Assembly (NCBI RefSeq): GCF_014207985.1
Contig: NZ_JACHMI010000001.1
Coordinates: 186,001-250,000, forward strand
Direction: 5' to 3'
Origin: Nonomuraea rubra
GTDB taxonomy: Bacteria > Actinomycetota > Actinomycetes > Streptosporangiales > Streptosporangiaceae
DNA length: 64,000 nucleotides
Part shown: positions 1 to 64,000 of the stretch, one piece after another
Layout: every line of letters begins with the position of its first letter
Numbering within the stretch: position 1 is the stretch's first letter
Program-made: the position numbers and the translations under genes
The notes under the pieces: generated by a model
What the model was told of the DNA's origin: nothing
Databases searched by the model: none
Seen by the model: the letters and a program-made list of their open reading frames with translations, nothing else

Positions 1-846
1 GCCCTCCAGAAGGAGGCCCCCGCACCCGCGGCGCCGGGCAACCGGGTGCCGCGCTGGCAGATCTACGTCCCGCTGGCCCTGTACCTGCTGTTCACGCTGG
101 TGCCGTTCTACTGGATGCTGGTCTTCGCGTTCAGGCCGGCCGGCTCGACGGCGATCTTCCCGTGGCCGATCACGCTCCAGCACTTCGACACGGTCTGGAA
201 CGGGATGGGGTTCGCCGTCTTCTTCCGGAACAGCCTCATGGTCGGCGTCGCCTCGCTGGTCGCGACCACGGTGGTGGCGCTGGCCGGCGGGTACGCCCTG
301 GCCCGCTACTCCTTCCGCGGCAAGGGCGCGTTCATGGTCGGGATGCTCTGCACGCAGTTCATCCCCGGCGCCCTGATGATCATCCCGCTGTTCGAGATCT
401 TCCGCACGCTGGACCTGACGAACTCGCTCTGGAGCCTCGTCATCGCCGAGACGGTCTTCCAGCTCCCGCTCTCGCTCATCCTGATCAGCGGCTTCATCCG
501 CAACATCCCGTACGAGCTGGAGCAGGCCGCCTGGGTGGACGGCTGCTCCCGGCTGCGCGGCTTCCTGGCCATCGTGCTGCCCCTGCTGCGGCCCGCGCTG
601 GTCGCGGTCGGCTCGTTCGCCTTCATCCACAGCTGGAACAACTTCCTTTTCGCCCTCATGTTCATCAACGACCAGGAGAAGTTCACCGTGCCCGTGGGCC
701 TGGCCTACAACCTCGGCGAGAACAGCGTCGACTTCGGCGCCCTCGCCGCCGGCGGCGTCGTCGCCGCACTGCCCGTCGTCATCGTCTTCGCCTTCATCCA
801 GCGTTACCTCGTCCAGGGGATGTCCGCCGGGGCGGTGAAGGGATGA
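1..846 (+). CDS. Carbohydrate ABC transporter permease (MalG/CUT1 type), 5'-partial
   Basis: Membrane permease subunit of a sugar ABC importer. The frame is open from the first base of the window, 15 codons before the GTG at 46, so the real start is outside and this is the 3' part of the gene. About six hydrophobic segments are visible. The EAA loop that contacts the ATPase is seen as EQAAWVDGCSRLRGF near residue 165, with the following LPLLRP. The stop overlaps the next start (ATGA at 843-846). The binding protein of the same importer lies two genes downstream. No ATPase gene is in the visible operon; actinobacterial CUT1 importers commonly use a shared MsiK-type ATPase encoded elsewhere (family knowledge). 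Confidence 0.93.
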   Translation, partial: ALQKEAPAPAAPGNRVPRWQIYVPLALYLLFTLVPFYWMLVFAFRPAGSTAIFPWPITLQHFDTVWNGMGFAVFFRNSLMVGVASLVATTVVALAGGYALARYSFRGKGAFMVGMLCTQFIPGALMIIPLFEIFRTLDLTNSLWSLVIAETVFQLPLSLILISGFIRNIPYELEQAAWVDGCSRLRGFLAIVLPLLRPALVAVGSFAFIHSWNNFLFALMFINDQEKFTVPVGLAYNLGENSVDFGALAAGGVVAALPVVIVFAFIQRYLVQGMSAGAVKG

Positions 847-2261
847 CCGCCCAGACCTACCGCAACCCGGTGCTCAACGCCGACTGGTCCGACCCCGACG
901 TGATCCGCGTCGGCGACGACTTCTACCTGACGGCCTCCACCTTCACCAAGGTGCCGGGGCTGCCGATCCTGCACTCGCGCGACCTGGTCAACTGGACGAT
1001 CATCGGCCACGCGTACACGCGGGGTCACGACGACGTCCGGCCCGGCTGCGGGGTGTGGGCGCCCTCGCTGCGCCACCACGACGGCCGCTTCTGGATCTTC
1101 TGGGGAGATCCGGACGTGGGCGTCTGCTGGGTGAGCGCCGAGGACCCGCGCGGCCCGTGGACCGAGCCGCACGTCGTCAAGCCGGGGCTCGGGCTGATCG
1201 ACGCGTGCCCGCTGTGGGACGAGGACGGGCAGGCGTACCTGGTGCACGGCTGGGCGAAGAGCCGCGCGGGCGTCAACAACCGGCTCACCCTGCACCGCAT
1301 GGCGCCCGACGGCAGCACGGTGCTGGACGAGGGCACGCTGGTCATCGACGGCGACCTGCTGCCGGGGTACCGGACGCTGGAAGGGCCCAAGCTCTACAGG
1401 CACGACGGCGCGTACTGGATCTTCGCTCCCGCCGGGGGCGTCGAGCAGGGCTGGCAGTCGGTGTTCCGCGCGGAGTCGATCTTCGGTCCGTACGAGGACC
1501 GCATCGTGCTGGAGCAGGGCGGCACCGACGTCAACGGCCCGCACCAGGGCGGCTGGGTGGACACCCCGTCCGGCGAGCACTGGTTCATGCACTTCCAGGA
1601 CCGCGGCCCCTACGGCCGGGTCGTGCACCTGCAGCCCATGGCCTGGGGCGAGGACGGCTGGCCGGTCATGGGCGACGGCGGCGAGCCCGTGGCCGAGTAC
1701 CGGGTGCCCGTGCCCGGCGGTGAGCCGGCCGCGCCCGCGACGTCCGACGACTTCGCCGGGCCCGGGCTGGGGCTGCAGTGGAGCTGGCAGGCCAACCCCG
1801 ACCCCTCCTGGTGGGAGCTGAGGGACGGCGCGCTCAGGCTGGCCTGCGTGCCGGGCCCCGACGACCTGCGCGAGCGGCCGTCCGTGCTGGGGCAGCGGCT
1901 GCCCGGCGTGCCCTGCACGGTCACGGTCACCCTCACCCTGGCGGGCGAGGGCAGGGCGGGGCTGGCCGTGGTGGGGGACACCGCCGCGTCCGTCGGCCTG
2001 GAGCGCACCGCCGACGGCAAGCTCGTCCTGGTCTGCGGCGACACGGAGCCGGTCCCGGTCGAGCAGGACGGGCCCGTCACGCTCGGCGCGCGGGTGGGCG
2101 AGGGCGCGCTGGTCACGTTCCTGGCCGGCGGCCGGGACGTGGGCGCGCCCTTCCAGGCCACGCAGGGCCGATGGGTGGGGGCCGTGCTCGGCCTCTTCGC
2201 CGCGGGGGACGGCACCGGCGAAGCGATCTTCGAGGCGTTCACCGTGGACATCGAAAGGTAG
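843..2261 (+). CDS. Glycoside hydrolase family 43 (arabinofuranosidase/xylosidase-like)
   Basis: Inverting exo-glycosidase, 472 residues, expected to release arabinose or xylose from plant oligosaccharides. It has no signal peptide, so it probably acts on imported oligomers in the cytoplasm. The N-terminal five-bladed propeller shows the GH43 triad: base Asp in NADWSDPDVI (residues 11-20), pKa-tuning Asp in LIDACPLWDEDG (about 118), and acid Glu in LEGPKLY (about 180). Residues from about 300 on form a beta-rich C-terminal domain like the concanavalin-type domain common in this family. The start is set by the ATGA overlap with the permease; a longer upstream open frame has no coding character. 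Exact substrate cannot be told from sequence. Confidence 0.9.
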   Translation: MTAQTYRNPVLNADWSDPDVIRVGDDFYLTASTFTKVPGLPILHSRDLVNWTIIGHAYTRGHDDVRPGCGVWAPSLRHHDGRFWIFWGDPDVGVCWVSAEDPRGPWTEPHVVKPGLGLIDACPLWDEDGQAYLVHGWAKSRAGVNNRLTLHRMAPDGSTVLDEGTLVIDGDLLPGYRTLEGPKLYRHDGAYWIFAPAGGVEQGWQSVFRAESIFGPYEDRIVLEQGGTDVNGPHQGGWVDTPSGEHWFMHFQDRGPYGRVVHLQPMAWGEDGWPVMGDGGEPVAEYRVPVPGGEPAAPATSDDFAGPGLGLQWSWQANPDPSWWELRDGALRLACVPGPDDLRERPSVLGQRLPGVPCTVTVTLTLAGEGRAGLAVVGDTAASVGLERTADGKLVLVCGDTEPVPVEQDGPVTLGARVGEGALVTFLAGGRDVGAPFQATQGRWVGAVLGLFAAGDGTGEAIFEAFTVDIER

Positions 2262-2267
2262 AGGCAC

Positions 2268-3560
2268 ATGAGACGACACGCGCCGATGGCCGCCGTCGTG
2301 CTGGCGGCCGTCCTGGCCGCCGGTTGCGGCTCGGGCGGCGGTACCGAGGACGGCAGGACCGAGATCACCTTCTGGGACACCAACGCCGGACCCGCGCGCA
2401 CGCCGGTGTGGCAGCACGCCATCGCCGAGTTCGAGAAGGCCAACCCCACCATCAAGGTCAACTACGTGGGCGTGCCGATCGCGCAGGCGCCGCAGAAGCT
2501 CGACACGGCCATCGCCGGCGGCGGCACCCCGGACGTGGCCGACATCTCGACCTCCGGCCTCGGCACGCTGGTGGCCCAGAAGGCGCTCGAACCCGTGGAC
2601 GAGCGCATCGCCAGGAACCCCGCACTGAACGGCAAGTTCAACGAGGCGCTGCTGACCACGGTCAAGAACGTCGTGCCCGACGGCAAGATGTACATCTACC
2701 CGATCTCCACCAACTCCGGCGCGTTCTGGTACCGGAAGGACTGGTTCGAGGAGGCCGGGGTGGAGGCGCCGAAGACCTGGTCGGAGTTCTTCACCGTCGT
2801 CGACAGGTTCACCGAGCCGAAGGAGAACCGCTTCGGCTTCACCATCCGCGGCGGCTCCGGCTCCATCGCGCAGATGCTGGAGGTCGTCTACGGCCAGTCG
2901 GGCGTCACCGAGTTCTTCGACGCCTCGGGCAAGGCCACGCTGAACGACCCGCGCAACGTGACAGCCCTGGAGAAGTACGCGGGGCTGTACAAGAAGAACA
3001 CGCCCGAGGGCGACCTGCAGAACGACTACGTCAAGATGGTCGCCCAGTTCGACACCGCGGGCAGCATCGCGATCATGCAGCACAACCTGGGCTCCTACCA
3101 GGACCACAAGAAGGCGCTGGGCGACGAGAAGGTGGCCTCCTTCTCCGTGCCCAAGTCCGACACCGGCCCCCAGACCGTGCTGTCGAACCCGGTCGGCGGC
3201 GTCGCCGTCTTCTCCGCCAGTGAGAACAAGGAGGCCGCGGCCAAGCTGGCCGAGTTCTTCGCCGCCAAGGAGATGGGTGGCTACCTCGCCGAGCAGACCG
3301 GCGTCATCCCGGCCAACACCGACGTGCCCGCTTCGAGCGCCGCGCACATCACCGAGGCACAGCGGGTGCTGAACGACCCGGCGACCAAGGTCGTGCAGAT
3401 GCCGTACCACCTGCCGGAGTTCAACCAGATCACCAAGACGTGGGCGGAGCCGCAGTTCCAGAAGGTGCTGCTGGGCCAGACCAGCGCCAAGGCGTTCCTG
3501 GACGAGTTCGCGGCCAAGCTGACCGAGGCGCAGGCCGGGTACAAGCAGAGGAACGGCTGA
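2268..3560 (+). CDS. ABC transporter sugar-binding lipoprotein
   Basis: Extracellular solute-binding protein (family 1), 430 residues, the receptor of the importer whose permease opens the window. The signal peptide ends in a lipobox, LAAGCGSGGG, with Cys at about residue 20, so the mature protein is a membrane-anchored lipoprotein. The body has the usual two-lobe features, such as EITFWDTNAGP near the N-terminus, GGGTPDVADI near residue 85 and FWYRKDWFEEAG near 155. It starts 6 bases after the GH43 stop. Its stop shares a base with the next start (TGATG at 3558-3562), so translation with the pectate lyase is probably coupled. Confidence 0.93.
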   Translation: MRRHAPMAAVVLAAVLAAGCGSGGGTEDGRTEITFWDTNAGPARTPVWQHAIAEFEKANPTIKVNYVGVPIAQAPQKLDTAIAGGGTPDVADISTSGLGTLVAQKALEPVDERIARNPALNGKFNEALLTTVKNVVPDGKMYIYPISTNSGAFWYRKDWFEEAGVEAPKTWSEFFTVVDRFTEPKENRFGFTIRGGSGSIAQMLEVVYGQSGVTEFFDASGKATLNDPRNVTALEKYAGLYKKNTPEGDLQNDYVKMVAQFDTAGSIAIMQHNLGSYQDHKKALGDEKVASFSVPKSDTGPQTVLSNPVGGVAVFSASENKEAAAKLAEFFAAKEMGGYLAEQTGVIPANTDVPASSAAHITEAQRVLNDPATKVVQMPYHLPEFNQITKTWAEPQFQKVLLGQTSAKAFLDEFAAKLTEAQAGYKQRNG

Positions 3561-4762
3561 TGCACGCTGTCGTCGCACTCGCCGTCGCCGCGGTGACGGC
3601 CTTACATCCCGCGCCCGACCTCGGCCGGCAGGTGCTCGCGCCGAACGACGGGTGGGCCGCCGCCGAGGGCGGCACCACCGGTGGGTCCGCCGCCCGCCAC
3701 GCGGTCACCGTACGGACCCGCGAGGAGCTGGCCGCGGCCGTCGCAGGCGACGAGCCGAAGATCGTCTACGTGGAGGGGCGCATAGACGCCGCCGCGAAGA
3801 GCTGCGCCGAGTACGCCGACCCCGGGTACGACCTGCAGCGATATCTCGACGCCTACGACCCGGCGCACTGGACGGGACCCGCGTCGGGCCCGCTCGAAGA
3901 GGCCCGGAAGGCGTCCGCCGCCAACCAGCGGAAAGACGTCGTGATCACCGTCGGCTCCAACACCACGCTCGTCGGCCGCCGCGGCGCCGAGCTCACCGGC
4001 CTCGGCCTGATGATCGACCGGGCCGACAACGTGATCGTCAGGAACCTCGCCGTCCACGACGCCTACGACTGCTTCCCCGTGTGGAGCGGCGGCGACTGGA
4101 AGACCGACTACGACAACCTGATGATCTCCGAGTCCACGCACGTGTGGGTGGACCACGTGACGCTGACCGACGGCGACCGCCCCGACCAGGCCGAGCCGTT
4201 CTACTTCGGCAAGCGCTTCCTGCACCACGACGGGCTGCTCGACGTCGTCAGGGGCAGCGACCTGGTGACCATCTCCTGGAGCGTGTTCTCCGGGCATGAC
4301 AAGTCGCTGCTGTGGGGCAACACCGACAACCCCGAGCACGACGCGGGCAAGCTGCGCGTCACCCTGCACCACAACCTGCTGTCGGGGCTCAACCAGCGGG
4401 CGCCGCGCGTGCGCCACGGGAAGGTGCACGTCTACAACAACGCGTACGTGGTCCCCGCCGGCACCGACTACCAGTACTCGTGGGGCGTCGGCGTCAACTC
4501 CGCCATCTACGCGCAGAACAACACGTTCAGCGGCACCTCCCCCGACAGGATCATCCACGGCTGGGGCGGCACCGCGATCCACGAGGAGGGCACGCTGGTG
4601 AACGGCAGGCCGGTGGACGTCCTGGCGGCGTACAACGCCGTCAAGGACCCCGATCTCGGCTCCGACGTGGGCTGGACCCCCGCCCTGCACGGGCGCGTGG
4701 ACCCGGCGCGGGCCGTGCCCGCCCTGGTCAAGGCCCGGGCCGGCGCCGGGAGGATCTCATGA
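3560..4762 (+). CDS. Secreted pectate lyase, polysaccharide lyase family 1
   Basis: Cleaves polygalacturonate by beta-elimination outside the cell; 400 residues. The first 15 or so residues after the ATG at 3560 are hydrophobic (VVALAVAAVTAL), a short signal peptide. The right-handed beta-helix motifs are intact: VWVDHVTLTDGD, VTISWSVFSGHDKSLLWG, and the catalytic-arginine stretch LNQRAPRVRHGKVHVYNN (about residues 276-293) with both conserved arginines. Calcium-binding Asp residues are expected on the first of these strands. The start overlaps the binding-protein stop and the end overlaps the next start (ATGA). The protein is the ordinary, active-looking member of a tandem pair. Confidence 0.92.
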   Translation: MHAVVALAVAAVTALHPAPDLGRQVLAPNDGWAAAEGGTTGGSAARHAVTVRTREELAAAVAGDEPKIVYVEGRIDAAAKSCAEYADPGYDLQRYLDAYDPAHWTGPASGPLEEARKASAANQRKDVVITVGSNTTLVGRRGAELTGLGLMIDRADNVIVRNLAVHDAYDCFPVWSGGDWKTDYDNLMISESTHVWVDHVTLTDGDRPDQAEPFYFGKRFLHHDGLLDVVRGSDLVTISWSVFSGHDKSLLWGNTDNPEHDAGKLRVTLHHNLLSGLNQRAPRVRHGKVHVYNNAYVVPAGTDYQYSWGVGVNSAIYAQNNTFSGTSPDRIIHGWGGTAIHEEGTLVNGRPVDVLAAYNAVKDPDLGSDVGWTPALHGRVDPARAVPALVKARAGAGRIS

Positions 4763-6606
4763 GGGCGGCAGCGGTCCTCGCCCTGCTCGCGGGGCTGCTC
4801 CTGGCGCCCGCGCCCGCCCAGGCCGAGCAGCAGCGGGCCGACGGGTTCGCCGGGCTGAACGCCCTGGGGGTGGACGGCACCACCGGCGGCGCGGCCGGCG
4901 AGACCGTGACCGTGGACAACCTGGCCGACCTGGAGCGGTACGCCACGGCCGCCGAGCCGTACGTGATCAAGGTCAGGGGCTCGATCACGATGGAGCCGTA
5001 CGGCAGGGAGATCGAGGTCGCCTCCGACAAGAGCATCGTCGGCGAGGGTACGGGCGCCGAGCTGGTGCACGGCGGGTTCTTCCTCAACGGCGTGCACAAC
5101 GTCATCATCCGCAACCTGACGATCCGCGACACGTACGTGCCCGGCGACTGGGACGGCAAGTCCAAGGACTACGACGGCGTTCAGATGGACGGCGCCCACC
5201 ACGTCTGGATCGACCACAACCACTTCACCCGCACCGGCGACGGGCTGCTCGACATCCGCAAGGACAGCGACTACGTCACCGTCTCCTGGAACGTCTTCAG
5301 CGACCACAACAAGGCCGTCGGCGTCGGCTGGACCCCGAACGTGGTCACCAAGGTCACCTTCCACCACAACTGGATCCGCGGCACCCACCAGCGCAACGCC
5401 AGCATCGACAACACCGAGGCCGCGCACTGGTACAACAACTACGTCCAGGACACCGCGATGTACGGGACGATGATCCGCGGCGGCGGCAGGCTGGTCGTGG
5501 AGAACAGCTACTACCAGGGCGTGCCCGACCCGATCGTGGCCAAGGACCCGGCCTCGCAGGTCGTGCAGCGGGGCAACGTGCTGCGCGACTCGCCCGGCCG
5601 CTCGGACAGCGCGGGCACGGCGTTCGACCCGTCCGCCTACTACGCCTACACGCTCGACCCCGCCGAGCGGGTGCCCGGCCTCGTCACCAGGGGCGCGGGC
5701 CCGCTCGGCGCGAAGGCCGGCGGGGGCGCGGGCTTGTCCGGCGCTGACGCCGGTAGGGGCGCGGGCTCGCCCGGTGCTGACGCCGGCAGGGGCGCGGGGC
5801 GGATCAGCGTCGCGCTCGACGGCACCGGCGACTTCGCCAGCATCCAGGCGGCGGTGGGCGCGGCGCCGCGCGGCGCGGTGATCACCGTCCAGCCGGGCGT
5901 CTACCGCGAGATGCCGCGCGTCTGGGCGGGCCGCCGCGACCTGACGATCAGGGGCGCCACCGGCAACCCGGAGGACGTGGTCATCACCTACGACCTGTCC
6001 GCCGGCGCCGCGAAGTTCTACGGCGGCACCTGGGGCACCGCACAGAGCGCCACCCTGGCCGTGCTCGCCGACGGCGTCACGGTGCGGGACCTCACGGTCC
6101 AGAACGCCACCGACGAGACGGTCAACCCGGGCCCCGCGCCGGCCGTACGAACGGCGGGGGACAGGACCGCGCTCGACGGCGCCAGGCTCCTCGGCAACGG
6201 GGGCGTGCTCCAGTCGGACGGCCGCCGCGCCTACCTGCGCGACTGCTACGTGGAGGGAGACGTGGACCTGGTGCGCGGCCAGGGCACGACCGTCCTGGAC
6301 GGCTGCACGGTCAGGTCGCTCGGCCCCGGCAACGTGCTCGCCGGCGGCACCGTCCTGCTCAACGGCGGCCGGCTGGAGGGCGAGGTCGCGAAGTCGGTCT
6401 CGCTGGGCGGCTCGGGCGCGGCCGTCGTCCGCGACGCCTGGCTGGGCGCGCACGTCAAGGACGACCCGTGGACCGGCGAGGGCGGCTTCGCCGAGTACCG
6501 CAACACGGGCCCGGGCGCGGCCGTCACGGCCGACCGGCCCCAGCTCACCGACAGGCAGGCCACCAGGCACACCGTGAAGAGGTACCTGGCGGGCTGGCGG
6601 CCATGA
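4759..6606 (+). CDS. Secreted pectate lyase (PL1) fused to a degenerate pectinesterase (CE8) domain
   Basis: A two-domain secreted protein of 615 residues. Residues 1-21 are a signal peptide ending APAQA. Residues 25-310 are a PL1 beta-helix (VWIDHNHF, VTVSWNVFSDHNK, VTFHHNWIRGTHQRN); the first catalytic arginine is kept but the usual RxPR pattern is not. Residues 314-350 are a Gly/Ala-rich linker with imperfect repeats of GAGxxGADAGR. Residues 351-615 match a pectinesterase (DGTGDFASIQAAV, GDVDLVRG), but the acid/base QD of the GYQDTLY motif is replaced (GNGGVLQ) and the LGRPW arginine is replaced (LGGSG). The domain is probably a carbohydrate-binding or inactive esterase. The ATGA overlap at 4759 fixes the start. 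Confidence 0.88.
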   Translation: MRAAAVLALLAGLLLAPAPAQAEQQRADGFAGLNALGVDGTTGGAAGETVTVDNLADLERYATAAEPYVIKVRGSITMEPYGREIEVASDKSIVGEGTGAELVHGGFFLNGVHNVIIRNLTIRDTYVPGDWDGKSKDYDGVQMDGAHHVWIDHNHFTRTGDGLLDIRKDSDYVTVSWNVFSDHNKAVGVGWTPNVVTKVTFHHNWIRGTHQRNASIDNTEAAHWYNNYVQDTAMYGTMIRGGGRLVVENSYYQGVPDPIVAKDPASQVVQRGNVLRDSPGRSDSAGTAFDPSAYYAYTLDPAERVPGLVTRGAGPLGAKAGGGAGLSGADAGRGAGSPGADAGRGAGRISVALDGTGDFASIQAAVGAAPRGAVITVQPGVYREMPRVWAGRRDLTIRGATGNPEDVVITYDLSAGAAKFYGGTWGTAQSATLAVLADGVTVRDLTVQNATDETVNPGPAPAVRTAGDRTALDGARLLGNGGVLQSDGRRAYLRDCYVEGDVDLVRGQGTTVLDGCTVRSLGPGNVLAGGTVLLNGGRLEGEVAKSVSLGGSGAAVVRDAWLGAHVKDDPWTGEGGFAEYRNTGPGAAVTADRPQLTDRQATRHTVKRYLAGWRP

Positions 6607-6612
6607 CGTGGC

Positions 6613-6637
6613 GGCCCGGGCCGGGGGAGCCCGGGCC
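6613..6637 (+). terminator. GC-rich hairpin after the pectin operon
   Basis: An 8-bp perfect stem (ggcccggg at 6613-6620 with cccgggcc at 6630-6637) begins 7 bases after the stop of the lyase-esterase gene and is followed by a short T-containing stretch (ggtctttacc). It is likely the end of the five-gene operon. Confidence 0.6.
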
Positions 6638-6737
6638 TGCGGTCTTTACCCGGAGCAATACAGCCGTAGAGTAGTCGTATCAGTACGCCTGGTTACGATG
6701 GCGAAGTTCACGCATCCATCACGCCAGGGGGCTGAAA

Positions 6738-8123
6738 ATGACCGATGAGACGCAGGCCGCGAAGATAAGGGTCAACGGGACGGAAGAGAGCGTGCTCGAT
6801 ACCGAGGCCGCTCTGCTGCACGCGCAGGACGACCCGGCGGCCTCGGCCGCCGTGGACGTGGCCGTCGAGACCGAGCTGCTGGAGGACTCCGGGGCACTGG
6901 ACGCCCGCAGGGAGAGCGAGCGGCAGATCGCCGAGCTGACCTCCAAGGAGCAGGAGCGCGTCCGCGGCGTCCAGCGCGAGCTGCGCACCATGGGCGCCGA
7001 CGTCTGGCCGGTCGCCAGGTGGTGGGGTTACGAGATCCACCTCAACGAGTCGGCCGCGCTGCTGGCGGCCGAGATCCCGCAGCTCATCGGGGACATCGCG
7101 GGCGCGGTGCTGGGCTCGTGGCTGGCCCCGGTCATCGAGCGCTCCGTGCGCGCCAAGGCCGAGTGGATCGCCTCGATCGCCCGGCCGTACGGGGTCAGGC
7201 TGGCCTCGCCGTGGACCGCCCCCGGCATGCTCGTCCCGGCCCGCCAGAGCGGCGGCGACACGAGCCTGTACTGGGCGGTTCACGAGCCGGGCGACGGCTG
7301 GAGCCCGGACCAGCGGTTCGTCGACCACTTCAGCGTGTCGGGCCCGGCCCTGGCCGAGTTCCAGGACCGGCTGTTCCTCGCTCACCGGGGCGCCGCCGGC
7401 GACTCCAGCCTGTGGTGGACGTGCTACGACGCCGAGGAGGGCTGGAGCGACGACCAGATGCTGCCCCGGCACTTCAGCGAGTCGGCCCCGGCGCTGGCCG
7501 CCTACGACGGCCGGCTCTACTGCGTGCACCGGGGCAGCCGCGGTGACACCGCGCTGTGGTGGGCCCGCTGGGACGGCTCGTACTGGAGCTCCGACCAGCG
7601 CTTCCCGCAGCACCTCAGCGAGACGGCGCCGGCGCTGGCCGCCTACGACGGGCAGCTCTTCTGCGTGCACCGCGGCGCGGGCGACGACCAGGCGCTGTGG
7701 TGGACCCGCTTCGACGGCTCCACCTGGAGCCCCGACGAGCGGCTGCCGCAGCACTTCAGCTCCTCCGCCCCGGCGCTGGCCGTCTACCGCGGCCACCTCT
7801 ACTGCGTGCACCGCGGCGCGGGCGGCGACTCGTCGCTGTGGTGGACCCGCTGGGACGGCTCGCGCTGGAGCCCGGACCAGAGGCTGCCCGGCCACCACAC
7901 CAACCACGGCCCGTCCCTGACCGTCTACAAGGACCGGCTGTACTGCGTGCACCGCGGCTCCGCCGACCCGAGCCTGTGGTGGAGCAGCTTCAACGGCTCC
8001 GGCTGGACCGCCGACGAGCGGCTGCCCCACCACTACAGCGCCGAGGGCCCGGCGATCATCGCCTACCGCGACAAGAACGCCACCCACGACCAGCTCCTGT
8101 GCGTGCACCGGGGCATCCGCTAG
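6738..8123 (+). CDS. Repeat-built beta-propeller protein, lectin-like
   Basis: Unnamed 461-residue protein. Residues 1-160 hold a charged helical segment (about 50-90, rich in Glu/Arg) and a hydrophobic stretch around 103-130 (LIGDIAGAVLGSWLAPVI). From about residue 165 there are six units of 46-48 residues with consensus LYCVHRG..GD..LWWTRWDGS.WS.DQRLPQH.S..APALAaY, then a final half unit ending LLCVHRGIR that could close the ring as a 'velcro' strand. This pattern predicts a six-bladed propeller resembling fucose-type or PLL-type lectins; that is inference from the repeat. There is no signal peptide. The ATG follows an AGGGGGC ribosome site. It faces the downstream hydrolase and both end at a shared strong hairpin. 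Confidence 0.75.
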   Translation: MTDETQAAKIRVNGTEESVLDTEAALLHAQDDPAASAAVDVAVETELLEDSGALDARRESERQIAELTSKEQERVRGVQRELRTMGADVWPVARWWGYEIHLNESAALLAAEIPQLIGDIAGAVLGSWLAPVIERSVRAKAEWIASIARPYGVRLASPWTAPGMLVPARQSGGDTSLYWAVHEPGDGWSPDQRFVDHFSVSGPALAEFQDRLFLAHRGAAGDSSLWWTCYDAEEGWSDDQMLPRHFSESAPALAAYDGRLYCVHRGSRGDTALWWARWDGSYWSSDQRFPQHLSETAPALAAYDGQLFCVHRGAGDDQALWWTRFDGSTWSPDERLPQHFSSSAPALAVYRGHLYCVHRGAGGDSSLWWTRWDGSRWSPDQRLPGHHTNHGPSLTVYKDRLYCVHRGSADPSLWWSSFNGSGWTADERLPHHYSAEGPAIIAYRDKNATHDQLLCVHRGIR

Positions 8124-8136
8124 CAACCGGGGCCGC

Positions 8137-8198
8137 AGAACTGCCTCAGAACCGCCTCAGAACCGCCTCAGTACTGCCTCAGTACTGCCTCGGAACGG
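8137..8198. repeat. 11-bp tandem repeat, five full units
   Basis: Five consecutive 11-base units of consensus AGAACYGCCTC (8137-8191) followed by a partial sixth, between the propeller gene stop and the terminator. The period is close to one DNA helical turn. It is noncoding as far as can be seen. Confidence 0.85.
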
Positions 8199-8199
8199 C

Positions 8200-8232
8200 G
8201 AATGCCGGCTCGCGATCCGCGAGCCGGCATTC
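8200..8232. terminator. Perfect 15-bp bidirectional terminator hairpin
   Basis: The arms gaatgccggctcgcg (8200-8214) and cgcgagccggcattc (8218-8232) pair perfectly around a 3-base loop (atc). It sits between two convergent genes and could stop transcription from both sides. Confidence 0.85.
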
Positions 8233-8243
8233 TCATGCGTGGA

Positions 8244-9578
8244 TCACCAGCCGGCGAGCTGCTCCAGGAACCACTCGATCAGCGGGCGCGACACCGAGGC
8301 GTGCTCGGTGTTGGCCGCGTCGCAGCAGAACGCGTCCAGGAACGTCTCGTCCTTCGGCAGGTCCCCGAGGTCCTGGTAGAGGTCCGACTGCCACTGGAAC
8401 GGGTCCCTGGCCAGCGCGATGGCGCTGACGGACGGCACGAACGCGCTGGCCCTGAACCGGTCCTGGATCGGCAGCCCGACCGCGTCGGCGAGCCTGCCCC
8501 AGGAGTCCAGCGTGCCGCCGGGCGCCCCGTCGAACGCGCGCACGTGCGAGGTGGCGCTCGTCCACACCGGGGCGCCGAAGCGTACGGTGCCGACGTTCTG
8601 CAGCTCCCCGCCGTCCGGCTGGATCCGGGCCGTGAGCTGCAGCGCCTCGTGCTGCAGGTCGAAGACCGGCGTGCCGGGCGGCAGGTCGGGGCCCGTGCCG
8701 TTGCCGGTGCCGTTGGCCAGCCCCAGCTTGTACGGGCGCATCGGGAACCAGCCCACCCTGCGCAGGTCCTCCAGGAACTCCTTGCGCAGCGCGCTGGAGG
8801 TGGTGACAGGGCCGGAGTAGTCGGCGCTGTCCACCCAGCCCCACAGGAGCTGCTGCGCGGCCGGGCTGCGGATCAGCTCGGCCTGCCCCGGCCCGCCCGA
8901 GCGCGGAGCCAGCGCCTCGTGCAGGTACGCGAGCTGCTGGAGCACCAGCGGGATCCAGGCGCCGAGGTGCGGCGAGTCGAAGGAGAAGTACTTGTCGGTC
9001 TGGTGGTCGATCCGCTCGTTCTCCATGCGCGCCAGCGCGTACCGGGTGACGATGCCGCCCATGCTGGCCCCGCCCACGACCAGCGGGTCGTCGCCCCGCC
9101 GCTCCTCGATGGCGCGCAGCACGGCGGTGACCGCCACGGCGGCGTTGGCCTGGATCGCGATGTGCCGCTGGTCGAAGCCCAGCAGCACGACGTCGATGCC
9201 CATCGTCCTGAGCTGGTCGAGGAAGCCGGGCACCCCCTTCTGGTACGGCTTGTTGAAGTGCCGCCACAGGGCGTCCAGGTCGCTGGGCCCGTAGTTGAAG
9301 CCGTCGGCCAGGATCAGCGGCCTGGTCAGGGCGTCGTGCCCCTCGGCCAGGTGCACGGCCGCCCGGCCGGTGGCCGTCTGGCCCTGGTGCGGGCGGTCGC
9401 CGACCAGGTCCCAGATCTGGTCGGCGGGGCGGGCCTCGCCCTCGCGCTCCGGCGGGGTGGCGAACCAGACCCCTTGCTGCCCGAGCGCGTCGGCGATCCG
9501 CTCGACCTGCTCGGAGGTCAGGCTGCTCTCGATGCCGGAGGCCCTGGTCTCGACGTCGATTCTCGGTTCCTGCGCCAT
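8244..9578 (-). CDS. Alpha/beta-hydrolase fold protein
   Basis: A 444-residue cytoplasmic protein with a serine-hydrolase core. The nucleophile elbow is visible as VVGGASMGGIVTRYAL (near residue 190), preceded by a beta strand and the sequence ILADGFNYGPSDLDALW (about 90-106) that looks like the oxyanion region of lipase/esterase relatives. A later stretch FSFDSPHLGAWIPL is typical of lipase-like proteins (SPHxG). The substrate is unknown. The ATG at 9578 is chosen because GAGGATCGAG lies just upstream and because residues before it have no coding character, although the frame stays open another 200 bases. Confidence 0.75.
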   Translation of the reverse strand: MAQEPRIDVETRASGIESSLTSEQVERIADALGQQGVWFATPPEREGEARPADQIWDLVGDRPHQGQTATGRAAVHLAEGHDALTRPLILADGFNYGPSDLDALWRHFNKPYQKGVPGFLDQLRTMGIDVVLLGFDQRHIAIQANAAVAVTAVLRAIEERRGDDPLVVGGASMGGIVTRYALARMENERIDHQTDKYFSFDSPHLGAWIPLVLQQLAYLHEALAPRSGGPGQAELIRSPAAQQLLWGWVDSADYSGPVTTSSALRKEFLEDLRRVGWFPMRPYKLGLANGTGNGTGPDLPPGTPVFDLQHEALQLTARIQPDGGELQNVGTVRFGAPVWTSATSHVRAFDGAPGGTLDSWGRLADAVGLPIQDRFRASAFVPSVSAIALARDPFQWQSDLYQDLGDLPKDETFLDAFCCDAANTEHASVSRPLIEWFLEQLAGW

Positions 9579-9777
9579 GCTCGATCCTCTCGCTTGCTGA
9601 GGGGCCACTGGGGCCACTGAGCACACCATACGATTACTCTCCGTAATAGTCCGCGAACTGGACGTGGTGGCGTGGGGGCGGCGTTTCCGCAGGTCGGACC
9701 GCAAGACGTGACAGCCCGAGGACACGGGGCAGAGGGGCAACGGACGGCACGATTCGAGCGAGGTTCGGGGGAAGACG
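9579..9777. other. Divergent intergenic region
   Basis: About 200 bases between the start of the hydrolase (minus strand) and the start of the next plus-strand gene. It should carry both promoters. The AT-rich block acaccatacgattactctccgt near 9624-9645 is the best candidate core, but no convincing -35/-10 pair or inverted repeat was identified. Confidence 0.4.
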
Positions 9778-10335
9778 ATGCCCGGCACCGGGACTCAGGC
9801 GTTCTGGATCGACGCCACGCGCGTCGGCGCGCAGGAGCACTACGGCGAGCACCTGCGCACCTGGCGGCACGCGTTCGCCGCCGGGGCGGGCGAGCCGGCC
9901 GCGGAGGGTGTCACGCTGGATCCGCTGCACTTCGCGCTGGGCGCCTGGGAGGTGGCCAACCGGCCGGTGGCCGACCCGCCGTACGTGCGCCGCCACCCCC
10001 GCGTGCTGGACGCCACCTGCCACCGGCCGGAGAAGGCGCCGGGCATGCTGGCGGTGGTGGAGCTGGCCGTTCCCGCGCCGGTCCGGGTGCCTGACGGGTG
10101 GGCGCAGTGGCAGGGCGGGGACGCGTTCACGGCGCCGCCGTACGAGCGGCCGACCGCGCTGACCACGCTGGAGCTGCGCGTGCCGCTGCCGGTCGACCGG
10201 CTGCCCACCCCCACCAGGGCGCGGGCCTCGGGGCTGCCCAATCTCGACGACGCCCAGGCCGCGCTCGAAGCGCTGGTGGCCGAGCTGAACGCGGTGGTCA
10301 TCCCGTTTCTGCACGAGCTGGAGGCGAGCCGATGA
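9778..10335 (+). CDS. Hypothetical protein, 185 aa
   Basis: No recognised family. The ATG at 9778 follows a GGGGGAAG ribosome site. The protein is soluble, with an aromatic-rich N-terminal half (QAFWIDATRVGAQEHYGEH) and a leucine-rich helical C-terminus (LNAVVIPFLHELEASR). It contains several Pro-rich beta-like segments (ALTTLELRVPLPVDRLPTP). Its last codons lie in the first copy of a 38-bp tandem repeat. It is followed closely by a small membrane protein gene and another small gene, possibly one operon. Function not assignable. Confidence 0.6.
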   Translation: MPGTGTQAFWIDATRVGAQEHYGEHLRTWRHAFAAGAGEPAAEGVTLDPLHFALGAWEVANRPVADPPYVRRHPRVLDATCHRPEKAPGMLAVVELAVPAPVRVPDGWAQWQGGDAFTAPPYERPTALTTLELRVPLPVDRLPTPTRARASGLPNLDDAQAALEALVAELNAVVIPFLHELEASR

Positions 10336-10420
10336 ACACCGTGGTCCCGCATGAGCCGGAGTCGAGCCGACAGACACCCCGTTCCCGCACGAGCTGGAGG
10401 CGAGATGAAACACCGTGACG
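10303..10420 (+). repeat. Three 38-bp tandem repeats across a gene boundary
   Basis: Three imperfect copies at a regular offset of 38 bases; the core gcacgagctggaggcgag occurs at 10311, as gcatgagccggagtcgag at 10349, and again at 10387. Copy one covers the 3' end of the 185-aa gene, copy three supplies the ribosome site (GGAGGCGAG) and start of the next membrane-protein gene. Because 38 is not a multiple of three, each copy is in a different frame. Confidence 0.8.
10332..10418 (+). CDS. Possible 28-aa ORF made by the repeat
   Basis: An ATG at 10332 sits behind GGAGGCGAGCCG, the same ribosome-site context found before the real membrane-protein gene, and opens a 28-codon frame ending at 10418 inside that gene. 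The product would be Arg/Ser/Pro-rich (MNTVVPHEPESSRQTPR...). It most likely is a by-product of the 38-bp duplication; it could affect translation coupling to the next gene. Confidence 0.25.
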   Translation: MNTVVPHEPESSRQTPRSRTSWRRDETP

Positions 10421-10743
10421 ACGACGAGTTCTTCGCCCCCGTGCTGCGGGAGCCGCCTCCCGCCGACGGCGACGTGAGCGACACCGGCGTGCCGGGCGTG
10501 CACGGAGCCGGCCGCGGGCAGTGGGCGGAGCGGCCGCCGCCCTCGACCCGGCTGGGCCTGCGCCTGCTGGCGGCCGGGCTGCTGCTGCTCGCCGGGGTGG
10601 TGCTGGCCGTGCTGGCGCTGCTCGCCGGCCGGCCGCCGCTGGCCGTACCGCCCGCCGTGGTGGCGCTGGCCGCCGCCGTCTACCTGGTCGTGTTCGGCGT
10701 ACGGCGGACCCGCTCGAACGGCGGCCCGCCGACCTTCGGCTGA
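10405..10743 (+). CDS. Small membrane protein, 112 aa
   Basis: Unknown function. The first 50 residues are hydrophilic and acidic (MKHRDDDEFFAPVL, DGDVSDTG), then two adjacent membrane spans follow (LLAAGLLLLAGVVLAVLALL and VPPAVVALAAAVYLVVFGV) with a basic C-terminal tail (RRTRSNGG). The N-terminus is therefore likely cytoplasmic, as is the tail. The ATG at 10405 has GGAGGCG upstream within the third 38-bp repeat copy. An earlier in-frame ATG at 10351 lies inside the repeat and is not preferred. Confidence 0.6.
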   Translation: MKHRDDDEFFAPVLREPPPADGDVSDTGVPGVHGAGRGQWAERPPPSTRLGLRLLAAGLLLLAGVVLAVLALLAGRPPLAVPPAVVALAAAVYLVVFGVRRTRSNGGPPTFG

Positions 10744-10805
10744 GGTTTCACCCCTGCCACGTGGGTAAACGGCCTGCGGAGGAAGCACGAGAGCGAGGAG
10801 CTGCC

Positions 10806-11063
10806 ATGTCCGCGATGACGCTGATCGACAGGGAATGTGTCCGCCAGTTGCTGAACTCCCAGCACCCGGACGCCACGCTGGTCTTCGTCCTGGGAGACTG
10901 CGTCGTCCTGCCCGCCGCCGAGGTGGACGACGCCCACAAGGGCCTGGTGATCGCCCGGCGGGACGAGGTGATGGCCCAGCTCCCGGACGACGCGCCGACG
11001 GACCAGATGCTCGACGACCTGGCCGTACGGCTGGACAACATCGTCCGCGACCTGGGCGCCTGA
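10806..11063 (+). CDS. Hypothetical small protein, 85 aa
   Basis: Soluble acidic protein of unknown function, starting at ATG 10806 behind GCGAGGAGC. A central beta-rich stretch (ATLVFVLGDCVVLPAAEV) is followed by two predicted helices (KGLVIARRDEVMAQL and MLDDLAVRLDNIVRDLG). It ends 4 bases before the stop of the convergent response-regulator gene. No homologous family is recognised. Confidence 0.5.
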   Translation: MSAMTLIDRECVRQLLNSQHPDATLVFVLGDCVVLPAAEVDDAHKGLVIARRDEVMAQLPDDAPTDQMLDDLAVRLDNIVRDLGA

Positions 11064-11067
11064 CAGG

Positions 11068-11715
11068 TCAGGTGCTCTCGAGGTACCGCAGCACGGCCGC
11101 CACCCGCCGGTCGGTGCCGTCGGCGGGCTGCAGGTCGAGCTTGGCGAAGATGCTCCTGATGTGTTTGTGCACGGCCCCGTCGGTGACGTAGAGCCGCTCG
11201 GCGATGGCCGAGTTGCCCAGGCCCTCGGCCATCAGGGCCAGCACGTCGCGCTCGCGCGGGCTGAGCCGGTCGAGGCGGTCGTCGGGGCGGCTCCTGGTCA
11301 GGAGCTGCGCGACCACCTCCGGGTCGATGGCCGTGCCGCCGCCGGCCACCCGGTGCAGCGCGGTCAGGAACTCCTGGACCCGCCCGACCCGCTCCTTGAG
11401 CAGGTAACCCAGGCGGGCGCTGCCGTGGGCGAGCAGGTCGGTGGCGAACGCCTGCTCGACGTAGGCCGACAGCACCAGCACGGCCAGCTCTGGCAGCCGC
11501 CGCCTGGCCTCGACGGCCGCCCTGATGCCCTCGTCGGTGTGATCGGGCGGCATGCGGACGTCCACGATGGCGACGTCCGGGGCGTACGCGTCCACGGCGC
11601 CGAGGAAGTCGGTGGCGTCGGAAGCGGTGGCCACCACGTCCAGCCCCTCCGCGCGCAGCAGCAGCGCGAGGCCTTCGCGCAGCAACGGGTCGTCCTCGGC
11701 GATCACAATCCGCAT
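11068..11715 (-). CDS. LuxR/NarL-family response regulator
   Basis: DNA-binding response regulator of 215 residues, partner of the kinase that overlaps its start by 13 bases. Receiver domain at residues 1-120: acidic pair in VIAEDDPLLREG, phosphoacceptor Asp in VAIVDVRMPPD, conserved Lys in YLLKERV. LuxR-type helix-turn-helix at about 150-210: LSPRERDVLALMAEGLGNSA, then VHKHIRSIFAKLDL. The insertion PDHTDEG after the phosphorylation site is typical of the DesR-like actinobacterial subgroup. The target genes are unknown; the flanking small genes are candidates only by position. Confidence 0.92.
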   Translation of the reverse strand: MRIVIAEDDPLLREGLALLLRAEGLDVVATASDATDFLGAVDAYAPDVAIVDVRMPPDHTDEGIRAAVEARRRLPELAVLVLSAYVEQAFATDLLAHGSARLGYLLKERVGRVQEFLTALHRVAGGGTAIDPEVVAQLLTRSRPDDRLDRLSPRERDVLALMAEGLGNSAIAERLYVTDGAVHKHIRSIFAKLDLQPADGTDRRVAAVLRYLEST

Positions 11716-13037
11716 GGCAGGCTCACCATCAGGGTGGTCGGCCCGCCCGGCGGGCTGGCCAGCTCGAATGTTCCGTCGTGCGCCTCGGCCCGCCGGCGGA
11801 TGCCGGCCAGCCCGGAGCCGCCGTCCTCGGCCGCGCCGCCCCGGCCGTCGTCGCTGACCTGGATGTTCAGCCGGTCGCCTGCCCCGCGGACGGTCACGGC
11901 GGCCCGGCTCGCCCCGCTGTGCCTGGCGACGTTGGTGAGCGCCTCGGCCACGATGTAGTACGCGGTGGCCTCGACGGACGCCGGCAACCTGCCGGGCACC
12001 TCGGCGTCGATCCGGCAGGGCACCGGGCAGGCGGCGCCCAGCCCGCTCAGCGCGCCGGCGAGGCTTCGCTCGGCCAGCACGGGGGGCAGGATGCCGCGCA
12101 CGACCGCGCGCAGCTCGGCCAGCGCCTGCTCGGCGGCGGCCTGGGCACGTTCGAGCAGCTCGTCGGCTGTGGCCGGGTCGCGGGTGACCGCGCGGCGGGC
12201 CGCGCCCAGCAGGACGTTGACGGCCACGAGGCGGTTCTGGGTGCCGTCGTGCAGCGAGCGCTCGATCCTGCGCAGCTCGGTGGCGTGCGCGTCCAGGGCC
12301 GCCGCCCGGGTGGCGGTGAGCTGGGCGACGCGCAGGGCCAGGTCGGTGCCCGGATCGGCGGACAGGAACCGGCGTCCCGCCCAGGCCTGCATCTGGGCCA
12401 GGCCGGGGATGAAGATCAGGGCGAGGGCGAGCCAGGCCAGGCTCAGCGGGCCGACGGCGAGCGCGCCCGGCCAGGTGTCGGTGCGCCACCCCAGGCCCAT
12501 GTCCACCGCTTCGGCGGGCGGCAGCAGCCACCAGTACAGCGGGTAGAGCAGGTCGCGCACGGCGGCGAACGGCAGCGTCAGGCCGAGCACCCCGTACGTC
12601 AGGCCGAGCGTGGCGTGCAGCGACATCCAGGCCAGCTCGCGGCGGGCGGCGCGCTGCCCGATGGCGGCCCGCCACTCGCCGGGCACCGGATCGGGCTCGA
12701 CGAGCTGCGGCCCCCAGCGGGACAGCCTCGCCCGCTCCCGGCCTGCCACCACCCGCAGGCCGCGCAGCGCGGCGGGCAGCAGGCGCAGCCCCACCCCGAA
12801 CAGGCAGGCCACCGCGACACCGAGCATCCCGGCCAGCACGATCAGCGCCAGCGCGGCGGTGCCCATGCCGCCGACCAGGTGTTCGAGCCCGTCAACGGTG
12901 GCACGAGCCCGAGCGACCAGCCACCGCGTGCCCACGCCACCACCGCCGCGCGCGGGCGGGCGGACGTCGCCGCCAGGCGCGGGCGAGTGGACCTCGCCGC
13001 CGCCCTGCGGGCCGGCTGCCGCGTCCTGCACGGGCAT
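11703..13037 (-). CDS. Membrane sensor histidine kinase (HisKA_3 type)
   Basis: Two-component sensor, 444 residues. After a Pro/Gly-rich hydrophilic N-terminus of about 45 residues there are four or so membrane spans (near 55-85, 140-165 and 195-215) forming the sensor. The dimerisation/phosphoacceptor region reads RRIERSLHDGTQNRLVAV, with His in SLHDG near residue 255. The ATPase domain follows (YYIVAEALTNVARHSGAS, the N box; VSDDGRGGAAEDGGSGLAGI, the G boxes). ATG 13037 is chosen over an upstream GTG because GGAGGAGG is optimally spaced from it. The kinase precedes and overlaps its response regulator. Confidence 0.92.
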   Translation of the reverse strand: MPVQDAAAGPQGGGEVHSPAPGGDVRPPARGGGGVGTRWLVARARATVDGLEHLVGGMGTAALALIVLAGMLGVAVACLFGVGLRLLPAALRGLRVVAGRERARLSRWGPQLVEPDPVPGEWRAAIGQRAARRELAWMSLHATLGLTYGVLGLTLPFAAVRDLLYPLYWWLLPPAEAVDMGLGWRTDTWPGALAVGPLSLAWLALALIFIPGLAQMQAWAGRRFLSADPGTDLALRVAQLTATRAAALDAHATELRRIERSLHDGTQNRLVAVNVLLGAARRAVTRDPATADELLERAQAAAEQALAELRAVVRGILPPVLAERSLAGALSGLGAACPVPCRIDAEVPGRLPASVEATAYYIVAEALTNVARHSGASRAAVTVRGAGDRLNIQVSDDGRGGAAEDGGSGLAGIRRRAEAHDGTFELASPPGGPTTLMVSLPCGL

Positions 13038-13135
13038 CCGCGCCACCTCCTCCGGTCTCAGACCCTAGGACAGGAGCGGAAATATCGCATGATCGGCGGC
13101 GAAAGAGTACAGCAGGCTGTACCCCGGCGGGCGGG

Positions 13136-13543
13136 TCAGGGCCGGTGCGGCGGCTCCGAGGTGACCCACCACAGGGTGCCGAACGGATCGACCCAGCCGC
13201 CCATCTCCGTCCCCTCCTCCTGCCGGGACACCTCCATGACCGGGGTGGCCCCCTTGGCGAGGGCGGCGGCGTACGCCCGGCCCGGGTCGGGCAGCGTGAC
13301 GTACATCTGCGTCCGCGAGGGATCCTCCCCCTCGCGGTACGGCGGCAGGCACTGCGCCCCGTCGACCCTGGCGTCGGCGAAGTAGATCGTGCTGTCACCG
13401 ATGCGCATCTCCCCGTGCACGACCCGCTCGGGGTCACCGTCGAGCGGGATGAGCGTCCTGGCCTGCGCGCCGAAGACGTGCGAGGCGTAGTCGGTGAACT
13501 GCTTGGCGCTGTGCACCATGAGGTACGGCGTCACGGTCGTCAT
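13136..13543 (-). CDS. VOC-family (glyoxalase/PhnB-like) protein
   Basis: A 135-residue single-domain protein of the vicinal oxygen chelate superfamily. The order of motifs fits PhnB-like members: TPYLMVHSAKQFTDYASHVF at the N-terminus, HGEMRIGDSTIYFAD in the middle and WGG-like VDPFGTLWWVTSE at the end. These proteins are often metal-dependent dioxygenases, isomerases or drug-binding proteins; the substrate cannot be named. GGGAG precedes the ATG. It is transcribed divergently from the hydroxybenzoate hydroxylase gene across an inverted repeat, so the two may share a regulator. Confidence 0.82.
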   Translation of the reverse strand: MTTVTPYLMVHSAKQFTDYASHVFGAQARTLIPLDGDPERVVHGEMRIGDSTIYFADARVDGAQCLPPYREGEDPSRTQMYVTLPDPGRAYAAALAKGATPVMEVSRQEEGTEMGGWVDPFGTLWWVTSEPPHRP

Positions 13544-13558
13544 CGTTCTCCCTGCTCT

Positions 13559-13617
13559 TCAAATTTGACTAGCGCACGGCCACCGTAACCGCCCGAGTCG
13601 GCCCTAGTCAAACTTGA
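13559..13617. promoter_or_regulatory. Inverted repeat between VOC gene and pobA (operator candidate)
   Basis: The arms tcaaatttgactag (13559-13572) and ctagtcaaacttga (13604-13617) are complementary at 13 of 14 positions, separated by 31 bases. Each arm contains TTGACT reading inward toward the other arm. They lie in the 122-base gap between divergent genes, suggesting a two-site operator or a pair of facing promoters. Confidence 0.55.
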
Positions 13618-13665
13618 TCAGTCCGATAAGCGCGGAGCTTGCGCATTTGTCGATCTTGGTGTCGG

Positions 13666-14841
13666 ATGCCCAGCATGCGGGAGAGCATCGAGGTCGTCAT
13701 CATCGGATCGGGACCGGCCGGCCTGACCCTGGCCAACCTGCTCCAGCGGGCCGGGATCGGCTGCGTGGTGCTGGAGCGCCAGAGCCGCTCGTACGTGGAG
13801 CAGCGCCAGCGCGCCGGCGTGCTGGAACACCACGGCGCCCGCGTCTTCGAGGACTGGGGGCTGGCCGAGAGCGTGCTGGCCGGCACGTCGAGCGACAGCA
13901 CGCTGGAGATCCGCCTCGACGGCCGGCCGCGCTTCATCGACGTCGCCGCCCTGGCCGGTGGCAGGGCTGGGCGGATCGTGCCGCAGCAGGTCCTCGTCGT
14001 GCGCCTGATCAAGACCTTCCTGGAGGGCGGGGGAGACCTGCGCTTCGAGGCCGCCGAGGTGACCCCGCACGGCCTCGACGGCGCCACGCCGACCGTCACG
14101 TACCGGGACGCGGAAGGCGTCGTGCACGAGATCGAGTGCGCGTACGTCGCGGGTTGCGACGGTTTCCACGGCGTCAGCCGCGCCAGCGTGCCGGAGGGTG
14201 CGCTGACCACCTACACCTACGACCACGGCGTCGGCTGGCTCACCGTGCTGGCCGACGCGTCCCCGCCGCGCCACGCGCTCTTCGGCATCCATCCGGCGGG
14301 CTTCGCGGCCCAGTTCGCGCGGGGGCCCAAGGCCAGCCGCTTCTACCTCGAGTGCGCGCCGGGCGCCACCCTGGACGAGTGGGGCGACGAGCGGATCTGG
14401 GAGCAGCTGCGGCTGCGCCTCGGCGACGCGGGCCTGCCCACCGGGCCGATCACGGAGAAGCTGTTCGTCGAGATGCGCTGCTTCGTCGCCGACCCCATGC
14501 GGTACGGCAGGCTCTTCCTCGTCGGTGACGCCGCGCACATCATCACCCCGATGGGCGGCAAGGGCATGAACCTGGCGATCGCCGACGCGAACGTGCTGGC
14601 CCACGGCCTGCGCGCGGCCCTGCGCGACGGCGACGAGGCGCCGCTGGCCGCGTACTCCGAGACCTGCCTGAAACGGGTGTGGGACCACCAGGAGTTCTCC
14701 CGGTGGATGCACGAGATGATGCACGAGGCCGGGAACGCCGCGCCGGCCGGGCCGTTCCGGCGGCAGCTCGCCAGGGCGCGGCTGGAGCGGCTGTTCGACT
14801 CCGACGCCGCGGCCCGCGCGTTCGCCGATCTCATGGCGTGA
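13666..14841 (+). CDS. pobA: 4-hydroxybenzoate 3-monooxygenase
   Basis: Flavoprotein that hydroxylates 4-hydroxybenzoate to protocatechuate using NAD(P)H and oxygen. At 391 residues it matches the family length. Signatures: the FAD dinucleotide fold VVIIGSGPAGLTLANLL (about 8-24), the RQRAGVLEHH segment near residue 45 characteristic of PobA, the DG motif GCDGFHGVSR (about 163-172), and the second FAD motif VGDAAHIITPMGGKGMN (about 286-302). Start is either ATG 13666 or ATG 13675; neither has a strong ribosome site. No pca ring-cleavage genes are in view. The next gene is a chorismate mutase, 79 bases downstream. Confidence 0.92.
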   Translation: MPSMRESIEVVIIGSGPAGLTLANLLQRAGIGCVVLERQSRSYVEQRQRAGVLEHHGARVFEDWGLAESVLAGTSSDSTLEIRLDGRPRFIDVAALAGGRAGRIVPQQVLVVRLIKTFLEGGGDLRFEAAEVTPHGLDGATPTVTYRDAEGVVHEIECAYVAGCDGFHGVSRASVPEGALTTYTYDHGVGWLTVLADASPPRHALFGIHPAGFAAQFARGPKASRFYLECAPGATLDEWGDERIWEQLRLRLGDAGLPTGPITEKLFVEMRCFVADPMRYGRLFLVGDAAHIITPMGGKGMNLAIADANVLAHGLRAALRDGDEAPLAAYSETCLKRVWDHQEFSRWMHEMMHEAGNAAPAGPFRRQLARARLERLFDSDAAARAFADLMA

Positions 14842-14920
14842 AACAAGCAGGCGTCGAATGTCCATTTTCTGCTAATATTTCCCCTTCTGAGACGATGTTG
14901 AGTCGAGGGGGCGTATTTAT

Positions 14921-15262
14921 ATGGAAAAGACCTCTGAAGATCAGCCCGATGTGGAAATGTTCGTCCAGAACGAGCTGCAGCGGCTCAGGGACAGCATCGA
15001 CAATCTTGACGCCGCCCTCGTCCACCTGCTCGCCGAACGTTTCAAGTGCACCCAGGAGGTCGGCCGTCTGAAGGCCGAATACCGGCTCCCTCCGGCGGAT
15101 CCGGCGCGCGAGGCGGCCCAAATTCGCCGCCTCCGCGCGCTGGCCGAGGAATCGAAACTCGACCCCGTCTTCGCCGAACGATTCCTGAATTTCATCATCG
15201 CGGAGGTCGTCCGCCACCACGAGCTGATCGCCAGCAGCCACGCCGCCGCCCGCGGCGACTAG
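14921..15262 (+). CDS. Chorismate mutase (AroQ, actinobacterial intracellular type)
   Basis: Converts chorismate to prephenate for phenylalanine and tyrosine synthesis; cytoplasmic, 113 residues. The three-helix AroQ fold is seen: LQRLRDSIDNLDAALVHLLA (helix 1 with active-site Arg), FKCTQEVGRLKAEYRLPPAD with the catalytic Lys, and AREAAQIRRLRALAEESKLD followed by FLNFIIAEVVRHHEL. The LPPAD and LDP signatures match the type that works with DAHP synthase in actinobacteria. The ATG at 14921 follows GAGGGGGCG in an AT-rich leader. Its TAG overlaps the stop of the convergent MauE-like gene within CTAG (15259-15262). Confidence 0.88.
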   Translation: MEKTSEDQPDVEMFVQNELQRLRDSIDNLDAALVHLLAERFKCTQEVGRLKAEYRLPPADPAREAAQIRRLRALAEESKLDPVFAERFLNFIIAEVVRHHELIASSHAAARGD

Positions 15263-16014
15263 GGCTGGACGAGCGCGACCCGCACGCCTGCCGGGTCGTT
15301 CCCGGCGAGCGGGACGGCGAAGACCGCCGTGCGGTCCCGGGCCCCGTACACCACGAAGCGGATGCCGTCCTCGTCCCACGACTCCAGCACGTCCGAGGTG
15401 AGCTGGGCCGAGGCCGAGCAGTACGCGGCGCTGCGGCGCAGCAGGTGCAGGGACGCCTCCAGCGGGACGGCCGCGGGCGGCGGGATCGCCAGCGGGCGGC
15501 GCACGCGCACCAGGAGGCCGCGCAGCGGGGTGAGCCAGTGGCGGTCCAGCTCGGCGGAGAGCGCCAGCAGGACCGCGGCCTCCAGCACGATCACGGCGGG
15601 GAGGGCGGGGCCTTCCGGGGCGGCCGCCGCGAGCAAGGAGCCGGCCAGCAGCAGGCCCGCGCGGGCGAAGGCGCGTACGTCCACGGGCCGGGAGTGCGTG
15701 CCCAGGCAGCCGCACGACGAGGTGGGCGCGGCCACGTAGGCATAGGTCAGGTAGGCCAGGAAACCGGCGGACAGCAGGGCGGCGGCCACGCCGTCCACGG
15801 GGTGGAGCGGGGGCGCCAGCAGTGCGGCGGCCACGGCCAGCTCGGCCAGGCCGACGAGCCGCAGCGCGGGGACCGCGCGCGCCGGGCCGGCGAGCCGGGC
15901 CAGTGCGGTGCGCCCGGCCTGCGCCCTCATCCGCCTGCCGAACAGCTTCACCAGGCCGGCCCAGAGGAGGAAGGCGGCTATCACGTACGGCTGCGACGCG
16001 GCGATCCCGTGCAT
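15259..16014 (-). CDS. MauE/DoxX-like redox membrane protein
   Basis: Integral membrane protein of 251 residues. About four spans are visible in the first 155 residues, with the motif SSCGCLGTHSRP (Cys 101 and 103) in a loop after the third span; this CxC signature is typical of MauE-family proteins, which help form disulfides in methylamine dehydrogenase and related secreted proteins. The C-terminal 90 residues are hydrophilic (EDGIRFVVYGARDRTAVF). Strong AAGGAGG precedes the ATG. It is the third gene of a tight cassette (gaps of 11 and 12 bases) after a Cys-rich protein and a Tat-exported protein, so a role in oxidising that partner is inferred. Confidence 0.82.
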   Translation of the reverse strand: MHGIAASQPYVIAAFLLWAGLVKLFGRRMRAQAGRTALARLAGPARAVPALRLVGLAELAVAAALLAPPLHPVDGVAAALLSAGFLAYLTYAYVAAPTSSCGCLGTHSRPVDVRAFARAGLLLAGSLLAAAAPEGPALPAVIVLEAAVLLALSAELDRHWLTPLRGLLVRVRRPLAIPPPAAVPLEASLHLLRRSAAYCSASAQLTSDVLESWDEDGIRFVVYGARDRTAVFAVPLAGNDPAGVRVALVQP

Positions 16015-16025
16015 GCACTGCCTCC

Positions 16026-16628
16026 TTAGTGCGGGGAGAAGACCGTGGCGATGTCGACCTCGTTCGTGTCCGGCCGCCAGGCGCCGAGGATCTGCACGTG
16101 CTGGCTGACCTTCAGCATCGACAGGTCCGCCGTGGGCGGCGACTCGGAGTGGATGGCCACCGACTTGCCGGCGACGACGTGGCACAGCACGTCGTGGCCG
16201 TTGTGGTCGAGGTGGATGGTCTGGCCGGTGATGTTCTTGATGTGGCCCTTGATGTTGACGATGTTCAGCCACACCGCCTCGGCGGCCAGCATGCCGTCGG
16301 GCATGCGCACGCCTCTGGCGTACAGGCCGTCGCCGGGCCTGGCCTGGTCGAAGGGGACCGGGCCGAGCTTCCACAGGCTCGTGCCGTCCACGACCCTGAT
16401 GGTGTGGAAGACCAGGTTCGAGCCCAGGACGAGCAGGGTGTTGTCCTTGATCGAGCGGATCCGGCCCTCGGCGAAGTCCGGGTCGGGGGCGCCGGGCTCC
16501 ACCTTCTGGGCGGACTGCTGGGCGGCGAAGGCCGCCTCGGGGCCGAGTGAGCCCAGCGCGGTCGCGGCGACGACGCCGGCGCCCCCGCCGAGCACGGCGG
16601 ACTTGAGCACGTCCCTTCTGCTGCGCAT
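16026..16628 (-). CDS. Twin-arginine-exported protein of unknown function, 200 aa
   Basis: The N-terminus has a clear Tat signal: SRRDVLKSAVLGGGAGVVAA, ending near residue 35 (AAFAA). The mature part is beta-rich and may form one or two small barrels (EGRIRSIKDNTLLVLG, VVDGTSLWKLGPVPFDQ, VQILGAWRPDTNEVDIATVF). It has only one mature cysteine, so it is not itself the disulfide-rich component. It lies between the Cys-rich gene and the MauE-like gene in the same operon. An inferred role is to carry the signal-less Cys-rich partner through the Tat pathway. GGAGG precedes the ATG. Confidence 0.7.
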   Translation of the reverse strand: MRSRRDVLKSAVLGGGAGVVAATALGSLGPEAAFAAQQSAQKVEPGAPDPDFAEGRIRSIKDNTLLVLGSNLVFHTIRVVDGTSLWKLGPVPFDQARPGDGLYARGVRMPDGMLAAEAVWLNIVNIKGHIKNITGQTIHLDHNGHDVLCHVVAGKSVAIHSESPPTADLSMLKVSQHVQILGAWRPDTNEVDIATVFSPH

Positions 16629-16640
16629 CGTTCCGCCCTC

Positions 16641-17090
16641 CTAGGCCGTCGAGATCTCCACCGGCCGCAGGCCGGACGAGAGGCTGGCGATCTGGCTGTA
16701 GGCGGCGGGGGTGAGGTCGATCAGGCGGTTGCTCGCGCAGGTCGCGCCGCAGCAGCTCCGCTCGCCGCAGAACAGGTCGGTCTGCGGGCCGCAGTCGGCG
16801 ATGGCGGTGACGACGCTGCTGCCGGTGCACAGCGCCGTGATGCGGTGGCGGAACCCGCAGGTCCGGCGGGACAGGCCGACGCCGCAGCTGTCGGGGCGGG
16901 TGATCGCCCAGCAGGCGTCGGAGGTGTTGGGCCAGGCGTGCTGGAGGTTGCCGGAGTTGCAGGTGCCGCAGGCTCCCTTTCCGGTGCTGCTGCAGGGGCC
17001 CCATGCGGTGCCGCAGCAGAACCAGGAGACCTCTCCCTGGACCGGGCCGAGTAAGTCGGCGGGCGGGTCGGTGGCCGTGCTTCGCGCCAT
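16641..17090 (-). CDS. Cysteine-rich protein with barwin/expansin-like C-terminus, no signal peptide
   Basis: A 149-residue protein with 14 cysteines, an even number suited to disulfides. The C-terminal half resembles a double-psi beta-barrel of the expansin/barwin type: CTGSSVVTAIADCGPQ, then LIDLTPAAYSQIASLSSGL followed by RPVEI. Cysteine clusters include FCCGTAWGPC and SCCGATC. The N-terminus (MARSTATDPPADLLG) is hydrophilic, so the protein has no export signal of its own despite its secreted-type composition. AAGGAGG lies at ideal distance from ATG 17090. It is first in the cassette with the Tat protein and MauE homologue. Resemblance to methylamine dehydrogenase light chain was considered and not supported. 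Confidence 0.7.
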   Translation of the reverse strand: MARSTATDPPADLLGPVQGEVSWFCCGTAWGPCSSTGKGACGTCNSGNLQHAWPNTSDACWAITRPDSCGVGLSRRTCGFRHRITALCTGSSVVTAIADCGPQTDLFCGERSCCGATCASNRLIDLTPAAYSQIASLSSGLRPVEISTA

Positions 17091-17197
17091 GCGCGTCCTC
17101 CTTGGGTGGGCTCTGGACGATCTCGGCGAGGGGGTTGAAGCTTTCCGACTCGATCTATGAGTACCATGTAAGGATTTTTCGTCAATGCCCGAATTTC

Positions 17198-18337
17198 TCA
17201 GGCACAGAACGCGGTCACCGTGGCGGCCAGCACGTCGGTGACCCGGTGCACCGAGGCGAGGTCGGCCCACTCCGTGTCGGCGTGGGCGCCGCCGCCGTCG
17301 GCGCCGAAGAGCAGGCACGGGATGCCGGCGCGGGCCAGCAGGGCGCAGTCCGTCCAGAAGGGCTCGGCGCGGATGACCGGCGGGCGGCCGAGTGCCCGCT
17401 CCGCCTCGCGCAGCACGACCCGCGTGATCGCCGCGTCGGGGTCGGCCTCGAAGGGCTCGCGGTGCAGGCCGGGCCGCAGCCGGTAGGAGAAGCCGGGCAC
17501 GGTGGCGGCGAGGTGATCGAGAACCCCGATCAGCTCGGCCCGGACGCCCTGCTCGGTCTCGCCGGGGACCGTGCGCCGCTCGATCGTGATCAGGCAGCGG
17601 GCCGGATAGGTGGAAGGGCCCTCGCCCCCCTCGATGAGCGAGGCGTGCACGGTGCCCGGCCCCAGCAGGTGGTGCCCGCCCGAGGCGGCCAGCCGCCGGC
17701 CGAGCGCCTCCAGCGCCACCAGGAAGTGACCGGCCTTGGCGATCGCGTCCACGCCCAGGTCGGGGCGGGAGCCGTGGGCGGCGCGGCCCAGCACCTCGAC
17801 CTCGAACCAGGCGAACCCCTTGTGCGCCAGCGTCACCTCCAGCAGGCTCGGCTCGGTGACGACGGCGCCGTCGGCGGTGAAACGCTCCAGCACCTCCTCG
17901 GTGCCGAAGCTGGCGTGCTCCTCGTCGGCCACGCAGGCCACGATGACGTCGCCGCGCAGCGGGCCGCCCGCGGTGGCGCGGGCGGCGCCGGCCATCATCG
18001 CGGCCACGCCGCTCTTCATGTCGAAGGCGCCCCGGCCGTAGATCTTCCCGTCCTCGACGCGCGGGACGAGCGGGTCGCCGTCGTACGTGCCGTACGCGAC
18101 GGTGTCGAGGTGGCCGTTGAGCATGATCGAGCGCCCGCCGCCGGTGCCGCGGGCCACGGCCACCACGGAAGGGCGCCCGGGCCGCCGTTCCAGGCGGTGG
18201 ATCTCGAACCCCCGCTCGCCCAGCCACCGCGCGCAGAACGTGGCGGCGGCCGACTCGCCCGCGCCGCCGGGGGAGAGCCCCGGGTTGACGGAGTCGAGGG
18301 CGATGAGGCGTTCGAGCAGCGGCAGCGGGTCCGTCAT
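17198..18337 (-). CDS. M20-family metallopeptidase/deacylase (ArgE/DapE-like)
   Basis: Zinc-dependent amidohydrolase of 379 residues, expected to remove acyl groups or cleave peptides at a bimetal site. Metal ligands are visible in LNGHLDTVAYG (His, about residue 88), RGAFDMKSGVAAMM (Asp, about 121) and CVADEEHASFGTEE (catalytic/metal Glu pair, about 155). The central dimerisation domain begins after KGFAWFEVEVLGRAAHGS (about 190), and the final ligand region lies near the C-terminus (CLLFGADGGGAHADTEWADL). The start at 18337 has GGGAGGCCC upstream. The exact substrate is not clear from sequence. Confidence 0.9.
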   Translation of the reverse strand: MTDPLPLLERLIALDSVNPGLSPGGAGESAAATFCARWLGERGFEIHRLERRPGRPSVVAVARGTGGGRSIMLNGHLDTVAYGTYDGDPLVPRVEDGKIYGRGAFDMKSGVAAMMAGAARATAGGPLRGDVIVACVADEEHASFGTEEVLERFTADGAVVTEPSLLEVTLAHKGFAWFEVEVLGRAAHGSRPDLGVDAIAKAGHFLVALEALGRRLAASGGHHLLGPGTVHASLIEGGEGPSTYPARCLITIERRTVPGETEQGVRAELIGVLDHLAATVPGFSYRLRPGLHREPFEADPDAAITRVVLREAERALGRPPVIRAEPFWTDCALLARAGIPCLLFGADGGGAHADTEWADLASVHRVTDVLAATVTAFCA

Positions 18338-18392
18338 GGCGGGCCTCCCGGGGAGAGGGATCACCCGCCATCATGCCCCGCGGGCCCGTGGT

Positions 18393-19445
18393 TCAGAGGG
18401 CGTCGGCGTTCTGCGCCGCCTGGTAGACGGCCATGGCCTCGTCGCCGAAGAAGGGGCCGAACATGAAGTTCGGGGCGAAGTTGTAGGTGAAGCTGTTGAC
18501 GGAGTTCAGCCAGCCGAGGCCGGTGGACTCGTCGAAGCCCTGGAACCAGGGCCCGCCGCTCGACCCGCCGGTCATGTTGCAGCGCAGCCCCTGGTCACGG
18601 GTCATGACGGTGTCGTTGAACGCGCGCCCGCTGCAGTAGATCAGCTCCGACCCGTCGAACGGATCGGCCGCCGGGTACCCGAAGGCGAACATCTGCCGCT
18701 GCCTGGCCTGGTTGAAGGCGACCCCCTGCCCGCCCACGACGTCGGTCAGCGTCCGCCCGTTCAGCGGCGCCACCACGACGGCGGCCACGTCGAAGTTGAT
18801 GTCCTCCCTGGCGTTCCACCGCTGGGTGGTGAGCATCGCGCTGGCCACCCAGGTGCCGAACGGGCGCCGCCCGTCGTCGAAGGCCGGCACGAACACCCAG
18901 TTCCTGTGCGCGGCCCCGTTCAGCTTCACGCAGTGCCCGGCGGTGATCACCACGCTCTCGTTCGCGCTGGTCACGGCCGAGCCGGAGCAGGAGGAGTTGC
19001 GGCCGTCGGCGGTGGTGAAGAAGACCCGGCCGGTGGTGCGCACGACCGCGCCGCCGTCCGTCCACTGCAACCCCGGGCTGTTGGGCACCAGGGCCTGCCG
19101 CGCGGCGGTGACAGGCGCGGTGCCGCCGACCGACCACGCGGCGCCGCGCGTGGTCCACGGGCTGCGGCGGGTGTTGGTGGCGCCGCGGGTGGCCCACGGG
19201 TCGCCCTCCGACGGGCCGCGCGACTGGGTACGCCGCGGCGCGGGCGCGTCGAGGGGCTGTGCCGCGAGCATGCGCTGCGTGGTCCAGTACTGCGAGACGG
19301 TCCTGCGCTCCGCCTGCGAATCCGTGGCGGTCCAGCCGGCGGGCCTGGGGTCGTTCGCGGCCCCGGCCTGCGCGGCACCCGCCGGTACCAGGGCGCCTGC
19401 CAGGGCGAGGGCGACGGCGGAGAGCAGGCTGACTCTGCGGTGCAT
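18393..19445 (-). CDS. Secreted trypsin-like serine protease
   Basis: Extracellular endopeptidase, 350 residues. Signal peptide at residues 1-27 (LLSAVALALAGALVPAGAAQA). A pro-region of about 90 residues rich in Arg/Thr/Pro precedes the catalytic domain. The triad is intact: His in VITAGHCVKL, Asp in INFDVAAVVV, Ser in NMTGGSSGGPWFQGF. Cysteine pairs around His and Ser suggest two disulfides (CSGSAVTS...HC; CSGRAF...RC). The mRNA leader contains a perfect 12-bp hairpin that covers the ribosome site just before the ATG, suggesting translational control. Confidence 0.9.
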   Translation of the reverse strand: MHRRVSLLSAVALALAGALVPAGAAQAGAANDPRPAGWTATDSQAERRTVSQYWTTQRMLAAQPLDAPAPRRTQSRGPSEGDPWATRGATNTRRSPWTTRGAAWSVGGTAPVTAARQALVPNSPGLQWTDGGAVVRTTGRVFFTTADGRNSSCSGSAVTSANESVVITAGHCVKLNGAAHRNWVFVPAFDDGRRPFGTWVASAMLTTQRWNAREDINFDVAAVVVAPLNGRTLTDVVGGQGVAFNQARQRQMFAFGYPAADPFDGSELIYCSGRAFNDTVMTRDQGLRCNMTGGSSGGPWFQGFDESTGLGWLNSVNSFTYNFAPNFMFGPFFGDEAMAVYQAAQNADAL

Positions 19446-19488
19446 TACGTACCTCCCGAAACCGGAATCTGCCGTAGGGAGGTACGTA
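19446..19488 (-). promoter_or_regulatory. Perfect 12-bp hairpin sequestering the protease ribosome binding site
   Basis: The arms at 19446-19457 (tacgtacctccc) and 19477-19488 (gggaggtacgta) are exactly complementary around a 19-base loop. In the minus-strand mRNA the 3' arm contains GGGAGG, the ribosome site, and the start codon (19443-19445) follows the stem with no gap. When folded, the ribosome site would be fully paired. It could be a thermometer or protein-binding control element. Confidence 0.75.
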
Positions 19489-19746
19489 GGGACGGCCTTA
19501 TCTTCCTCAACACCCACGCAAACGGATATATCGCCATCACGGAGTGAAGTCGCCATATTGCACAGCGTCACCTGGGGTGAAATGCGTTTGCTTTACAGAA
19601 TGGCGGTCCGATATTGACGCTCATTCACCGGTTCTTTCCCATTACGGGAAATTCGGATTCGGCGTGGCGTTGTCATCTCGCTCGCGGCAACTGTAAGCAT
19701 CGTACCGGTCTGGCGACTAAGGGTCGCATTCCGAAAGGAACGGTAA
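19489..19746. other. Divergent promoter region, relatively AT-rich
   Basis: About 260 bases between the protease leader and the next plus-strand secreted protein. The segment is noticeably richer in A/T than its surroundings (for example attgacgctcattcaccggt near 19613 and aaatgcgtttgctttacaga near 19578), consistent with two divergent promoters. TTGACG at 19614 is a possible -35 for the plus-strand gene, but a matching -10 is not convincing. Confidence 0.4.
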
Positions 19747-20388
19747 ATGTTCACCCCAATGAGAAAAATGGCGAAGCCCGTCGGGCGCGGCATTCTCGCG
19801 GCCGTGCTGGCCGTCACCATGGCGCCGGCGGCCAGCGCGGGCGACAAGAACGACGGCCCCGACCATCACAAATTCGACCGTGGCTTCGTCGACCACCACG
19901 ATGACGACGACGGCGGCAGAAACTGCAGGCCGCGTACCTTCTTCCGGATCCACCAGATGTCGCCGCGGAATTTCTTCGTGCCCCGGACCCGCTACATCGA
20001 CGGCCCCGGTGGCTCGATGACGGTGGCCGTCACGCGCGAGCACGAGGTGGTCGCCTTCCTGGAGACGGAGAACGAGGCCGAGAAGGTCATCGACAAGGAC
20101 GAAGTGATCTTCAACCTGCGCCGGCTCGGCCTGCCGCACCTCGAGGAGCGGCACATGGTCTACAGCGGGCACGAGTACACGCAGGAGATCAGCGACGGCA
20201 TGTACGGCAACATGTGGTACCGGGTCTTCGGTTACCGCGTGGGCTGGTCGGCCTGGAACGTCCTCGGCACCTGCGAGCGCTTCAAGGTCGACACCGGCAT
20301 CGCGAACGTGCCCTCCCGGGTCGAGGGCTGGCGCTACTGGGAGACCAAGCACCCGATGTTCAAGCGCCGCAAGCTGTCGCTGAAGTAG
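19747..20388 (+). CDS. Secreted His/Asp-rich protein of unknown function, 213 aa
   Basis: Signal peptide at residues 1-31 (GILAAVLAVTMAPAASA). The mature N-terminus is a dense run of His and Asp (DHHKFDRGFVDHHDDDDGG) that would bind divalent metals. The rest is rich in aromatic and charged residues (EISDGMYGNMWYRVFGYRVG, RVEGWRYWETKHPMFKRRK) with two cysteines. No family is recognised. A good AAAGGAA ribosome site lies 6 bases before ATG 19747; a second ATG five codons later is less likely. Confidence 0.7.
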   Translation: MFTPMRKMAKPVGRGILAAVLAVTMAPAASAGDKNDGPDHHKFDRGFVDHHDDDDGGRNCRPRTFFRIHQMSPRNFFVPRTRYIDGPGGSMTVAVTREHEVVAFLETENEAEKVIDKDEVIFNLRRLGLPHLEERHMVYSGHEYTQEISDGMYGNMWYRVFGYRVGWSAWNVLGTCERFKVDTGIANVPSRVEGWRYWETKHPMFKRRKLSLK

Positions 20389-20507
20389 GAAGAAACCCCA
20401 GGTCAGAGGGTTTCGTGGCCGCCCGGCGGGTAGGGTTGCGGGTCAGTCCGGCTGCGCCGGGCGCGTAGCCGTCCGGCGCGCGACCCGACTCCGTGAAGGG
20501 GGACATC

Positions 20508-20630
20508 ATGGCCGCGATGCAGCGATATCTGGGTTTCTTTTCGTTTATTAGGATTCCGAACCCGCCGGTTCCGGATAACGGCGAGGCCGGCGGTGGCCGT
20601 GCCCGCAGGCGCCGTCGTCGGCGCCGCTGA
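20508..20630 (+). CDS. 40-aa peptide with poly-arginine tail
   Basis: A short open frame with a strong ribosome site (GAAGGGGGA) 4 bases from ATG 20508. The peptide has an aromatic, hydrophobic first half (MQRYLGFFSFIRIPNPPVPD), a GEAGGG hinge and a C-terminus of eight consecutive arginines, RARRRRRRRR. A terminator hairpin follows 14 bases after the stop, so it looks like an independent transcription unit. The arginine codons are mixed rather than a simple repeat. Function is unknown: DNA/RNA binding, membrane-active peptide or regulatory peptide are all possible. Confidence 0.5.
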   Translation: MAAMQRYLGFFSFIRIPNPPVPDNGEAGGGRARRRRRRRR

Positions 20631-20644
20631 GCATGCGTAGCCTG

Positions 20645-20678
20645 AGATGTGAGGGTGAGTACGTCGGCCCTCACATCT
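20645..20678. terminator. Bidirectional terminator hairpin
   Basis: The arms agatgtgaggg (20645-20655) and ccctcacatct (20668-20678) pair perfectly around a 12-base loop, followed by TTC. It separates the 40-aa ORF from the convergent serine hydrolase gene. Confidence 0.7.
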
Positions 20679-20691
20679 TCCGGCCGGCCGT

Positions 20692-21909
20692 TCAGGAGAA
20701 GGCGGCCACCACGATGCCGAGCGTGCGCTCGTTCTGGCCTGAGCCCTTGGCGTCGGTGGAGTTGACGGAGTAGACCAAGGTCCTCGACAGGTCCCTGGTC
20801 GCGCCGACCCCGCTGGCGTAGCCGTAGCGCGCGCCCGTCTTGCCGTAGCCCACGATCCCGCCCGGCAGCACCATCCTGGTCAGGCCGGAGGTGTAGGTCG
20901 CGGGCCGGTTGCCGCACTCGTCGAACATGGTGACGTCCGGGACGGTGAACATGGGTTCGAGCTGGGCCCGCGGCACGACCTTGCCGGAGAACAGCGCCTT
21001 GACGAACTTCTCCAGGTCCGCGGCCGTCGAGATCAGGTCGCCCGAGGCCCAGGTCGAGGTGACGCTCATCCTGGTCATGTCGACCACGTGCCCGTCGCCG
21101 TAGCGGACGGCGTTCTCGAAGCCCGCGGGCACGCTCTGGTAGCCCCGGTGGTGCGGCCCCTTGATGGTGGTCGAGGTGCCGGGCAGGTAGCTGTGCCGCA
21201 TGCCGACCGGGCGCAGGATCCGGTTCGTCACCTCGTGCTCGTACGTCTTCCCCGTGATCCGCTCGATCAGCAGGCCGGCCACGAACGTGTTGATGTTCAG
21301 GTAGTGCTGCCTGGTGCCCGGGGCGAACTCGATCGGGTTGCGTACGGCCTGGGCCACGTACTCTTGCGGCGTCCACTTCTTGAACCTGGTCTCGTAGACG
21401 TACTCGAAGCCGTCGGGAAGGCCGGGGGCGGGCAGGCCGCTGGTGTGGTTCAGCAGCTGGCCCACCTGGATCTCCGGGTAGGAGGCGGGCAGCAGGCCGG
21501 GCAGGTGGTCCTGGACGGTGTCGCCGAGCGCCAGCCTGCCCTCGGCGACGAGCTGCAGCACGACCGCCGTGGTGAACATCTTGGTCACGCTGCCGGCGCG
21601 GAAGCGTACGTGCTCGGACGCCTCGCGCCGCGTCCTCAGGTCGGCGACCCCGCTCACACCCTGCCACGAGCCCTTCGTGCCGCCCACCCGGACCACGGCC
21701 GCGGTGGCGTCGGCCGCGGGCAGGCCGCCGATGGCCCGGCTCAGTGCCGCCTGGTCGACCGGCGGGATCACGGCGTCGGGGTCCGGCTCGACGACGGCGG
21801 GCGGCGGGCAGGGCCGCGAGGTGGGCTCGGGGGTGGGTGTGTCCGCCTGGGCGGGCGCCGCCACGAGGACGGTGGCCAGGGCGAGGCAGGCGGCTGCGGT
21901 CTTCAGCAA
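20692..21909 (-). CDS. Secreted serine hydrolase of the beta-lactamase/DD-peptidase family
   Basis: Class C beta-lactamase-like penicillin-recognising enzyme, 405 residues, probably a D-alanyl-D-alanine carboxypeptidase or esterase outside the cell. The start is a TTG at 21909 behind GAGGAGATCACC, giving a clean signal peptide (MLKTAAACLALATVLVAAPA). Active-site motifs: SVTK (Ser 107, Lys 110) in RFRAGSVTKMFTTAV, YLN in RQHYLNINTFVAG, and KTG in VGYGKTGARYGYASG. The mature N-terminus is Pro-rich (TPTPEPTSRPCPPP). Frames extending further upstream are not coding. Confidence 0.88.
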   Translation of the reverse strand: MLKTAAACLALATVLVAAPAQADTPTPEPTSRPCPPPAVVEPDPDAVIPPVDQAALSRAIGGLPAADATAAVVRVGGTKGSWQGVSGVADLRTRREASEHVRFRAGSVTKMFTTAVVLQLVAEGRLALGDTVQDHLPGLLPASYPEIQVGQLLNHTSGLPAPGLPDGFEYVYETRFKKWTPQEYVAQAVRNPIEFAPGTRQHYLNINTFVAGLLIERITGKTYEHEVTNRILRPVGMRHSYLPGTSTTIKGPHHRGYQSVPAGFENAVRYGDGHVVDMTRMSVTSTWASGDLISTAADLEKFVKALFSGKVVPRAQLEPMFTVPDVTMFDECGNRPATYTSGLTRMVLPGGIVGYGKTGARYGYASGVGATRDLSRTLVYSVNSTDAKGSGQNERTLGIVVAAFS

Positions 21910-22072
21910 GGTGATCTCCTCAGTGCTCGGGGGAACGACAGCCATCCTGCTGAGCCGCACCCCCGGCACGGATCGCCGACGCGACCCATTTCCTCTCCCT
22001 CCCGCGAGGGAGGCGGCGAACCCCTCGCACCGGCGATGCCCGGCGCCCCTCCCCGGGCGGAGGATCTTCGCC

Positions 22073-22651
22073 ATGAACCTCCGCTTCGCCTTCATCGCCG
22101 CTCCCCTGCTCACCTTCGCCTACGGGGTGATCCGCATCCTCGACGGGCTCGACTGCAGCCGCGGCCCCGGCCTCGCCTGGACCACCGGACACCTCGCGTT
22201 CATGGCGGCCCTCGTCCTGTTCGTCCAGATCTTCTGGCAGCTGCGCGCCATGGCGGGCCGCGACACGGTGTCCACCGTGAGCGCGGTGGCCGGGACCGCC
22301 GGCATCGCGACGTTGCTCGCGCAGTTCGGGATCGACATCGTGGTCGGGTTCATGGCCGCCGACCACGACGGGATGAGCGTGCTCTTCGACCAGGTGCAGA
22401 GCGTGCCGGGGGTGTCGCCGATCGTCTACGATGGCGGCCCGTTCCTGTTCTACCTGGCCCAGCTCGCCCTCGTCCTGCAGCTCGCGGTCATGCGCCGGGT
22501 CAAGGCGTGGATGCCCGCGCTGGTGCTGCTCGACCTCGCGCTGCCGTTCGCGGACAAGGACCTCATCCCGCTCGGCGCCCTGTGCCTGCTGATCTCGTTC
22601 GTCCCGCTCGCGCGCCGGGCGCCAGCCCCGGCCGTGGTCGCCGCAGCGTGA
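22073..22651 (+). CDS. Five-span integral membrane protein, 192 aa
   Basis: Unknown function. About five membrane spans: RFAFIAAPLLTFAYGVI, HLAFMAALVLFVQIFW, VSAVAGTAGIATLLAQFGID, FYLAQLALVLQLAV and LGALCLLISFVPL. A conserved-looking luminal loop (LDGLDCSRGPGLAWTTGH) contains the only cysteine outside a span region. ATG 22073 follows GGAGGATC. It is 23 bases upstream of a two-component kinase in the same direction, so it may be part of that signalling operon. Confidence 0.7.
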   Translation: MNLRFAFIAAPLLTFAYGVIRILDGLDCSRGPGLAWTTGHLAFMAALVLFVQIFWQLRAMAGRDTVSTVSAVAGTAGIATLLAQFGIDIVVGFMAADHDGMSVLFDQVQSVPGVSPIVYDGGPFLFYLAQLALVLQLAVMRRVKAWMPALVLLDLALPFADKDLIPLGALCLLISFVPLARRAPAPAVVAAA

Positions 22652-22674
22652 CCCGGCGGGCACAATTGGGGCTT

Positions 22675-23835
22675 ATGTCCGAGTCACGGTTCGTCGCGCG
22701 GTTCCGTCGCTGGTACGGCACGCTGCCGACGACCCTGGTGGACGGGGCGCTCGCCGCGCTGGTGCTGCTCGTGCAGCTCTGGCCGTTCCTGTCCCGGGAC
22801 AACCCGCACGGCGAGCCCTGGCACTGGTGGGGTTACGCGGTGGTGATCGCCTCCGCGGTGCCGCTGATCTGGCGGCGCCGCGCGCCGGTGCTCGTGCTGC
22901 TGGCCGCCTGCATCCCCACGGGCTTCTACGACCTCGTGGACGAGGTGGCCTCCCAGCCCATCTGGTACACGGGGCTGGTGGCCCTCTACACCCTGGCCGC
23001 GTACTCCAGCAGGTGGAAGCGGTGGATCGCGTTCGGCGTCACGCTCGGCGGTGGCCTGCTCATCGTCGGCTCGGCCGAGTCGGCGCTGCGCGGAACCGTG
23101 CAGTTCGTCGCCGCGTACGCCATCGGCCGCGCGGCCGCCGCCTCCCGTGCCCACGCCGCCGCGCTGGAGGAGCGTGCCGTCCGGCTCGCCCGCGAGCGGG
23201 AGATCGAGGCCGAACGCGCCGCCGAGCGCGAGCGGGCCAGGATCGCCCGCGACATGCACGACATCCTCGCCCACGCGGTCAGCGTCATGGTCGTCCAGGC
23301 CGAGGCCGGCCCGGTGGCGGTCACCTCGAACCCGGCCAGGGCCGTGGCCGCCTTCGATGCCATCGCGGGCGCCGGGCGCGACGCCATGGACCAGCTCCGC
23401 CGCCTGCTGAACGTGCTCAAGGAGGAGGACGGCCCGCGCGGCCCGCAGCCCACCATCGAGGGGCTGCCCGCCCTCGCCGACCAGATCCGGGGAACCGGGC
23501 TGAACGTGACATACTCCACCACGGGCTCGCCCCGGCCGCTGTCACCCGACACCGAGGTGGCCGCGTACCGCATCACCCAGGAAGCCCTCACCAACATCGT
23601 CAAGCACGCGGGCGCCGCCCGCGCCGACATCGCTCTCACCTGGCAGGACCACGCACTCATGATCGACATCACCGACGACGGCCGCGGCCGGGACCCGAGG
23701 CTCCCGTCGGGCGGCAACGGCCTGATCGGCATCCGCGAGCGCGCCGCCGCGTGCGGCGGCACCGCCGAGCTCGGCCCGCGCGCCGGCGGCGCGGGCTTCC
23801 GGGTGCTGGTCCGGCTTCCGCTGGCGGCGTCGTGA
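22675..23835 (+). CDS. Membrane sensor histidine kinase (HisKA_3 type)
   Basis: Two-component sensor of 386 residues. Four or five membrane spans occupy residues 18-150 (for example TTLVDGALAALVLLVQLWPF and GFYDLVDEVASQPIWYTGLV). A coiled, Arg/Glu-rich linker (about 160-190) leads to RARIARDMHDILAHAVSVM with the phosphoacceptor His near residue 200. The ATPase domain has the N box (EVAAYRITQEALTNIVKHAG) and G boxes (DDGRGRDPRLPSGGNGLIGI). Its stop overlaps the response-regulator GTG (GTGA at 23832-23835). This arrangement and architecture resemble many DesK/LiaS-like actinobacterial pairs. Confidence 0.92.
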   Translation: MSESRFVARFRRWYGTLPTTLVDGALAALVLLVQLWPFLSRDNPHGEPWHWWGYAVVIASAVPLIWRRRAPVLVLLAACIPTGFYDLVDEVASQPIWYTGLVALYTLAAYSSRWKRWIAFGVTLGGGLLIVGSAESALRGTVQFVAAYAIGRAAAASRAHAAALEERAVRLAREREIEAERAAERERARIARDMHDILAHAVSVMVVQAEAGPVAVTSNPARAVAAFDAIAGAGRDAMDQLRRLLNVLKEEDGPRGPQPTIEGLPALADQIRGTGLNVTYSTTGSPRPLSPDTEVAAYRITQEALTNIVKHAGAARADIALTWQDHALMIDITDDGRGRDPRLPSGGNGLIGIRERAAACGGTAELGPRAGGAGFRVLVRLPLAAS

Positions 23836-24500
23836 GCATCCGCGTCGTGGTGGCGGACGACCAGGAGCTGGTCCGCGCGGGGTTCAGCATGATCCTCGAC
23901 GCCCAGCCGGACATCGAGGTCGTCGCCGAGGCGGGCGACGGCGCGCAGGCGATCGCCGCCGTCCGCGAGCACCGGCCCGACCTGCTCCTGCTCGACATCC
24001 GCATGCCGGTCATGGACGGCATCGAGGCCGCCCGCGCCGTCTGCGCCGACGGCGACTGCCGGGTCCTCATGCTCACCACGTTCGACCTGGACGACTACGT
24101 CTACGACGCGCTGCGGGCGGGGGCCAGCGGGTTCCTGCTCAAGGACGTCAGGCGCGACGCCCTGGTGCACGCCGTACGGGTGGTCGCGGCCGGCGAGTCG
24201 CTGCTCGCCCCCTCGGTCACCACCAGGCTCATCGCCGATTTCACCGCCCGCGCCGCCCCGCGCACCGTCGCGCCGCCGTCGGAGAGGCTGTCGGTGCTGA
24301 CCGGGCGGGAGCAGGAGACGCTGCGGATGATGGCCAGGGGGCTGTCCAACGCGGAGATCGCGCGGGAGATGGTGGTCAGCGAGCACACGGTGAAGACGCA
24401 CGTGAGCAACGTGCTGACCAAGCTGGGGCTGCGGGATCGGGTCCAGGCGGTGATCGCGGCGTACGAGATGGGGCTGATCGTGCCGGGCGACGCCCGCTGA
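23832..24500 (+). CDS. LuxR/NarL-family response regulator
   Basis: Partner of the preceding kinase, 222 residues, starting at an overlapping GTG. Receiver domain: VVADDQELVRAGF, phosphorylated Asp in LLLLDIRMPVMDG (about 54), switch Thr in VLMLTTFDLDDYVY, Lys in GFLLKDVRRDAL. C-terminal LuxR helix-turn-helix from about 155: LTGREQETLRMMARGLSNAE then VSEHTVKTHVSNVLTKLGL. The output is transcriptional control. The envelope protease gene that follows is a possible target by position only. Confidence 0.93.
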   Translation: MSIRVVVADDQELVRAGFSMILDAQPDIEVVAEAGDGAQAIAAVREHRPDLLLLDIRMPVMDGIEAARAVCADGDCRVLMLTTFDLDDYVYDALRAGASGFLLKDVRRDALVHAVRVVAAGESLLAPSVTTRLIADFTARAAPRTVAPPSERLSVLTGREQETLRMMARGLSNAEIAREMVVSEHTVKTHVSNVLTKLGLRDRVQAVIAAYEMGLIVPGDAR

Positions 24501-24522
24501 TTTTTGGGAATTTTTCCGGCGT

Positions 24523-24562
24523 GCTGATCACCTCTGCCAGCACCGATAAGGCGGAGATCAGC
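24523..24562. terminator. Possible terminator after the two-component operon
   Basis: An imperfect inverted repeat with arms gctgatc (24523-24529) and gatcagc (24556-24562) and further partial pairing inside, located about 20 bases after the response-regulator stop and just after two T runs (tttttgggaattttt). Moderate support only. Confidence 0.35.
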
Positions 24563-24648
24563 GGGCGCGGCCTGCCGGGCAATTCCGGCTTAGTCGGTGT
24601 TTACGCCTCATGGCTCACTCTTGTGTCATCGGGACTCTAGGAGATGAC

Positions 24649-25869
24649 ATGGACGCGAACGAGCCGCGCACCGGTGGTTGGAGCCAGTTCGGTGACACCC
24701 CGCCCTCCGCCGGAGGGTTCACCAGGCCGAACCCCGTGATGCCGCCGCCTCCGCCGCCGAGGCGCGCCGGGTTCGTGCTGACCCGCAAGGCGATCGCCGG
24801 GCTGGCGCTGGCCGCCGTGGCCGCCATGTCGGCGGCGGCGCTGGGCGGCGGGGCCGTGGGCGCGTACCTGGCGGGGGCCGGCGAGCGGCCCGTCGTGACC
24901 ACCACCGCGAGCAACCCGAGCCCGGTCTTCCGCACCGCGGCCGACCAGTACACGGTGGCGCAGGTGGCGGAGAAGGTGCAGCCGTCCGTGGTGATGATCC
25001 AGGGCCAGACGAGCGAGGGCTCGGGCGTGGTGCTGTCGGAGGACGGATACATCCTGACCAACAACCACGTCGTCTCGGGGCAGAACGGCGGCCTGACGGT
25101 CAAGTTCAACGACGGCAAGACGGCCAAGGCGACCGTGGTCGGCACCGACCCGGCCACCGACCTGGCCGTGATCAAGGCCGAGGGCGTGTCGGGGCTGGCC
25201 AAGGTGGCGCTCGGGGACAGCGACCAGCTCAAGGTGGGCGACGACGTGCTGGCCATCGGCAGCCCGCTGGGCCTGGACGGAACGGTGACCTCCGGCATCA
25301 TCAGCGCGCTGGACCGTACCGTGACGTCCGGGAGCGGCCGGCCCGACCAGCAGCTCCCGCCGGGCTGGGGCGGGCAGGAGCAGCAGCAGGAGGAGACGAC
25401 CACGCTCGGCGGCATGATCCAGACCGACGCGGCGATCAACCCGGGCAACTCCGGCGGCGCCCTGGTGAACGCGGCGGGCGAGCTGGTCGGCATCAACAGC
25501 GCGGTCGCCGCCGACGGCGTCAACCTCGGCTTCGCGATCCCCGTGAACACCGCCAAGCACGTCTCGGAGCAGCTCATCAGCAAGGGCACGGTGAGCCACG
25601 TGTTCCTGGGCGTGAGCGTCACCGACGCCAGCGGCGACGTGTCCGGGGCGCTCATCCGGCAGGTGACCAAGGGCAGCCCCGCCGAGAAGGCCGGGCTGCG
25701 GCAGGGGGACCTGATCACCAAGATCGGCGAGACGCCGGTCCAGGGCGGCGACACGGTCGTCGGGCAGGTGCGCGGCTACAAGGTCGGCCAGCAGGTGGCC
25801 ATCACGTACCAGCGTGACGGCGAGGAGCACACGGTCACCGTCACCATGCAGGAGCCGAAGCAGCAGTAA
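24649..25869 (+). CDS. Membrane-anchored HtrA/DegP-type serine protease with PDZ domain
   Basis: Envelope quality-control protease, 406 residues. A Pro-rich cytoplasmic N-terminus (about 45 residues, PPPPPPRRAG) precedes one membrane span (IAGLALAAVAAMSAAALGGG). The protease triad is His in ILTNNHVVSG, Asp in TDPATDLAVIKA, and Ser in INPGNSGGALVNAAG. A Gln-rich insertion (QQLPPGWGGQEQQQEE) lies in a loop before the serine. Residues about 310-400 form a PDZ domain (SHVFLGVSVTDASG, GSPAEKAGLRQGDLI). ATG 24649 has TAGGAGATGAC upstream; an earlier ATG at 24610 lacks one. Confidence 0.9.
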   Translation: MDANEPRTGGWSQFGDTPPSAGGFTRPNPVMPPPPPPRRAGFVLTRKAIAGLALAAVAAMSAAALGGGAVGAYLAGAGERPVVTTTASNPSPVFRTAADQYTVAQVAEKVQPSVVMIQGQTSEGSGVVLSEDGYILTNNHVVSGQNGGLTVKFNDGKTAKATVVGTDPATDLAVIKAEGVSGLAKVALGDSDQLKVGDDVLAIGSPLGLDGTVTSGIISALDRTVTSGSGRPDQQLPPGWGGQEQQQEETTTLGGMIQTDAAINPGNSGGALVNAAGELVGINSAVAADGVNLGFAIPVNTAKHVSEQLISKGTVSHVFLGVSVTDASGDVSGALIRQVTKGSPAEKAGLRQGDLITKIGETPVQGGDTVVGQVRGYKVGQQVAITYQRDGEEHTVTVTMQEPKQQ

Positions 25870-26248
25870 CCCGCACCCGGCACGCGCCCCGCGCCCCGCG
25901 CCCCGCCGGCACCGCAGCGCGTCCGCCGGCACGGCGGCGCGTCCCGCCTGCAGCGCAGTGGTACCGCCTGCAGCGCAGTGCGTCCCGCCTGTGCCGCGCA
26001 GCGCGTCCGCGTGCTGCCGGTGGCGCGTAGCCGCGGCAGCGCGCCCAGCCTCGCCGCGTTCCTCATCACCCCGAGATCGCCCCCGCCCGCACGGGCGAGG
26101 GCGATCTTTGTCTGTGCACTTAGTCCGATCTGAGGCGGGAGATGCGCGGATCGGTGGCGATTAGGCCCTCCTCGATCGGCGTAACTCGGGTTACATTCAC
26201 GTTAATTTGCCCTCTCTTATCCCCCCGAGTAGACCGAAGGAGAGAGGC
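25870..26248. other. Noncoding GC-rich spacer with short repeats
   Basis: About 380 bases with no credible gene. The first half (25900-26045) is a low-complexity mosaic of gcgcgtcc, gccggcac and cgcctgcagcgcagtg; the last occurs twice at 18-base spacing near 25946 and 25964. A terminator follows at 26074. The last 100 bases are more A/T rich (cgtaactcgggttacattcacgttaatttg near 26179) and probably hold the promoter of the next gene. Confidence 0.6.
26074..26110 (+). terminator. Rho-independent-like terminator
   Basis: The left arm agatcgcccccgccc (26074-26088) and right arm gggcgagggcgatct (26093-26107) pair at 14 of 15 positions around a GCAC loop, followed by TTTG. It ends the HtrA transcription unit and is one of the strongest terminators in the window. 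Confidence 0.85.
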
Positions 26249-28342
26249 ATGAGCGCGAGAACCGTGATGGCGGCCCTGACTGCTGCGACGCTCCTGATGC
26301 CGGCAGCCGCCGCCCAGGCAGGCGTGGCCGCGCCGCCGCCCGACTCCCAGTTCCAGAAGGTGACGCTCAACGACAACCCGGGCGAGCCCATGGACCTGGC
26401 GGTGTTACCCGATTCCAGGGTGCTGCACACGACCAGGAAGGGCGAGGTCTGGTTACACGACCCGAAGACCGGCCTCAACACGCTGGCCGCCGACCTCGAC
26501 GTCTACGAGCACGACGAGGAGGGACTGCAGAGCGTCGCCCTCAGCCCCGGCTTCGGCAAGGGCTCGAAGAAGGACGACTGGGTCTACCTCTACTACTCAC
26601 CCCCGCTGAACACCCCGGTCGACGACCCCGCCACCCCGGACGTCAACGAGGGCGACGCCCCGTTCACCGGCACCCCGGCGGACTTCGCCCCCTTCAAGGG
26701 CCTGATCAGGCTGTCCCGCTTCCGCTGGAGCGGCACCACCATCGACCTGCGTACCGAGCAGCGCATCCTCGACGTCCCGGTGGACCGGGGCATCTGCTGC
26801 CACGTCGGCGGCGACATCGTCTTCGACGCCGCCGGCGACCTCTACCTGTCCACCGGCGACGACACGAACCCGTTCCAGTCCGACGGCTTCACCCCGATCG
26901 ACGAGCGCGCCGACAGGAACCCGGCCTTCGACGCCCAGCGCAGCTCCGGCAACACCAACGACCTGCGCGGCAAGATCCTGCGCATCAGCGTCCGCGAGAA
27001 CGGCTCGTACACCATCCCCAGGGGCAACCTCTTCAGGCCGGGCACGGCGGGCACCCGGCCGGAGATCTACGCGATGGGCCTGCGCAACCCGTTCAGGATC
27101 GAGCTGAACCGGCGCACCGGCGAGCTGTACGTCGCCGACTACTCGCCCGACCAGCAGGAGGCCGACCCGGCGCGCGGGCCGGCGGGACACGGGAAGTGGA
27201 CGGTCGTCCGTAAGGCGGGCAACTACGGCTGGCCGTACTGCGCGACGGCGCGGCTGCCGTACGTGGACTACGACTTCGCCACCGGCGCCTCGGGAGCCCC
27301 GTTCGACTGCGCGGCGCCGGTGAACGAGTCGCCGCACAACACCGGGCTGCGCCGGTTGCCGCCGGTCGTGCAGCCGGACGTGTGGTACTCGTACGGGCCG
27401 TCGCAGGAGTTCCCCGAACTGGGCACCGGCGGCATCGGCCCGATGGCGGGACCGGCCTACGCCTTCGACCCGTCCGACACGCGCGGCCGGACGGCCGTGG
27501 GCTGGCCGCGCTACTACGACGGCGTCCCGCTCTTCTACGAGTGGACCCGCGACTACGTCAAGGCGTTCCACGACAACGGCAGGCGGATCGAGCCCGTGCT
27601 GCCGTCGTTCGTCTTCGACAACCCGATGGACCTGGAGTTCGGCCCCGACGGCGCGCTCTACGTCCTGGAGTACGGCGACGGCTTCTTCAGCGAGAACCCG
27701 GACGCCCAGCTCGCCCGCATCGACTACATCGGCAACACCGGCAACCACACGCCGATCCCGGTCGCGCAGGCGTCGGCGACGAGCGGCCTGGCCCCGCTCG
27801 CCGTCACCTTCACCAGCACCGGCACGGCCGACGCCGACGGCGACCGGATCCGCTACGCGTGGGACTTCGACGCCGACGGCCGGGTGGACTCCCGCAGCCC
27901 GAGCGGTTCGTACACGTACGCGGAGAACGGCATCTACCACGCCACCCTGCGGGTCACCGACCCGAGCGGCAGGTCGGCGGCCACGTCGGTGCGGATCGTG
28001 GTCGGCAACGCCGCGCCGGTCGTCGAGCTGGTGCGGCCGGTGGCCGGCCAGCCGTTCACGTTCGGCGACCTCGTCGAGTTCGAGGTGCGCGTCACCGACG
28101 ACCAGGCGGTGGACTGCGCGAACGTGACCGTGGACTACATCCTCGGCCACGACGACCACGGCCACCCGCAGACCACGGCCCGCGGTTGCACGGGCTCGAT
28201 CCAGACCACCGAGCCGAGCGGCCACGACCCGGAAACCGACGAACTGACCGGCGTCTTCGTGGCCACCTACACCGACCCCGGCACCGGGGGCCTGCCCCCG
28301 CTGACCTCCAGCACGCAGGTCGTGCTCGAGCCCACCAGTTAA
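26249..28342 (+). CDS. Secreted PQQ-type sugar dehydrogenase (GSDH-like) with PKD domain
   Basis: Extracellular oxidoreductase-like protein, 697 residues, with signal peptide at 1-24 (LLMPAAAAQAG). Residues about 30-500 form a six-bladed glucose/sorbosone dehydrogenase propeller: CCHVGGDIVFDAAGDLYLST, YAMGLRNPFRIELNRRTGEL, GNYGWPYC, MDLEFGPDGALYVLEYGDGF. Residues 510-595 are a PKD immunoglobulin-like domain (LAPLAVTFTSTG, RYAWDFDADG, ENGIYHATLRVTDPSG), and a final beta domain follows. Such proteins commonly pair with a sugar isomerase/epimerase, as here. AAGGAGAG sets the start. Its stop codon lies in the first copy of a 19-20 bp tandem repeat. Confidence 0.88.
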   Translation: MSARTVMAALTAATLLMPAAAAQAGVAAPPPDSQFQKVTLNDNPGEPMDLAVLPDSRVLHTTRKGEVWLHDPKTGLNTLAADLDVYEHDEEGLQSVALSPGFGKGSKKDDWVYLYYSPPLNTPVDDPATPDVNEGDAPFTGTPADFAPFKGLIRLSRFRWSGTTIDLRTEQRILDVPVDRGICCHVGGDIVFDAAGDLYLSTGDDTNPFQSDGFTPIDERADRNPAFDAQRSSGNTNDLRGKILRISVRENGSYTIPRGNLFRPGTAGTRPEIYAMGLRNPFRIELNRRTGELYVADYSPDQQEADPARGPAGHGKWTVVRKAGNYGWPYCATARLPYVDYDFATGASGAPFDCAAPVNESPHNTGLRRLPPVVQPDVWYSYGPSQEFPELGTGGIGPMAGPAYAFDPSDTRGRTAVGWPRYYDGVPLFYEWTRDYVKAFHDNGRRIEPVLPSFVFDNPMDLEFGPDGALYVLEYGDGFFSENPDAQLARIDYIGNTGNHTPIPVAQASATSGLAPLAVTFTSTGTADADGDRIRYAWDFDADGRVDSRSPSGSYTYAENGIYHATLRVTDPSGRSAATSVRIVVGNAAPVVELVRPVAGQPFTFGDLVEFEVRVTDDQAVDCANVTVDYILGHDDHGHPQTTARGCTGSIQTTEPSGHDPETDELTGVFVATYTDPGTGGLPPLTSSTQVVLEPTS

Positions 28343-28425
28343 GGCGCAAGCCCACCAGTTAGGCGCAAGCCCACCAGTTAGGCGCGAGCCCACCAGTTAA
28401 GGCGCGAGCCACCAGTTAAGGAGAC
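28331..28425 (+). repeat. Five 19-20 bp tandem repeats, each with a stop codon
   Basis: Units at 28331, 28351, 28370, 28389 and 28409 share cccaccagttaaggcgcaag or the form lacking one A. The first unit encodes the last residues (PTS) and stop of the sugar dehydrogenase; the last unit changes to accagttaaggagac and provides AAGGAG, the ribosome site of the next gene. The array thus fills the whole gap between the two genes. Confidence 0.9.
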
Positions 28426-28432
28426 AACCCGT

Positions 28433-29332
28433 ATGTGTTACGGCTACGGCCCCAGCAGGCGTTCCCTGCTCGCGGCGGGCCTCGGGCTGGGCGCCGCCGC
28501 CCTGGCCGCCGCGTCCCCTGCCGCCGCGGCGTCCCCGCCGCACCACCACGGCGGCAGGGAACGCGTCCCTCCCGGCCAGATCAGCATCCAGCTCTGGACG
28601 GTCCGCGACGACCTGGCCCAGAACTACGACACCACCCTCGCCTACCTCGCCGAGGCCGGATACCCGAAGGTCGAGCTGGCGCTGGGCTACTTCGGCCGTA
28701 CGGCGCGGCAGTTACGCGACTTCCTCGACGGGCTCGGCATCGAGGCCAGCTCCAGCCACGACGGCATCAGCCCCGACGACGCCGCGCTGGAGACGAAGAT
28801 CGAGAACGCGCTGACGCTCGGCCAGACCTACATGGTCGTGCCGTACCTGGCCTCGGACAGCCTGGACGAGTGGAAGGGCTGGGCCGAGCGGATGAACGTC
28901 GAGGCGCTGGCCGCCCGCAAGGCGGGGCTGCGCTACGGCTACCACAACCACGCCCACGAGTTCACCACCGACCTCGGCGGCGGGGTGACCCCGTGGGACG
29001 TGCTCACCTCCGAGCTCGACCCGCGCCTGGTCCACCTGGAGATCGACATCTACTGGGCGGTCACGGGCGGCGTCGGGCGCGGGGCCAGGGACCCGGTGAA
29101 GTTCGCGATCGACGTCATCAGGCGGGCGCCGCAGCGAGTGCTGCAGTACCACGTCAAGGACCGGCACCTGGACGGTGACATGGCCGACCTGGGCACCGGC
29201 ACGATCGACTTCCGCCGGGTCTTCGACGCCCACCGGGTCAGGGAGTACATCGTCGAGAACGACACCCCGGACGTGACGCCGAGGCAGACGTCGGAGGTGG
29301 GCTACCGCTACCTGCGCAAGCTCCGCTTCTAG
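28433..29332 (+). CDS. Secreted sugar phosphate isomerase/epimerase-like TIM barrel
   Basis: Xylose isomerase-like TIM-barrel protein of 299 residues. The N-terminus carries a Tat-type signal, PSRRSLLAAGLGLGAAALAA, cleaved near residue 35, so it acts outside the cell like its upstream partner. Barrel motifs: ISIQLWTVRDDL (strand 1), KAGLRYGYHNHAHEF (strand 5 with metal His), VHLEIDIYWAVTGG (metal Glu and Asp), VLQYHVKDRHLDGD (metal His), and YIVENDTPD at the end. The set of Glu/Asp/His residues fits a bound divalent metal. Probable isomerisation or epimerisation of an oxidised sugar made by the dehydrogenase, inferred from pairing. Confidence 0.85.
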   Translation: MCYGYGPSRRSLLAAGLGLGAAALAAASPAAAASPPHHHGGRERVPPGQISIQLWTVRDDLAQNYDTTLAYLAEAGYPKVELALGYFGRTARQLRDFLDGLGIEASSSHDGISPDDAALETKIENALTLGQTYMVVPYLASDSLDEWKGWAERMNVEALAARKAGLRYGYHNHAHEFTTDLGGGVTPWDVLTSELDPRLVHLEIDIYWAVTGGVGRGARDPVKFAIDVIRRAPQRVLQYHVKDRHLDGDMADLGTGTIDFRRVFDAHRVREYIVENDTPDVTPRQTSEVGYRYLRKLRF

Positions 29333-29430
29333 CCGTTAAAAAGTTCGTGCTGACGCCACCGACACGCGGTAGAAAACGGCCGCCTGGGAACTTTCCTCCG
29401 CACTGAGACATATGGGGCCTTGGGGGAAGT

Positions 29431-30234
29431 ATGTTCCACTCTCTCGGTGTCGTCATCACCGCGTTCATCACCGCCGCGCCGCCGCAGGTGGACAACATCG
29501 CCCACCGCGGCGGCTCGGCGAACGCGCCCGAGAACACCATCGCGGCCTGCGCCGTGGCCAGGACCCAGCGGGCGGACGTCTGCGAGTTCGACGTCCAGCA
29601 GACCAAGGACCACCAGCTGGTGCTGATGCACGACGAGACCCTGAGCCGGACCACGAACGTCGAGAAGATCTTCCCCCGGCGCAAACCGTGGTGGGTCTCC
29701 GACTTCACGCTCGCGGAGATCGAACGGCTGGACGCGGGCTCGTGGTTCGCCCCGCGCTTCCGCGGCGAGGGCGTGCCCACGCTCAAGCGGGCCCTGGAGT
29801 CGATGCGCGACACCGGCACCGGGCTGCTGCTGGAGATCAAGCACTCCCCGCGCAGCCCGGACATCGACCGCCGCGTGGCCGCCGAGCTGCAGGAGGAGCG
29901 CGAGTCCTGGAGCCCGGAGCGGCTGACCGTGCAGGCGTTCGGCTGGCAGTCGATGCGGCTCCTGCGCGACATGGTGCCCGGCCTGCCCATCGCCCTGCTC
30001 GGCAAGCCCGCCGCCGGCGGCCTCGCGGAGGTGGCCAGGTACGCCGACGGCCTCACCCTCCCGCACGCCGGCCTCACCGCCCGGTACGTGAAGAAGGTGC
30101 ACGATCGCGGCATGCGCGTCTACACCTGGTCGGCCGACCGGCCCGCCCTCATCCGCCGGCTCGTCTCGTTCGGCGTGGACGGCATCATGACCAACCGGCC
30201 CGACCTCCTCCGGGCCGTCGTACGTCGCGGGTGA
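29431..30234 (+). CDS. Glycerophosphodiester phosphodiesterase
   Basis: Hydrolyses glycerophosphodiesters to sn-glycerol 3-phosphate and an alcohol; 267 residues. Family motifs are complete: IAHRGGSANAPENT (catalytic His, residues about 23-36), EFDVQQTKDHQLVLMHDETL (metal Glu/Asp and second His), LLLEIKHSP (metal Glu, Lys), and the end of the TIM barrel VYTWSADRPALIRRL followed by GVDGIMTNRPDLL. A short hydrophobic N-terminus (FHSLGVVITAFITAAP) suggests export. GGGGGAAGT precedes ATG 29431. It is a separate unit from the sugar genes upstream. Confidence 0.9.
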   Translation: MFHSLGVVITAFITAAPPQVDNIAHRGGSANAPENTIAACAVARTQRADVCEFDVQQTKDHQLVLMHDETLSRTTNVEKIFPRRKPWWVSDFTLAEIERLDAGSWFAPRFRGEGVPTLKRALESMRDTGTGLLLEIKHSPRSPDIDRRVAAELQEERESWSPERLTVQAFGWQSMRLLRDMVPGLPIALLGKPAAGGLAEVARYADGLTLPHAGLTARYVKKVHDRGMRVYTWSADRPALIRRLVSFGVDGIMTNRPDLLRAVVRRG

Positions 30235-30380
30235 CGCCCTGGGCCGGTGCGTCCACCGGTGAAAAACGTTCTCGCGTGTTGTGGCCTTGTATCGCTGACG
30301 CTCACGGTAGCGTGCCTGGACGCCATGCACGCCAGCCGCGCGCAGTGCCCTGCGCGCCGCCTTGGGAACAGGGATAGAGG

Positions 30381-30845
30381 TTGGCCAAAAGCACCGAAAG
30401 AATCGAAAGCGCACAACCGGGCCATGCCCTCGGTGCGGCGGAGCGGCTGGACCTGCAGCTCCTGTGGACCGGCTCCACCGCCTCGCACCTGGGAAACATG
30501 GCCTCCACGGTGACCGCACCCCTGCTCGCGCTCACGCTCACCGGCTCGCCGGTTTTCGCCGGATGGGTGGCTGCCGCCGGCACACTGCCGCGGATCCTGC
30601 TGCACTTGCCCGCCGGGGTGCTGGCCGACTACTCCAACCGGCGCCGCGTGATGGTCGGCAGCATGGTCATCCGCGCCGCGCTGGCCGTGCTGATGGTGGG
30701 CTGCCTGATCGCCGGAGGTGCGGGCACCGTGTACCTGCTGCCCTTGGTCAGCATCGCGCAGGGCGTCTGCGTCGTGCTCTACAGCGCGGCCGAGACGGCC
30801 GCCATGCCCAGGCTGGTGCGGCCCGGGCGGCTGGCCAGGGCCCTC
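30381..30845 (+). pseudogene. Truncated MFS exporter (N-terminal third only)
   Basis: The first 155 residues read as a normal major facilitator: TGSTASHLGNMASTVTAPLL (first span), AGWVAAAGTLPRILLHLPAG with the loop ADYSNRRRVMVGSM, then two further spans and AMPRLVRPGRLARAL, the start of the loop expected before span 5. At about 30845 homology stops; the frame continues for 34 codons of Gln/Gly-rich sequence that is antisense to another gene start. About 250 residues of a 12-span transporter are missing. TTG 30381 with GGGATAGAGG upstream is the start. A rearrangement junction is inferred. Confidence 0.75.
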
Positions 30846-30935
30846 ACTGATCACGTACAAGCCGGCGCCGGACAGCGCGGCCAGCACGGCGCTGCCGCCG
30901 GTGATCAGGGTGAGCAGTGCGGTTTCACTGATCAA
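30846..30935 (-). pseudogene. 5' fragment of a small membrane-protein gene cut by the junction
   Basis: On the minus strand a TTG at 30935 follows an excellent AGGAGG site and overlaps the last codons of the ATPase gene by 11 bases, a typical coupled start. It encodes ISETALLTLITGGSAVLAAL then SGAGLYVIS, a hydrophobic segment like a single membrane span, before running into antisense transporter sequence near 30845. It appears to be the third gene of the peptide-ATPase operon, truncated by the same junction that cut the transporter. Confidence 0.55.
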
Positions 30936-32514
30936 CGACTCCTCCTATGAGCGCCTGGCCGAGCCCGCTCCGTACGACCGGGTCGTTCGGGATCCTGCTG
31001 ACGGCCGCCATCATGTGCTCGATGGCCCTGCCCCGCCTGCCTTGGACGAGTGAGATGCGGCCGATCGCCGCCAGGGCCCAGCCCACGGAGGTGCAGTCGT
31101 TGAGTGCCTCGAACAGCGTCGCGGCGGCGAGGTGGCGGGCGGCGGCCTCGTCCAGCCGCCGCTGCTCGTAGCCGAGGTTGCCGAGCAACGTCTCGATGTC
31201 GGCACGGACTCGCATCTCCTTCGGCGGGCAGACGCGGGCGGCCTCGCGGGCCAGCCGCCCGGCCCTGCCCGGCTCGCCGGCGGCATGGGCACGCACAGCG
31301 GCGCACAGCAGCGCGGCCGGTTCCTGCGGGGGCGACGGCCACTGTCCGGCGTCGAGCCTGCGCAGCGGGGCGAGCAGCCGCTGCCGGCGCAGGCAGGGGC
31401 CCGCGCTGTGCCGGACACCCGTGATGAGGTGGCGGTCCTCCAGCGAGTGCAGGAACGCGTCGGTGATCGCGGCGGCCGGAGCCGTGCCGGTCCTGCCGCG
31501 GTGCAGGAGGGTGTGCCGCAGCCAGGACTCCAGCTCGTGCGGCGGCAGCTCGTGCTCGGCCGCGGCGGCGGCGAGCGTCCTGCCGCACCAGTCGGTCAGG
31601 GCCCGCTCGACCTCCGCCCGCAGCCGCGCGGAGTCGAACTGCTCGTGGCCTGGGGGATCACGCCACAGCTGCGCGCCGGCCACCTGGAGGAGCAGGGGGT
31701 CGATCGCCTGGGTCAGCCGGCCCACCCGGCCGCTCTCGTCCCTGATCGCGCGTAACTCCTCCAGCAGCTCCTCGACCTCGGCGGGCGGGCAGTGCAGCCG
31801 CATGGCCTGCGCGGACCGGCGCACCACGTCGGCGGCGGCCTCGGGCGTCAGGGGCCTGAGGTGGTACTCGGCGCATTCGGGCAGGCCGGCGTTCTTCACC
31901 TCATGGCGCAGGTCGTCAAGGTAGTCGGAGCGTACGGCCAGGAGCAGGCGCAGGTTCGGCCGGCGGTCCAGCGCCTCGAAGAGCTCGTCCAGCAGCCGGC
32001 GGCGGTGCCCCTCGACCGGCTCACTCGGGCGCAGGAACGCCTCCGCCTGGTCGACGGCGGCGAAGATCAGGGCACGCTCCCTGTCGCGGTCGAGGTCCTG
32101 TCTGTCACGGATGAACTCGTCGATCGACAGCGCCGCCAGCCGCCCGGGTGACTCCTCCGGGGCCCAGGACGACAGCAGGGCCAGCACGTACGGGTTGTGG
32201 CCGGGCAGGGCGGCGACCGGCCACACCTGGCACGAAGTGGCCCGGCCCAGCGGCAGCACGTTGGCGTTGTCGGCGCGCAGCCCGGGGATGAGCCCCGCGC
32301 CCAGCAAGGACGTCTTGCCCGCGGCGGCGTCGGCGTGGAGGATCGTCAGCCGGTTGCGTCGCCACAGCCCGCGCAGCAGCCGGATCTCGTCGGACCGTCC
32401 GAAGAAGAGGCTCTCGTCACGAGCGGTGGACGGCCGCGGGCCGAGGAACGGGCTGCGTCGCCGCCGCGGTGCGAAATCAAATATCGCACGGGCCGAAATG
32501 CAATCATCTCTCAT
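30925..32514 (-). CDS. nSTAND1-type NTPase with C-terminal helical repeats
   Basis: STAND-class ATPase of 529 residues, a switch type often used in bacterial immunity or regulated toxicity. Domain order: short leader, then SLFFGRSDEIRLLRGLW, Walker A HADAAAGKTSLLGAGLIPGL (about residue 60), Walker B-like ALIFAAVDQAEAF (about 150) with a sensor region LLLAVRSDYLDDLRHEV. The winged-helix part follows (LEDRHLITGV near 380). Residues 400-525 are TPR-like helices (AAATLFEALNDCTSVGWALA, GRRGRAIEHMMAAVSRI). No effector domain is seen, so it may act through a partner. ATG 32514 has GAGGTG; ATG 32526 and TTG 32532 are alternatives. Confidence 0.75.
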   Translation of the reverse strand: MRDDCISARAIFDFAPRRRRSPFLGPRPSTARDESLFFGRSDEIRLLRGLWRRNRLTILHADAAAGKTSLLGAGLIPGLRADNANVLPLGRATSCQVWPVAALPGHNPYVLALLSSWAPEESPGRLAALSIDEFIRDRQDLDRDRERALIFAAVDQAEAFLRPSEPVEGHRRRLLDELFEALDRRPNLRLLLAVRSDYLDDLRHEVKNAGLPECAEYHLRPLTPEAAADVVRRSAQAMRLHCPPAEVEELLEELRAIRDESGRVGRLTQAIDPLLLQVAGAQLWRDPPGHEQFDSARLRAEVERALTDWCGRTLAAAAAEHELPPHELESWLRHTLLHRGRTGTAPAAAITDAFLHSLEDRHLITGVRHSAGPCLRRQRLLAPLRRLDAGQWPSPPQEPAALLCAAVRAHAAGEPGRAGRLAREAARVCPPKEMRVRADIETLLGNLGYEQRRLDEAAARHLAAATLFEALNDCTSVGWALAAIGRISLVQGRRGRAIEHMMAAVSRIPNDPVVRSGLGQALIGGVVDQ

Positions 32515-32621
32515 TCCGCACCTCATTCCCAAGGTGCCGTACGTCGATGCGGAGCACTTGTCCGGCGCGGCCGTTTCGGGCCGCCGAAATGAAGGACAAC
32601 GGTCTCGCCCCGCTGAATTGA

Positions 32622-32720
32622 TCAGAATTTCGCGGAGTCATTGATCCGGCGCGCTCCGCCTTTGGCTGCATCTGCAGCTGCGGGCCCGTTCCAGGCGGTT
32701 AGGATGGTGCTCGTCATCAT
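32622..32720 (-). CDS. 32-aa peptide gene upstream of the STAND ATPase
   Basis: A short open frame with a near-perfect ribosome site (AAGGAGAAGTA directly before ATG-ATG at 32720/32717). The peptide begins MMTSTILTAWNGPAAADAAK and ends RRINDSAKF: small-residue rich, with one Trp near the middle and a basic C-terminal third. It is co-directional with the ATPase, whose start is about 100 bases downstream, and is divergent from the FxsT gene. The C-terminus is not FxSxx, so it is not the usual FxsA precursor. It could be a different modified peptide, a trigger/antitoxin peptide, or an expression leader. Confidence 0.5.
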   Translation of the reverse strand: MMTSTILTAWNGPAAADAAKGGARRINDSAKF

Positions 32721-32790
32721 TACTTCTCCTTGCCTCTGCGGTCGCAAGCCATCCAAGGAAAACGTGAGTGGACGGGAGGCAGCACACGTG

Positions 32791-35313
32791 ATGGTTTCAG
32801 AGCCGTTCGCCGCAAATCGATCACCGCGTGATTTTCCGCCGGTGTGGAAAGTTCCCATGCGGAACAAGAACTTCACCGGGCGGGAGGACCTGCTCAACAG
32901 GCTGCGCACGGGCATCGGAGACAACGTCACGGCGGTGGTGCCGCACACCCTGCACGGCCTGGGCGGCAGCGGCAAGACGCAGCTGGCCATCGAGTACGCC
33001 TACCGCTTCCGCGACAGCTACGACGTCGTCTGGTGGGTCCCCGCCGACCAGCCGGGTCTGGTCCGCGCGACCCTGGCGCAGCTCGCGCCGCAGCTGGGCG
33101 TGCCCGACGCCATCACGGCCGGCATCGAGGACGCCGCCAACGCCGTGCTCGAAGCCCTGCGCAGGGGTGATCCGTACGCCCGCTGGCTGCTCATCTTCGA
33201 CAACGCCGACCAGCCGGAGGACTTCGCCGAGCTCATCCCGCCCGGCCCCGGCGACGTCCTGGTCACCTCGCGCAACCCCCGCTGGGCCGGCGTCTACGAG
33301 ACGATCGCCGTGGACGTCTTCCCGCGCAAGGAGAGCATGGAGTTCCTCGCCAAGCGCATGAGCTCGGTCACGATCGAGGAGTCCGACAAGCTGGCGGAGG
33401 CACTCGGCGACCTGCCGCTGGCGCTGGAACAGGCGGCCGCCCTCCAGGTCGAGACCGGCATGCCGGCGCAGGAGTACCTGCGACTGTTCGAACAGCAAGC
33501 CTCCAGCCTGCTGAAGGAGGGCAAGCCCCCGGAGTACCCCTGGTCGATGACGACGGCCTGGAGGCTGTCGGTCACCAAGCTGCGCGAGCACCTGCCGCAA
33601 GCCATGGAGCTGCTGCGCACCTGCGCGTTCTTCGGCCCTGAGCCCATCCCGCGTGACGCCTTCCGCCCGGTCAAGGGCCCGGTGCGGCGCGAGGTGGCCG
33701 ACCTGCTCGCCAATCCCATCCAGCTGAGCAAGGCCATCGCGACGCTGGCGCGCTACGCGCTGGTGCGCATCGACCCCGACGAACGCACGCTCCAGGTCCA
33801 CCGGTTGATCCAGGCGCTGCTGAGGGAGGAACTGCCCGCGCCGCTGCGGGACGAGATCCGCTCGGAAGTGCACTCTCTCATCGTCGAGGCGGCCCCCGTT
33901 GACTTCGACCATCCTGTGAACTGGCCGCGCTACCAGGCGCTGCTCGCCCACGTGGACCCGGCGGAGGTGGCGAAGAGCACCCGGCCGGACGTCCGGTCGT
34001 TCGCGCACGACATGCTGGGCGCCCTGGTGTCGTGGGGCGACTATCGCACCGCCGGCAGGTACGCCGACACGTTCGTGCACCAGTGGTCCCGGGACTCGGG
34101 GGCCGATGACCCCGACGTGCTGCGGGCCCAGCGCGTCAAGGGCGACATGCTGCGCGAGTTCGGCCGCTACACCGACGCGTACGAGCTGAACACGGCGACG
34201 CTGGCCACCATGCGCGAGGTCATGGGGGCCGACCACCGCGAGGTCCTGATCCTGCTCAACGGCATCGGCGCCGACCTGCGCGGGCGCGGCCGGTTCATCG
34301 AAGCCAGGGAGCACGACAAGGCTTCGGTGGAGCGGCACCGGGCGGTGCTCGGCTCCGACGACGTGCAGACGTTGCGGGCGATCGCCAACCTGGCGATCGA
34401 CTACGGCCTCACCAGCGACTACCGGGCCTCGCAGAGGCTGCTGGAGGAGGCATACCGCACGGCCCTGGCCAACAGGGGCCAGGTGAGCCGGGGCGCCTTC
34501 CTCAACCTGTGGGCCGGCCTGGCCCGGTCGGTCAGGCAGTGCGGCGACTACCACGAGGCATGCGACGTGGGTAGTGACGCGCTCGGCTACGGGCGGCAAC
34601 ATCTCGGCGCCGACCACCCGCGCGTGCTCCTCGTGCAGAGGGACCTGGCCATCGCCCAGCTCCGGGCAGGCGAGCGGGAGGAGGGCCTGGAGCTGGCACG
34701 GGACGTGCACGCGCGATACATGCGCATCTACGGCCTCAACCACCCGGGCACGCTGGCCGCGGCCGTCTGCCTGGCCAACTCGCTGCGCGCCAACGGCCTG
34801 GTGGAGGACGCCTACCTGCTCGCCAAGGACACCATGGAGCGCTGCGTCAGCGTCTACGGCTCCGAGCACCCGTACCACTTCGGTTGCATCGGCAACGTGG
34901 CGCTGCTGGAGCGGGTGCGGGGCGAGCCGGCGCGGGCGTACGAGCTGAACGAGCGGGCGCTGGCGGGGCTGGAGGAGAGGCTGGGGCGCGGCCACCACTA
35001 CGCGCTCACCGTCGCGGTCAACCTGGCCGGCGACCTCGCGGCGTTGGGCGAGCACGAGCAGGCCTGCCGGTTGGGCGAGGAGTCGCTGCAGCGGCTGCGC
35101 CGGCTCCTGGGAGAGCAACATCCAGCCTCGCTCGCCGCCGCCGCCAACCTGGCCGCCGACCTGTCCGCCGCCGGCCGGGGCGACGAGGCCAAGCGGCTGT
35201 TCGAGGAGACGATGCGGCGCTACGGGGAGACGCTCGGGCACGAGCACCCCGACGCGCTGGTGGCGGCCGAAGGACGCCACCTCGACCTCGACTTCGACCC
35301 GCCGCCGATCTAG
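32791..35313 (+). CDS. fxsT: FxsT: FxSxx-COOH system NB-ARC/tetratricopeptide protein
   Basis: An 840-residue regulatory ATPase of the family encoded beside FxsB radical-SAM maturases. It begins with the family signature FPPVWKVPMRNKNFTGREDL, then an NB-ARC module: Walker A LHGLGGSGKTQLAIEYAYRF (about 55), VVWWVPADQP, Walker B WLLIFDNADQPED (about 130), LGDLPLALEQAAA (GxP) and a winged helix (FFGPEPIPRDAFRP; VHRLIQALLREELP). Residues 400-830 are about ten TPR units of 42 residues (LGADHPRVLLVQRDLAIAQL and similar). GGGAGG is 9-12 bases before GTG 32788 / ATG 32791. Its usual partner fxsB is a pseudogene here. Confidence 0.88.
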   Translation: MVSEPFAANRSPRDFPPVWKVPMRNKNFTGREDLLNRLRTGIGDNVTAVVPHTLHGLGGSGKTQLAIEYAYRFRDSYDVVWWVPADQPGLVRATLAQLAPQLGVPDAITAGIEDAANAVLEALRRGDPYARWLLIFDNADQPEDFAELIPPGPGDVLVTSRNPRWAGVYETIAVDVFPRKESMEFLAKRMSSVTIEESDKLAEALGDLPLALEQAAALQVETGMPAQEYLRLFEQQASSLLKEGKPPEYPWSMTTAWRLSVTKLREHLPQAMELLRTCAFFGPEPIPRDAFRPVKGPVRREVADLLANPIQLSKAIATLARYALVRIDPDERTLQVHRLIQALLREELPAPLRDEIRSEVHSLIVEAAPVDFDHPVNWPRYQALLAHVDPAEVAKSTRPDVRSFAHDMLGALVSWGDYRTAGRYADTFVHQWSRDSGADDPDVLRAQRVKGDMLREFGRYTDAYELNTATLATMREVMGADHREVLILLNGIGADLRGRGRFIEAREHDKASVERHRAVLGSDDVQTLRAIANLAIDYGLTSDYRASQRLLEEAYRTALANRGQVSRGAFLNLWAGLARSVRQCGDYHEACDVGSDALGYGRQHLGADHPRVLLVQRDLAIAQLRAGEREEGLELARDVHARYMRIYGLNHPGTLAAAVCLANSLRANGLVEDAYLLAKDTMERCVSVYGSEHPYHFGCIGNVALLERVRGEPARAYELNERALAGLEERLGRGHHYALTVAVNLAGDLAALGEHEQACRLGEESLQRLRRLLGEQHPASLAAAANLAADLSAAGRGDEAKRLFEETMRRYGETLGHEHPDALVAAEGRHLDLDFDPPPI

Positions 35314-36124
35314 CCTCTCCCGCCGATCCGGCCGGTCAGCGGGGAGCGGCGGTCAGGAGCGCCACGTCGTCGGCCACGTGCCGCCGGATGTGCGTGATCA
35401 GCCGGTACGGGTCGCGGCAGTAGTCGGAGGGGTTGCGGAAGCCCGCGCCGGAGCGGTACCGGTGCGGGTAGAGGCCGCCGCCGCAGACGCGGGCGATCGC
35501 GCACGAGGAGCAGCGGGCCGGCAGCGCCTGCTCGCCGCTCTGCCGAGCCGCCACCGACGGCAGCAAGAGTGCCGTGTCGAACGAGTCGCGCAGCACGTGC
35601 AGCATGGTGACCCGTGCAGCGGCCTACCCGGACGTCGAGCTCGGCGAACAGCCGCAGAAAGGCCCCGGTGAGCAGCACCCCGTTGGTCTGCACCCGGACG
35701 GTCGCCGTGACTCCGCCGCCGCGCTCGGCCCGCAGCCGGTTCACCGCGTAGCGGGTGCGGTCGACGCCCGCGGGCAGCGGCTGGCCGCGGTGCAGGACGA
35801 TGTCGACGTCCCGCATGCCGTGCGCCGCCACCCCGACTCCAGCAGGCCGCCCGCGTCGAGGCCGGCCGGCCGTTCGAGCTCGCACCGGGCGTTGTTTCCC
35901 ACGCTGATCTGCTCCTGATGGCGAGATGCGAGCGCAGCGGTGGCTGAGGGCTCGGCGGCACGGGATGCCCGGGATCCGAGATCGGCAAACGCCCGCCACA
36001 TGGACAACGACCGGGCAGGAAACGGTCATGACTCTGGCCACCCCGTCGTGCCACGCTCCGGCAGATCCGCTTCCCCGCCACGGCCGGGAAGCCGGGCCCG
36101 CCCGAGCCGAGACAAGGAACCGAT
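35314..36124. other. Decayed region around the fxsB remnant
   Basis: About 800 bases with no intact gene. The fxsB remnant fills 35336-35902. Between 35903 and 36124 no frame shows a recognisable peptide precursor ending FxSxx in the position where fxsA would normally precede fxsB. The sequence close to the HTH gene (36080-36124) may hold its promoter; no clear elements were seen. Confidence 0.6.
35336..35902 (-). pseudogene. fxsB: FxsB-type radical SAM/SPASM peptide maturase, deleted remnant
   Basis: Three blocks of one enzyme survive in different frames. Block 1: GTG 35902 (after CAGGAG), residues ending LDAGGLLESGW, the family N-terminus. Block 2 (about 35816-35619): AAHGMRDVDIVLHRGQPLP and VRVQTNGVLLTGAFLRLF, the core TIM-barrel part. 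Block 3 (35605-35336): LHVLRDSFDTALLLPSVAAR, then the SPASM region CSSCAIARVCGGGLYPHRYR and YCRDPYRLITHIRRHV. The segment that should hold the CxxxCxxC iron-sulfur motif, between blocks 1 and 2, is gone, as is the middle of the barrel between 2 and 3. The enzyme cannot be active. Confidence 0.8.
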
Positions 36125-36421
36125 GTGAGCTTGGACTACCGCTGGCACCTGCGGAAGGTGATGGCCGTCCGCGGCCTGTACGCCACCACGGACCTGCGGC
36201 CCCTGCTCGCGGAGCGGGGGCTCCGGCTGTCGCAGAGCCAGGTCTACCGGCTGGTCGCCGAGCGGCCGGTACGGCTCAACCTGAGCGTGCTGATGGCCCT
36301 GCTGGACATCCTCGACTGCACGATGGAGGAGCTCATCGAGCCGGTACCGGCAGCCGGGCGCGGGCCGAGGGCCGAACGACCGGCGGGCGGGCGCGGGCCG
36401 AGCATCGAACGACCGGCTTGA
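36125..36421 (+). CDS. Cro/CI-type HTH regulator, 98 aa
   Basis: Small DNA-binding protein of the HTH_26 kind usually found beside actinobacterial integrase genes. The first 70 residues are the conserved domain: WHLRKVMAVRGLYATTDLRP, LLAERGLRLSQSQVYRLVAE and LSVLMALLDILDCTMEELIE. The remaining 25 residues (GRGPRAERPAGGRGPSIERP) come from a GC-rich repeat and probably replace the normal end. The start is GTG 36125; the ATG two bases earlier reads ATGTGA and cannot be used. No recombinase gene follows, so it is likely an orphan of a mobile cassette. Confidence 0.75.
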   Translation: MSLDYRWHLRKVMAVRGLYATTDLRPLLAERGLRLSQSQVYRLVAERPVRLNLSVLMALLDILDCTMEELIEPVPAAGRGPRAERPAGGRGPSIERPA

Positions 36422-36510
36422 GCGGCTCACGCCGGCCGAGCGCCGAACGACCGGCTTGAGCGGCTCACGCCGGCCGAGCGCCGAACGACCGGCCTGAGCG
36501 GGCCCACGCC
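36396..36510. repeat. 38-bp tandem repeat, three copies plus a diverged one upstream
   Basis: Units at 36396-36433, 36434-36471 and 36472-36510 share ggccgagcgccgaacgaccg followed by gcttgagcggctcacgcc. A diverged partial copy starts near 36364 inside the HTH gene. The array therefore overlaps the 3' end of that gene and runs into the terminator. Confidence 0.9.
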
Positions 36511-36520
36511 CGCTCAGGCC
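36491..36520. terminator. Perfect 13-bp terminator hairpin at the end of the repeat array
   Basis: The arms ggcctgagcgggc (36491-36503) and gcccgctcaggcc (36508-36520) are exactly complementary around a 4-base loop (ccac). It lies between the HTH gene and the convergent oxidoreductase. The left arm is made from the last 38-bp repeat unit. Confidence 0.8.
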
Positions 36521-36527
36521 GGGAGAC

Positions 36528-37495
36528 TCAAGGGATCAGCAGCGTCTTGCCGAGCGTGGCCCGCTTGGCGACCGCCGCGTGCGCGTCGGCGGCCCGCTCC
36601 AGCGGGAACGTCTGCCCGATCACCGGCCGCAGCCGCCCGGCCGCGCCCTCGGCCAGCGCCTGCACCGACAGCTCGTACGTGGCCTCCGGCGACGGGAAGG
36701 CCGCGCCCATCGGCACCACGGTGACGCCCCGCCCGGCCGCCTCCTCCTCGGGGACCGACGTCATCGACCCGCTCCCCGCCCCGAAGGCCATGAACCGCCC
36801 GCCCCGCCTGACCAGCTCGAACGCCGCCCGCCCGATGGCACCGCCCGCGGGATCGGCGGCCACGTCCACACCCGCACCACCGGTCGCCTCGCGTACCCGC
36901 TCGGTCCAGTACGGCTCGGTGTAGTTCACGCCCACCTCGGCGCCCCGGCTCAGCGCGAGGTCCAGCTTGGGCCCGGAGCTGGCGGCGGCGATCACCCGCG
37001 CGCCCGCCTGCCCGGCGAGCTGGATCAGCAGGCTGCTGACGCCGCTGGCGGCGGCCCCGATCAGCACCCACTCGCCGGCCGCTGGGCGAGCGCCCGCGTG
37101 ATGCCCAGCGCGGTGCGGCCGTCGTTCAGCAGGCCGGCCGCGTCGCGGAAGCCGAGCCCGTCCGGGATCGGGATCAGCAGGCCCGCGTCGACCACCACCT
37201 TCTCCGCGTAGCCGCCCGAGCCGCCGGTGGTGCCGGCCACCCGCCGCCCGACCAGCTCGGCGTTCACGCCGGGCCCCGCCGCCACGACGGTCCCGGCCAC
37301 GCCGTTGCCGGGCACGAACGGCAGCGCGGGCAGCCGCATGGGCGCCGAGCCCGACCGCACCTGCGTCTCCACGTACGTGATCCCGATCGCCGCCGTCTCG
37401 ATCAGCACCTGTCCCGCACCTGGCACGGGATCCGGCGTCTGCTCGATCCGCAGCACCTCGGGCCCGCCGAACTCCCTCAACCAGACAGCACGCAT
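36528..37495 (-). pseudogene. NADPH:quinone oxidoreductase (zinc-less MDR family), frameshifted
   Basis: A full-length medium-chain reductase of about 320 residues split by one indel. The first frame (ATG 37495, behind AAGGAG) gives MRAVWLREFGGPEVLRIEQT through GRTALGITRALAQRPA, then stops at about 37063. The second frame continues AGEWVLIGAAASGVSSLLIQ and LAGQAGARVIAAASSGPKLD, through ATGGAGVDVAADPAGGAIGR to the end KRATLGKTLLIP at 36528. The two halves join without loss if one base is added or removed near 37070-37090 (gctgggcgagcgcccgc). It may be a real pseudogene or a sequencing error in a GC-rich stretch. Confidence 0.8.
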
Positions 37496-37610
37496 TCTTG
37501 GACTCCTTCAAACCCTCGGGCAGAAAATGGACAACGAATGGCCTGGGAAGCGATCAGCCGGACCACCCAGAATCACCGGGTTGGCTACAGGTGAGGAAGG
37601 CTGATCGACC

Positions 37611-38567
37611 ATGAGTGAACGCCTGCGCGTCGCCGTGCTGGCGGGCGGGCCGTCTCCCGAGCACGAGGTCTCGCTGCAGTCGGCGCAGGCGGTGCTCGAC
37701 ACGCTGCCGAAGGACCGGTACGACGCGATCCCGGTCATCATCGACCGGCACGGCAGATGGCCTTTGGACCTGCGCCGCGGCGTCGCGGACGTGGTCTTCC
37801 CCGTCATGCACGGCCCGTACGGCGAGGACGGCGTCATCCAGGGCCACCTGGAGACGCTGGGCCTGCCGTACGTGGGCTGCGGCGTCCTGGCCTCGGCCGT
37901 GGCGATGGACAAGAGCGCCATGCGGCGCGCGTTCCTCGCGGAGGACATCCCGGTCACGCCGCACGTCTGGTTCACCGAGCACGACTGGCGGACCACGACC
38001 GACCCGTGGAGCCTGGTGAAGCCGCTCGCCTGGCCGATGTACGTCAAACCGGCGAACATGGGCTCATCCATCGGCATCTCCCGCGTCACCTCCATGGAGG
38101 AGCTGCGGGCCGGGGTCGAGCTGGCCTTCACCTATGACCGGGTGGTCGTCGTCGAGCAGGGCGTCCAGGCACGCGAGCTGATCTGCGGCGTGCTCGGCGA
38201 CCATGACACCCCCGAGGCCTCGGTGACCGGTGAGCTCCACGTCCACGGCGACTGGCTCGACTACGAGGCCAAATATCTCAGCCACTCGGAGATCGCCACT
38301 ATTCCCGCCTCGCTGCCCGCCCGGGTGTCCGAGGAGGTGCGCGAGCTGTCCCTGCGCGCCTTCCGCGCGGTCGGCGGGTACGGGCTGTCCAGGGTGGACT
38401 TCCTCTACGAGGAGGGGACCGGCAGCCTGTACGTGCTGGAGATCAACACCATGCCCGGCTTCACTCCTCGATCCGTCTACGCCAGGGCCTGGGAGGCCAG
38501 CGGGGTCCCGTATCCGGACCTGCTTGGCCGCCTCATCGACCTGGCGCTCGCCAGGAGCTCCTCATGA
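37611..38567 (+). CDS. ddl: D-alanine--D-alanine ligase
   Basis: Makes the D-Ala-D-Ala dipeptide for peptidoglycan; ATP-grasp enzyme, 318 residues, cytoplasmic. Motifs: VLAGGPSPEHEVSLQSAQ (N-terminal domain), FPVMHGPYGEDGVIQGHLE, VKPANMGSSIGISRV (ATP loop), LDYEAKYLSHSEI (omega loop with the KY pair typical of D-Ala-D-Ala rather than D-Ala-D-Lac specificity), and the metal-binding end VLEINTMPGFTPRSVYA. The stop overlaps the start of murF (ATGA at 38564-38567), so the pair is translationally coupled. The usual dcw cell-division genes are not nearby, suggesting an additional copy. Confidence 0.92.
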   Translation: MSERLRVAVLAGGPSPEHEVSLQSAQAVLDTLPKDRYDAIPVIIDRHGRWPLDLRRGVADVVFPVMHGPYGEDGVIQGHLETLGLPYVGCGVLASAVAMDKSAMRRAFLAEDIPVTPHVWFTEHDWRTTTDPWSLVKPLAWPMYVKPANMGSSIGISRVTSMEELRAGVELAFTYDRVVVVEQGVQARELICGVLGDHDTPEASVTGELHVHGDWLDYEAKYLSHSEIATIPASLPARVSEEVRELSLRAFRAVGGYGLSRVDFLYEEGTGSLYVLEINTMPGFTPRSVYARAWEASGVPYPDLLGRLIDLALARSSS

Positions 38568-39937
38568 TCCCGATGACGCTGGCCGAGATCGCCCAGGTGC
38601 TGGGCGCCGGCCTGCACGACGTGCCGGACCCGGACGCGCTGGTGACGGCGCCGTCGGCCGTCGACTCGCGCGAGGTGGTGCCCGGCGGCCTGTTCGCCGC
38701 CACCCCCGGCGCCCGCGTGGACGGCCACGACTACGCGGGCACGGCCGTGGCAGCAGGTGCGGTCGCCGTGCTGGCCGCCCGCCCCGTCGGGGTGCCCGCG
38801 ATCGTGGTGGAGGACGTGCAGTCGGCGCTCGGCGTGCTCGCCCGGCACGTGCTCGGCCGGCTCGACCCGACCGTGATCGCCCTGACCGGTTCCGTGGGCA
38901 AGACCACCACCAAGGACCTGCTCGCCCAGGTGCTCGAACCGCACGGGCCGACGGTCGCCACCGACCGCTCGTTCAACAACGAGCTCGGGCTGCCGCTCAC
39001 CGTGCTGCGCGCCGACGCCGGCACCCGGTACCTGGTGCTGGAGATGGGCGCGGGCAGGAAGGGCGACCTGACGTACCTGACCGGGATCGCGCCGCCGGAC
39101 CTGAGCCTGGTGCTCAACGTCGGCGCCGCGCACGTCTCGCGCATGGGCGGCGGGCTGGCGGACGTGGCCGAGGCGAAGGGCGAGCTGGTCGAGGCACTCC
39201 AGCCGGACGGGTACGCGCTGCTCAACGCCGACGACCCGTACGTGGCGGGCATGGTGCCGCGCACCAGGGCCAGGGTCGTGCTGTACGGACGGTCGCCGGG
39301 CGCCGCCGTACGGGCCGAGAAGGTGACGCTGGACGGGGCGGGCAGGGCCGCGTTCGACCTGATCATGCCCTCGGGCCGGGCCAGGGTGGAGCTCGGCCTG
39401 GTCGGCGCGCACCAGGTGGCCAACGCGCTGGGCGCCGCCGCGGTGGCCGTCACGCTCGGGCTGCCCGCCGACCGGATCGCCGCCGGGCTGAGCGCGGCCA
39501 CGCGCCGCTCGCCGGGCCGCTTCGAGATCACCGAACGGCCCGACGGCGTCACGGTCATCGACGACGCCTACAACGCCAACCCGGAGTCGATGCGGGCCGG
39601 GCTGCACGCGTTCAAGGCGATGGCGGGTGGCCGCCGCACGATCGCGGTCCTCGGCGGGATGGGGCAGCAGGCCGACGCCTCGCAAGCCCGGCACGCCCAG
39701 GTGGGGCGGCTGGTGGCCCAGCTCGGCATCGACGTGCTGATCACCGTGGGAGGCGAGGACATGCCGGCCATGGCACGGGAGGCGGAGCTGTCCGGCCTGG
39801 GCACCGCCGTCCACCGGAGCGAGGACGTGACGGAAGCGATCACCCTGCTCAAGGAGCTGATCGAGCCCGGGGACGTGGTGTTCGTCAAGGCGTCCAGCGA
39901 GTACGGGCTGGGTGCCTGCGCCCGCGCCCTGCGCTGA
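38564..39937 (+). CDS. murF: UDP-N-acetylmuramoyl-tripeptide--D-alanyl-D-alanine ligase
   Basis: Adds the dipeptide made by Ddl to UDP-MurNAc-tripeptide; Mur ligase, 457 residues. N-terminal domain: VDSREVVPGGLFAATPG (about 31-47). Central ATPase: VIALTGSVGKTTTKDLLAQV (P-loop, about 106-125), LVLEMGAGRKGDLTYL (metal Glu), LVLNVGAAHVSRMGG (His), and LLNADDPYVAGM. C-terminal domain: VIDDAYNANPESMRAGLHAF. Directly coupled to ddl. Isolated ddl-murF pairs occur as second copies in some actinomycetes, sometimes near glycopeptide-resistance genes (knowledge); no van genes are seen here. Confidence 0.93.
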   Translation: MIPMTLAEIAQVLGAGLHDVPDPDALVTAPSAVDSREVVPGGLFAATPGARVDGHDYAGTAVAAGAVAVLAARPVGVPAIVVEDVQSALGVLARHVLGRLDPTVIALTGSVGKTTTKDLLAQVLEPHGPTVATDRSFNNELGLPLTVLRADAGTRYLVLEMGAGRKGDLTYLTGIAPPDLSLVLNVGAAHVSRMGGGLADVAEAKGELVEALQPDGYALLNADDPYVAGMVPRTRARVVLYGRSPGAAVRAEKVTLDGAGRAAFDLIMPSGRARVELGLVGAHQVANALGAAAVAVTLGLPADRIAAGLSAATRRSPGRFEITERPDGVTVIDDAYNANPESMRAGLHAFKAMAGGRRTIAVLGGMGQQADASQARHAQVGRLVAQLGIDVLITVGGEDMPAMAREAELSGLGTAVHRSEDVTEAITLLKELIEPGDVVFVKASSEYGLGACARALR

Positions 39938-39938
39938 C

Positions 39939-40634
39939 CTACGACTCCCCGAGGGCGAACCCGGCTGCGGCCTCCGCGTGCAGCCGGGCGCTCGGCAGCA
40001 CCGGGACCACCGTGTCCTTGTCGCTGATCAGCAGCTCGATCTCGGTGCAGCCGAGTATCACCCCTTCGGCCCCCTCGGCCGCCAGCTCGGCGACGATCTC
40101 CACGTACGCCTCCTTCGAGGACGGCCGGAGCAGCCCGCGCACCAGCTCCTCGAAGATCACCCGGTGCACCAGCTCGCGCCGTTCGCGCCCGGGCACGACC
40201 ACCTCGAAGCCGTACGCGGCCAGCCGGTCCCTGATGAACGGCTCCTCCATCGTGAACCGGGTGCCCAGCAGCCCGACCTTGCGCCACCCCCTGGAGACGA
40301 CCTCCGCGCCCACGGCGTCGGCGATGTGCAGCACGGGCACGCCGGTGCCGCGCGCCACCTCGTCGGACACCCGGTTGAAGGTGTTGCTGCAGATGAGCAG
40401 CAGCTCGGCGCCCATGCGCTCCAGCTTGCCGCCCGCGTCGGCCAGCATCGTCCCCACCTCGTCCCAGCGGTCGGCGAAGATGAGGTCCTCGACGGTGGTG
40501 TAGTCGACTGACCAGATCAGGCTGTTGGCGGAGTGGCTGCCGCCGAGCCGTTCGCGTACCCGCTGGTTGATGATCTGGTAGTAGATGATCGTTGATTCCC
40601 AGCTCAGTCCGCCGATCAGCCCGATAGTGCGCAT
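39939..40634 (-). CDS. Aspartate/glutamate racemase-family protein
   Basis: Cofactor-independent amino-acid racemase family, 231 residues. The start MRTIGLIGGLSWESTIIYYQ (with IN next) is typical of the aspartate racemase branch. The two catalytic cysteines are in LLLICSNTFNRV (about 80) and GVILGCTEIELLI (about 195). The sequence CSNTFN differs from the usual CNTxH at this site (Cys-Ser-Asn with Asn in place of His), which may affect specificity. It is convergent with murF, only 1 base apart. A role in supplying a D-amino acid to the wall is possible but rests on position only. Confidence 0.85.
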   Translation of the reverse strand: MRTIGLIGGLSWESTIIYYQIINQRVRERLGGSHSANSLIWSVDYTTVEDLIFADRWDEVGTMLADAGGKLERMGAELLLICSNTFNRVSDEVARGTGVPVLHIADAVGAEVVSRGWRKVGLLGTRFTMEEPFIRDRLAAYGFEVVVPGRERRELVHRVIFEELVRGLLRPSSKEAYVEIVAELAAEGAEGVILGCTEIELLISDKDTVVPVLPSARLHAEAAAGFALGES

Positions 40635-40644
40635 GGGGGGCAGG

Positions 40645-41847
40645 TTAGAGGCGGTTCTTGCCCATTTCGCAGGCCGAAAGTTGTCCAGTTTCCGCCGATC
40701 GGCGGGTGGCGGCCAGATAGAGCAGGCATCCGGCGGCCAGCGCCGCGCTCACGCCCAGCGCGACCGGCGCCCCCACGGGCAGCAGCAGCCCGCCGAGCGC
40801 CGTCCCCAGGGCGATGCCGAGGTAGAGCGCGGAGCCGTTCAGCCCCACGACCACGGCCGTCTCCTGGGGCGCGGCCGAGATCAGCCGCAACTGCTGCGCC
40901 GGCGTCTGGAACCAGGTGCTCGCGCCCCAGGCCGCCATGAGCAGCGCGGCCACCGGCAGCGCGTGTGGCCCCATGCCGGTGGCCCAGGCGAAGGCGCCAA
41001 GGGTGAGGGCGAGTGCCGCGTACCCGGCGGACAGCACCCGGACCGGCCCGTACCGGTCGGCGGCGCTGCCCGCGACCAGGTTGCTGGCGAAGGCGCCCGC
41101 ACCGTAGAGGAACAGCAGCCACATCTCGGACTCCGGCGTGGCGCCCAGCGCGTGCAGGAGCGGGACGGCGTAGGCGTACAGGCCGTAACTGGCCATCATG
41201 CCGAGCGTGGTCAGCGGCAGCACCGCGACGACTCCCGGGCGGCGCAGGGTGCCGAGCCGGGTGCGCAGGGGGACGCTCGGGCCGCCCGGAAGGCCGGGCA
41301 GGACGGCGATCACGCCGGCGGCGCAGAGCGCGCAGAGTGCGGCGACCAGCCCGAGCGCGACCCGCCAGTTCAGGGTTCTGTCGGCCAGGTTGCCCAGCGG
41401 CACGCCGAGCGCGGTGGCCACGGTCAGCCCGCCGACCACCACGGCCAGCGCGCGGGCCCGCTGCCCCGGCGCGGCCATGGACGCGGCGACGGCCCCGGCG
41501 TTCGGGGTGAACGCGGCGGCCCCGGCGGCGGCCAGCACCCGGGTGACCATCAGCACCGGGTAGCTGGGTGCCAGCGCGGATCCGAGGTTGGCCAGCGCGA
41601 GCACGACGAGCGCGGTGGTCAGCAGGGCCCGGCGCGGCACCCGCGCGGTGAACGTGGCCAGCACGGGCGAGAGCACCGCGTACGCGACGGCGAACACGGT
41701 GGCCGACTGCCCTGCGGTGCTCTCGGAGACCTCCAGCGACCGGGCCATCGCCGGCAGGAACCCGGCCACCACGTACGCGTCGGTGCCGACGGCGAACGTG
41801 CCGAGCCCCAGCACGAGCGTTCTAACCGGGATACCTGACATCCTCAT
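40645..41847 (-). CDS. MFS transporter (drug/arabinose-efflux type)
   Basis: Twelve-span major facilitator, 400 residues, exporting an unknown small molecule. The DHA1 signature near the N-terminus is LGTFAVGTDAYVVAGFLPAM, with ESTAGQSATVFAVAYAVLSP (span 2) and the loop TARVPRRALLTTALVV. Motif C-like VTRVLAAAGAAAFTPNAGAV occurs in span 4-5 and GNLADRTLNWRVALGLVAAL in the centre. ATG 41847 follows CAGGACAGGA. The gene ends 10 bases from the racemase start, in the same direction; an Rrf2 regulator lies just upstream and may control it. Confidence 0.88.
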   Translation of the reverse strand: MRMSGIPVRTLVLGLGTFAVGTDAYVVAGFLPAMARSLEVSESTAGQSATVFAVAYAVLSPVLATFTARVPRRALLTTALVVLALANLGSALAPSYPVLMVTRVLAAAGAAAFTPNAGAVAASMAAPGQRARALAVVVGGLTVATALGVPLGNLADRTLNWRVALGLVAALCALCAAGVIAVLPGLPGGPSVPLRTRLGTLRRPGVVAVLPLTTLGMMASYGLYAYAVPLLHALGATPESEMWLLFLYGAGAFASNLVAGSAADRYGPVRVLSAGYAALALTLGAFAWATGMGPHALPVAALLMAAWGASTWFQTPAQQLRLISAAPQETAVVVGLNGSALYLGIALGTALGGLLLPVGAPVALGVSAALAAGCLLYLAATRRSAETGQLSACEMGKNRL

Positions 41848-41893
41848 TCCTGTCCTGAGAAGACCGGCGAGCGGTGGGGGATGGGGGAATCGA

Positions 41894-42358
41894 TCAGCCG
41901 CGCAGGCGGGCGTAGTTGCGCCTGGTGCGCTCACCCGAGGGGGCCGCGCCCGCCATGAGGTCGGCGATCGTCTGCCCGGCCAGCTCCCGCCGCCAGGCCA
42001 GCTCCGCCCGCCGCATCGCCGTGGAGATGCCGCAGGGGCGGCGGAACTGCCCGCCCTCCGCACCGGCGCCGCGCTGCCGGATCTCGACGCAGCGGAACGC
42101 CTCCGCGGGCCCCTCCAGCGCGGTCACCACGTCCATCATCGTGATGTGCTCAGGTGGCTTGGCCAGTGAGAAGCCGCCCCTGGCGCCAGGGGTGGAGGCG
42201 AGGATCCCGGCCCTGGTCAGGGCCTGGAGCCGCTTCTTCAGGTACTCCTGCGGGAGGTCGAACCAGGCGGCCAGCCTGCGGATCGACACCGGCCCTTCGT
42301 CCTTGAGCCAGCCCAGGGTCACGCAGCAGTGCAATCCCCACTCGACTCCTTCACCCAT
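41894..42358 (-). CDS. Rrf2-family transcriptional regulator
   Basis: Winged-helix regulator of 154 residues, related to iron-sulfur or nitric-oxide sensors. N-terminal HTH: EGVEWGLHCCVTLGWLKDEG, SIRRLAAWFDLPQEYLKKRL and the wing TPGARGGFSLAKPPEHITMM. Cysteines that often hold a cluster are present (AFRCVEIRQ and RRPCGIS) besides the HCC pair near the N-terminus. ATG 42358 fits the family start; ATG 42382, in frame, overlaps a promoter-like TATTAT. It lies 46 bases upstream of the MFS gene in the same direction. Confidence 0.85.
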   Translation of the reverse strand: MGEGVEWGLHCCVTLGWLKDEGPVSIRRLAAWFDLPQEYLKKRLQALTRAGILASTPGARGGFSLAKPPEHITMMDVVTALEGPAEAFRCVEIRQRGAGAEGGQFRRPCGISTAMRRAELAWRRELAGQTIADLMAGAAPSGERTRRNYARLRG

Positions 42359-42426
42359 CTGCACAACCGGGATAATACACATCCCCTATTGACCGCGCGT
42401 CGTTCCCTGGAATCGCCCACTCTCGG

Positions 42427-42441
42427 GTTATGGTGCATAAC
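42427..42441. promoter_or_regulatory. 15-bp palindrome upstream of a small gene
   Basis: The sequence gttatggtgcataac has 6-base perfect arms around gtg. It lies 29 bases before the start of the 53-aa gene and 69 bases from the Rrf2 start, in the divergent region, and could be an operator. Its left side overlaps a TATGGT hexamer. Confidence 0.4.
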
Positions 42442-42469
42442 GGTAAGTAGTCGAGAGGTGGGGGCAAAA

Positions 42470-42631
42470 ATGGCTCAGAACGATGGCGTCCAGAATGTCG
42501 TGAGCTCGATCAACGACTTTCTCCAGCAGGCCGTCGACCGCCAGGACGTGCCGCAGGACATCCGCGACCGGGCAGAGCGCCTGAGGGCGAACCTGTCGCA
42601 GCTGTCCGGCGGCTCGGCCATGTCGATCTAG
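42470..42631 (+). CDS. Small hypothetical protein, 53 aa
   Basis: Soluble helical peptide (NVVSSINDFLQQAVDRQDVP followed by QDIRDRAERLRANL) starting at ATG 42470 behind GAGAGGTGGGGG. It has no membrane span. A terminator hairpin follows about 20 bases after the stop, so it is a monocistronic unit. Its short amphipathic helices suggest a protein-binding or regulatory role, but no family is recognised. Confidence 0.55.
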   Translation: MAQNDGVQNVVSSINDFLQQAVDRQDVPQDIRDRAERLRANLSQLSGGSAMSI

Positions 42632-42650
42632 CCGGTCGCACTCGGTAAGG

Positions 42651-42682
42651 CGGCGGCCTTCGCCCGGGCGGGCGGGCCGCCG
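42651..42682. terminator. Terminator hairpin between convergent genes
   Basis: The arms cggcggcc (42651-42658) and ggccgccg (42675-42682) pair perfectly, with an inner GC-rich segment (cgcccgggcg) that can pair further. It stands between the 53-aa gene and the MBL hydrolase, which end facing each other. Confidence 0.6.
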
Positions 42683-42691
42683 TCTCGCATC

Positions 42692-43468
42692 TCAACGGGA
42701 CCTCAACGCGGACACCGCGGCCGCCACCGGCGTGACCGTGCCGTCGGAGCCCAGCTCGAACGTCTGCCCGTCCTCGGGAAAGACGATGTTCGGCCGGTCG
42801 GAGCCCGTGACCTCCTCACCCAGGTGCGTGGGGAAGAGCGTGAGCCCGGGATGGTCGTCGGCGAGCCGCTCCACGTCGTCCAGGCCCATGTGGCCGACCT
42901 TCGAGCTGAGGAACGAGGTGTCCAGTGCGAGGGCGGAGCTCGTGTCCGCGAGCTGCTCGACCGAGGGGCACAGGACGGTGTCGCCGGTGTAGCCGAAGAC
43001 GGTGCCGGCGGTGTCGGTGATGGAGTAACCGAGCGCGATCGGGGTGGTGTGCTCGACGGGCAGGGCCCGGATGCGGTAACCCTCGCCGGACCACTCCCCG
43101 CCCTCGTGGCCGAACTCGACGAAACGCGGCTGGAGGTTGGGCTGGATCTTCTCCCAGGTGCCCGGATAGCTGATCTCGAACAGGTGGGCCACGCGCTCGG
43201 CGAAACCGGTCGGGCCGATGAGGATCAGCTCGCGGTCCCGCTTGCGCAGCAGGCCCTGCTCCATGAGCAGGAAGATGATGTCGAAGAAGTGGTCGGCGTG
43301 GAAATGGGTGATGAGGCAGAGGTCGACCGTGGCCGGGTCGATCCGCTCGCGGCGCATCGCCTTGACGGATCCGTTCGGGGTGTCGATGAGGAGCTTGTCG
43401 TCGAGCAGTGCCGAGGCGCTGAGGCGGTCATGGAAGATGGATCCGGTGCCGACGAAGTGAACCTGCAT
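42692..43468 (-). CDS. Metallo-beta-lactamase-fold hydrolase (RNase Z/arylsulfatase-like)
   Basis: Zinc hydrolase of 258 residues. The metal site is LCLITHFHADHFFDIIFLLM (HxHxDH, about residues 52-71), with further ligands in ALPVEHTTPIALGYSI, YTGDTVLCPSVEQL and LFPTHLGEE. The pattern HFHADH near the N-terminus with a late GDT is typical of the RNase Z/elaC-like subgroup used on many small substrates. ATG 43468 with GGGGCGGGTC upstream. It is divergent from a secreted chorismate mutase across an 8-bp inverted repeat. Confidence 0.85.
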   Translation of the reverse strand: MQVHFVGTGSIFHDRLSASALLDDKLLIDTPNGSVKAMRRERIDPATVDLCLITHFHADHFFDIIFLLMEQGLLRKRDRELILIGPTGFAERVAHLFEISYPGTWEKIQPNLQPRFVEFGHEGGEWSGEGYRIRALPVEHTTPIALGYSITDTAGTVFGYTGDTVLCPSVEQLADTSSALALDTSFLSSKVGHMGLDDVERLADDHPGLTLFPTHLGEEVTGSDRPNIVFPEDGQTFELGSDGTVTPVAAAVSALRSR

Positions 43469-43483
43469 GACCCGCCCCTGGCT

Positions 43484-43511
43484 TACTGTGACATATATAT
43501 TACTCACAGTA
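43484..43511. promoter_or_regulatory. Operator-like inverted repeat in an AT-rich divergent promoter
   Basis: The arms tactgtga (43484-43491) and tcacagta (43504-43511) are perfectly complementary around a 12-base AT-rich spacer (catatatattac). The element lies between the MBL gene and the chorismate mutase gene. Size and symmetry fit a dimeric repressor site overlapping both promoters. Confidence 0.55.
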
Positions 43512-43533
43512 GTCGTGCTGGGGGTGGGAAATC

Positions 43534-44160
43534 ATGACCCTTGTGGTGAGGTCCGCGTCACTGGCCCTGATGTCCATGGTGCTGCTCGGCCCCACCGCCG
43601 CCGGCGCCGACGACGCCGCCACGGGTGTCGTCGTGCCGGATTCCGGTGACCGGGCGGGGCTGCTGGCGCTGGTGGATCTGATCGTGCGGCGGTTGTCGCT
43701 GGCCGATGAGGTGGCGGCGGCCAAGCTCGCCGACGGCCGCCCGATCGCCGATCCCGTACGCGAGCGGCGCCTGCTCGACGCCGTCGCCGCCCTCGCGGCC
43801 CGTTCCGGGACGGCGCCGGAGGCCGGGGTGCGCTTCTTCAGGGCGCAGATCGAGGCGGGCAAGATGGTGCAGCGCGGGCTGCACGCGCGCTGGCGGGCGC
43901 ATCCGGAGCTGCGCCCCCGGCGGCATCCCGACCTGGCGGGCGAGGTGCGCCCACGACTCGACCGGCTCACGCCCCCGCTGCTGCGCCTGCTCGGGGAGAC
44001 CGAGCCGGTACGCGCATCCGACGGCCGCTGCTGGTCCGGGCTGGCCGCGGCGCGGCTCGCCGTCGAAGCGCGTACCGGCCTGGACCGGCTGCATCGCGAC
44101 GCCCTCGACGCGGCCCTCGCCCCGCTATGCGACCCCGCTCAGGCCGACCGCGTCACCTGA
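43534..44160 (+). CDS. Secreted chorismate mutase (AroQ-gamma type)
   Basis: Exported form of chorismate mutase, 208 residues. Signal peptide at 1-25 (SLALMSMVLLGPTAAGA). The catalytic helices are visible: LVDLIVRRLSLADEVAAAKL (active-site Arg and Lys), VRERRLLDAVAALAARSG, and FFRAQIEAGKMVQRGLHARW (Glu and Gln that contact the substrate). The C-terminal half (RPRRHPDLAGEVRPRLDRL and beyond) is the extra helical region of the gamma class, with a Cys pair (GRCWSG, APLCD). It is the second chorismate mutase in the window, of a different type from the one at 14921. GGGGGTGGG precedes ATG 43534. Confidence 0.83.
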   Translation: MTLVVRSASLALMSMVLLGPTAAGADDAATGVVVPDSGDRAGLLALVDLIVRRLSLADEVAAAKLADGRPIADPVRERRLLDAVAALAARSGTAPEAGVRFFRAQIEAGKMVQRGLHARWRAHPELRPRRHPDLAGEVRPRLDRLTPPLLRLLGETEPVRASDGRCWSGLAAARLAVEARTGLDRLHRDALDAALAPLCDPAQADRVT

Positions 44161-44186
44161 CGCGGCGCCCCACTTCGCGACCCCGC

Positions 44187-44588
44187 TCAGGCCGAGCGCG
44201 TCACCTGGTGGCGCGTCCGGGGCGCGGAGCACCACGGGCTCGTCCCGCTCGCGGCGACCCGCGTACAACTCGGCGACCTGCGCCCGGCGGGGCGCCCGCG
44301 TCCTGAAGCGTAGGGGCGTGGGGGCGCGGGCACCGCGTGGACCAGTGTCGGGGGCGCCGCGACGGGCGCGGGGGCAGCAAGATCCGCCGGAGTGGGTTCG
44401 GGTTCGGTGGCGTCGGGTTTTCGGGAGTCGGTGGGAGCGGGGAGGAGCACGTCCTCCAGCAGTTGCATGAGCATCAGACCGATCAGAGCCGCCACCGGGA
44501 TGGCCAATGCCGCGAGGATGATCGTCACCTCCTGCGTGTGGCGCCGGGCGGTCGCTCGGATGTGACCGCCTCGTTCACGTTCCGCCAA
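44187..44588 (-). CDS. Possible small single-span membrane protein
   Basis: A weakly supported frame of up to 133 residues. The first third contains one clear membrane span (TIILAALAIPVAALIGLMLM) followed by an acidic Pro-rich segment (DSRKPDATEPEPTPADLAAP). The end is Arg/Ser-rich and lacks coding character, so the real stop or start may differ. The TTG start at 44588 has no strong ribosome site. It lies in a 490-base gap between the chorismate mutase and the kinase gene, in the same direction as neither with certainty. Confidence 0.35.
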   Translation of the reverse strand: MAERERGGHIRATARRHTQEVTIILAALAIPVAALIGLMLMQLLEDVLLPAPTDSRKPDATEPEPTPADLAAPAPVAAPPTLVHAVPAPPRPYASGRGRPAGRRSPSCTRVAASGTSPWCSAPRTRHQVTRSA

Positions 44589-44652
44589 CGAGCGGCCCCT
44601 ACCGCACCAGAACCGGACTAAACGGGCCTAGTGGACTCGGTGTGCCAGACAG

Positions 44653-46242
44653 TCAGGACAGGTTGCAGGTGGCCGACGGCATGAACGGGTTCTCCGGCTC
44701 CACGCCCACGGCCTGCCCGTAGGCGGGGTACTTCCACGCGCACAACGCCGACACCGTGACCGCCGCCCCGCTGTCCGAGCACTTCATGCCCGACCACCCG
44801 GCGCCGAACGTCACCGTCTGCCCCTGCGACTTGCAGTAGGCGCTGGCGTCGTTCCACGTGACCGTGCCGGTGGAGGGCTGGAGTGACGGCTTGGGGGAGG
44901 GCTGCCGGCTGCTGGTGGCCTTGCCGGCGGGCGACCTGCTGGCGGTGGGCGTCGACCTGGGCTTCTTGGTCGAGGTGGTGGGGCTGCTGCCCGGCATCGC
45001 GTCCTGGTCTCGGGCCGGGGTCTGCGACTTGCGGGGCGTCTTCGCGGGGGACGCGGGAGCGGGGCCGGTCTCCTTGCCGGGCGCCGGGGTGGCGAGCAGC
45101 TCGTACGAGGTGGGCGCCGGCGATGGCGTGGACGCGGAAGCCGAGGGCGGGACCGAGGTGGGCGACGGTGCGGCCTGCGCCTCCTGCCGCTGGGCGGTGG
45201 CGGGTGCCAGGGCGTACACGCCGATGCCCACCCCGGCGGTGACGATCAGCGCCGCGCTCGCCGAGGCGACGGCGAGCATGCGGCGCCGAGCGCGATCCCC
45301 CGTAAGGGTCTCCTGGGTGGGAACGGGCTCGCTCAGCACGCTTCCGGCCGAGCCGGCGGCGTGGCCGGTGGAGCCAGGGGCGGCGTGCTCGCCCGGCAGA
45401 TCTCCGGCCGCGACGACCTGCCAGGTCGGCGGCGGCAGGGTGCGCAGGCGGTCGACCACCTGGGCGGCGGTGGGCCGTCGCGCCTGGTCCTTGGCCAGGC
45501 ACTCCTCCAGCAGCCGCCGCAGCCCCACCTCCACCCCACCGAGATCCGGCTCGCTGTTCAGCACCGAATGCAGGGTCGCCGGGATGGAGTCGCCGGGGAA
45601 GGCCCGCCCGCCGGTGGCCGCGTAGTACATGGTCGCGGCCCACGCGAACAGGTCGGCGGCGGGCCCCACGTCCTCGTCCGCGATCTGCTCGGGGGCCATG
45701 TACGCGGGGCTCCCGATGGGCTGGCTGCTGGCGACCGACTGGCTCAGGTCCAGCGCCTTGGCGATGCCGAAGTCGATCACCACGGGCCCGTCGGGCCCCA
45801 GCAGCACGTTGCCGGGCTTGAAGTCCCTGTGCACCACCCCGGCCGCGTGGATCGCGGCCAGCGCCGTCGCGGTGTTGATCGCCAGCCGCTGCAGCGCCGC
45901 CGCGCCGCGCGGCCCGCTCTCCCTGACCGAGTCCTGCAGCGAGGGCCCGTCCACGTACTCGCTGACGATGTACGGCCGAGCCCCCACGAACCCGGAGTCG
46001 AGCAGCTGCGCCGTGCAGAACGGCGCCACCCGCTTGGCCGTCCGCACCTCCCGCAGGAACCGGGTCCTGGCCGCCTCGTCGGCGATGAGATGCGAGTGCA
46101 GCAGTTTGACCGCGACGAGCGCGCCTGCCGGGCCGCGGCCCGTGTACACGACGCCCTGCCCGCCGGCCCCGACGCGGCCTTCCAGCAGGTACGGCCCGAC
46201 CTCGGCGGGATCCTCCGGGAGCAGGCTCATCGGCTGGGGCAC
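44653..46242 (-). CDS. Membrane Ser/Thr protein kinase with Cys-containing sensor tail
   Basis: Hanks-type kinase, 529 residues. Cytoplasmic kinase domain at residues 15-275: GRVGAGGQGVVYTGRGPAGA (P-loop), AVKLLHSH (catalytic Lys), VVHRDFKPGNVLLGPDG (loop), VIDFGIAKALDL, GSPAYMAPEQIADEDVGPAA. One membrane span near 330 (MLAVASASAALIVTAGVGIG). The outer part is a long Pro/Ser/Thr linker then a C-terminal domain of about 65 residues with four cysteines (ASAYCKSQGQTVTFGAGW, MKCSDSGAAVTVSALCAWKY). There are no PASTA repeats. The start is GTG 46242 behind GAGGAGATCCC. Confidence 0.9.
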   Translation of the reverse strand: MPQPMSLLPEDPAEVGPYLLEGRVGAGGQGVVYTGRGPAGALVAVKLLHSHLIADEAARTRFLREVRTAKRVAPFCTAQLLDSGFVGARPYIVSEYVDGPSLQDSVRESGPRGAAALQRLAINTATALAAIHAAGVVHRDFKPGNVLLGPDGPVVIDFGIAKALDLSQSVASSQPIGSPAYMAPEQIADEDVGPAADLFAWAATMYYAATGGRAFPGDSIPATLHSVLNSEPDLGGVEVGLRRLLEECLAKDQARRPTAAQVVDRLRTLPPPTWQVVAAGDLPGEHAAPGSTGHAAGSAGSVLSEPVPTQETLTGDRARRRMLAVASASAALIVTAGVGIGVYALAPATAQRQEAQAAPSPTSVPPSASASTPSPAPTSYELLATPAPGKETGPAPASPAKTPRKSQTPARDQDAMPGSSPTTSTKKPRSTPTASRSPAGKATSSRQPSPKPSLQPSTGTVTWNDASAYCKSQGQTVTFGAGWSGMKCSDSGAAVTVSALCAWKYPAYGQAVGVEPENPFMPSATCNLS

Positions 46243-46273
46243 GGGATCTCCTCGGCGTCGTGCTCGGCGGCGT

Positions 46274-46930
46274 TCAGCACGAGGTCCCCGGGGCGGGGAC
46301 CGGCCGGCCCGGCGGGACCTGGGTGACCAGCCCCTCGGCTGCGGCGGTGAGCATGAACACGAAGTAGTCCTCCGGGGTGTGCGCGGGGATGCCGGCGCCG
46401 GCCTGCCGCATCAGCTCGGAGCCGGCGATCACCGCCAGCGTCTCCTCGGCCTCCGGGGTGCCGAGGAGGGCGGCCCGCTCCTGCTCGGCCACGGTGGCGC
46501 CGATGGCCATGGTGGCGATGGCGGAGGAGAGCGCGACGGCGGCGGGCGGGTCGTAGCCGCGCCGGCCCAGCGCGATGATCTGGTGCTCCAGGAGCCGCAG
46601 GCCGGACGGCCCGCGCGGGAACAGCCGCTGCATGTACCGGCCCGTCCCCGGATGGTCGAGCGTGAAGCGCCGCAACTGCATGGCGAAGCTGACGAGGTGG
46701 GCGGCCGCCGGCTCGGCGGGGTCGTCGACCAGCGTCAGCTCGCCCAGGATGGCCTCGCCGACCAGCCGCTCCAGCGCCGACCGGCCGGCCACGTGGCGGT
46801 AGAGCGCGGCCGTGGTGACGCCGAGCGCGTCGGCGACGCCCTGCATGCTGAGCTGGTCGAGGCCGATGCGGGTGCCGGCCTCGACCACGTCACGAAGCGT
46901 GAAGCTGGCCGTGCGCCCGCCGGTCTTCAT
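46274..46930 (-). CDS. TetR-family transcriptional regulator
   Basis: Repressor-type regulator, 218 residues. The N-terminal HTH reads FTLRDVVEAGTRIGLDQLSM, then GVADALGVTTAALYRHVAGR (recognition helix). The C-terminal ligand domain is helical and typical of the TetR C-like family (LRRFTLDHPGTGRYMQRLFP). A 23-bp palindrome lies 12 bases before the ATG, so it probably represses its own transcription. It is downstream of the nitrilase-like gene in the same direction, 42 bases apart, and upstream of a Ser/Thr kinase gene. Confidence 0.9.
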   Translation of the reverse strand: MKTGGRTASFTLRDVVEAGTRIGLDQLSMQGVADALGVTTAALYRHVAGRSALERLVGEAILGELTLVDDPAEPAAAHLVSFAMQLRRFTLDHPGTGRYMQRLFPRGPSGLRLLEHQIIALGRRGYDPPAAVALSSAIATMAIGATVAEQERAALLGTPEAEETLAVIAGSELMRQAGAGIPAHTPEDYFVFMLTAAAEGLVTQVPPGRPVPAPGTSC

Positions 46931-46941
46931 GGGTGAGCCCC

Positions 46942-46964
46942 CTAAGTTACGGTGCCTAACTTAG
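46942..46964. promoter_or_regulatory. TetR-type operator palindrome
   Basis: The arms ctaagtta (46942-46949) and taacttag (46957-46964) are exactly complementary around a 7-base spacer (cggtgcc). It lies just before the tetR start and just after the nitrilase-like stop. This is the position and form of an autoregulatory TetR operator. Confidence 0.7.
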
Positions 46965-46972
46965 AAGAATGA

Positions 46973-48481
46973 TCAGCCCGTACGCAAGGAGCCGCCCGGT
47001 CGGCTCCGCCGCCGCACCCCCGCCCCGATCGCGCCGAGCGTGAACGCCGCGCACAGCCAGGCGAAGACGTCTCCGGCCAGCCGGTACGGCGTCACCGCGC
47101 CCCGCGTGGGCACGTCCACGATCCACGGCGGGTTGTCGCCGGGCGTGGTGTCCTGCTGCGACAGCACGTGCCCCTGGTGGTCGAAGGCCTGCGAGGAGCC
47201 GTTGTAGTCCTGCCGGACCAGGGCGTAGCCGTTCTCGATCGCGCGCAGGCTCGCCATCTTCGTGTGGATGCGGCCCATCTCCGGCCAGTCGCCGCCGGGA
47301 ACGAGCATGATGTCGGCGTCGACGCGCATCGTGGCGGGGAAGTCCGCGTCGTAGCAGATGACGTTGGACAGGCGGCCGTACGGGGTGTCCACGACGGGCA
47401 CGGGGCCCCGGCCTGGCGTGTAGTTCTCCAGCCCGGGGATGGGGTGGTGCTTCTGGTAGGTCCACAGCACCTTTCCATCGGGGCCGAGCAGCACCGTCTG
47501 GTCGCGGCCGTAGGGGGCGGCGGGCAGGTAGACGTTCGCCGCGAGGTTGAGGTAGATGCCCTGCTCGCGGGCGAGCGCGGCGGCCTCGGCGAGGAACGAC
47601 GGCTCGTCCTCCGCGCGGATCCTGGCGGCGTTCTCCGACCAGAAGACGATCTTCGCGCCGGACTGCGCGGCCCTGCGGGTGTCGTCGAAGAGCTGCCTGG
47701 TGATCACGGCGGAGGCCGCGCGGACCGTGCCCGCCTCGATCCGGGAGACGGCCCGCAGGTCGGTGGGCTCGGTGCCGAGCATCCGCCTGGCCTCGCCGAG
47801 GGCGGCCGCGCTCGGGTTGAGGCCCGCGACGCGTACGGTGGGCGAGCTCGCGGCGTGGGCGAAGGCCAGCCGCGCCTGGCCGCCCACGATCACCGCCGCC
47901 AGCACGGCGGCCACCACGACGGCTGGCCGGGATCCGCCGTGCTCCCACACGTGGTTGGCGGCGGTCGCGACGGCGCCGATGAGGAAGGCGATCGCGTAGG
48001 GCCCGGCGACGGAGATCGCCTGAAGAAGGGCCAGGTCGTCGTGCTGGGTGACCGCCAGCAGCCCGTACGCGGTGCCGAAGGGGTTGAAACTGCCCATCAG
48101 GTACGCCACGGCGGTCAGCGCGGCCGGGAAGGCGAGCAACCTGCCGACCGGTCCCAGCCTGCCGCACAGCAGCCGGTCCACCACGAAGGGCACCAGCGCG
48201 GCCGAGCCGAGCACGACCACTCCCACCAGCACCAACGGGGTGATCGGCACGGCGAGCTGCACGGCCCAGAACAGCCCGCCCGCCACGCCGACCAGCCACA
48301 CCGGCACGAGCCCCGGCCATGGCCGCCCGGTCCGCAGGAACCTCAGCAGGAAGATCTGGAAGAGCCACGCGGCCAGCGGCAGGTCCCACCGGCCGCCGAC
48401 GGCGAACAACTGCAGGACCAGGCCGAGGCCGAGCCAGAGATACCGGCGGCGGGCGGCCGCCTTCGCAGGGGAGGATGTCAT
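46973..48481 (-). CDS. Membrane nitrilase, apolipoprotein N-acyltransferase-like
   Basis: Lnt-like carbon-nitrogen hydrolase, 502 residues. Six or more membrane spans occupy residues 10-220 (LWLGLGLVLQLFAVGGRWDL, PLVLVGVVVLGSAALVPFVV and others). The nitrilase domain follows with its triad: Glu in IVFWSENAARI (about 285), Lys in LWTYQKHHPIPGLE (about 360), Cys in NVICYDADFPATM (about 395). A last span is near 475. Lnt transfers a third acyl chain to lipoprotein N-termini; this protein is divergent and could use another amide. ATG 48481 follows GAGGATGTC-type spacing only weakly. It is divergent from an AraC regulator. Confidence 0.8.
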   Translation of the reverse strand: MTSSPAKAAARRRYLWLGLGLVLQLFAVGGRWDLPLAAWLFQIFLLRFLRTGRPWPGLVPVWLVGVAGGLFWAVQLAVPITPLVLVGVVVLGSAALVPFVVDRLLCGRLGPVGRLLAFPAALTAVAYLMGSFNPFGTAYGLLAVTQHDDLALLQAISVAGPYAIAFLIGAVATAANHVWEHGGSRPAVVVAAVLAAVIVGGQARLAFAHAASSPTVRVAGLNPSAAALGEARRMLGTEPTDLRAVSRIEAGTVRAASAVITRQLFDDTRRAAQSGAKIVFWSENAARIRAEDEPSFLAEAAALAREQGIYLNLAANVYLPAAPYGRDQTVLLGPDGKVLWTYQKHHPIPGLENYTPGRGPVPVVDTPYGRLSNVICYDADFPATMRVDADIMLVPGGDWPEMGRIHTKMASLRAIENGYALVRQDYNGSSQAFDHQGHVLSQQDTTPGDNPPWIVDVPTRGAVTPYRLAGDVFAWLCAAFTLGAIGAGVRRRSRPGGSLRTG

Positions 48482-48539
48482 GGCCGAAACGCTAGGAACC
48501 GCACCCCTGCCGGCCCCAGCACCGTCCCGAGCGGAAATC

Positions 48540-49574
48540 ATGACCGATCCGCGCATCACGTACATTGACCCGGTGAACAGCTCGACGCAGCCGGGCGACG
48601 TGGTCCGGCGGCTGGTGCGCGTCGGCGAGCGGCAGGGCCTCGACGTGGCGTCGCTGTTGCGCCGCACCGGCATCCCGGCCGAGGCGACCCGGTGCGAGGA
48701 CGTGACGCTCACCCAGGTCGCGGAGCTGACCCAGGAGTTGTGGATCCTGACGGGGGACGAGCTGTTCGGCCTGGGGCCGCCCGTGCCGCTGGGCACGTTC
48801 CGGCTGGTGATGCGCTCGGTGATCCACGTGCCCGACCTGGAGGCGGCGCTGCGGCGGCTGGCGGAGGCCGGCCAGGCCCTGCCGGGCATGCCGCGGCTGC
48901 GGGTGTCGGCGGACGGGGAACGGGCCGGGATCGAGCTCGACGTCGGCGAGCTGGACGACCCCGATCACCTGGCCGCCGAGCTGCTGGCCGCGCTGGTTCA
49001 CCGGGTGGCGAGCTGGCTCACCGGTCGGCGCGTCGGCCTGCGCGAGCTGCGCCTGCCCTGGCCGGCGCCGCCGTACGCGGCCGACTACGAGACCGTCTTC
49101 GGCCGGCACCCGGTGTTCGGCGCCGATCGGCTCGCCCTGTCGTTCGACCGCGACCTGCTGACCGCGCCCGTGATCAGGGACGAGGAGGACCTCGCCGACT
49201 TCCTCGGGGACCAGCCGCACGTCTGGCTGGCCACGCGGGACTACGGCTCGTCCACCGCCGACCGCGTACGCGGGATCCTGGAGCACGGCCTGCGCGGCCA
49301 CTGGCCCGCGCCCGGCGAGCTCTCCGCCCGGCTCAACGTGAGCACGCAGCACCTGCGCAGGCTGCTGCGCGCGGAGCACACGTCGATCGGCCAGATCAAG
49401 GAGGACCTCCTGCGGGACGCCGCCATCGCGAGCCTGCGCCGCGGCGACGAATCCGTCGAGGAGCTGGCGAGGAGGCTGGGCTTCTCGGAGGCGAGCGCGT
49501 TCCGCCGGGCCTTCCGCCGCTGGACCGGCCATCCTCCCAGCGCCTACCGGGCGCCTGATGAAAGTTTCACGTGA
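48540..49574 (+). CDS. AraC-family transcriptional regulator
   Basis: Regulator of 344 residues. The N-terminal 210 residues form the arabinose-binding-type sensor domain found in this branch (VRRLVRVGERQGLDVASLLR, LTQVAELTQELWILTGDELF, VPLGTFRLVMRSVIHVPDLE). The C-terminal double HTH covers residues 240-335: ELSARLNVSTQHLRRLLRAE then SVEELARRLGFSEASAFRRA and FRRWTGHPPSAYR. ATG 48540 has GAGCGGAAATC upstream. It is divergent from the nitrilase-like membrane gene, 58 bases apart, and may control it. Confidence 0.88.
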   Translation: MTDPRITYIDPVNSSTQPGDVVRRLVRVGERQGLDVASLLRRTGIPAEATRCEDVTLTQVAELTQELWILTGDELFGLGPPVPLGTFRLVMRSVIHVPDLEAALRRLAEAGQALPGMPRLRVSADGERAGIELDVGELDDPDHLAAELLAALVHRVASWLTGRRVGLRELRLPWPAPPYAADYETVFGRHPVFGADRLALSFDRDLLTAPVIRDEEDLADFLGDQPHVWLATRDYGSSTADRVRGILEHGLRGHWPAPGELSARLNVSTQHLRRLLRAEHTSIGQIKEDLLRDAAIASLRRGDESVEELARRLGFSEASAFRRAFRRWTGHPPSAYRAPDESFT

Positions 49575-49653
49575 AGCTGTGGCATGAGCGACATGCCCGC
49601 TATGCTCGCGGCACGCATCGATGTCGATCACTGGGCCACGGCGGAAGGTGACC

Positions 49654-50487
49654 ATGAGCGAGGCGTCCCCCGAGCGGATCTGGACCCATCAGGACCCGGA
49701 CTACCTGCCCCCGGAGATCGACACCAGCAAGCCCAGCATCGCCCGCGTCTACGACGCGTTCCTCGGCGGCAAGGACAACTTCGCGGTCGACCGGGCCATC
49801 GCGATGGAGGGCATGAAGCACTTCCCCGACGGCGGCGGTGGCGCGCGGAACAACCGCGCGATGTTGTTCAGAGGCGTGAAGTACATGACGGAGCAGGGCA
49901 TCGACCAGTTCCTCGATGTCGGCTCCGGCCTGCCCACGATGGACAACACCCACTCCGTCGCCCAGCGCGTCAACCCGGACGCCCGCGTCGTCTACGTCGA
50001 CAACGACCCCATCGTGCTGGCCCACGCCCGGGCCCTGCTGCAGACCAACGACAACACCCGGGTCATCACCGCGGACCTGCGCGAGCCCGAGGCGATCTTC
50101 CACCACCCGAAGGTGGAGGGTTTCCTGGACTTCTCCCGCCCGATCGGCCTGCTGCTGGTGGCCGTGGTGCACCACCTCGGCGACGACGAGGGCCCGGCGG
50201 AGCTGGTGGACGTCTACAAGTCCCGCCTGGCCTCCGGCAGCTACCTGCAGCTCACCCACTTCTGCTCGTGCGCCCCCGAGGTGCGCGCGCTGGAAGGGGT
50301 CCTGCTGTCGATGCTGGGCACCGGCAGGGCCCGCGACCTGAAGGAGATCACCCGCTTCTTCGACGGGCTGGAGCTGGTCGAGCCGGGCGTGGTGCACCTG
50401 CCGGAGTGGCGCCCTGACGAGCCGGTCAAGCTGCCTCTCGACCTGGCGGGCAACTGTATCGCGGGCGGCGTGGCCCGCAAGCCCTGA
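49654..50487 (+). CDS. SAM-dependent methyltransferase, DUF574 (PF04672) family
   Basis: Actinobacterial methyltransferase, 277 residues, of a family widespread in Streptomyces-like bacteria. Signatures: IDTSKPSIARVYDAFLGGKD at the N-terminus, the SAM site FLDVGSGLPTMDNTHSVAQR (about 85), VVYVDNDPIVLAHARALL, and IGLLLVAVVHHLGDDEGPAE. The end WRPDEPVKLPLDLAGNCIAG is also typical. The substrate is unknown. ATG 49654 follows GGAAGGTGACC. It is convergent with the P450 gene, 8 bases apart. Confidence 0.9.
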   Translation: MSEASPERIWTHQDPDYLPPEIDTSKPSIARVYDAFLGGKDNFAVDRAIAMEGMKHFPDGGGGARNNRAMLFRGVKYMTEQGIDQFLDVGSGLPTMDNTHSVAQRVNPDARVVYVDNDPIVLAHARALLQTNDNTRVITADLREPEAIFHHPKVEGFLDFSRPIGLLLVAVVHHLGDDEGPAELVDVYKSRLASGSYLQLTHFCSCAPEVRALEGVLLSMLGTGRARDLKEITRFFDGLELVEPGVVHLPEWRPDEPVKLPLDLAGNCIAGGVARKP

Positions 50488-50494
50488 CCCGCTC

Positions 50495-51721
50495 TCACCA
50501 CTCCAGCCGGAGCGCGAGCGGGCCCCGGTGGTCGAGCGTGCCGCGGTACTCGATCCGCTGATCCGGTACGAGCCGCAGCCCGGGCAGCCGCTCGGCGAGC
50601 AGGCGCAGCGTGATCTCGACCTGGCGGCGCGCCAGGCCCGCCCCGGGACAGTAGTGCGGGCCCTGGCCGAAGACCACGTTGGCGTGCGGGGTCCGGGTGA
50701 TGTCGAACGTCTCGGCCCGCTCGAAGGCGTCCTCGTCCCGGTTGGCGGAGGCCAGGCAGAGGGCGAACTCGGTGCCGGCGGGGAAGTCCCGTCCCCCGAC
50801 CTCGGCGTCGGCGGTCGAGACCCGCAGGAAGATGTGCGTCGGGGTGTCGTAGCGGGCGATCTCCTCGGCCGCGTTCGGCGCCAGGTCGGGCCGCTCGCAC
50901 AGCAGCCGCCACTGCTCCGGCTGGGAGAGCAGCCGGAGCAGGCCGTTGCCGAGCAGCGCCGAGGTGGTGATGTGGCCGGGCAGGGCGATGCTCAGCACCA
51001 GGCCGACGAGCTCGGCCGTCTCCTCGAAGGACAGCGGCCCGTCACCCGGGGCGAACGCGGCGACGTAGGAGCTGATCACGTCGTCGCGGGGCGCGGCGCG
51101 GCGCTCGACCACGTACCGCTCGATGAGCCGCTGGAAGCGCACCCACGCCCGGGCGCACGCCACCTGCTCCTCCTCGGAGCTGAACCGGTGCCCCATGCTG
51201 ACGGCCGCCGCGGCCCGGCTGTCGTCCCCGAACGCCGTGGCGTCCTGCTCGGCGAACCCGACCAGCCGGGCGATCACGTCCACCGGCAGCCGGTTGGCGT
51301 ACCCGGCCATGAACTCGACGCCGCCGTCCTTGGCGAAGCCGTCGATGAGCCGGGAGGCGCGTTCGAGGATGTACGGCTCGATCGCGTCGACCCGCTCCGG
51401 GGTGAGCGCCGCCGCCGCGGGCGCCCGGCGCCGCCGGTGCTCCTCGCCGTCCATCGTGATGTACGAGCCCCGGTTGGGAAAGCCCTTCTCCAGCTCCGCG
51501 AGCAGCGCGGGAGGGAACGGCGAGTACGGCCGCAGGGTGTTGGCCGAGGAGAACCGGCTCCCGTCACGCAGGATCCGGCGGACGTCGGCCATCTTCGTCA
51601 CGACCCAGGCCCCCATCACGGGGGAGAAGAACAGCGGCTCCTCCTGCCTGGCCCGCTCGTAGAAGGGATAGGGGTTGGCGTGGTGCTCTTGGAGTGGTTC
51701 GTACAGGTCGCCCAGCGACAT
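50495..51721 (-). CDS. Cytochrome P450
   Basis: Heme monooxygenase of 408 residues, soluble class I bacterial type. Heme loop FGQGPHYCPGAGLARRQ with the Cys ligand (about 352), ExxR in EEIARYDTPTHIFLR (about 285), and a start typical of the CYP107/CYP105 neighbourhood (HANPYPFYERARQEEPLFF). The I-helix oxygen motif reads LPGHITTSALLGN: the usual acidic residue (A/G-G-x-D/E-T-T) is Ile, which could impair proton delivery or indicate an unusual reaction. Start 51721 is preferred over ATG 51727 for spacing from GAAGG. No ferredoxin is adjacent. Confidence 0.88.
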   Translation of the reverse strand: MSLGDLYEPLQEHHANPYPFYERARQEEPLFFSPVMGAWVVTKMADVRRILRDGSRFSSANTLRPYSPFPPALLAELEKGFPNRGSYITMDGEEHRRRRAPAAAALTPERVDAIEPYILERASRLIDGFAKDGGVEFMAGYANRLPVDVIARLVGFAEQDATAFGDDSRAAAAVSMGHRFSSEEEQVACARAWVRFQRLIERYVVERRAAPRDDVISSYVAAFAPGDGPLSFEETAELVGLVLSIALPGHITTSALLGNGLLRLLSQPEQWRLLCERPDLAPNAAEEIARYDTPTHIFLRVSTADAEVGGRDFPAGTEFALCLASANRDEDAFERAETFDITRTPHANVVFGQGPHYCPGAGLARRQVEITLRLLAERLPGLRLVPDQRIEYRGTLDHRGPLALRLEW

Positions 51722-51796
51722 GCCCATCACCTTCGCCTGAAAGCCTGGAAGATCGGGGATTGCCCTGACTATAACCTCGCTCCGATACCGTGATCC

Positions 51797-52636
51797 ATGA
51801 CCAGCGAGACCTCTGAGGCGCGGCGGCACCGCCGCGAGCAGCTCCGCGACTTCCTCCGCGCCTGCCGGGCGCGGCTCACTCCCGGCGACGTCGGCATGGT
51901 GGACGCGGGCCGGCGCAGGACCCCCGGGCTGCGGCGCGAGGAGGTCGCCGTGCTGGCCGGGGTCGGCGTGTCCTGGTACACGTGGCTGGAGCAGGGCCGC
52001 GACATCAACGTCTCGGCCGAGGTGCTCGACGCGATCGGCCGGGCCCTGCGCCTGACCGAGCCCGAGCGCGCCCACCTGTACCTGCTGGCCGGCCTCAACC
52101 CGCCGCGCCCCGGCGGCGGCTCCGGTGCCGAGGTCACCCCGGAGCTGCGGCGCCTGCTCGACGCGTGGGCGCCCCGACCGGCGATCCTGCGCGACAGCCG
52201 CTGGAACCTGCTGGCGATCAACGAGGGGACGCGGGCCGTGTTCGGCTACGACGACCTCGATCACAACTGCCTGGTCTCGTTCTTCACCAACGCCCGCTAC
52301 CGCGGCATGCACGTGCAGTGGGACGCGGTCGCGCCCGCCGTGGTCGCCGCCTTCCGCGCCGACGCCGGGCACGCTCCCGGCGACCCCGAGTTCGCCAGGC
52401 TGGTGGACGACCTCGGCTCGGTGAGCCCCGAGTTCGCCGCGCTCTGGGCCCGCCACGAGGTGGGCGCGCCCGTGCAGGCGGTGAAGGCGGTCCGCCACCC
52501 CGTCGCCGGCGAGCTGTTCTTCGAGATGACCACCCTGACCGTGGCCGACCGGCCGGACTGGCACCTGGAGCTGTACAACCCGCTGCCGGGCACCGAGGAG
52601 CGCCTGGCCAGGGTGGTGCTGCCAGACCCAGGCTGA
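51797..52636 (+). CDS. XRE-family regulator with MmyB-like ligand domain
   Basis: Transcription factor of 279 residues. The Xre HTH lies at about 10-85: LRDFLRACRARLTPGDVGMV, RTPGLRREEVAVLAGVGVSW and YTWLEQGRDINVSAEVLDAI. The rest is the MmyB-type PAS-like sensor (WAPRPAILRDSRWNLLAINE, CLVSFFTNARYRGMHVQWDA) that binds small ligands in relatives. It is divergent from the P450, with 75 bases between starts, and is followed 44 bases later by an SDR gene in the same direction, so it may regulate either. Confidence 0.9.
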   Translation: MTSETSEARRHRREQLRDFLRACRARLTPGDVGMVDAGRRRTPGLRREEVAVLAGVGVSWYTWLEQGRDINVSAEVLDAIGRALRLTEPERAHLYLLAGLNPPRPGGGSGAEVTPELRRLLDAWAPRPAILRDSRWNLLAINEGTRAVFGYDDLDHNCLVSFFTNARYRGMHVQWDAVAPAVVAAFRADAGHAPGDPEFARLVDDLGSVSPEFAALWARHEVGAPVQAVKAVRHPVAGELFFEMTTLTVADRPDWHLELYNPLPGTEERLARVVLPDPG

Positions 52637-52680
52637 GCACGCACTGTCTCGCCCGCGGGCGGGTCGGCAGGCTGGGGCCC

Positions 52681-53436
52681 ATGACGAAGACACGTTTCGA
52701 CGGCAAGATCGCGCTCATCACCGGCGGCACGAGCGGCATGGGCCTGGCCGCCGCCCGCAGGCTGCTCGCCGAGGGCGCGCGGGTGGTCATCACCGGCAGG
52801 GACAAGGCCCGCCTGGACGCCGCGCTGGACGACCTGGGCGGTGGTGACCGCGTCCTGGCCGTACGCGGTGACGTGGCGGACCTCGTCGACCTGGACGCGC
52901 TGACCGCCACGATCCGCGACCGGTACGGGCGGCTGGACGTGGTGTTCGCCAACGCGGGCGTCGCCTCGTTCGGCGAGGTCACGGAGGCCGAGTTCGACCG
53001 CATCGTGACCATCAACTTCAAGGGGGTGTTCTTCACCGTCCACAAGACGCTGCCGCTGCTCGCGGACGGCGCCGCCGTCGTGATCAACGCGTCGTGGACG
53101 CTGCACCGCGGCCTGCCCGGCGCCTCGATCTACGCGGCGACCAAGGCGGCCGTGCACAACCTGGCGCGCACGCTCGCGGCCGACCTGGCGCCCAGGGGCA
53201 TCCGGGTCAACTCGGTCAGCCCCGGCTACATCGAGACCCCGATGTTCCACGACAACATCTCCGCCGAGGCCGAAGCCGCCGTCCTCGCCGCGGTGCCCGC
53301 CGGCCGCCTGGGCACCGCCGAGGACGTGGCCGGCGCGGTCGCCTTCCTCGCCTCCGCCGAGGCCTCCTACGTCAACGGGCAGGACCTGATCATCGATGGC
53401 GGCCTGGTCGCCACCGCCTCCGGGCTCACGGGCTGA
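52681..53436 (+). CDS. Short-chain dehydrogenase/reductase
   Basis: NAD(P)-dependent oxidoreductase of 251 residues, classical SDR. The cofactor motif is ALITGGTSGMGLAAARRLLA (TGxxxGxG), followed by LDVVFANAGVASFGEVTEAE (NAG), the catalytic Ser in VVINASWTLHRGL, YAATKAAVHNLAR (YxxxK), and SVSPGYIETPMF. NADP preference is suggested by basic residues after the second strand (ITGRDKARLD). Substrate is unknown. It follows the XRE regulator and overlaps the end of the convergent acyltransferase by 11 bases. Confidence 0.92.
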   Translation: MTKTRFDGKIALITGGTSGMGLAAARRLLAEGARVVITGRDKARLDAALDDLGGGDRVLAVRGDVADLVDLDALTATIRDRYGRLDVVFANAGVASFGEVTEAEFDRIVTINFKGVFFTVHKTLPLLADGAAVVINASWTLHRGLPGASIYAATKAAVHNLARTLAADLAPRGIRVNSVSPGYIETPMFHDNISAEAEAAVLAAVPAGRLGTAEDVAGAVAFLASAEASYVNGQDLIIDGGLVATASGLTG

Positions 53437-54709
53437 CCCCCGCCCGCGCGCGGACCAGGCGGCGGCCGAGCGCCTGGGCAGGCAGCTCGACGAACCGGTA
53501 GGTCAGCGTCGCGACGGCGACGACGACGGCCCCCAGCACCAGTGACCAGGTGATCCGCCCGGTCACCGGCACCTCCCCCGGGTACGGCACCAGCCGCCGC
53601 AGCACCTGCACCGCCAGGGGATGCAGCAGGTACACGGAGTAGCTGATCAGCCCGAGGCGCACGAGCAAGGCGGACGGCCGCCGCAGCAGGCGGAACGCGA
53701 AAAAGGTCAGCCAGGCCGCCGCCACGGCCGCCGACCAGCTCCACCTGAACGCCAGCGCCTGCCCGTCGGACATCCCCCACCCGGGCCCGAACCAGAGCGC
53801 GGCACCGACGCACACGACGGGCACCAGCCCGACCGCCCACCTCGCGGCGCGGTGGAGCTGCCCCTGGTCCAGCCGGTGCAGCGCGGTCCCGGCGAACATG
53901 GTGGCCACGATGGCCAGGCTCTGCCAGGCCCCGATGCGGCTGTTGGCGCCGAGCAGGACGACGGCCAGGACGGCCAGGGCGGCGGCGCCGCACAGCCGTA
54001 CGCGGTGGCCGCCGCCGAGGACCGCGGCCAGGCCGGCCACCAGCACGGCGGTCACGATCAGCACGACGGCGTCGCCTCCGAGGCCGCGCGACAGGGCGCC
54101 GGCCGGGAGCAGCCCGCCCACGAGCACGGCCGCAATGAGCACGACGAGGGTGCCGGTGGTACGCGGCCGGTGCGGCGAGAGCACGAAGATCGCCGTCACC
54201 AGGAGGTAGAACACCATCTCGTAGGAGAGCGTCCAGAACACGTTGACGACGCTGACCACCTGCATGAAGTCCTGCAACATCGTCAGGTGGGCCAGGCCGG
54301 ACGCGACCGGGTGCTCGCCGAGCTGGACCGGCAGCTCCGAGTACACCCGCAGGAGGCCGAACGCGGTTCCGGCGACCGCCGCGACGATCCACAGCGGGTA
54401 GAGGCGGAACAACCGGCCGAGCCAGAACCCGGAGACGCTGCCCCGCCGCTCCAGGGACGCCGGCACCACGTAGCCGCTGACCAGGAAGAACACCATGACG
54501 CCGTACTGGCCGAAGTCGAACCACGGGCTGACGGCCGCGCGGACCTCGGGGAAGAGGGGATCGAGCAGGTGCTCGAAGAGCACGGCGAGCACGGCCAGGC
54601 CGCGCAGGGCGTCCAGCCAGGTGTGCCTGCGCGACGGTGGGGGCGGTCGCGCGGGGACCTCGTCGCGCGGCCCGCCGTCGCCCTTCAGGGCTGCCAGGTT
54701 GATGGACAC
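53426..54709 (-). CDS. Acyltransferase 3 family membrane protein
   Basis: Integral membrane O-acyltransferase, 427 residues, likely modifying a surface glycan or a natural product. About ten membrane spans. The family's catalytic region is near the N-terminus: WLDALRGLAVLAVLFEHLLD with the DALRG and H residues, then GQYGVMVFFLVSGYVVPASL and GFWLGRLFRLYPLWIV with RxxRLYP. The N-terminal 28 residues are polar, Pro-rich. Start GTG 54709 lacks a clear ribosome site. The 3' end overlaps the SDR gene tail-to-tail. Confidence 0.9.
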   Translation of the reverse strand: MSINLAALKGDGGPRDEVPARPPPPSRRHTWLDALRGLAVLAVLFEHLLDPLFPEVRAAVSPWFDFGQYGVMVFFLVSGYVVPASLERRGSVSGFWLGRLFRLYPLWIVAAVAGTAFGLLRVYSELPVQLGEHPVASGLAHLTMLQDFMQVVSVVNVFWTLSYEMVFYLLVTAIFVLSPHRPRTTGTLVVLIAAVLVGGLLPAGALSRGLGGDAVVLIVTAVLVAGLAAVLGGGHRVRLCGAAALAVLAVVLLGANSRIGAWQSLAIVATMFAGTALHRLDQGQLHRAARWAVGLVPVVCVGAALWFGPGWGMSDGQALAFRWSWSAAVAAAWLTFFAFRLLRRPSALLVRLGLISYSVYLLHPLAVQVLRRLVPYPGEVPVTGRITWSLVLGAVVVAVATLTYRFVELPAQALGRRLVRARAGVSP

Positions 54710-54867
54710 CCGGTCACGCTAGGGGGTCAACCTGAGCGAATGCTTAGAGTATGACCAGGTCAGGGCGCATCTTGTCTTGCACGAAACCTATGGTGAATAT
54801 TCCTTTCCCTGGGATGTCCGTTGTCTGTCGAGCTGCCTAACCTCCGTAGTAACGAGGAGGTGCCGTC

Positions 54868-55614
54868 ATGAAGATCGTGGTAATCGGTGGAACCGGGCTG
54901 ATCGGCTCGAAGGTGGTGGCCCGGCTGGCGGAGCAGGGGCACGAGGCGGTGGCGGCCTCGCCGAAGACCGGGGTGAACACCCTCACAGGTGAGGGACTGG
55001 CCGAGGCGCTGTCGGGCACGCAGGTGGTGGTCGACGTGGCGAACTCGCCGTCCTTCGAGGCGGCGGAGGTGATGAGGTTCTTCGAGACCTCCACCGGCAA
55101 CCTGCTCACGGCCGAGGCCGCGGAGGGCGTCGGGCATCACGTCGCGCTGTCGATCGTGGGCACCGGGCGCACGCCGACCAACGACTACTTCCTGGCCAAG
55201 CGCACGCAGGAGCAGCTCATCGAGAAGTCGGGCCTCCCGTACTCGATCGTGCACGCCACGCAGTTCTTCGAGTTCGTCCGCGGCATCGCCGACGAGTCCA
55301 CCCAGGACGGCCTGGTACGCATCGCGCCCGTCCTCTTCCAGCCCATCGCGGGCGACGACGTGGCCGAGGCGGTGGCCCGGGTCGCGGTGGGGACGCCGCT
55401 GAACGGCGGGGTCGAGGTGGCCGGGCCCGAGCAGTTCCGGATGGACGAGTTCTTCCGCGAGGCCCTGGCCTCCCTCGGCGACCCGCGCGAGGTCGTCACC
55501 GACCCGCACGCGCGCTACTTCGGGACCGAGGTGACCGAGCGGGCGCTGGTGCCGGGCGAGGGCGCCACCCTCGGCCGGATCCGCTACGGCGACTGGCCCG
55601 GCAACAAGCCCTGA
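54868..55614 (+). CDS. Atypical SDR / NmrA-like NAD(P)-binding protein
   Basis: Extended or atypical short-chain reductase, 248 residues. The Rossmann motif is at the very N-terminus (KIVVIGGTGLIGSKVVARLA, GGTGxxG). Further segments: VVVDVANSPSFEAAEVMRFF, ALSIVGTGRTPTNDYFLAKR with the Tyr-x-x-x-Lys of this group, and SIVHATQFFEFVRGIADEST. Such proteins serve as oxidoreductases or redox sensors. GAGGAGGTGCC precedes ATG 54868. It stands alone, divergent from the acyltransferase. Confidence 0.9.
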   Translation: MKIVVIGGTGLIGSKVVARLAEQGHEAVAASPKTGVNTLTGEGLAEALSGTQVVVDVANSPSFEAAEVMRFFETSTGNLLTAEAAEGVGHHVALSIVGTGRTPTNDYFLAKRTQEQLIEKSGLPYSIVHATQFFEFVRGIADESTQDGLVRIAPVLFQPIAGDDVAEAVARVAVGTPLNGGVEVAGPEQFRMDEFFREALASLGDPREVVTDPHARYFGTEVTERALVPGEGATLGRIRYGDWPGNKP

Positions 55615-55669
55615 CCGCTCGCGCGTCCGGCTGGCATAATCACTTGGCGATCACTGACATCCAGTCGAA

Positions 55670-57487
55670 GTGGACCCCGTGAGCATGCCTCCGCGCCCGC
55701 AGGACCCGGCGAAGGTGGGGCCGTACCGGATCGCCGGGCGGCTCGGGGCCGGTGGCATGGGCGTCGTGTACGCGGGCGTGGACGCCGCCGGGCAGCGGGC
55801 CGCGGTCAAGCTGATCCACCACACCCACGCCGCCGATCCCGAGTTCAGGATCCGGTTCCGGCGCGAGGTGGCGATGCTCCGCCGCGTCCAGGGCACCTGC
55901 TGCGTACGGATCCTCGCGGCGGACGCCGAGGCCGGGCAGCCGTGGCTGGCGACGGAGTACATCGACGGGCGCACCCTGGACGAGCACGTCAGGGCGCACG
56001 GGCCGCTGGCCGGTGACGAGCTGTTCGGGCTCGCCGCCGGGCTCGCGGAGGCCCTGGTCGCCGTGCACGCCGCCCAGGTCGTGCACCGCGATCTCAAGGC
56101 CTCCAACGTGATGGTGTCGCCCGCCGGCCCGCGGCTGGTGGACTTCGGGATCGCCCGCGCGCTCGACGGCACGGCCCTCACCGGCACGGGCCTCGTGATC
56201 GGCTCTCCCGGCTGGGTCAGCCCGGAGGAGTACGCGGGCGGCCCGACCGGCCCCGCCGCCGACGTGTACGGCTGGGCGCTGGTCGTGGTCTTCGCGGCGA
56301 CGGGCAGGCTGCCGTACGGGGTGGGCCGGCCGGAGGTCCTCTCCTACCGCGTCATGAACGAGGCCGTCGACACGAGCGCGCTGCCGCAGGCGCTGCGGCC
56401 GACGGTCGATGCGGCCCTGGCGAAGACGCCGGGCGCGCGCCCGGCGATGGACCGGGTGCTCGCGGCGGTCGCCGGCGCGTGGCGGGACCGGCACGGCGAG
56501 ACCGGAGCCGTCCCGTGGAGCCCGGCGGCCGACGTGACGGCCCGCCTGAACCGGGTCTGGTCCGTGCCCACGGAGGACGCCGCCGCCTGGCCCCGGCAGG
56601 TTCCCTCGCGGGGAGGCCGCTTACGACGGCTCACGCCCGTCCTCGCCGCCGTGACAGCCCTCGCGTGCACCGCGGCGATCCTGCTCAACCTCCCCTCGGA
56701 CGCGGGGACCGGCACGCGGACCTCGGCCACGGGAACCGGCACGCAGACGTCGGCCACGGGAACCGGCGCACGCCCGCAGGAGACCGGCTCGCCGCCATCC
56801 GCCGCGCCGGCTACGCACTCGGCCAAGGACAGCCCCTCGCCCGCGGCTCCGCGTACCGCGGCCGACCTGGCCGCCGTCCTCGACCTGTCGCTCAGCGTGA
56901 CGCCCACCGCCGACTTCGCCTTCGACGGCGGCTTCACCCAGAGCAGCGCCGCCGCCAAGGCGAGCGGCCGCCTGCTGAGCGGTGACTCCAGGACGGAGGA
57001 CGGCTTCGCGATGACGGTCGACCCCGTCGAGGAGCCCGCCACCCGCTACGTCGTCACGGACGGGCAGTTCTACCGCGACCGCCCGGGAGCCCCCGCCATG
57101 CTCCTGGAGGACCAGAAGCCCGCGGACGTGGACTGGTACGCGCTCATGGTGGCCGGCATGGCGGGCCCGTCCGTCATCCAGCAGGTCGTGCTGAACTCCA
57201 CGAGCATGCACGCCGACGGCCGTACCTACACGGGCGTCCTGCCCGCCAGCGACACGGGCGGCCGCCTGCGCTGGTTGCTCGACTCCTGGCTGGGCGCGGA
57301 CGTGAGCGAGGCGAGCGGCGCCTCGTTCCTCAACTTCCGGCTCACCATCGACGAGGACAACCGGCCGAAGAGGTTCAGCCTCAACTGGAAGGTCCCGGTG
57401 AGCGGCTCCGGCACCTACGAGTCCGTCTTCACCACCACCTACCGCGGCTGGCGGGCGAGCGAGAAGATCACCGAACCGGCCGGTTAG
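55670..57487 (+). CDS. Membrane Ser/Thr protein kinase with extracytoplasmic domain
   Basis: Hanks-type kinase of about 605 residues. Kinase domain at residues 15-270: GRLGAGGMGVVYAGVDAAGQ (P-loop), AVKLIHHTH (Lys), VVHRDLKASNVMVSPAG (loop), LVDFGIARALDGTAL, GSPGWVSPEEYAGGPTGPAA. One span near 325 (LTPVLAAVTALACTAAILLN). Then a Thr/Gly-rich linker with repeats of TSATGTGT (about 345-370) and an outer beta domain of about 200 residues (FTQSSAAAKASGRLLSGDSR, RYVVTDGQFYRDRPG) resembling lipoprotein-like sensors. Start may be GTG 55670, GTG 55679 or ATG 55685; none has a decisive ribosome site. Confidence 0.88.
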   Translation: MDPVSMPPRPQDPAKVGPYRIAGRLGAGGMGVVYAGVDAAGQRAAVKLIHHTHAADPEFRIRFRREVAMLRRVQGTCCVRILAADAEAGQPWLATEYIDGRTLDEHVRAHGPLAGDELFGLAAGLAEALVAVHAAQVVHRDLKASNVMVSPAGPRLVDFGIARALDGTALTGTGLVIGSPGWVSPEEYAGGPTGPAADVYGWALVVVFAATGRLPYGVGRPEVLSYRVMNEAVDTSALPQALRPTVDAALAKTPGARPAMDRVLAAVAGAWRDRHGETGAVPWSPAADVTARLNRVWSVPTEDAAAWPRQVPSRGGRLRRLTPVLAAVTALACTAAILLNLPSDAGTGTRTSATGTGTQTSATGTGARPQETGSPPSAAPATHSAKDSPSPAAPRTAADLAAVLDLSLSVTPTADFAFDGGFTQSSAAAKASGRLLSGDSRTEDGFAMTVDPVEEPATRYVVTDGQFYRDRPGAPAMLLEDQKPADVDWYALMVAGMAGPSVIQQVVLNSTSMHADGRTYTGVLPASDTGGRLRWLLDSWLGADVSEASGASFLNFRLTIDEDNRPKRFSLNWKVPVSGSGTYESVFTTTYRGWRASEKITEPAG

Positions 57488-57532
57488 TCCTCGGCAAGCT
57501 GCCAGGTTCCGGAACGTGATTCCGGATATTCG

Positions 57533-58132
57533 TTAGCGGGGTACCCGCAGGCCGTCGATGAGCAGCCCCACCAGGCGCCGAGCGTCGTAGCGGGGGTCGC
57601 TCTCCGCGCCGATGCACAGGTTTCCGACGCCGCGCATGAGCTCGTACGCCTCCAGGTCCTGGCGGATCTCGCCGGCGGCGGCCGCGGCCGCGACCAGCCG
57701 GGCGCACACGGGCAGCAGCCGGTCGAGGAAGTAGGCGTGCAACTGGTGGAACCCGGCCTCGTCCGACTGCAGCACGGCGGCGAGCCCGTGCTTGGTGACC
57801 AGGAAGTCGACGAACAGGTTGATCCACCGGCCCAGCGCCGCGTGCGGGCTCGGGCTGCTCTCCAGCAGGACGGGCCCGGCCTCGACGCAGGCCTCGATCT
57901 GGTGCCGGTAGACGGCGATGATGAGGTCCGCCCGGGTCGGGAAGTGCCGGTAGATCGTGGCCACCCCGACCCCCGCCCTGGCCGCGATGTCGCGGATCGG
58001 CGCCTCGACGCCCGAGGTCACGAAGACGGCCGCGGCGGCGTCGAGCAGCGTCCGCTCGTTGCGCCTGGCGTCCGCCCGCTTGCGCGGGGCCGCCCGCCCC
58101 GTGCCGCCGTCGATGTCGTTCACGCGCCGCAT
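57533..58132 (-). CDS. TetR-family regulator of the divergent reductase
   Basis: Regulator of 199 residues. HTH: RTLLDAAAAVFVTSGVEAPI then AARAGVGVATIYRHFPTRAD. The C-terminal domain is typical of the TetR subfamily with a Cys near its end (GNLCIGAESDP). It is transcribed divergently from an aldo-keto reductase, with 106 bases between starts that hold two related operator-like sites. Repression of the reductase and of itself is the simplest reading. Confidence 0.92.
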   Translation of the reverse strand: MRRVNDIDGGTGRAAPRKRADARRNERTLLDAAAAVFVTSGVEAPIRDIAARAGVGVATIYRHFPTRADLIIAVYRHQIEACVEAGPVLLESSPSPHAALGRWINLFVDFLVTKHGLAAVLQSDEAGFHQLHAYFLDRLLPVCARLVAAAAAAGEIRQDLEAYELMRGVGNLCIGAESDPRYDARRLVGLLIDGLRVPR

Positions 58133-58156
58133 CCTCCACTCCCGGACTTGCTAAAC

Positions 58157-58202
58157 GGAACTCGGTTCCCTATCGTGACCGTTGTACCGGAATCCGGTTC
58201 CG
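58157..58202. promoter_or_regulatory. Two operator-like repeats in the tetR/AKR divergent promoter
   Basis: The sites ggaactcggttcc (58157-58169) and ggaatccggttcc (58189-58201) share 11 of 13 bases, and each is an imperfect palindrome. Their 32-base offset is about three helical turns, placing them on one face of the DNA. They lie between the TetR gene and the reductase gene. Confidence 0.7.
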
Positions 58203-58238
58203 CTTATCCATGATGCCAGATCTAGGGAGAACACCGTC

Positions 58239-59258
58239 ATGCAGTACCGCACCCTGGGCCGTACCGGCGTCCAGGTCAGCTCGCTCGCGCTCGGCGCGAT
58301 GAACTTCGGCGCCATCGGGCGCACCACCCAGGACGAGGCCACCGCCATCGTGGACGCCGCGCTCGAAGCCGGGATCAACCTCATCGACACCGCCGACATG
58401 TACGGCGCCGGCGAGTCGGAGGAACTGGTCGGCAAGGCCATCGCCGGCCGCCGCGACGACCTCGTGCTGGCCACGAAGGCCGGCATGCCGATGGGTGAGG
58501 AGCGCAACCACCGGGGCGGCTCGCGCCGCTGGCTGGTCACCGAGCTGGACAACAGCCTGCGCCGCCTCGGCGTCGACCACGTGGACCTCTACCAGCTCCA
58601 CCGCTGGGATCCGGCGACCTCCGACGAGGAGACCCTGTCGGCGCTGACCGACCTGCGGCGCGCGGGCAAGATCCGCTACTTCGGCTCCTCGACCTTCCCC
58701 GCCTACCGCATCGTGCAGGCCCAGTGGGCCGCCCGGGAACACCACCTCGGCCGGTACGTCACCGAGCAGCCCAGCTACTCCATCCTGCAACGCGGGATCG
58801 AGGCCCACGTCCTGCCCGTCACCGAGGAGTACGGCCTCGGCGTGCTGGCGTGGAGCCCGCTGGCCTCGGGCTGGCTGACCGGCGCCGTCCGCGAGGGCAA
58901 GGAGATCACCACCCACCGCTCGGCGTTCATGCCCGAGCGCTTCGACCTGTCCATCCCGCTCAACCGCGTCAGGCTCGACGCGGTCGAACGGCTGGCCGAG
59001 GTCGCCGACGCGGCCGGGCTGACCATGATCCAGCTCGCGCTCGGCTTCGTCACCGCCCACCCGGCCGTGACCAGCGCCATCATCGGCCCCCGCACCCTGG
59101 ACCACCTGCACTCACAGCTCGCCGCCGCCGACACCGTGCTGCCCGCCGACGTGCTCGACGCCATCGACGAGATCGTCGCGCCCGGCGTCGACCTGGCCCC
59201 GCACGAGAAGCACGACACCCCGCCCGCCCTGCTCGACCCCGCGCTGCGCCGCCGCTGA
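58239..59258 (+). CDS. Aldo/keto reductase
   Basis: NADPH-dependent carbonyl reductase of the TIM-barrel AKR superfamily, 339 residues. Features: LGRTGVQVSSLALGAMNFGA at the start, catalytic Asp in LIDTADMYGAGESEELVGKA (with Tyr), Lys in DLVLATKAGMPMG, His in VDLYQLHRWDPAT, and the cofactor end TSAIIGPRTLDHLHSQLAA. ATG 58239 has AGGGAGAACACC upstream; an earlier in-frame start at 58182 would cover the second operator site. Followed by an LLM oxidoreductase 73 bases later, likely one operon. Confidence 0.92.
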   Translation: MQYRTLGRTGVQVSSLALGAMNFGAIGRTTQDEATAIVDAALEAGINLIDTADMYGAGESEELVGKAIAGRRDDLVLATKAGMPMGEERNHRGGSRRWLVTELDNSLRRLGVDHVDLYQLHRWDPATSDEETLSALTDLRRAGKIRYFGSSTFPAYRIVQAQWAAREHHLGRYVTEQPSYSILQRGIEAHVLPVTEEYGLGVLAWSPLASGWLTGAVREGKEITTHRSAFMPERFDLSIPLNRVRLDAVERLAEVADAAGLTMIQLALGFVTAHPAVTSAIIGPRTLDHLHSQLAAADTVLPADVLDAIDEIVAPGVDLAPHEKHDTPPALLDPALRRR

Positions 59259-59331
59259 CCCTCCCGGGGGCCTCGAAACGACCGCGCCGCGACGCCGCCG
59301 AGCCTCCCGCGGGCTTCGAAAGGAGCACACC

Positions 59332-60204
59332 ATGCCGCACGACCCCCGCCCCAGCTTCGGCATCATGACCGCCCCCTCGCAGGTCGACTACCAGGACGTC
59401 CTGCGGGTCTGGCGCGAGGCCGACACGATCCCCGAGATCGAGCACGCGTGGCTGTTCGATCACCTCATGCCCATCCACGGCGACCCGGACGGCCCCACCC
59501 ACGAGGGCTGGACGCTGCTCTCGGCCCTGGCCGCGCAGACCCGCCGGCTGCGCGTCGGCGTGCTCGTGACCAGCAACCGCTTCCGCCCGCCCGCCATGCT
59601 CGCCAAGATCGCCGCGACCGTCGACATCGTCTCCGGCGGGCGGCTCGACTTCGGCATCGGCGCCGGCTCCCGCCCCGGCCACCCGCTGGCCCGCCGCGAG
59701 TACGACGCGCACGGCCTGCCGTACCACGACGCCGCCCACGCCGTGAGCAGCCTCGCCGAGGCCTGCACGGTGATCAGGAGGTTGTGGACCGAGACCGAGC
59801 CGTTCGACTTCCAGGGCGACCACGTGCGGGTCACCGGGGCGTTCTGCAATCCCAAGCCCGTCCAGCGCCCGCATCCGCCGATCGTCATCGGCGGGCGCGC
59901 CGCCTCCACGCTGCGCGTGGCCGCCGAGCACGCCGACATCTGGAACGTTCCGGGCGGCGGCCTCGACGACGTCGTGCGCCGCAGCGCGATGCTCGACCGC
60001 TACTGCGCCGAGCTGGGCAGGGACCCCGCCTCGATCGTCCGCTCGATCCACGTGCCGGTCTCGTACGAGCAGCCCGAACGCACCAGGGACGCCATCGCCG
60101 AGTCGCTCGACGCCGGCTTCCGGCACCTCGTGCTCGGGTTGCCCGGCCCGTTCCCCGAGGGCGTCGCGCGGTGGGTGGCCGGCGAGCTCATCGCCAGGTC
60201 ATGA
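59332..60204 (+). CDS. LLM-class flavin/F420-dependent oxidoreductase
   Basis: Luciferase-like TIM-barrel enzyme, 290 residues, using F420 or FMN. Motifs: FGIMTAPSQVDYQDVLRVWR, WLFDHLMPIHGDPDGPTHEG, RVGVLVTSNRFRPPAMLAKI, VDIVSGGRLDFGIGAGSRPG and PIVIGGRAASTLRVAAEHAD. These fit the F420-type subgroup common in actinomycetes. GAAAGGAGC precedes ATG 59332. The 70-base gap before it contains two similar blocks (cctcccgggggcctcgaaac and cctcccgcgggcttcgaaag), the second giving the ribosome site. Its end overlaps the stop of the convergent epimerase gene. Confidence 0.9.
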   Translation: MPHDPRPSFGIMTAPSQVDYQDVLRVWREADTIPEIEHAWLFDHLMPIHGDPDGPTHEGWTLLSALAAQTRRLRVGVLVTSNRFRPPAMLAKIAATVDIVSGGRLDFGIGAGSRPGHPLARREYDAHGLPYHDAAHAVSSLAEACTVIRRLWTETEPFDFQGDHVRVTGAFCNPKPVQRPHPPIVIGGRAASTLRVAAEHADIWNVPGGGLDDVVRRSAMLDRYCAELGRDPASIVRSIHVPVSYEQPERTRDAIAESLDAGFRHLVLGLPGPFPEGVARWVAGELIARS

Positions 60205-61179
60205 CGCCCGGGCCAGCGCGGCGTCGTCGGCGGCGGCGTCCGCCTCCGTCCAGGCGGTCTCGGGCGGGTTCGCCAGGTGCCAGCGCACCGACTCCGCCAC
60301 CCGGCCGTCGGGCGGCGCGGGAGCCCACCCCAGCAACTCCCGGGCCCGGGCCACGGACACCAGCAGATGCTGGGCCACGGCCCCCGACAGGGCCAGGTCG
60401 GCGGGCAGCGCCTCGTCGGGCACCCGGACCAGCTCGGCGGCAGAACCGGCCGCGTCGAGGATCTGCCGGAACCAGGTGCCCACCGTGACGGTGATGTGCT
60501 CGCCGAGGTTGACCGCCAGGCCGTCGGCCGCGCGGCTGTCGAGCGCCGCCAGGACACCCGTGGCCAGGTCGTCCACGTGGCCCTTGGTCCACAGCAGGTC
60601 GGCCGCGCCGACCGGGATGCGGGTGCGGCCGGCGCGTACCCGGCGCAGGATCGGCTCCTCGCGGCGCTGCCAGTCGTACGGGCCGTAGACGAGCGGCAGC
60701 CGCAGGACGACGGCGCCCTCGCGCAGCCAGCGCTCCTCGACGTCCAGCTTCTCGTAGTCGTCGGGGACGTCGGGGTGGCCGGAGCCGCGGTGGGGGTAGC
60801 GGTCCCGGCGCAGCGGCGAGTCCTCCGTCAGCGGGACCGGTGACAGCTCGCGTCCGGTGCGCAGCCCGGTGTACGCCTCGTAGACGTCCTGGCTGGAGAG
60901 CACCACCGTGGGCACGCGCGGCAGGACCGGCAGCACAGCCTCGACGTCGGAGCCGGTCAGCGCGCAGGTGTCGACGACCGCCTGAGGGTCGAACTCCCTG
61001 ATCCGCGCGGCGTGCGCGGCCAGCTCGCGCCGCTCGCCGTACAGGTGCTCGCCCGGCACGTCCGGTGCGGAACGCGCGGAGCCGCGGTGGGCGAGCAGCA
61101 GCTCGTCGCCGCGCGCCGCGAGCCGTTCGGCCACGCGCCGGCCGAGGAACCAGGTGCCGCCCAGCAGGAGAACTCGCAT
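60199..61179 (-). CDS. NAD-dependent epimerase/dehydratase-family protein
   Basis: Extended SDR of 326 residues with an N-terminal Rossmann site, RVLLLGGTWFLGRRVAERLA (GGTxFxG, characteristic of a plant/bacterial epimerase-like branch). Further: VVDTCALTGSDVEAVLPVLP, VVLSSQDVYEAYTGLRTGRE (Ser and Tyr region), DYEKLDVEERWLREGAVVLR and LPLVYGPYDWQRREEPILRR. The C-terminus has LGWAPAPPDGRVAESVRWHL. ATG 61179 is the start; the long frame further upstream belongs to the next gene's opposite reading. It is followed on the same strand, upstream by 14 bases, by the amidohydrolase stop. Confidence 0.88.
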   Translation of the reverse strand: MRVLLLGGTWFLGRRVAERLAARGDELLLAHRGSARSAPDVPGEHLYGERRELAAHAARIREFDPQAVVDTCALTGSDVEAVLPVLPRVPTVVLSSQDVYEAYTGLRTGRELSPVPLTEDSPLRRDRYPHRGSGHPDVPDDYEKLDVEERWLREGAVVLRLPLVYGPYDWQRREEPILRRVRAGRTRIPVGAADLLWTKGHVDDLATGVLAALDSRAADGLAVNLGEHITVTVGTWFRQILDAAGSAAELVRVPDEALPADLALSGAVAQHLLVSVARARELLGWAPAPPDGRVAESVRWHLANPPETAWTEADAAADDAALARAS

Positions 61180-61193
61180 GCTGCCCAGTCTGC

Positions 61194-64000
61194 CTACTCG
61201 TCGTGGCAGCAGGAGGCGCGAGCCCTGCCGAGCTCGGCGGGGTCGTTCCACCAGTAGGCCGCGGTGCTCGCGTGCGCGGGAACGGGCTCCCTGACCTTGC
61301 CGGAAGGCGCCGGGGAGGCGGGCTGGTCGGTGGTGGTGGCGGACGGGTACGGCGCGAGGAGCCGCTCGACGGTGTGGTGCCTGCCGCCGACGAGGACGGC
61401 GGTGACGTTGGCGGCGTCCTCGATGCGGGTGAGCGGGTCGCCGTCGACGATGGCCAGGTCGGCGTACATGCCCTTGCCGATCCTGCCCAGCGGCTGGCCG
61501 AGGAACTCGCCGCTCACGCTGGTCGCGGTGGTGAGCGTCTCCAGCGGGGTGAGGCCGTACCTGACCATGGCGCGCAGGTTCATGTGCAGGCTGACGGCGA
61601 CGTGGTCGATGGGCGCGTCGGTGCCGACGGTGACCACGCCGCCGCCGCGGATCATCGCCGCGAGCTGGGCGACCTGGTTGGCCAGGTTCCGCAGGGTGAC
61701 CTGGATCGCCGCCGGGTCGGCGTTCTGCGCGTTGGCGACCGTGGCCCTGAGCTGCGCCATCCGCCAGTTCGGGTAGAGGCGCAGGACCCGCTCGTCGGCG
61801 GCCAGCGAGCTGTCCTCCCGGTAGAGGGCGGTGGAGTTGAACAGGGTGGGGGTCCTGGCCATCTTCGAGGCGTTGAACATGGCGATCACGTCCGAGTAGG
61901 CGGAGCCGACGTTCGTGACCGTGCGCGAGTAGCCGAACCGGCTGGTGGCGCCGACGTGCTCGGTCTGGTCGCCGCCCATGGCGATCGCCGGGTAGTGGTA
62001 GTGCGAGGTGACCGGCTTGCCCCGGCGGTGCGCCCAGTCGATCACCTCCCTGTGCCAGGCGACCGGCAGTCGCACGTAGCACTTCATCAGGTCGTAGTCG
62101 AGGCCGGCCGCCCGCTCCAGCTCCAGCCGCAACTGGTCGTGGGTGAACGTCGGGCGCATGAAGTTGTAGTAGATGCGCGGCCCGTCCACGGCCTCCCCGG
62201 TGCCCAGGTAGCGCGGCGCGAGCCGGGCGCCCGACTGCACCGACTCGCGCTCCTCCACCATGTGGTACGCGGGCGAGCCCGGCGAACGGGTCGTGGTGAT
62301 GCCGAGGGCCAGCCAGAGCGGGCCCTGCCGCGAGCCGTACGCGTAGCCCTGCATCTCGCGGTGGTGATGGATGTCGATCAGGCCCGGCATGACGAACCTG
62401 TCGCTCGCGTCCACCAGGGTGCCCGGGCGCCCGTCCCGGTGCGGCTCGACGGCGGTGATGCGCTGGCCGCGCACGATGATGTCGACGTCGCGGGCGACGG
62501 TGGCGGAGACGCCGTCCCACATCCGGCCGGCGTGCACCACGACCTGCTCGGGGCCGGGGTCGTTGCGCCAGGTCAGGCGGTGCGGGACGGTGCGGGTGGA
62601 GGTGCCGTCCACGCGTACGCGCCTCAGCCGCCCGCCGTTCAGGTAGAGCAGGGTTTCGGAGTCGCCGGCCCAGACGGGCGCGTCGGACACCTCGCGGGTG
62701 ACCTGGCGGGCGCGGCCGGTGGGGCGGCCGGCGCCGTCCACCGGCAGCACCCAGATCAGCGACTCCATGGCGAAGGCGAGCATGGTGCCGTCCGGGGACC
62801 AGACGGGGCCGTCGTCGCCGCGGGTCTGCAGGGAGCGGTGCGGCGCGGGATCGACGTACGTGCCGGCGCCCGTCGCCCGGTCCACGAGCAGGATCTTGGA
62901 CAGCCCCTCGCGGTAGCGCCGCGAGTACGGCACGACGGCGGCCAGCGCGATCGTCCTGCCGTCGGGGGACCAGGTCGGCCGGCCCGGCTCGAACGTGGCG
63001 TTGAAGAGCTTCTGCAGGTCGCCGGTGGCGACGTCCAGGATCCACAGGGCGCCGTCCTGGTCCAGGTAGGCGATCTCCCCGCCGTCGGGTGACCACCTGA
63101 CGGACAGGGCGGCGGAGTCGGTCAACCGGGTCAGCTGCCGGTCGGTGCCCGTGTCCAGGTCGCGTACCCAGACGTTCAGCGTCCCCGTGCGGTCGGTGAC
63201 GAACGCCAGGCGCCGCCCGTCAGGGGAGAAGTCCGGGTCGGCCTTCCACCAGCGGTCGCGGAAGAGCGGCCGGGGGGTGCCGCCGTCCCGCATCAGGTAG
63301 ATGTCGTTGAGCGCGCGGAACGCCACCATGGACCCGTCAGGGGACACGGCCGGGCTGCCGATCCCGGCGACGGGGAACGAGCCGGGCGCGTCGAACACGC
63401 GGGCCCGCTTCCGGTACTTCGGGGTCGTGGTGGTGAGCGCGGCGGTGAAGCCGACCGTGCCGGCGGAGCCGGAGCCGAGGCGGCGGGTCCTGACGGTGCC
63501 GGCCGAGGTGTAGAAGTAGCGCCCGTCCGGGGCGAACCTGGCCCGGAACGGGAAGACCTCCTCGCCCGTGACGAGCGTGCCGGCGGTGCTCGCCAGCTCG
63601 TTCAGGCCCGCGCGGAACAGGTGGTAGGCGAGGTCGGTGCCGTTCGGCAGCCAGGACGGCTGGTGGATGACCTGGCCGGCGGGGACGGTGACCGCCGTGC
63701 TGCGCGCGCCGGTGGCGACCTCGACGACGTCGATCCTGGTGTCGGCGACGACGAAGGCGAGCCTGGTGCCATCGGGTGACCAGGCCGGCTCGTACTCCTC
63801 GGCGGAGGTGTCCGTCAGGGCGCGCGAGGCTCCGGTGGCGAGGTCGAGCAGGTGGATCCCGTAGCTGCCGCCGGCGTCGGAGGAGTAGGCGACGGTGCGG
63901 CCGTCCGGGCTGTACCGGGGCTCGCGGTGGTCGAACGGGCCCCTGGTCAGCTGCCTGATCGCGGAGCCGTCGGGCCGGATCGTCCACAGGTTGAAGACGC
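61194..64000 (-). CDS. TolB-type beta-propeller fused to amidohydrolase, 5'-partial
   Basis: A protein of at least 935 residues running off the right edge; the frame is open to the last base. The N-terminal part has TolB/WD40-like repeats with RPDGSAIRQLTRGPFDHREP, then YSPDGRTVAYSSDAG, WSPDGTRLAFVVAD and SPDGSMVAFRALND. The C-terminal 400 residues are an amidohydrolase TIM barrel: FVMPGLIDIHHHREMQGYAY (HxH metal site), VTSHYHYPAIAMGGDQTEHV (His ligands), VVTVGTDAPIDHVAVSLHMN (Asp), and LGRIGKGMYADLAIVDGDPL. Such enzymes hydrolyse amides or act on unknown peptides, usually outside the cell. GTG 63398 is an internal codon, not the start. Confidence 0.88.
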   Translation of the reverse strand, partial: VFNLWTIRPDGSAIRQLTRGPFDHREPRYSPDGRTVAYSSDAGGSYGIHLLDLATGASRALTDTSAEEYEPAWSPDGTRLAFVVADTRIDVVEVATGARSTAVTVPAGQVIHQPSWLPNGTDLAYHLFRAGLNELASTAGTLVTGEEVFPFRARFAPDGRYFYTSAGTVRTRRLGSGSAGTVGFTAALTTTTPKYRKRARVFDAPGSFPVAGIGSPAVSPDGSMVAFRALNDIYLMRDGGTPRPLFRDRWWKADPDFSPDGRRLAFVTDRTGTLNVWVRDLDTGTDRQLTRLTDSAALSVRWSPDGGEIAYLDQDGALWILDVATGDLQKLFNATFEPGRPTWSPDGRTIALAAVVPYSRRYREGLSKILLVDRATGAGTYVDPAPHRSLQTRGDDGPVWSPDGTMLAFAMESLIWVLPVDGAGRPTGRARQVTREVSDAPVWAGDSETLLYLNGGRLRRVRVDGTSTRTVPHRLTWRNDPGPEQVVVHAGRMWDGVSATVARDVDIIVRGQRITAVEPHRDGRPGTLVDASDRFVMPGLIDIHHHREMQGYAYGSRQGPLWLALGITTTRSPGSPAYHMVEERESVQSGARLAPRYLGTGEAVDGPRIYYNFMRPTFTHDQLRLELERAAGLDYDLMKCYVRLPVAWHREVIDWAHRRGKPVTSHYHYPAIAMGGDQTEHVGATSRFGYSRTVTNVGSAYSDVIAMFNASKMARTPTLFNSTALYREDSSLAADERVLRLYPNWRMAQLRATVANAQNADPAAIQVTLRNLANQVAQLAAMIRGGGVVTVGTDAPIDHVAVSLHMNLRAMVRYGLTPLETLTTATSVSGEFLGQPLGRIGKGMYADLAIVDGDPLTRIEDAANVTAVLVGGRHHTVERLLAPYPSATTTDQPASPAPSGKVREPVPAHASTAAYWWNDPAELGRARASCCHDE

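Follow-up and report, generated by a model that had tools for sequence, protein, structure and literature searches.

The cys-tat-mauE locus and its products

The locus lies within a window of 64,000 nucleotides, which is the whole stretch of Nonomuraea rubra DNA that was analysed, and consists of three consecutive minus-strand genes, cys, tat and mauE (Table 1). A sequence-only reading had described these genes as encoding a 14-Cys protein, a Tat protein with an SRRDVLK motif and a MauE homologue containing SSCGCLG, and re-reading of the sequence returned the same coordinates, ribosome sites and gaps, the latter being 12 bases between cys and tat (16629-16640) and 11 bases between tat and mauE (16015-16025). 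A strong ribosome site precedes each of the three genes. This spacing and order suggest that the genes form one operon, referred to here as the cassette. The promoter-like block upstream of cys is kept in most of 14 aligned relatives, L017 being without it, and is a candidate promoter of cys. At the other end, a convergent chorismate mutase gene shares 4 bases with the end of mauE.

Table 1. Features of the cassette, numbered from the first letter of the window
Feature	Position	Strand	Description	Basis
cys	17090..16644 (stop 16641-16643)	minus	149 aa, 14 Cys, signal-less, double-psi beta-barrel (RlpA/expansin-like)	
tat	16628..16029 (stop 16026-16028)	minus	200 aa, starts MRSRRDVLKSAVLGGG, twin-arginine signal and DUF5666-like sequence	
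mauE	16014..15262 (stop 15259-15261)	minus	251 aa, MauE-family membrane protein, contains SSCGCLG	
DPBB_1 match in cys	16653..16889	minus	residues 68-146	Pfam
Invariant acids of cys	16794-16796; 16716-16718	minus	D99 and D125, inside the DPBB_1 match	alignment of homologues
Predicted Tat signal peptide	16521..16628	minus	tat residues 1-36	RR motif and sub-cut-off TIGR01409
MauE CxC	15706..15714	minus	C101-G-C103, directly after TM3	sequence and alignment
Ribosome site of cys	17097..17103	minus	AAGGAGG	sequence, upstream alignment
Ribosome site of tat	16637..16641	minus	GGAGG	sequence
Ribosome site of mauE	16021..16027	minus	AAGGAGG	sequence
Promoter-like block 5′ of cys	17140..17185	minus	TTGACG (17180-17185) to AGTCGGAAAGC	alignment

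The product of cys is related to double-psi beta-barrel (DPBB) proteins, which is the expansin/barwin-type kinship that had been proposed for it. The Pfam profile DPBB_1 matches the window protein at E 2.5e-5 with 24.8 bits, under the cut-off of 28.8. Of 65 homologues, 63 match this profile at E<=0.01, with 1.1e-8 as the best value. All 14 cysteines are invariant in the alignment of the 65 homologues, and an even, fully invariant set of this kind suggests seven disulfides. The motifs DCGP and D[LF]T[PA], which hold the two DPBB aspartates, are present in each of 126 homologues examined from the 303 found. In a weak alignment (E 0.24) the acids of DCGP and IDLTP of the window protein fall opposite NDRGP and IIDVS of PDB chain 4avr, which we take to be PA4485, an RlpA-like protein; a sequence search of solved structures with cys gave no significant DPBB match, the nearest being 9ce9 at E 0.084 and 4avr itself. 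Of P. aeruginosa RlpA, one study names D168 (PMC9712689). The DPBB_1 match and the barrel acids are what cys shares with the RlpA, expansin and barwin proteins, and it differs from them in its 14 invariant cysteines, in the absence of a signal of its own and in consisting of a single short domain.

Absence of a signal peptide, also part of the sequence-only reading, holds across the family. The same 126 homologues were inspected, and 123 have an assessable N-terminus, P0016, P0017 and P0102 having been left out because their N-terminal anchor is absent. Fewer than 12 residues precede the anchor in 83 of the 123, and none of the remaining 40 has a convincing hydrophobic core; in the most hydrophobic of these N-termini (P0078) the extension precedes a second plausible start.

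The second protein carries a Tat-type signal. The motif RR-x-[LVMF]-L, read by eye, is present in 81 of 82 aligned tat rows, the exception (L076) appearing to be frame-shifted, and a hydrophobic core and an AxA-type end (GSLxPEAAFA) are conserved across distant genera, so that the twin-arginine motif, the core and the AxA-type end are all found in the cassette Tat protein. The profile TIGR01409 scores 12.7 bits against the window protein, under its cut-off of 16.7. Beyond the SRRDVLK start the window protein has a trace of DUF5666 only (E 0.028); this family matches 15 of 31 homologues at E<=0.01 (best 4.6e-4), a level that the window protein does not reach. Many of the homologues are labelled 'cell wall protein' in their source annotations. 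The best matches of tat among solved structures, to two dehydrogenase-labelled chains (E 0.006-0.007), were judged unconvincing.

The third protein is a member of the Pfam family MauE (PF07291), which matches residues 7-130 at E 3.6e-15 with 56.8 bits (cut-off 27). Hydropathy gives five transmembrane helices and a C-terminal soluble part, and by alignment the last 95 or so residues form a conserved part that extends beyond the Pfam match. SCGC is present in 80 of 81 rows, the exception (L068) looking frame-shifted at a contig end. A sequence search of solved structures with MauE matched nothing. In 31 cassette MauE sequences, with helix limits set by hand from hydropathy, the TM1-TM2 loop, the TM3-TM4 loop (which contains the CxC) and the 20 residues past TM5 have mean Lys+Arg counts of 5.8, 3.2 and 4.8, as against 0.3 and 0.4 for the other two loops. 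Since Lys+Arg-rich loops lie in the cytoplasm by the positive-inside rule, which is established knowledge, this distribution of charge predicts a cytoplasmic side for the CxC and the C-terminal part. Another MauE encoded by the same genome, with a CGCF motif, adjoins a DsbA-like protein whose place is presumably the cell exterior, and this counts against a cytoplasmic placement of the CxC.

Conservation and distribution of the cassette

A scan of contigs for relatives of cys found 86, from which 80 loci were kept. In all 80, cys is followed by tat, and in 79 by mauE as well, the contig of the remaining locus (L013) ending first; a few matches are partial or frame-broken (mauE in L047 and L068, tat in L076). 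The cassette belongs to soil actinomycetes and is found in Nonomuraea, Streptosporangium, Sphaerisporangium, Thermoactinospora, Kribbella and many genera that we assign to the Micromonosporaceae. The expectation that the same three-gene order would recur in other actinomycetes is therefore confirmed, as is conservation of the Cys-rich frame, which is present at 80 other loci and retains its cysteines throughout the aligned homologues. When long frames were compared among 18 representative loci, the three cassette genes and their antisense shadows recurred in all of them, and any frame of 120 or more residues outside the cassette was shared by 4 at most of the other 17. The cys-tat-mauE cassette is a real conserved unit.

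Within genome samples the cassette is sparse. Among 394 genomes of the class, strong matches (E<1e-50) for cys and for tat fall in the same 5 genomes, and among 296 genomes of the phylum the matches are confined to the window's own genome and one weak case. Among 200 genomes of the order, 26 have a full cys, all 26 of these have tat, and 25 have a strong (E<1e-50) cassette-type MauE. The remaining genome (G394) keeps cys and tat and has no MauE match, nor is a MauE gene called in its 9 kb locus. Two further genomes have disrupted versions: in G440 intact tat and mauE stand beside a cys truncated to its last part, with a neighbouring gene that looks TetR-like by eye, and in G539 a cys fragment occurs without tat, about 1 kb from a frame that by eye resembles a transposase. 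These exceptions tell against strict dependence within the cassette. The suggestion that the Cys-rich protein would not occur without the Tat and MauE genes accordingly stands in one part and falls in another: tat accompanies every full cys in the genomes sampled, whereas G394 is without MauE, and distant homologues of cys occur in a fusion that has no separate tat.

In a midpoint-rooted tree of the joined proteins, the loci of the Streptosporangiaceae (33), Micromonosporaceae (28) and Kribbella (15) each form one clade, with support of 0.94, 0.91 and 1.0, respectively. The groups were assigned by the analyst, and L045, titled Streptomyces sp., was placed with Kribbella. Because each of the three groups is one clade, no recent transfer between families is seen in this tree. 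Correlations of protein distances, which are not relied on here, are 0.94 for tat and mauE over 76 loci, with no value for cys across all loci; within the Micromonosporaceae (27 loci) they are 0.64 for cys and tat, 0.69 for cys and mauE, and 0.93 for tat and mauE.

A fused tat-cys relative upstream of MauE

The profile of the cassette MauE matches 186 of the 200 order genomes, and most of the listed matches span nearly its whole length. Eighteen MauE loci of these genomes, chosen partly for a weak cys or tat match beside MauE, were inspected. At 16 of them the gene ahead of MauE encodes one protein, mostly of about 310 residues, in which a tat-like part is followed by a Cys-rich DPBB part; of the two others, L199 is cut by a contig end and L202 has only the DPBB part called. 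This fused relative of tat and cys is the main new result of the analysis. When the profile of 15 fusions was compared with those of the two cassette families, its N-terminal half aligned with tat at E 2.2e-11 (probability 97%) and its C-terminal part with cys at E 7.5e-6 (probability 84%), the E-values being those of single comparisons. Used to search genomes, the fusion profile picked up the window's own tat as well (E 4.9e-6). A search of solved structures with the fusion sequence matched nothing.

The fusion is widespread in the family to which the window belongs. In a class sample of 296 genomes it is found in 27 of the 28 genomes of that family, including the window's own, with one weak match among the 268 genomes outside it. 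The copy of the window's genome lies at about 12.29 Mb, where MauE overlaps the end of the fusion gene. MauE adjoins the fusion at 19 of 19 loci (the 18 above and L085), and at 17 of these a sigma factor gene lies divergently upstream (16 called by script, L197 by eye), the two loci without such a call (L191 and L199) being cut by contig ends. The one sigma gene examined among them has matches to sigma-70 regions 2 and 4.

With regard to export, the fusion retains little of a Tat signal. A strict pattern finds a Tat-like start, RRRxLxAAxLG, in 27 of the 36 distinct rows, and a Tat-type hydrophobic core is absent by hydropathy from these rows: in the stretch that precedes the first domain, the most hydrophobic 15-residue segment scores a median of 0.50 and a maximum of 1.13, compared with a median of 1.64 and a minimum of 1.45 in cassette Tat proteins (n=31). 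The calculation used all 38 rows, of which 36 are distinct and one (L228) is in the wrong frame, and 19 rows with a clean motif gave the same result. Because only the start of the signal is kept, without the hydrophobic core, the fusion probably stays inside the cell. The DPBB acids also differ. Among 15 fusions the first position is Asp in 5, Ala in another 5, Glu in 4 and Gly in the last, and the second is Glu in 9 and Gln, Ser or Arg in the other 6, so that Asp occupies both positions in none of the 15 and any acid, Glu included, occupies both in 6. The acids have thus not simply been lost, and as a contrast to cassette cys this difference is only suggestive.

The presence of tat-like and cys-like domains in one protein makes it likely that the separate cassette proteins form a complex, as domains that are fused elsewhere often bind when separate. 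The natural reading is that one complex would exist in two forms, split and exported in the cassette, fused and internal at the other locus. The cassette is nevertheless more than a divided copy of the fused system, because the fusion-type MauE has two extra cysteines in its C-terminal part (19 of 19) and many cassette MauE proteins have none beyond those of the CxC.

Predicted export, known systems and alternatives

In the reading of the cassette that we consider best, and rate as probable by a modest degree, the three genes would make a two-protein complex destined for the cell exterior. In the cytoplasm the Tat protein would bind the 14-Cys DPBB protein, which has no signal, and the bound pair would pass the Tat translocon with the DPBB protein as the hitchhiker. 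The presumed seven disulfides of the Cys-rich protein would form with the help of MauE, and outside the cell the DPBB protein might act on or bind cell-wall glycan in the manner of RlpA and expansins. The paralogous locus, whose single protein joins the two and has only the first residues of a Tat signal left, would encode the intracellular counterpart. The sequence-only reading had already proposed an uncharacterised Tat hitchhiker system, and the proposal is supported in part: the conserved unit, the signal-less cys, its DPBB kinship, the accompanying Tat protein and the fused homologue speak for it, whereas G394, the lack of a usable signal in the fusion and the charge-based placement of the CxC in the cytoplasm speak against a simple version of it. 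If the proposal is correct, the known Tat hitchhikers would be joined by one that brings its own candidate redox protein and has a cargo dependent on disulfides, not on a metal cofactor. The fused and probably intracellular paralogue, present in the same genome, would provide a natural control, and the passage of a Cys-rich protein from the reducing cytoplasm through the folding check of Tat would become directly testable.

HybOC and PaoABC of E. coli are redox enzymes with cofactors and are in this respect unlike the cassette with its Cys-rich cargo. According to PMC4273604, signal-less subunits of both are carried by a signal-bearing one, and the cassette is alike in pairing a signal-less protein with a signal-bearing one; as in a hitchhiker pair, the signal-less partner comes from the same putative operon as the Tat-signalled protein. 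A closer parallel in layout is offered by melC and melD of Streptomyces, for which PMC2758597 describes MelC2 as signal-less and secreted by hitchhiking on the Tat-signalled MelC1, and the homologous MelD2 as intracellular. The cassette likewise has a Tat-signalled helper and a signal-less partner in one presumed operon, together with a homologous version that is probably intracellular. It differs in that its cargo is a Cys-rich DPBB protein rather than a copper enzyme, that a MauE is added and that the intracellular version is a fusion; the likeness is one of layout, and sequence kinship is not expected. No paper on this gene set was found by titles and the beginnings of abstracts in open-licence PubMed Central.

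The mau gene cluster, which comprises MauE, MauD and methylamine dehydrogenase, resembles the cassette in having a MauE-family membrane protein beside the gene of a Cys-rich protein. It differs in that a MauD-like gene is not part of the conserved cassette (18 loci), that cassette MauE bears the extra C-terminal part and that cys matches none of the methylamine dehydrogenase families in Pfam, either with the window protein (E<=1) or with the 65 homologues (E<=0.01). Kinship of cys with the methylamine dehydrogenase light chain was dropped because Pfam gave no match to a light-chain family.

The model is weakest in the role that it gives to MauE. Export of PhoA by Tat is reported to have required that its disulfides form first (PMC9436932), and for this reason a 14-Cys protein in the reduced state is unlikely to pass Tat unaided, which weighs against hitchhiking in its plain form. 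If the CxC does face the cytoplasm, MauE could oxidise the Cys-rich protein ahead of export, and this would fit the PhoA result. An alternative that is compatible with hitchhiking, and that we regard as somewhat unlikely, is that MauE does not oxidise the Cys-rich protein and has a different redox role, being merely co-regulated. This would agree with the absence of MauE from G394 and with the other MauE copies of the window's genome, which adjoin DsbA-like or TlpA/MauD-like genes (named by eye); against it, MauE follows in nearly every cassette and in all of the fused-type loci examined. The boldest proposal, which is doubtful and for which we would claim little confidence, is that a MauE with a cytoplasmic CxC oxidises the 14-Cys DPBB protein while it is bound to the Tat-signalled carrier, so that the complex is folded when it enters Tat, and that a membrane oxidant of like kind serves the fused paralogue, which has no signal and would be a purely cytoplasmic disulfide protein. 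Were this so, bacteria would purposely make structural disulfides on the reducing side of the membrane.

Hitchhiking itself could be dispensed with if the Cys-rich protein were a cytoplasmic thiol or metal partner of MauE, as its fused homologue probably is, and the Tat protein were exported alone or remained anchored by its signal, an explanation that we think unlikely. It draws on the missing signal of cys, on the charge distribution of MauE and on the fusions, which have no Tat-type core and suggest that the domain pair can work without export, a point that counts against hitchhiking. It does not sit well with the hydrophobic core and AxA-type end that cassette Tat proteins keep across distant genera, with the two DPBB aspartates that are kept in cassette cys and not in the fusions, or with the extra cysteine pair that distinguishes the fusion-type MauE from many cassette ones.

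Improbable to a greater degree is an exit of the Cys-rich protein by another signal-independent route, be it a different secretion system or lysis, with the Tat protein being an independent wall protein encoded in the operon: the signal-less cys would be explained, but the 18 loci compared share no further gene in the vicinity, and the fusion joins exactly these two domains. That the missing signal reflects a misplaced start site can practically be discounted, for although the cys frame stays open far upstream in the window, the ribosome site fits the given start, and an in-frame stop refutes the idea outright at L058 and L060, where it lies about 10 codons 5′ of the first conserved Trp of cys, and at 14 further loci, where it lies 13-20 codons 5′ of the conserved Trp.

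The fused form of the cassette

Elsewhere in the genome of N. rubra, outside the window, the Tat-like and Cys-rich parts are encoded as a single fusion protein together with a MauE homologue and a divergent sigma factor gene, and this arrangement is near-universal in the Streptosporangiaceae. One might speculate that a cytoplasmic, Cys-rich fusion protein adjoining a sigma factor acts as a redox sensor. Further MauE copies in the same genome (loci L082 and L083) adjoin DsbA-like and TlpA/MauD-like proteins, named by eye.

Incomplete cassettes

Locus L237 of genome G394 carries cys and tat, and a MauE gene was neither called nearby nor matched in a search of that genome. Two loci hold decaying cassettes: in L205 (genome G440) a truncated cys adjoins a TetR-like gene, and in L238 (genome G539) a cys fragment lies ~1 kb from a transposase-like frame (both neighbours named by eye).

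Surroundings of the cassette

The chorismate mutase gene is convergent with mauE, and its end shares 4 bases with it. Conservation of the peptidase and protease genes alongside the cassette was not found in a long-frame comparison of 18 representative loci. Most of 14 Micromonosporaceae loci carry, 5′ of cys, a block different from that of the Nonomuraea relatives, with TTGACT and ACAACAATC.

Coordinates of the fusion locus, a decaying cassette and features flanking the cassette
Feature	Sequence	Position	Remark
tat-cys fusion, MauE, divergent sigma factor gene	L085 (G000:C1, ~12.29 Mb)	527-2262	outside window
Decaying cassette	L205	1500-2200	
4-Hydroxybenzoate 3-monooxygenase-like gene, then monofunctional chorismate mutase gene	window	13639-15262	
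M20-type peptidase gene, secreted trypsin-like protease gene	window	17198-19571	upstream of cassette; protease by eye
Promoter-like block with TTGACG	window	17140-17185	near-identical across most Nonomuraea relatives compared
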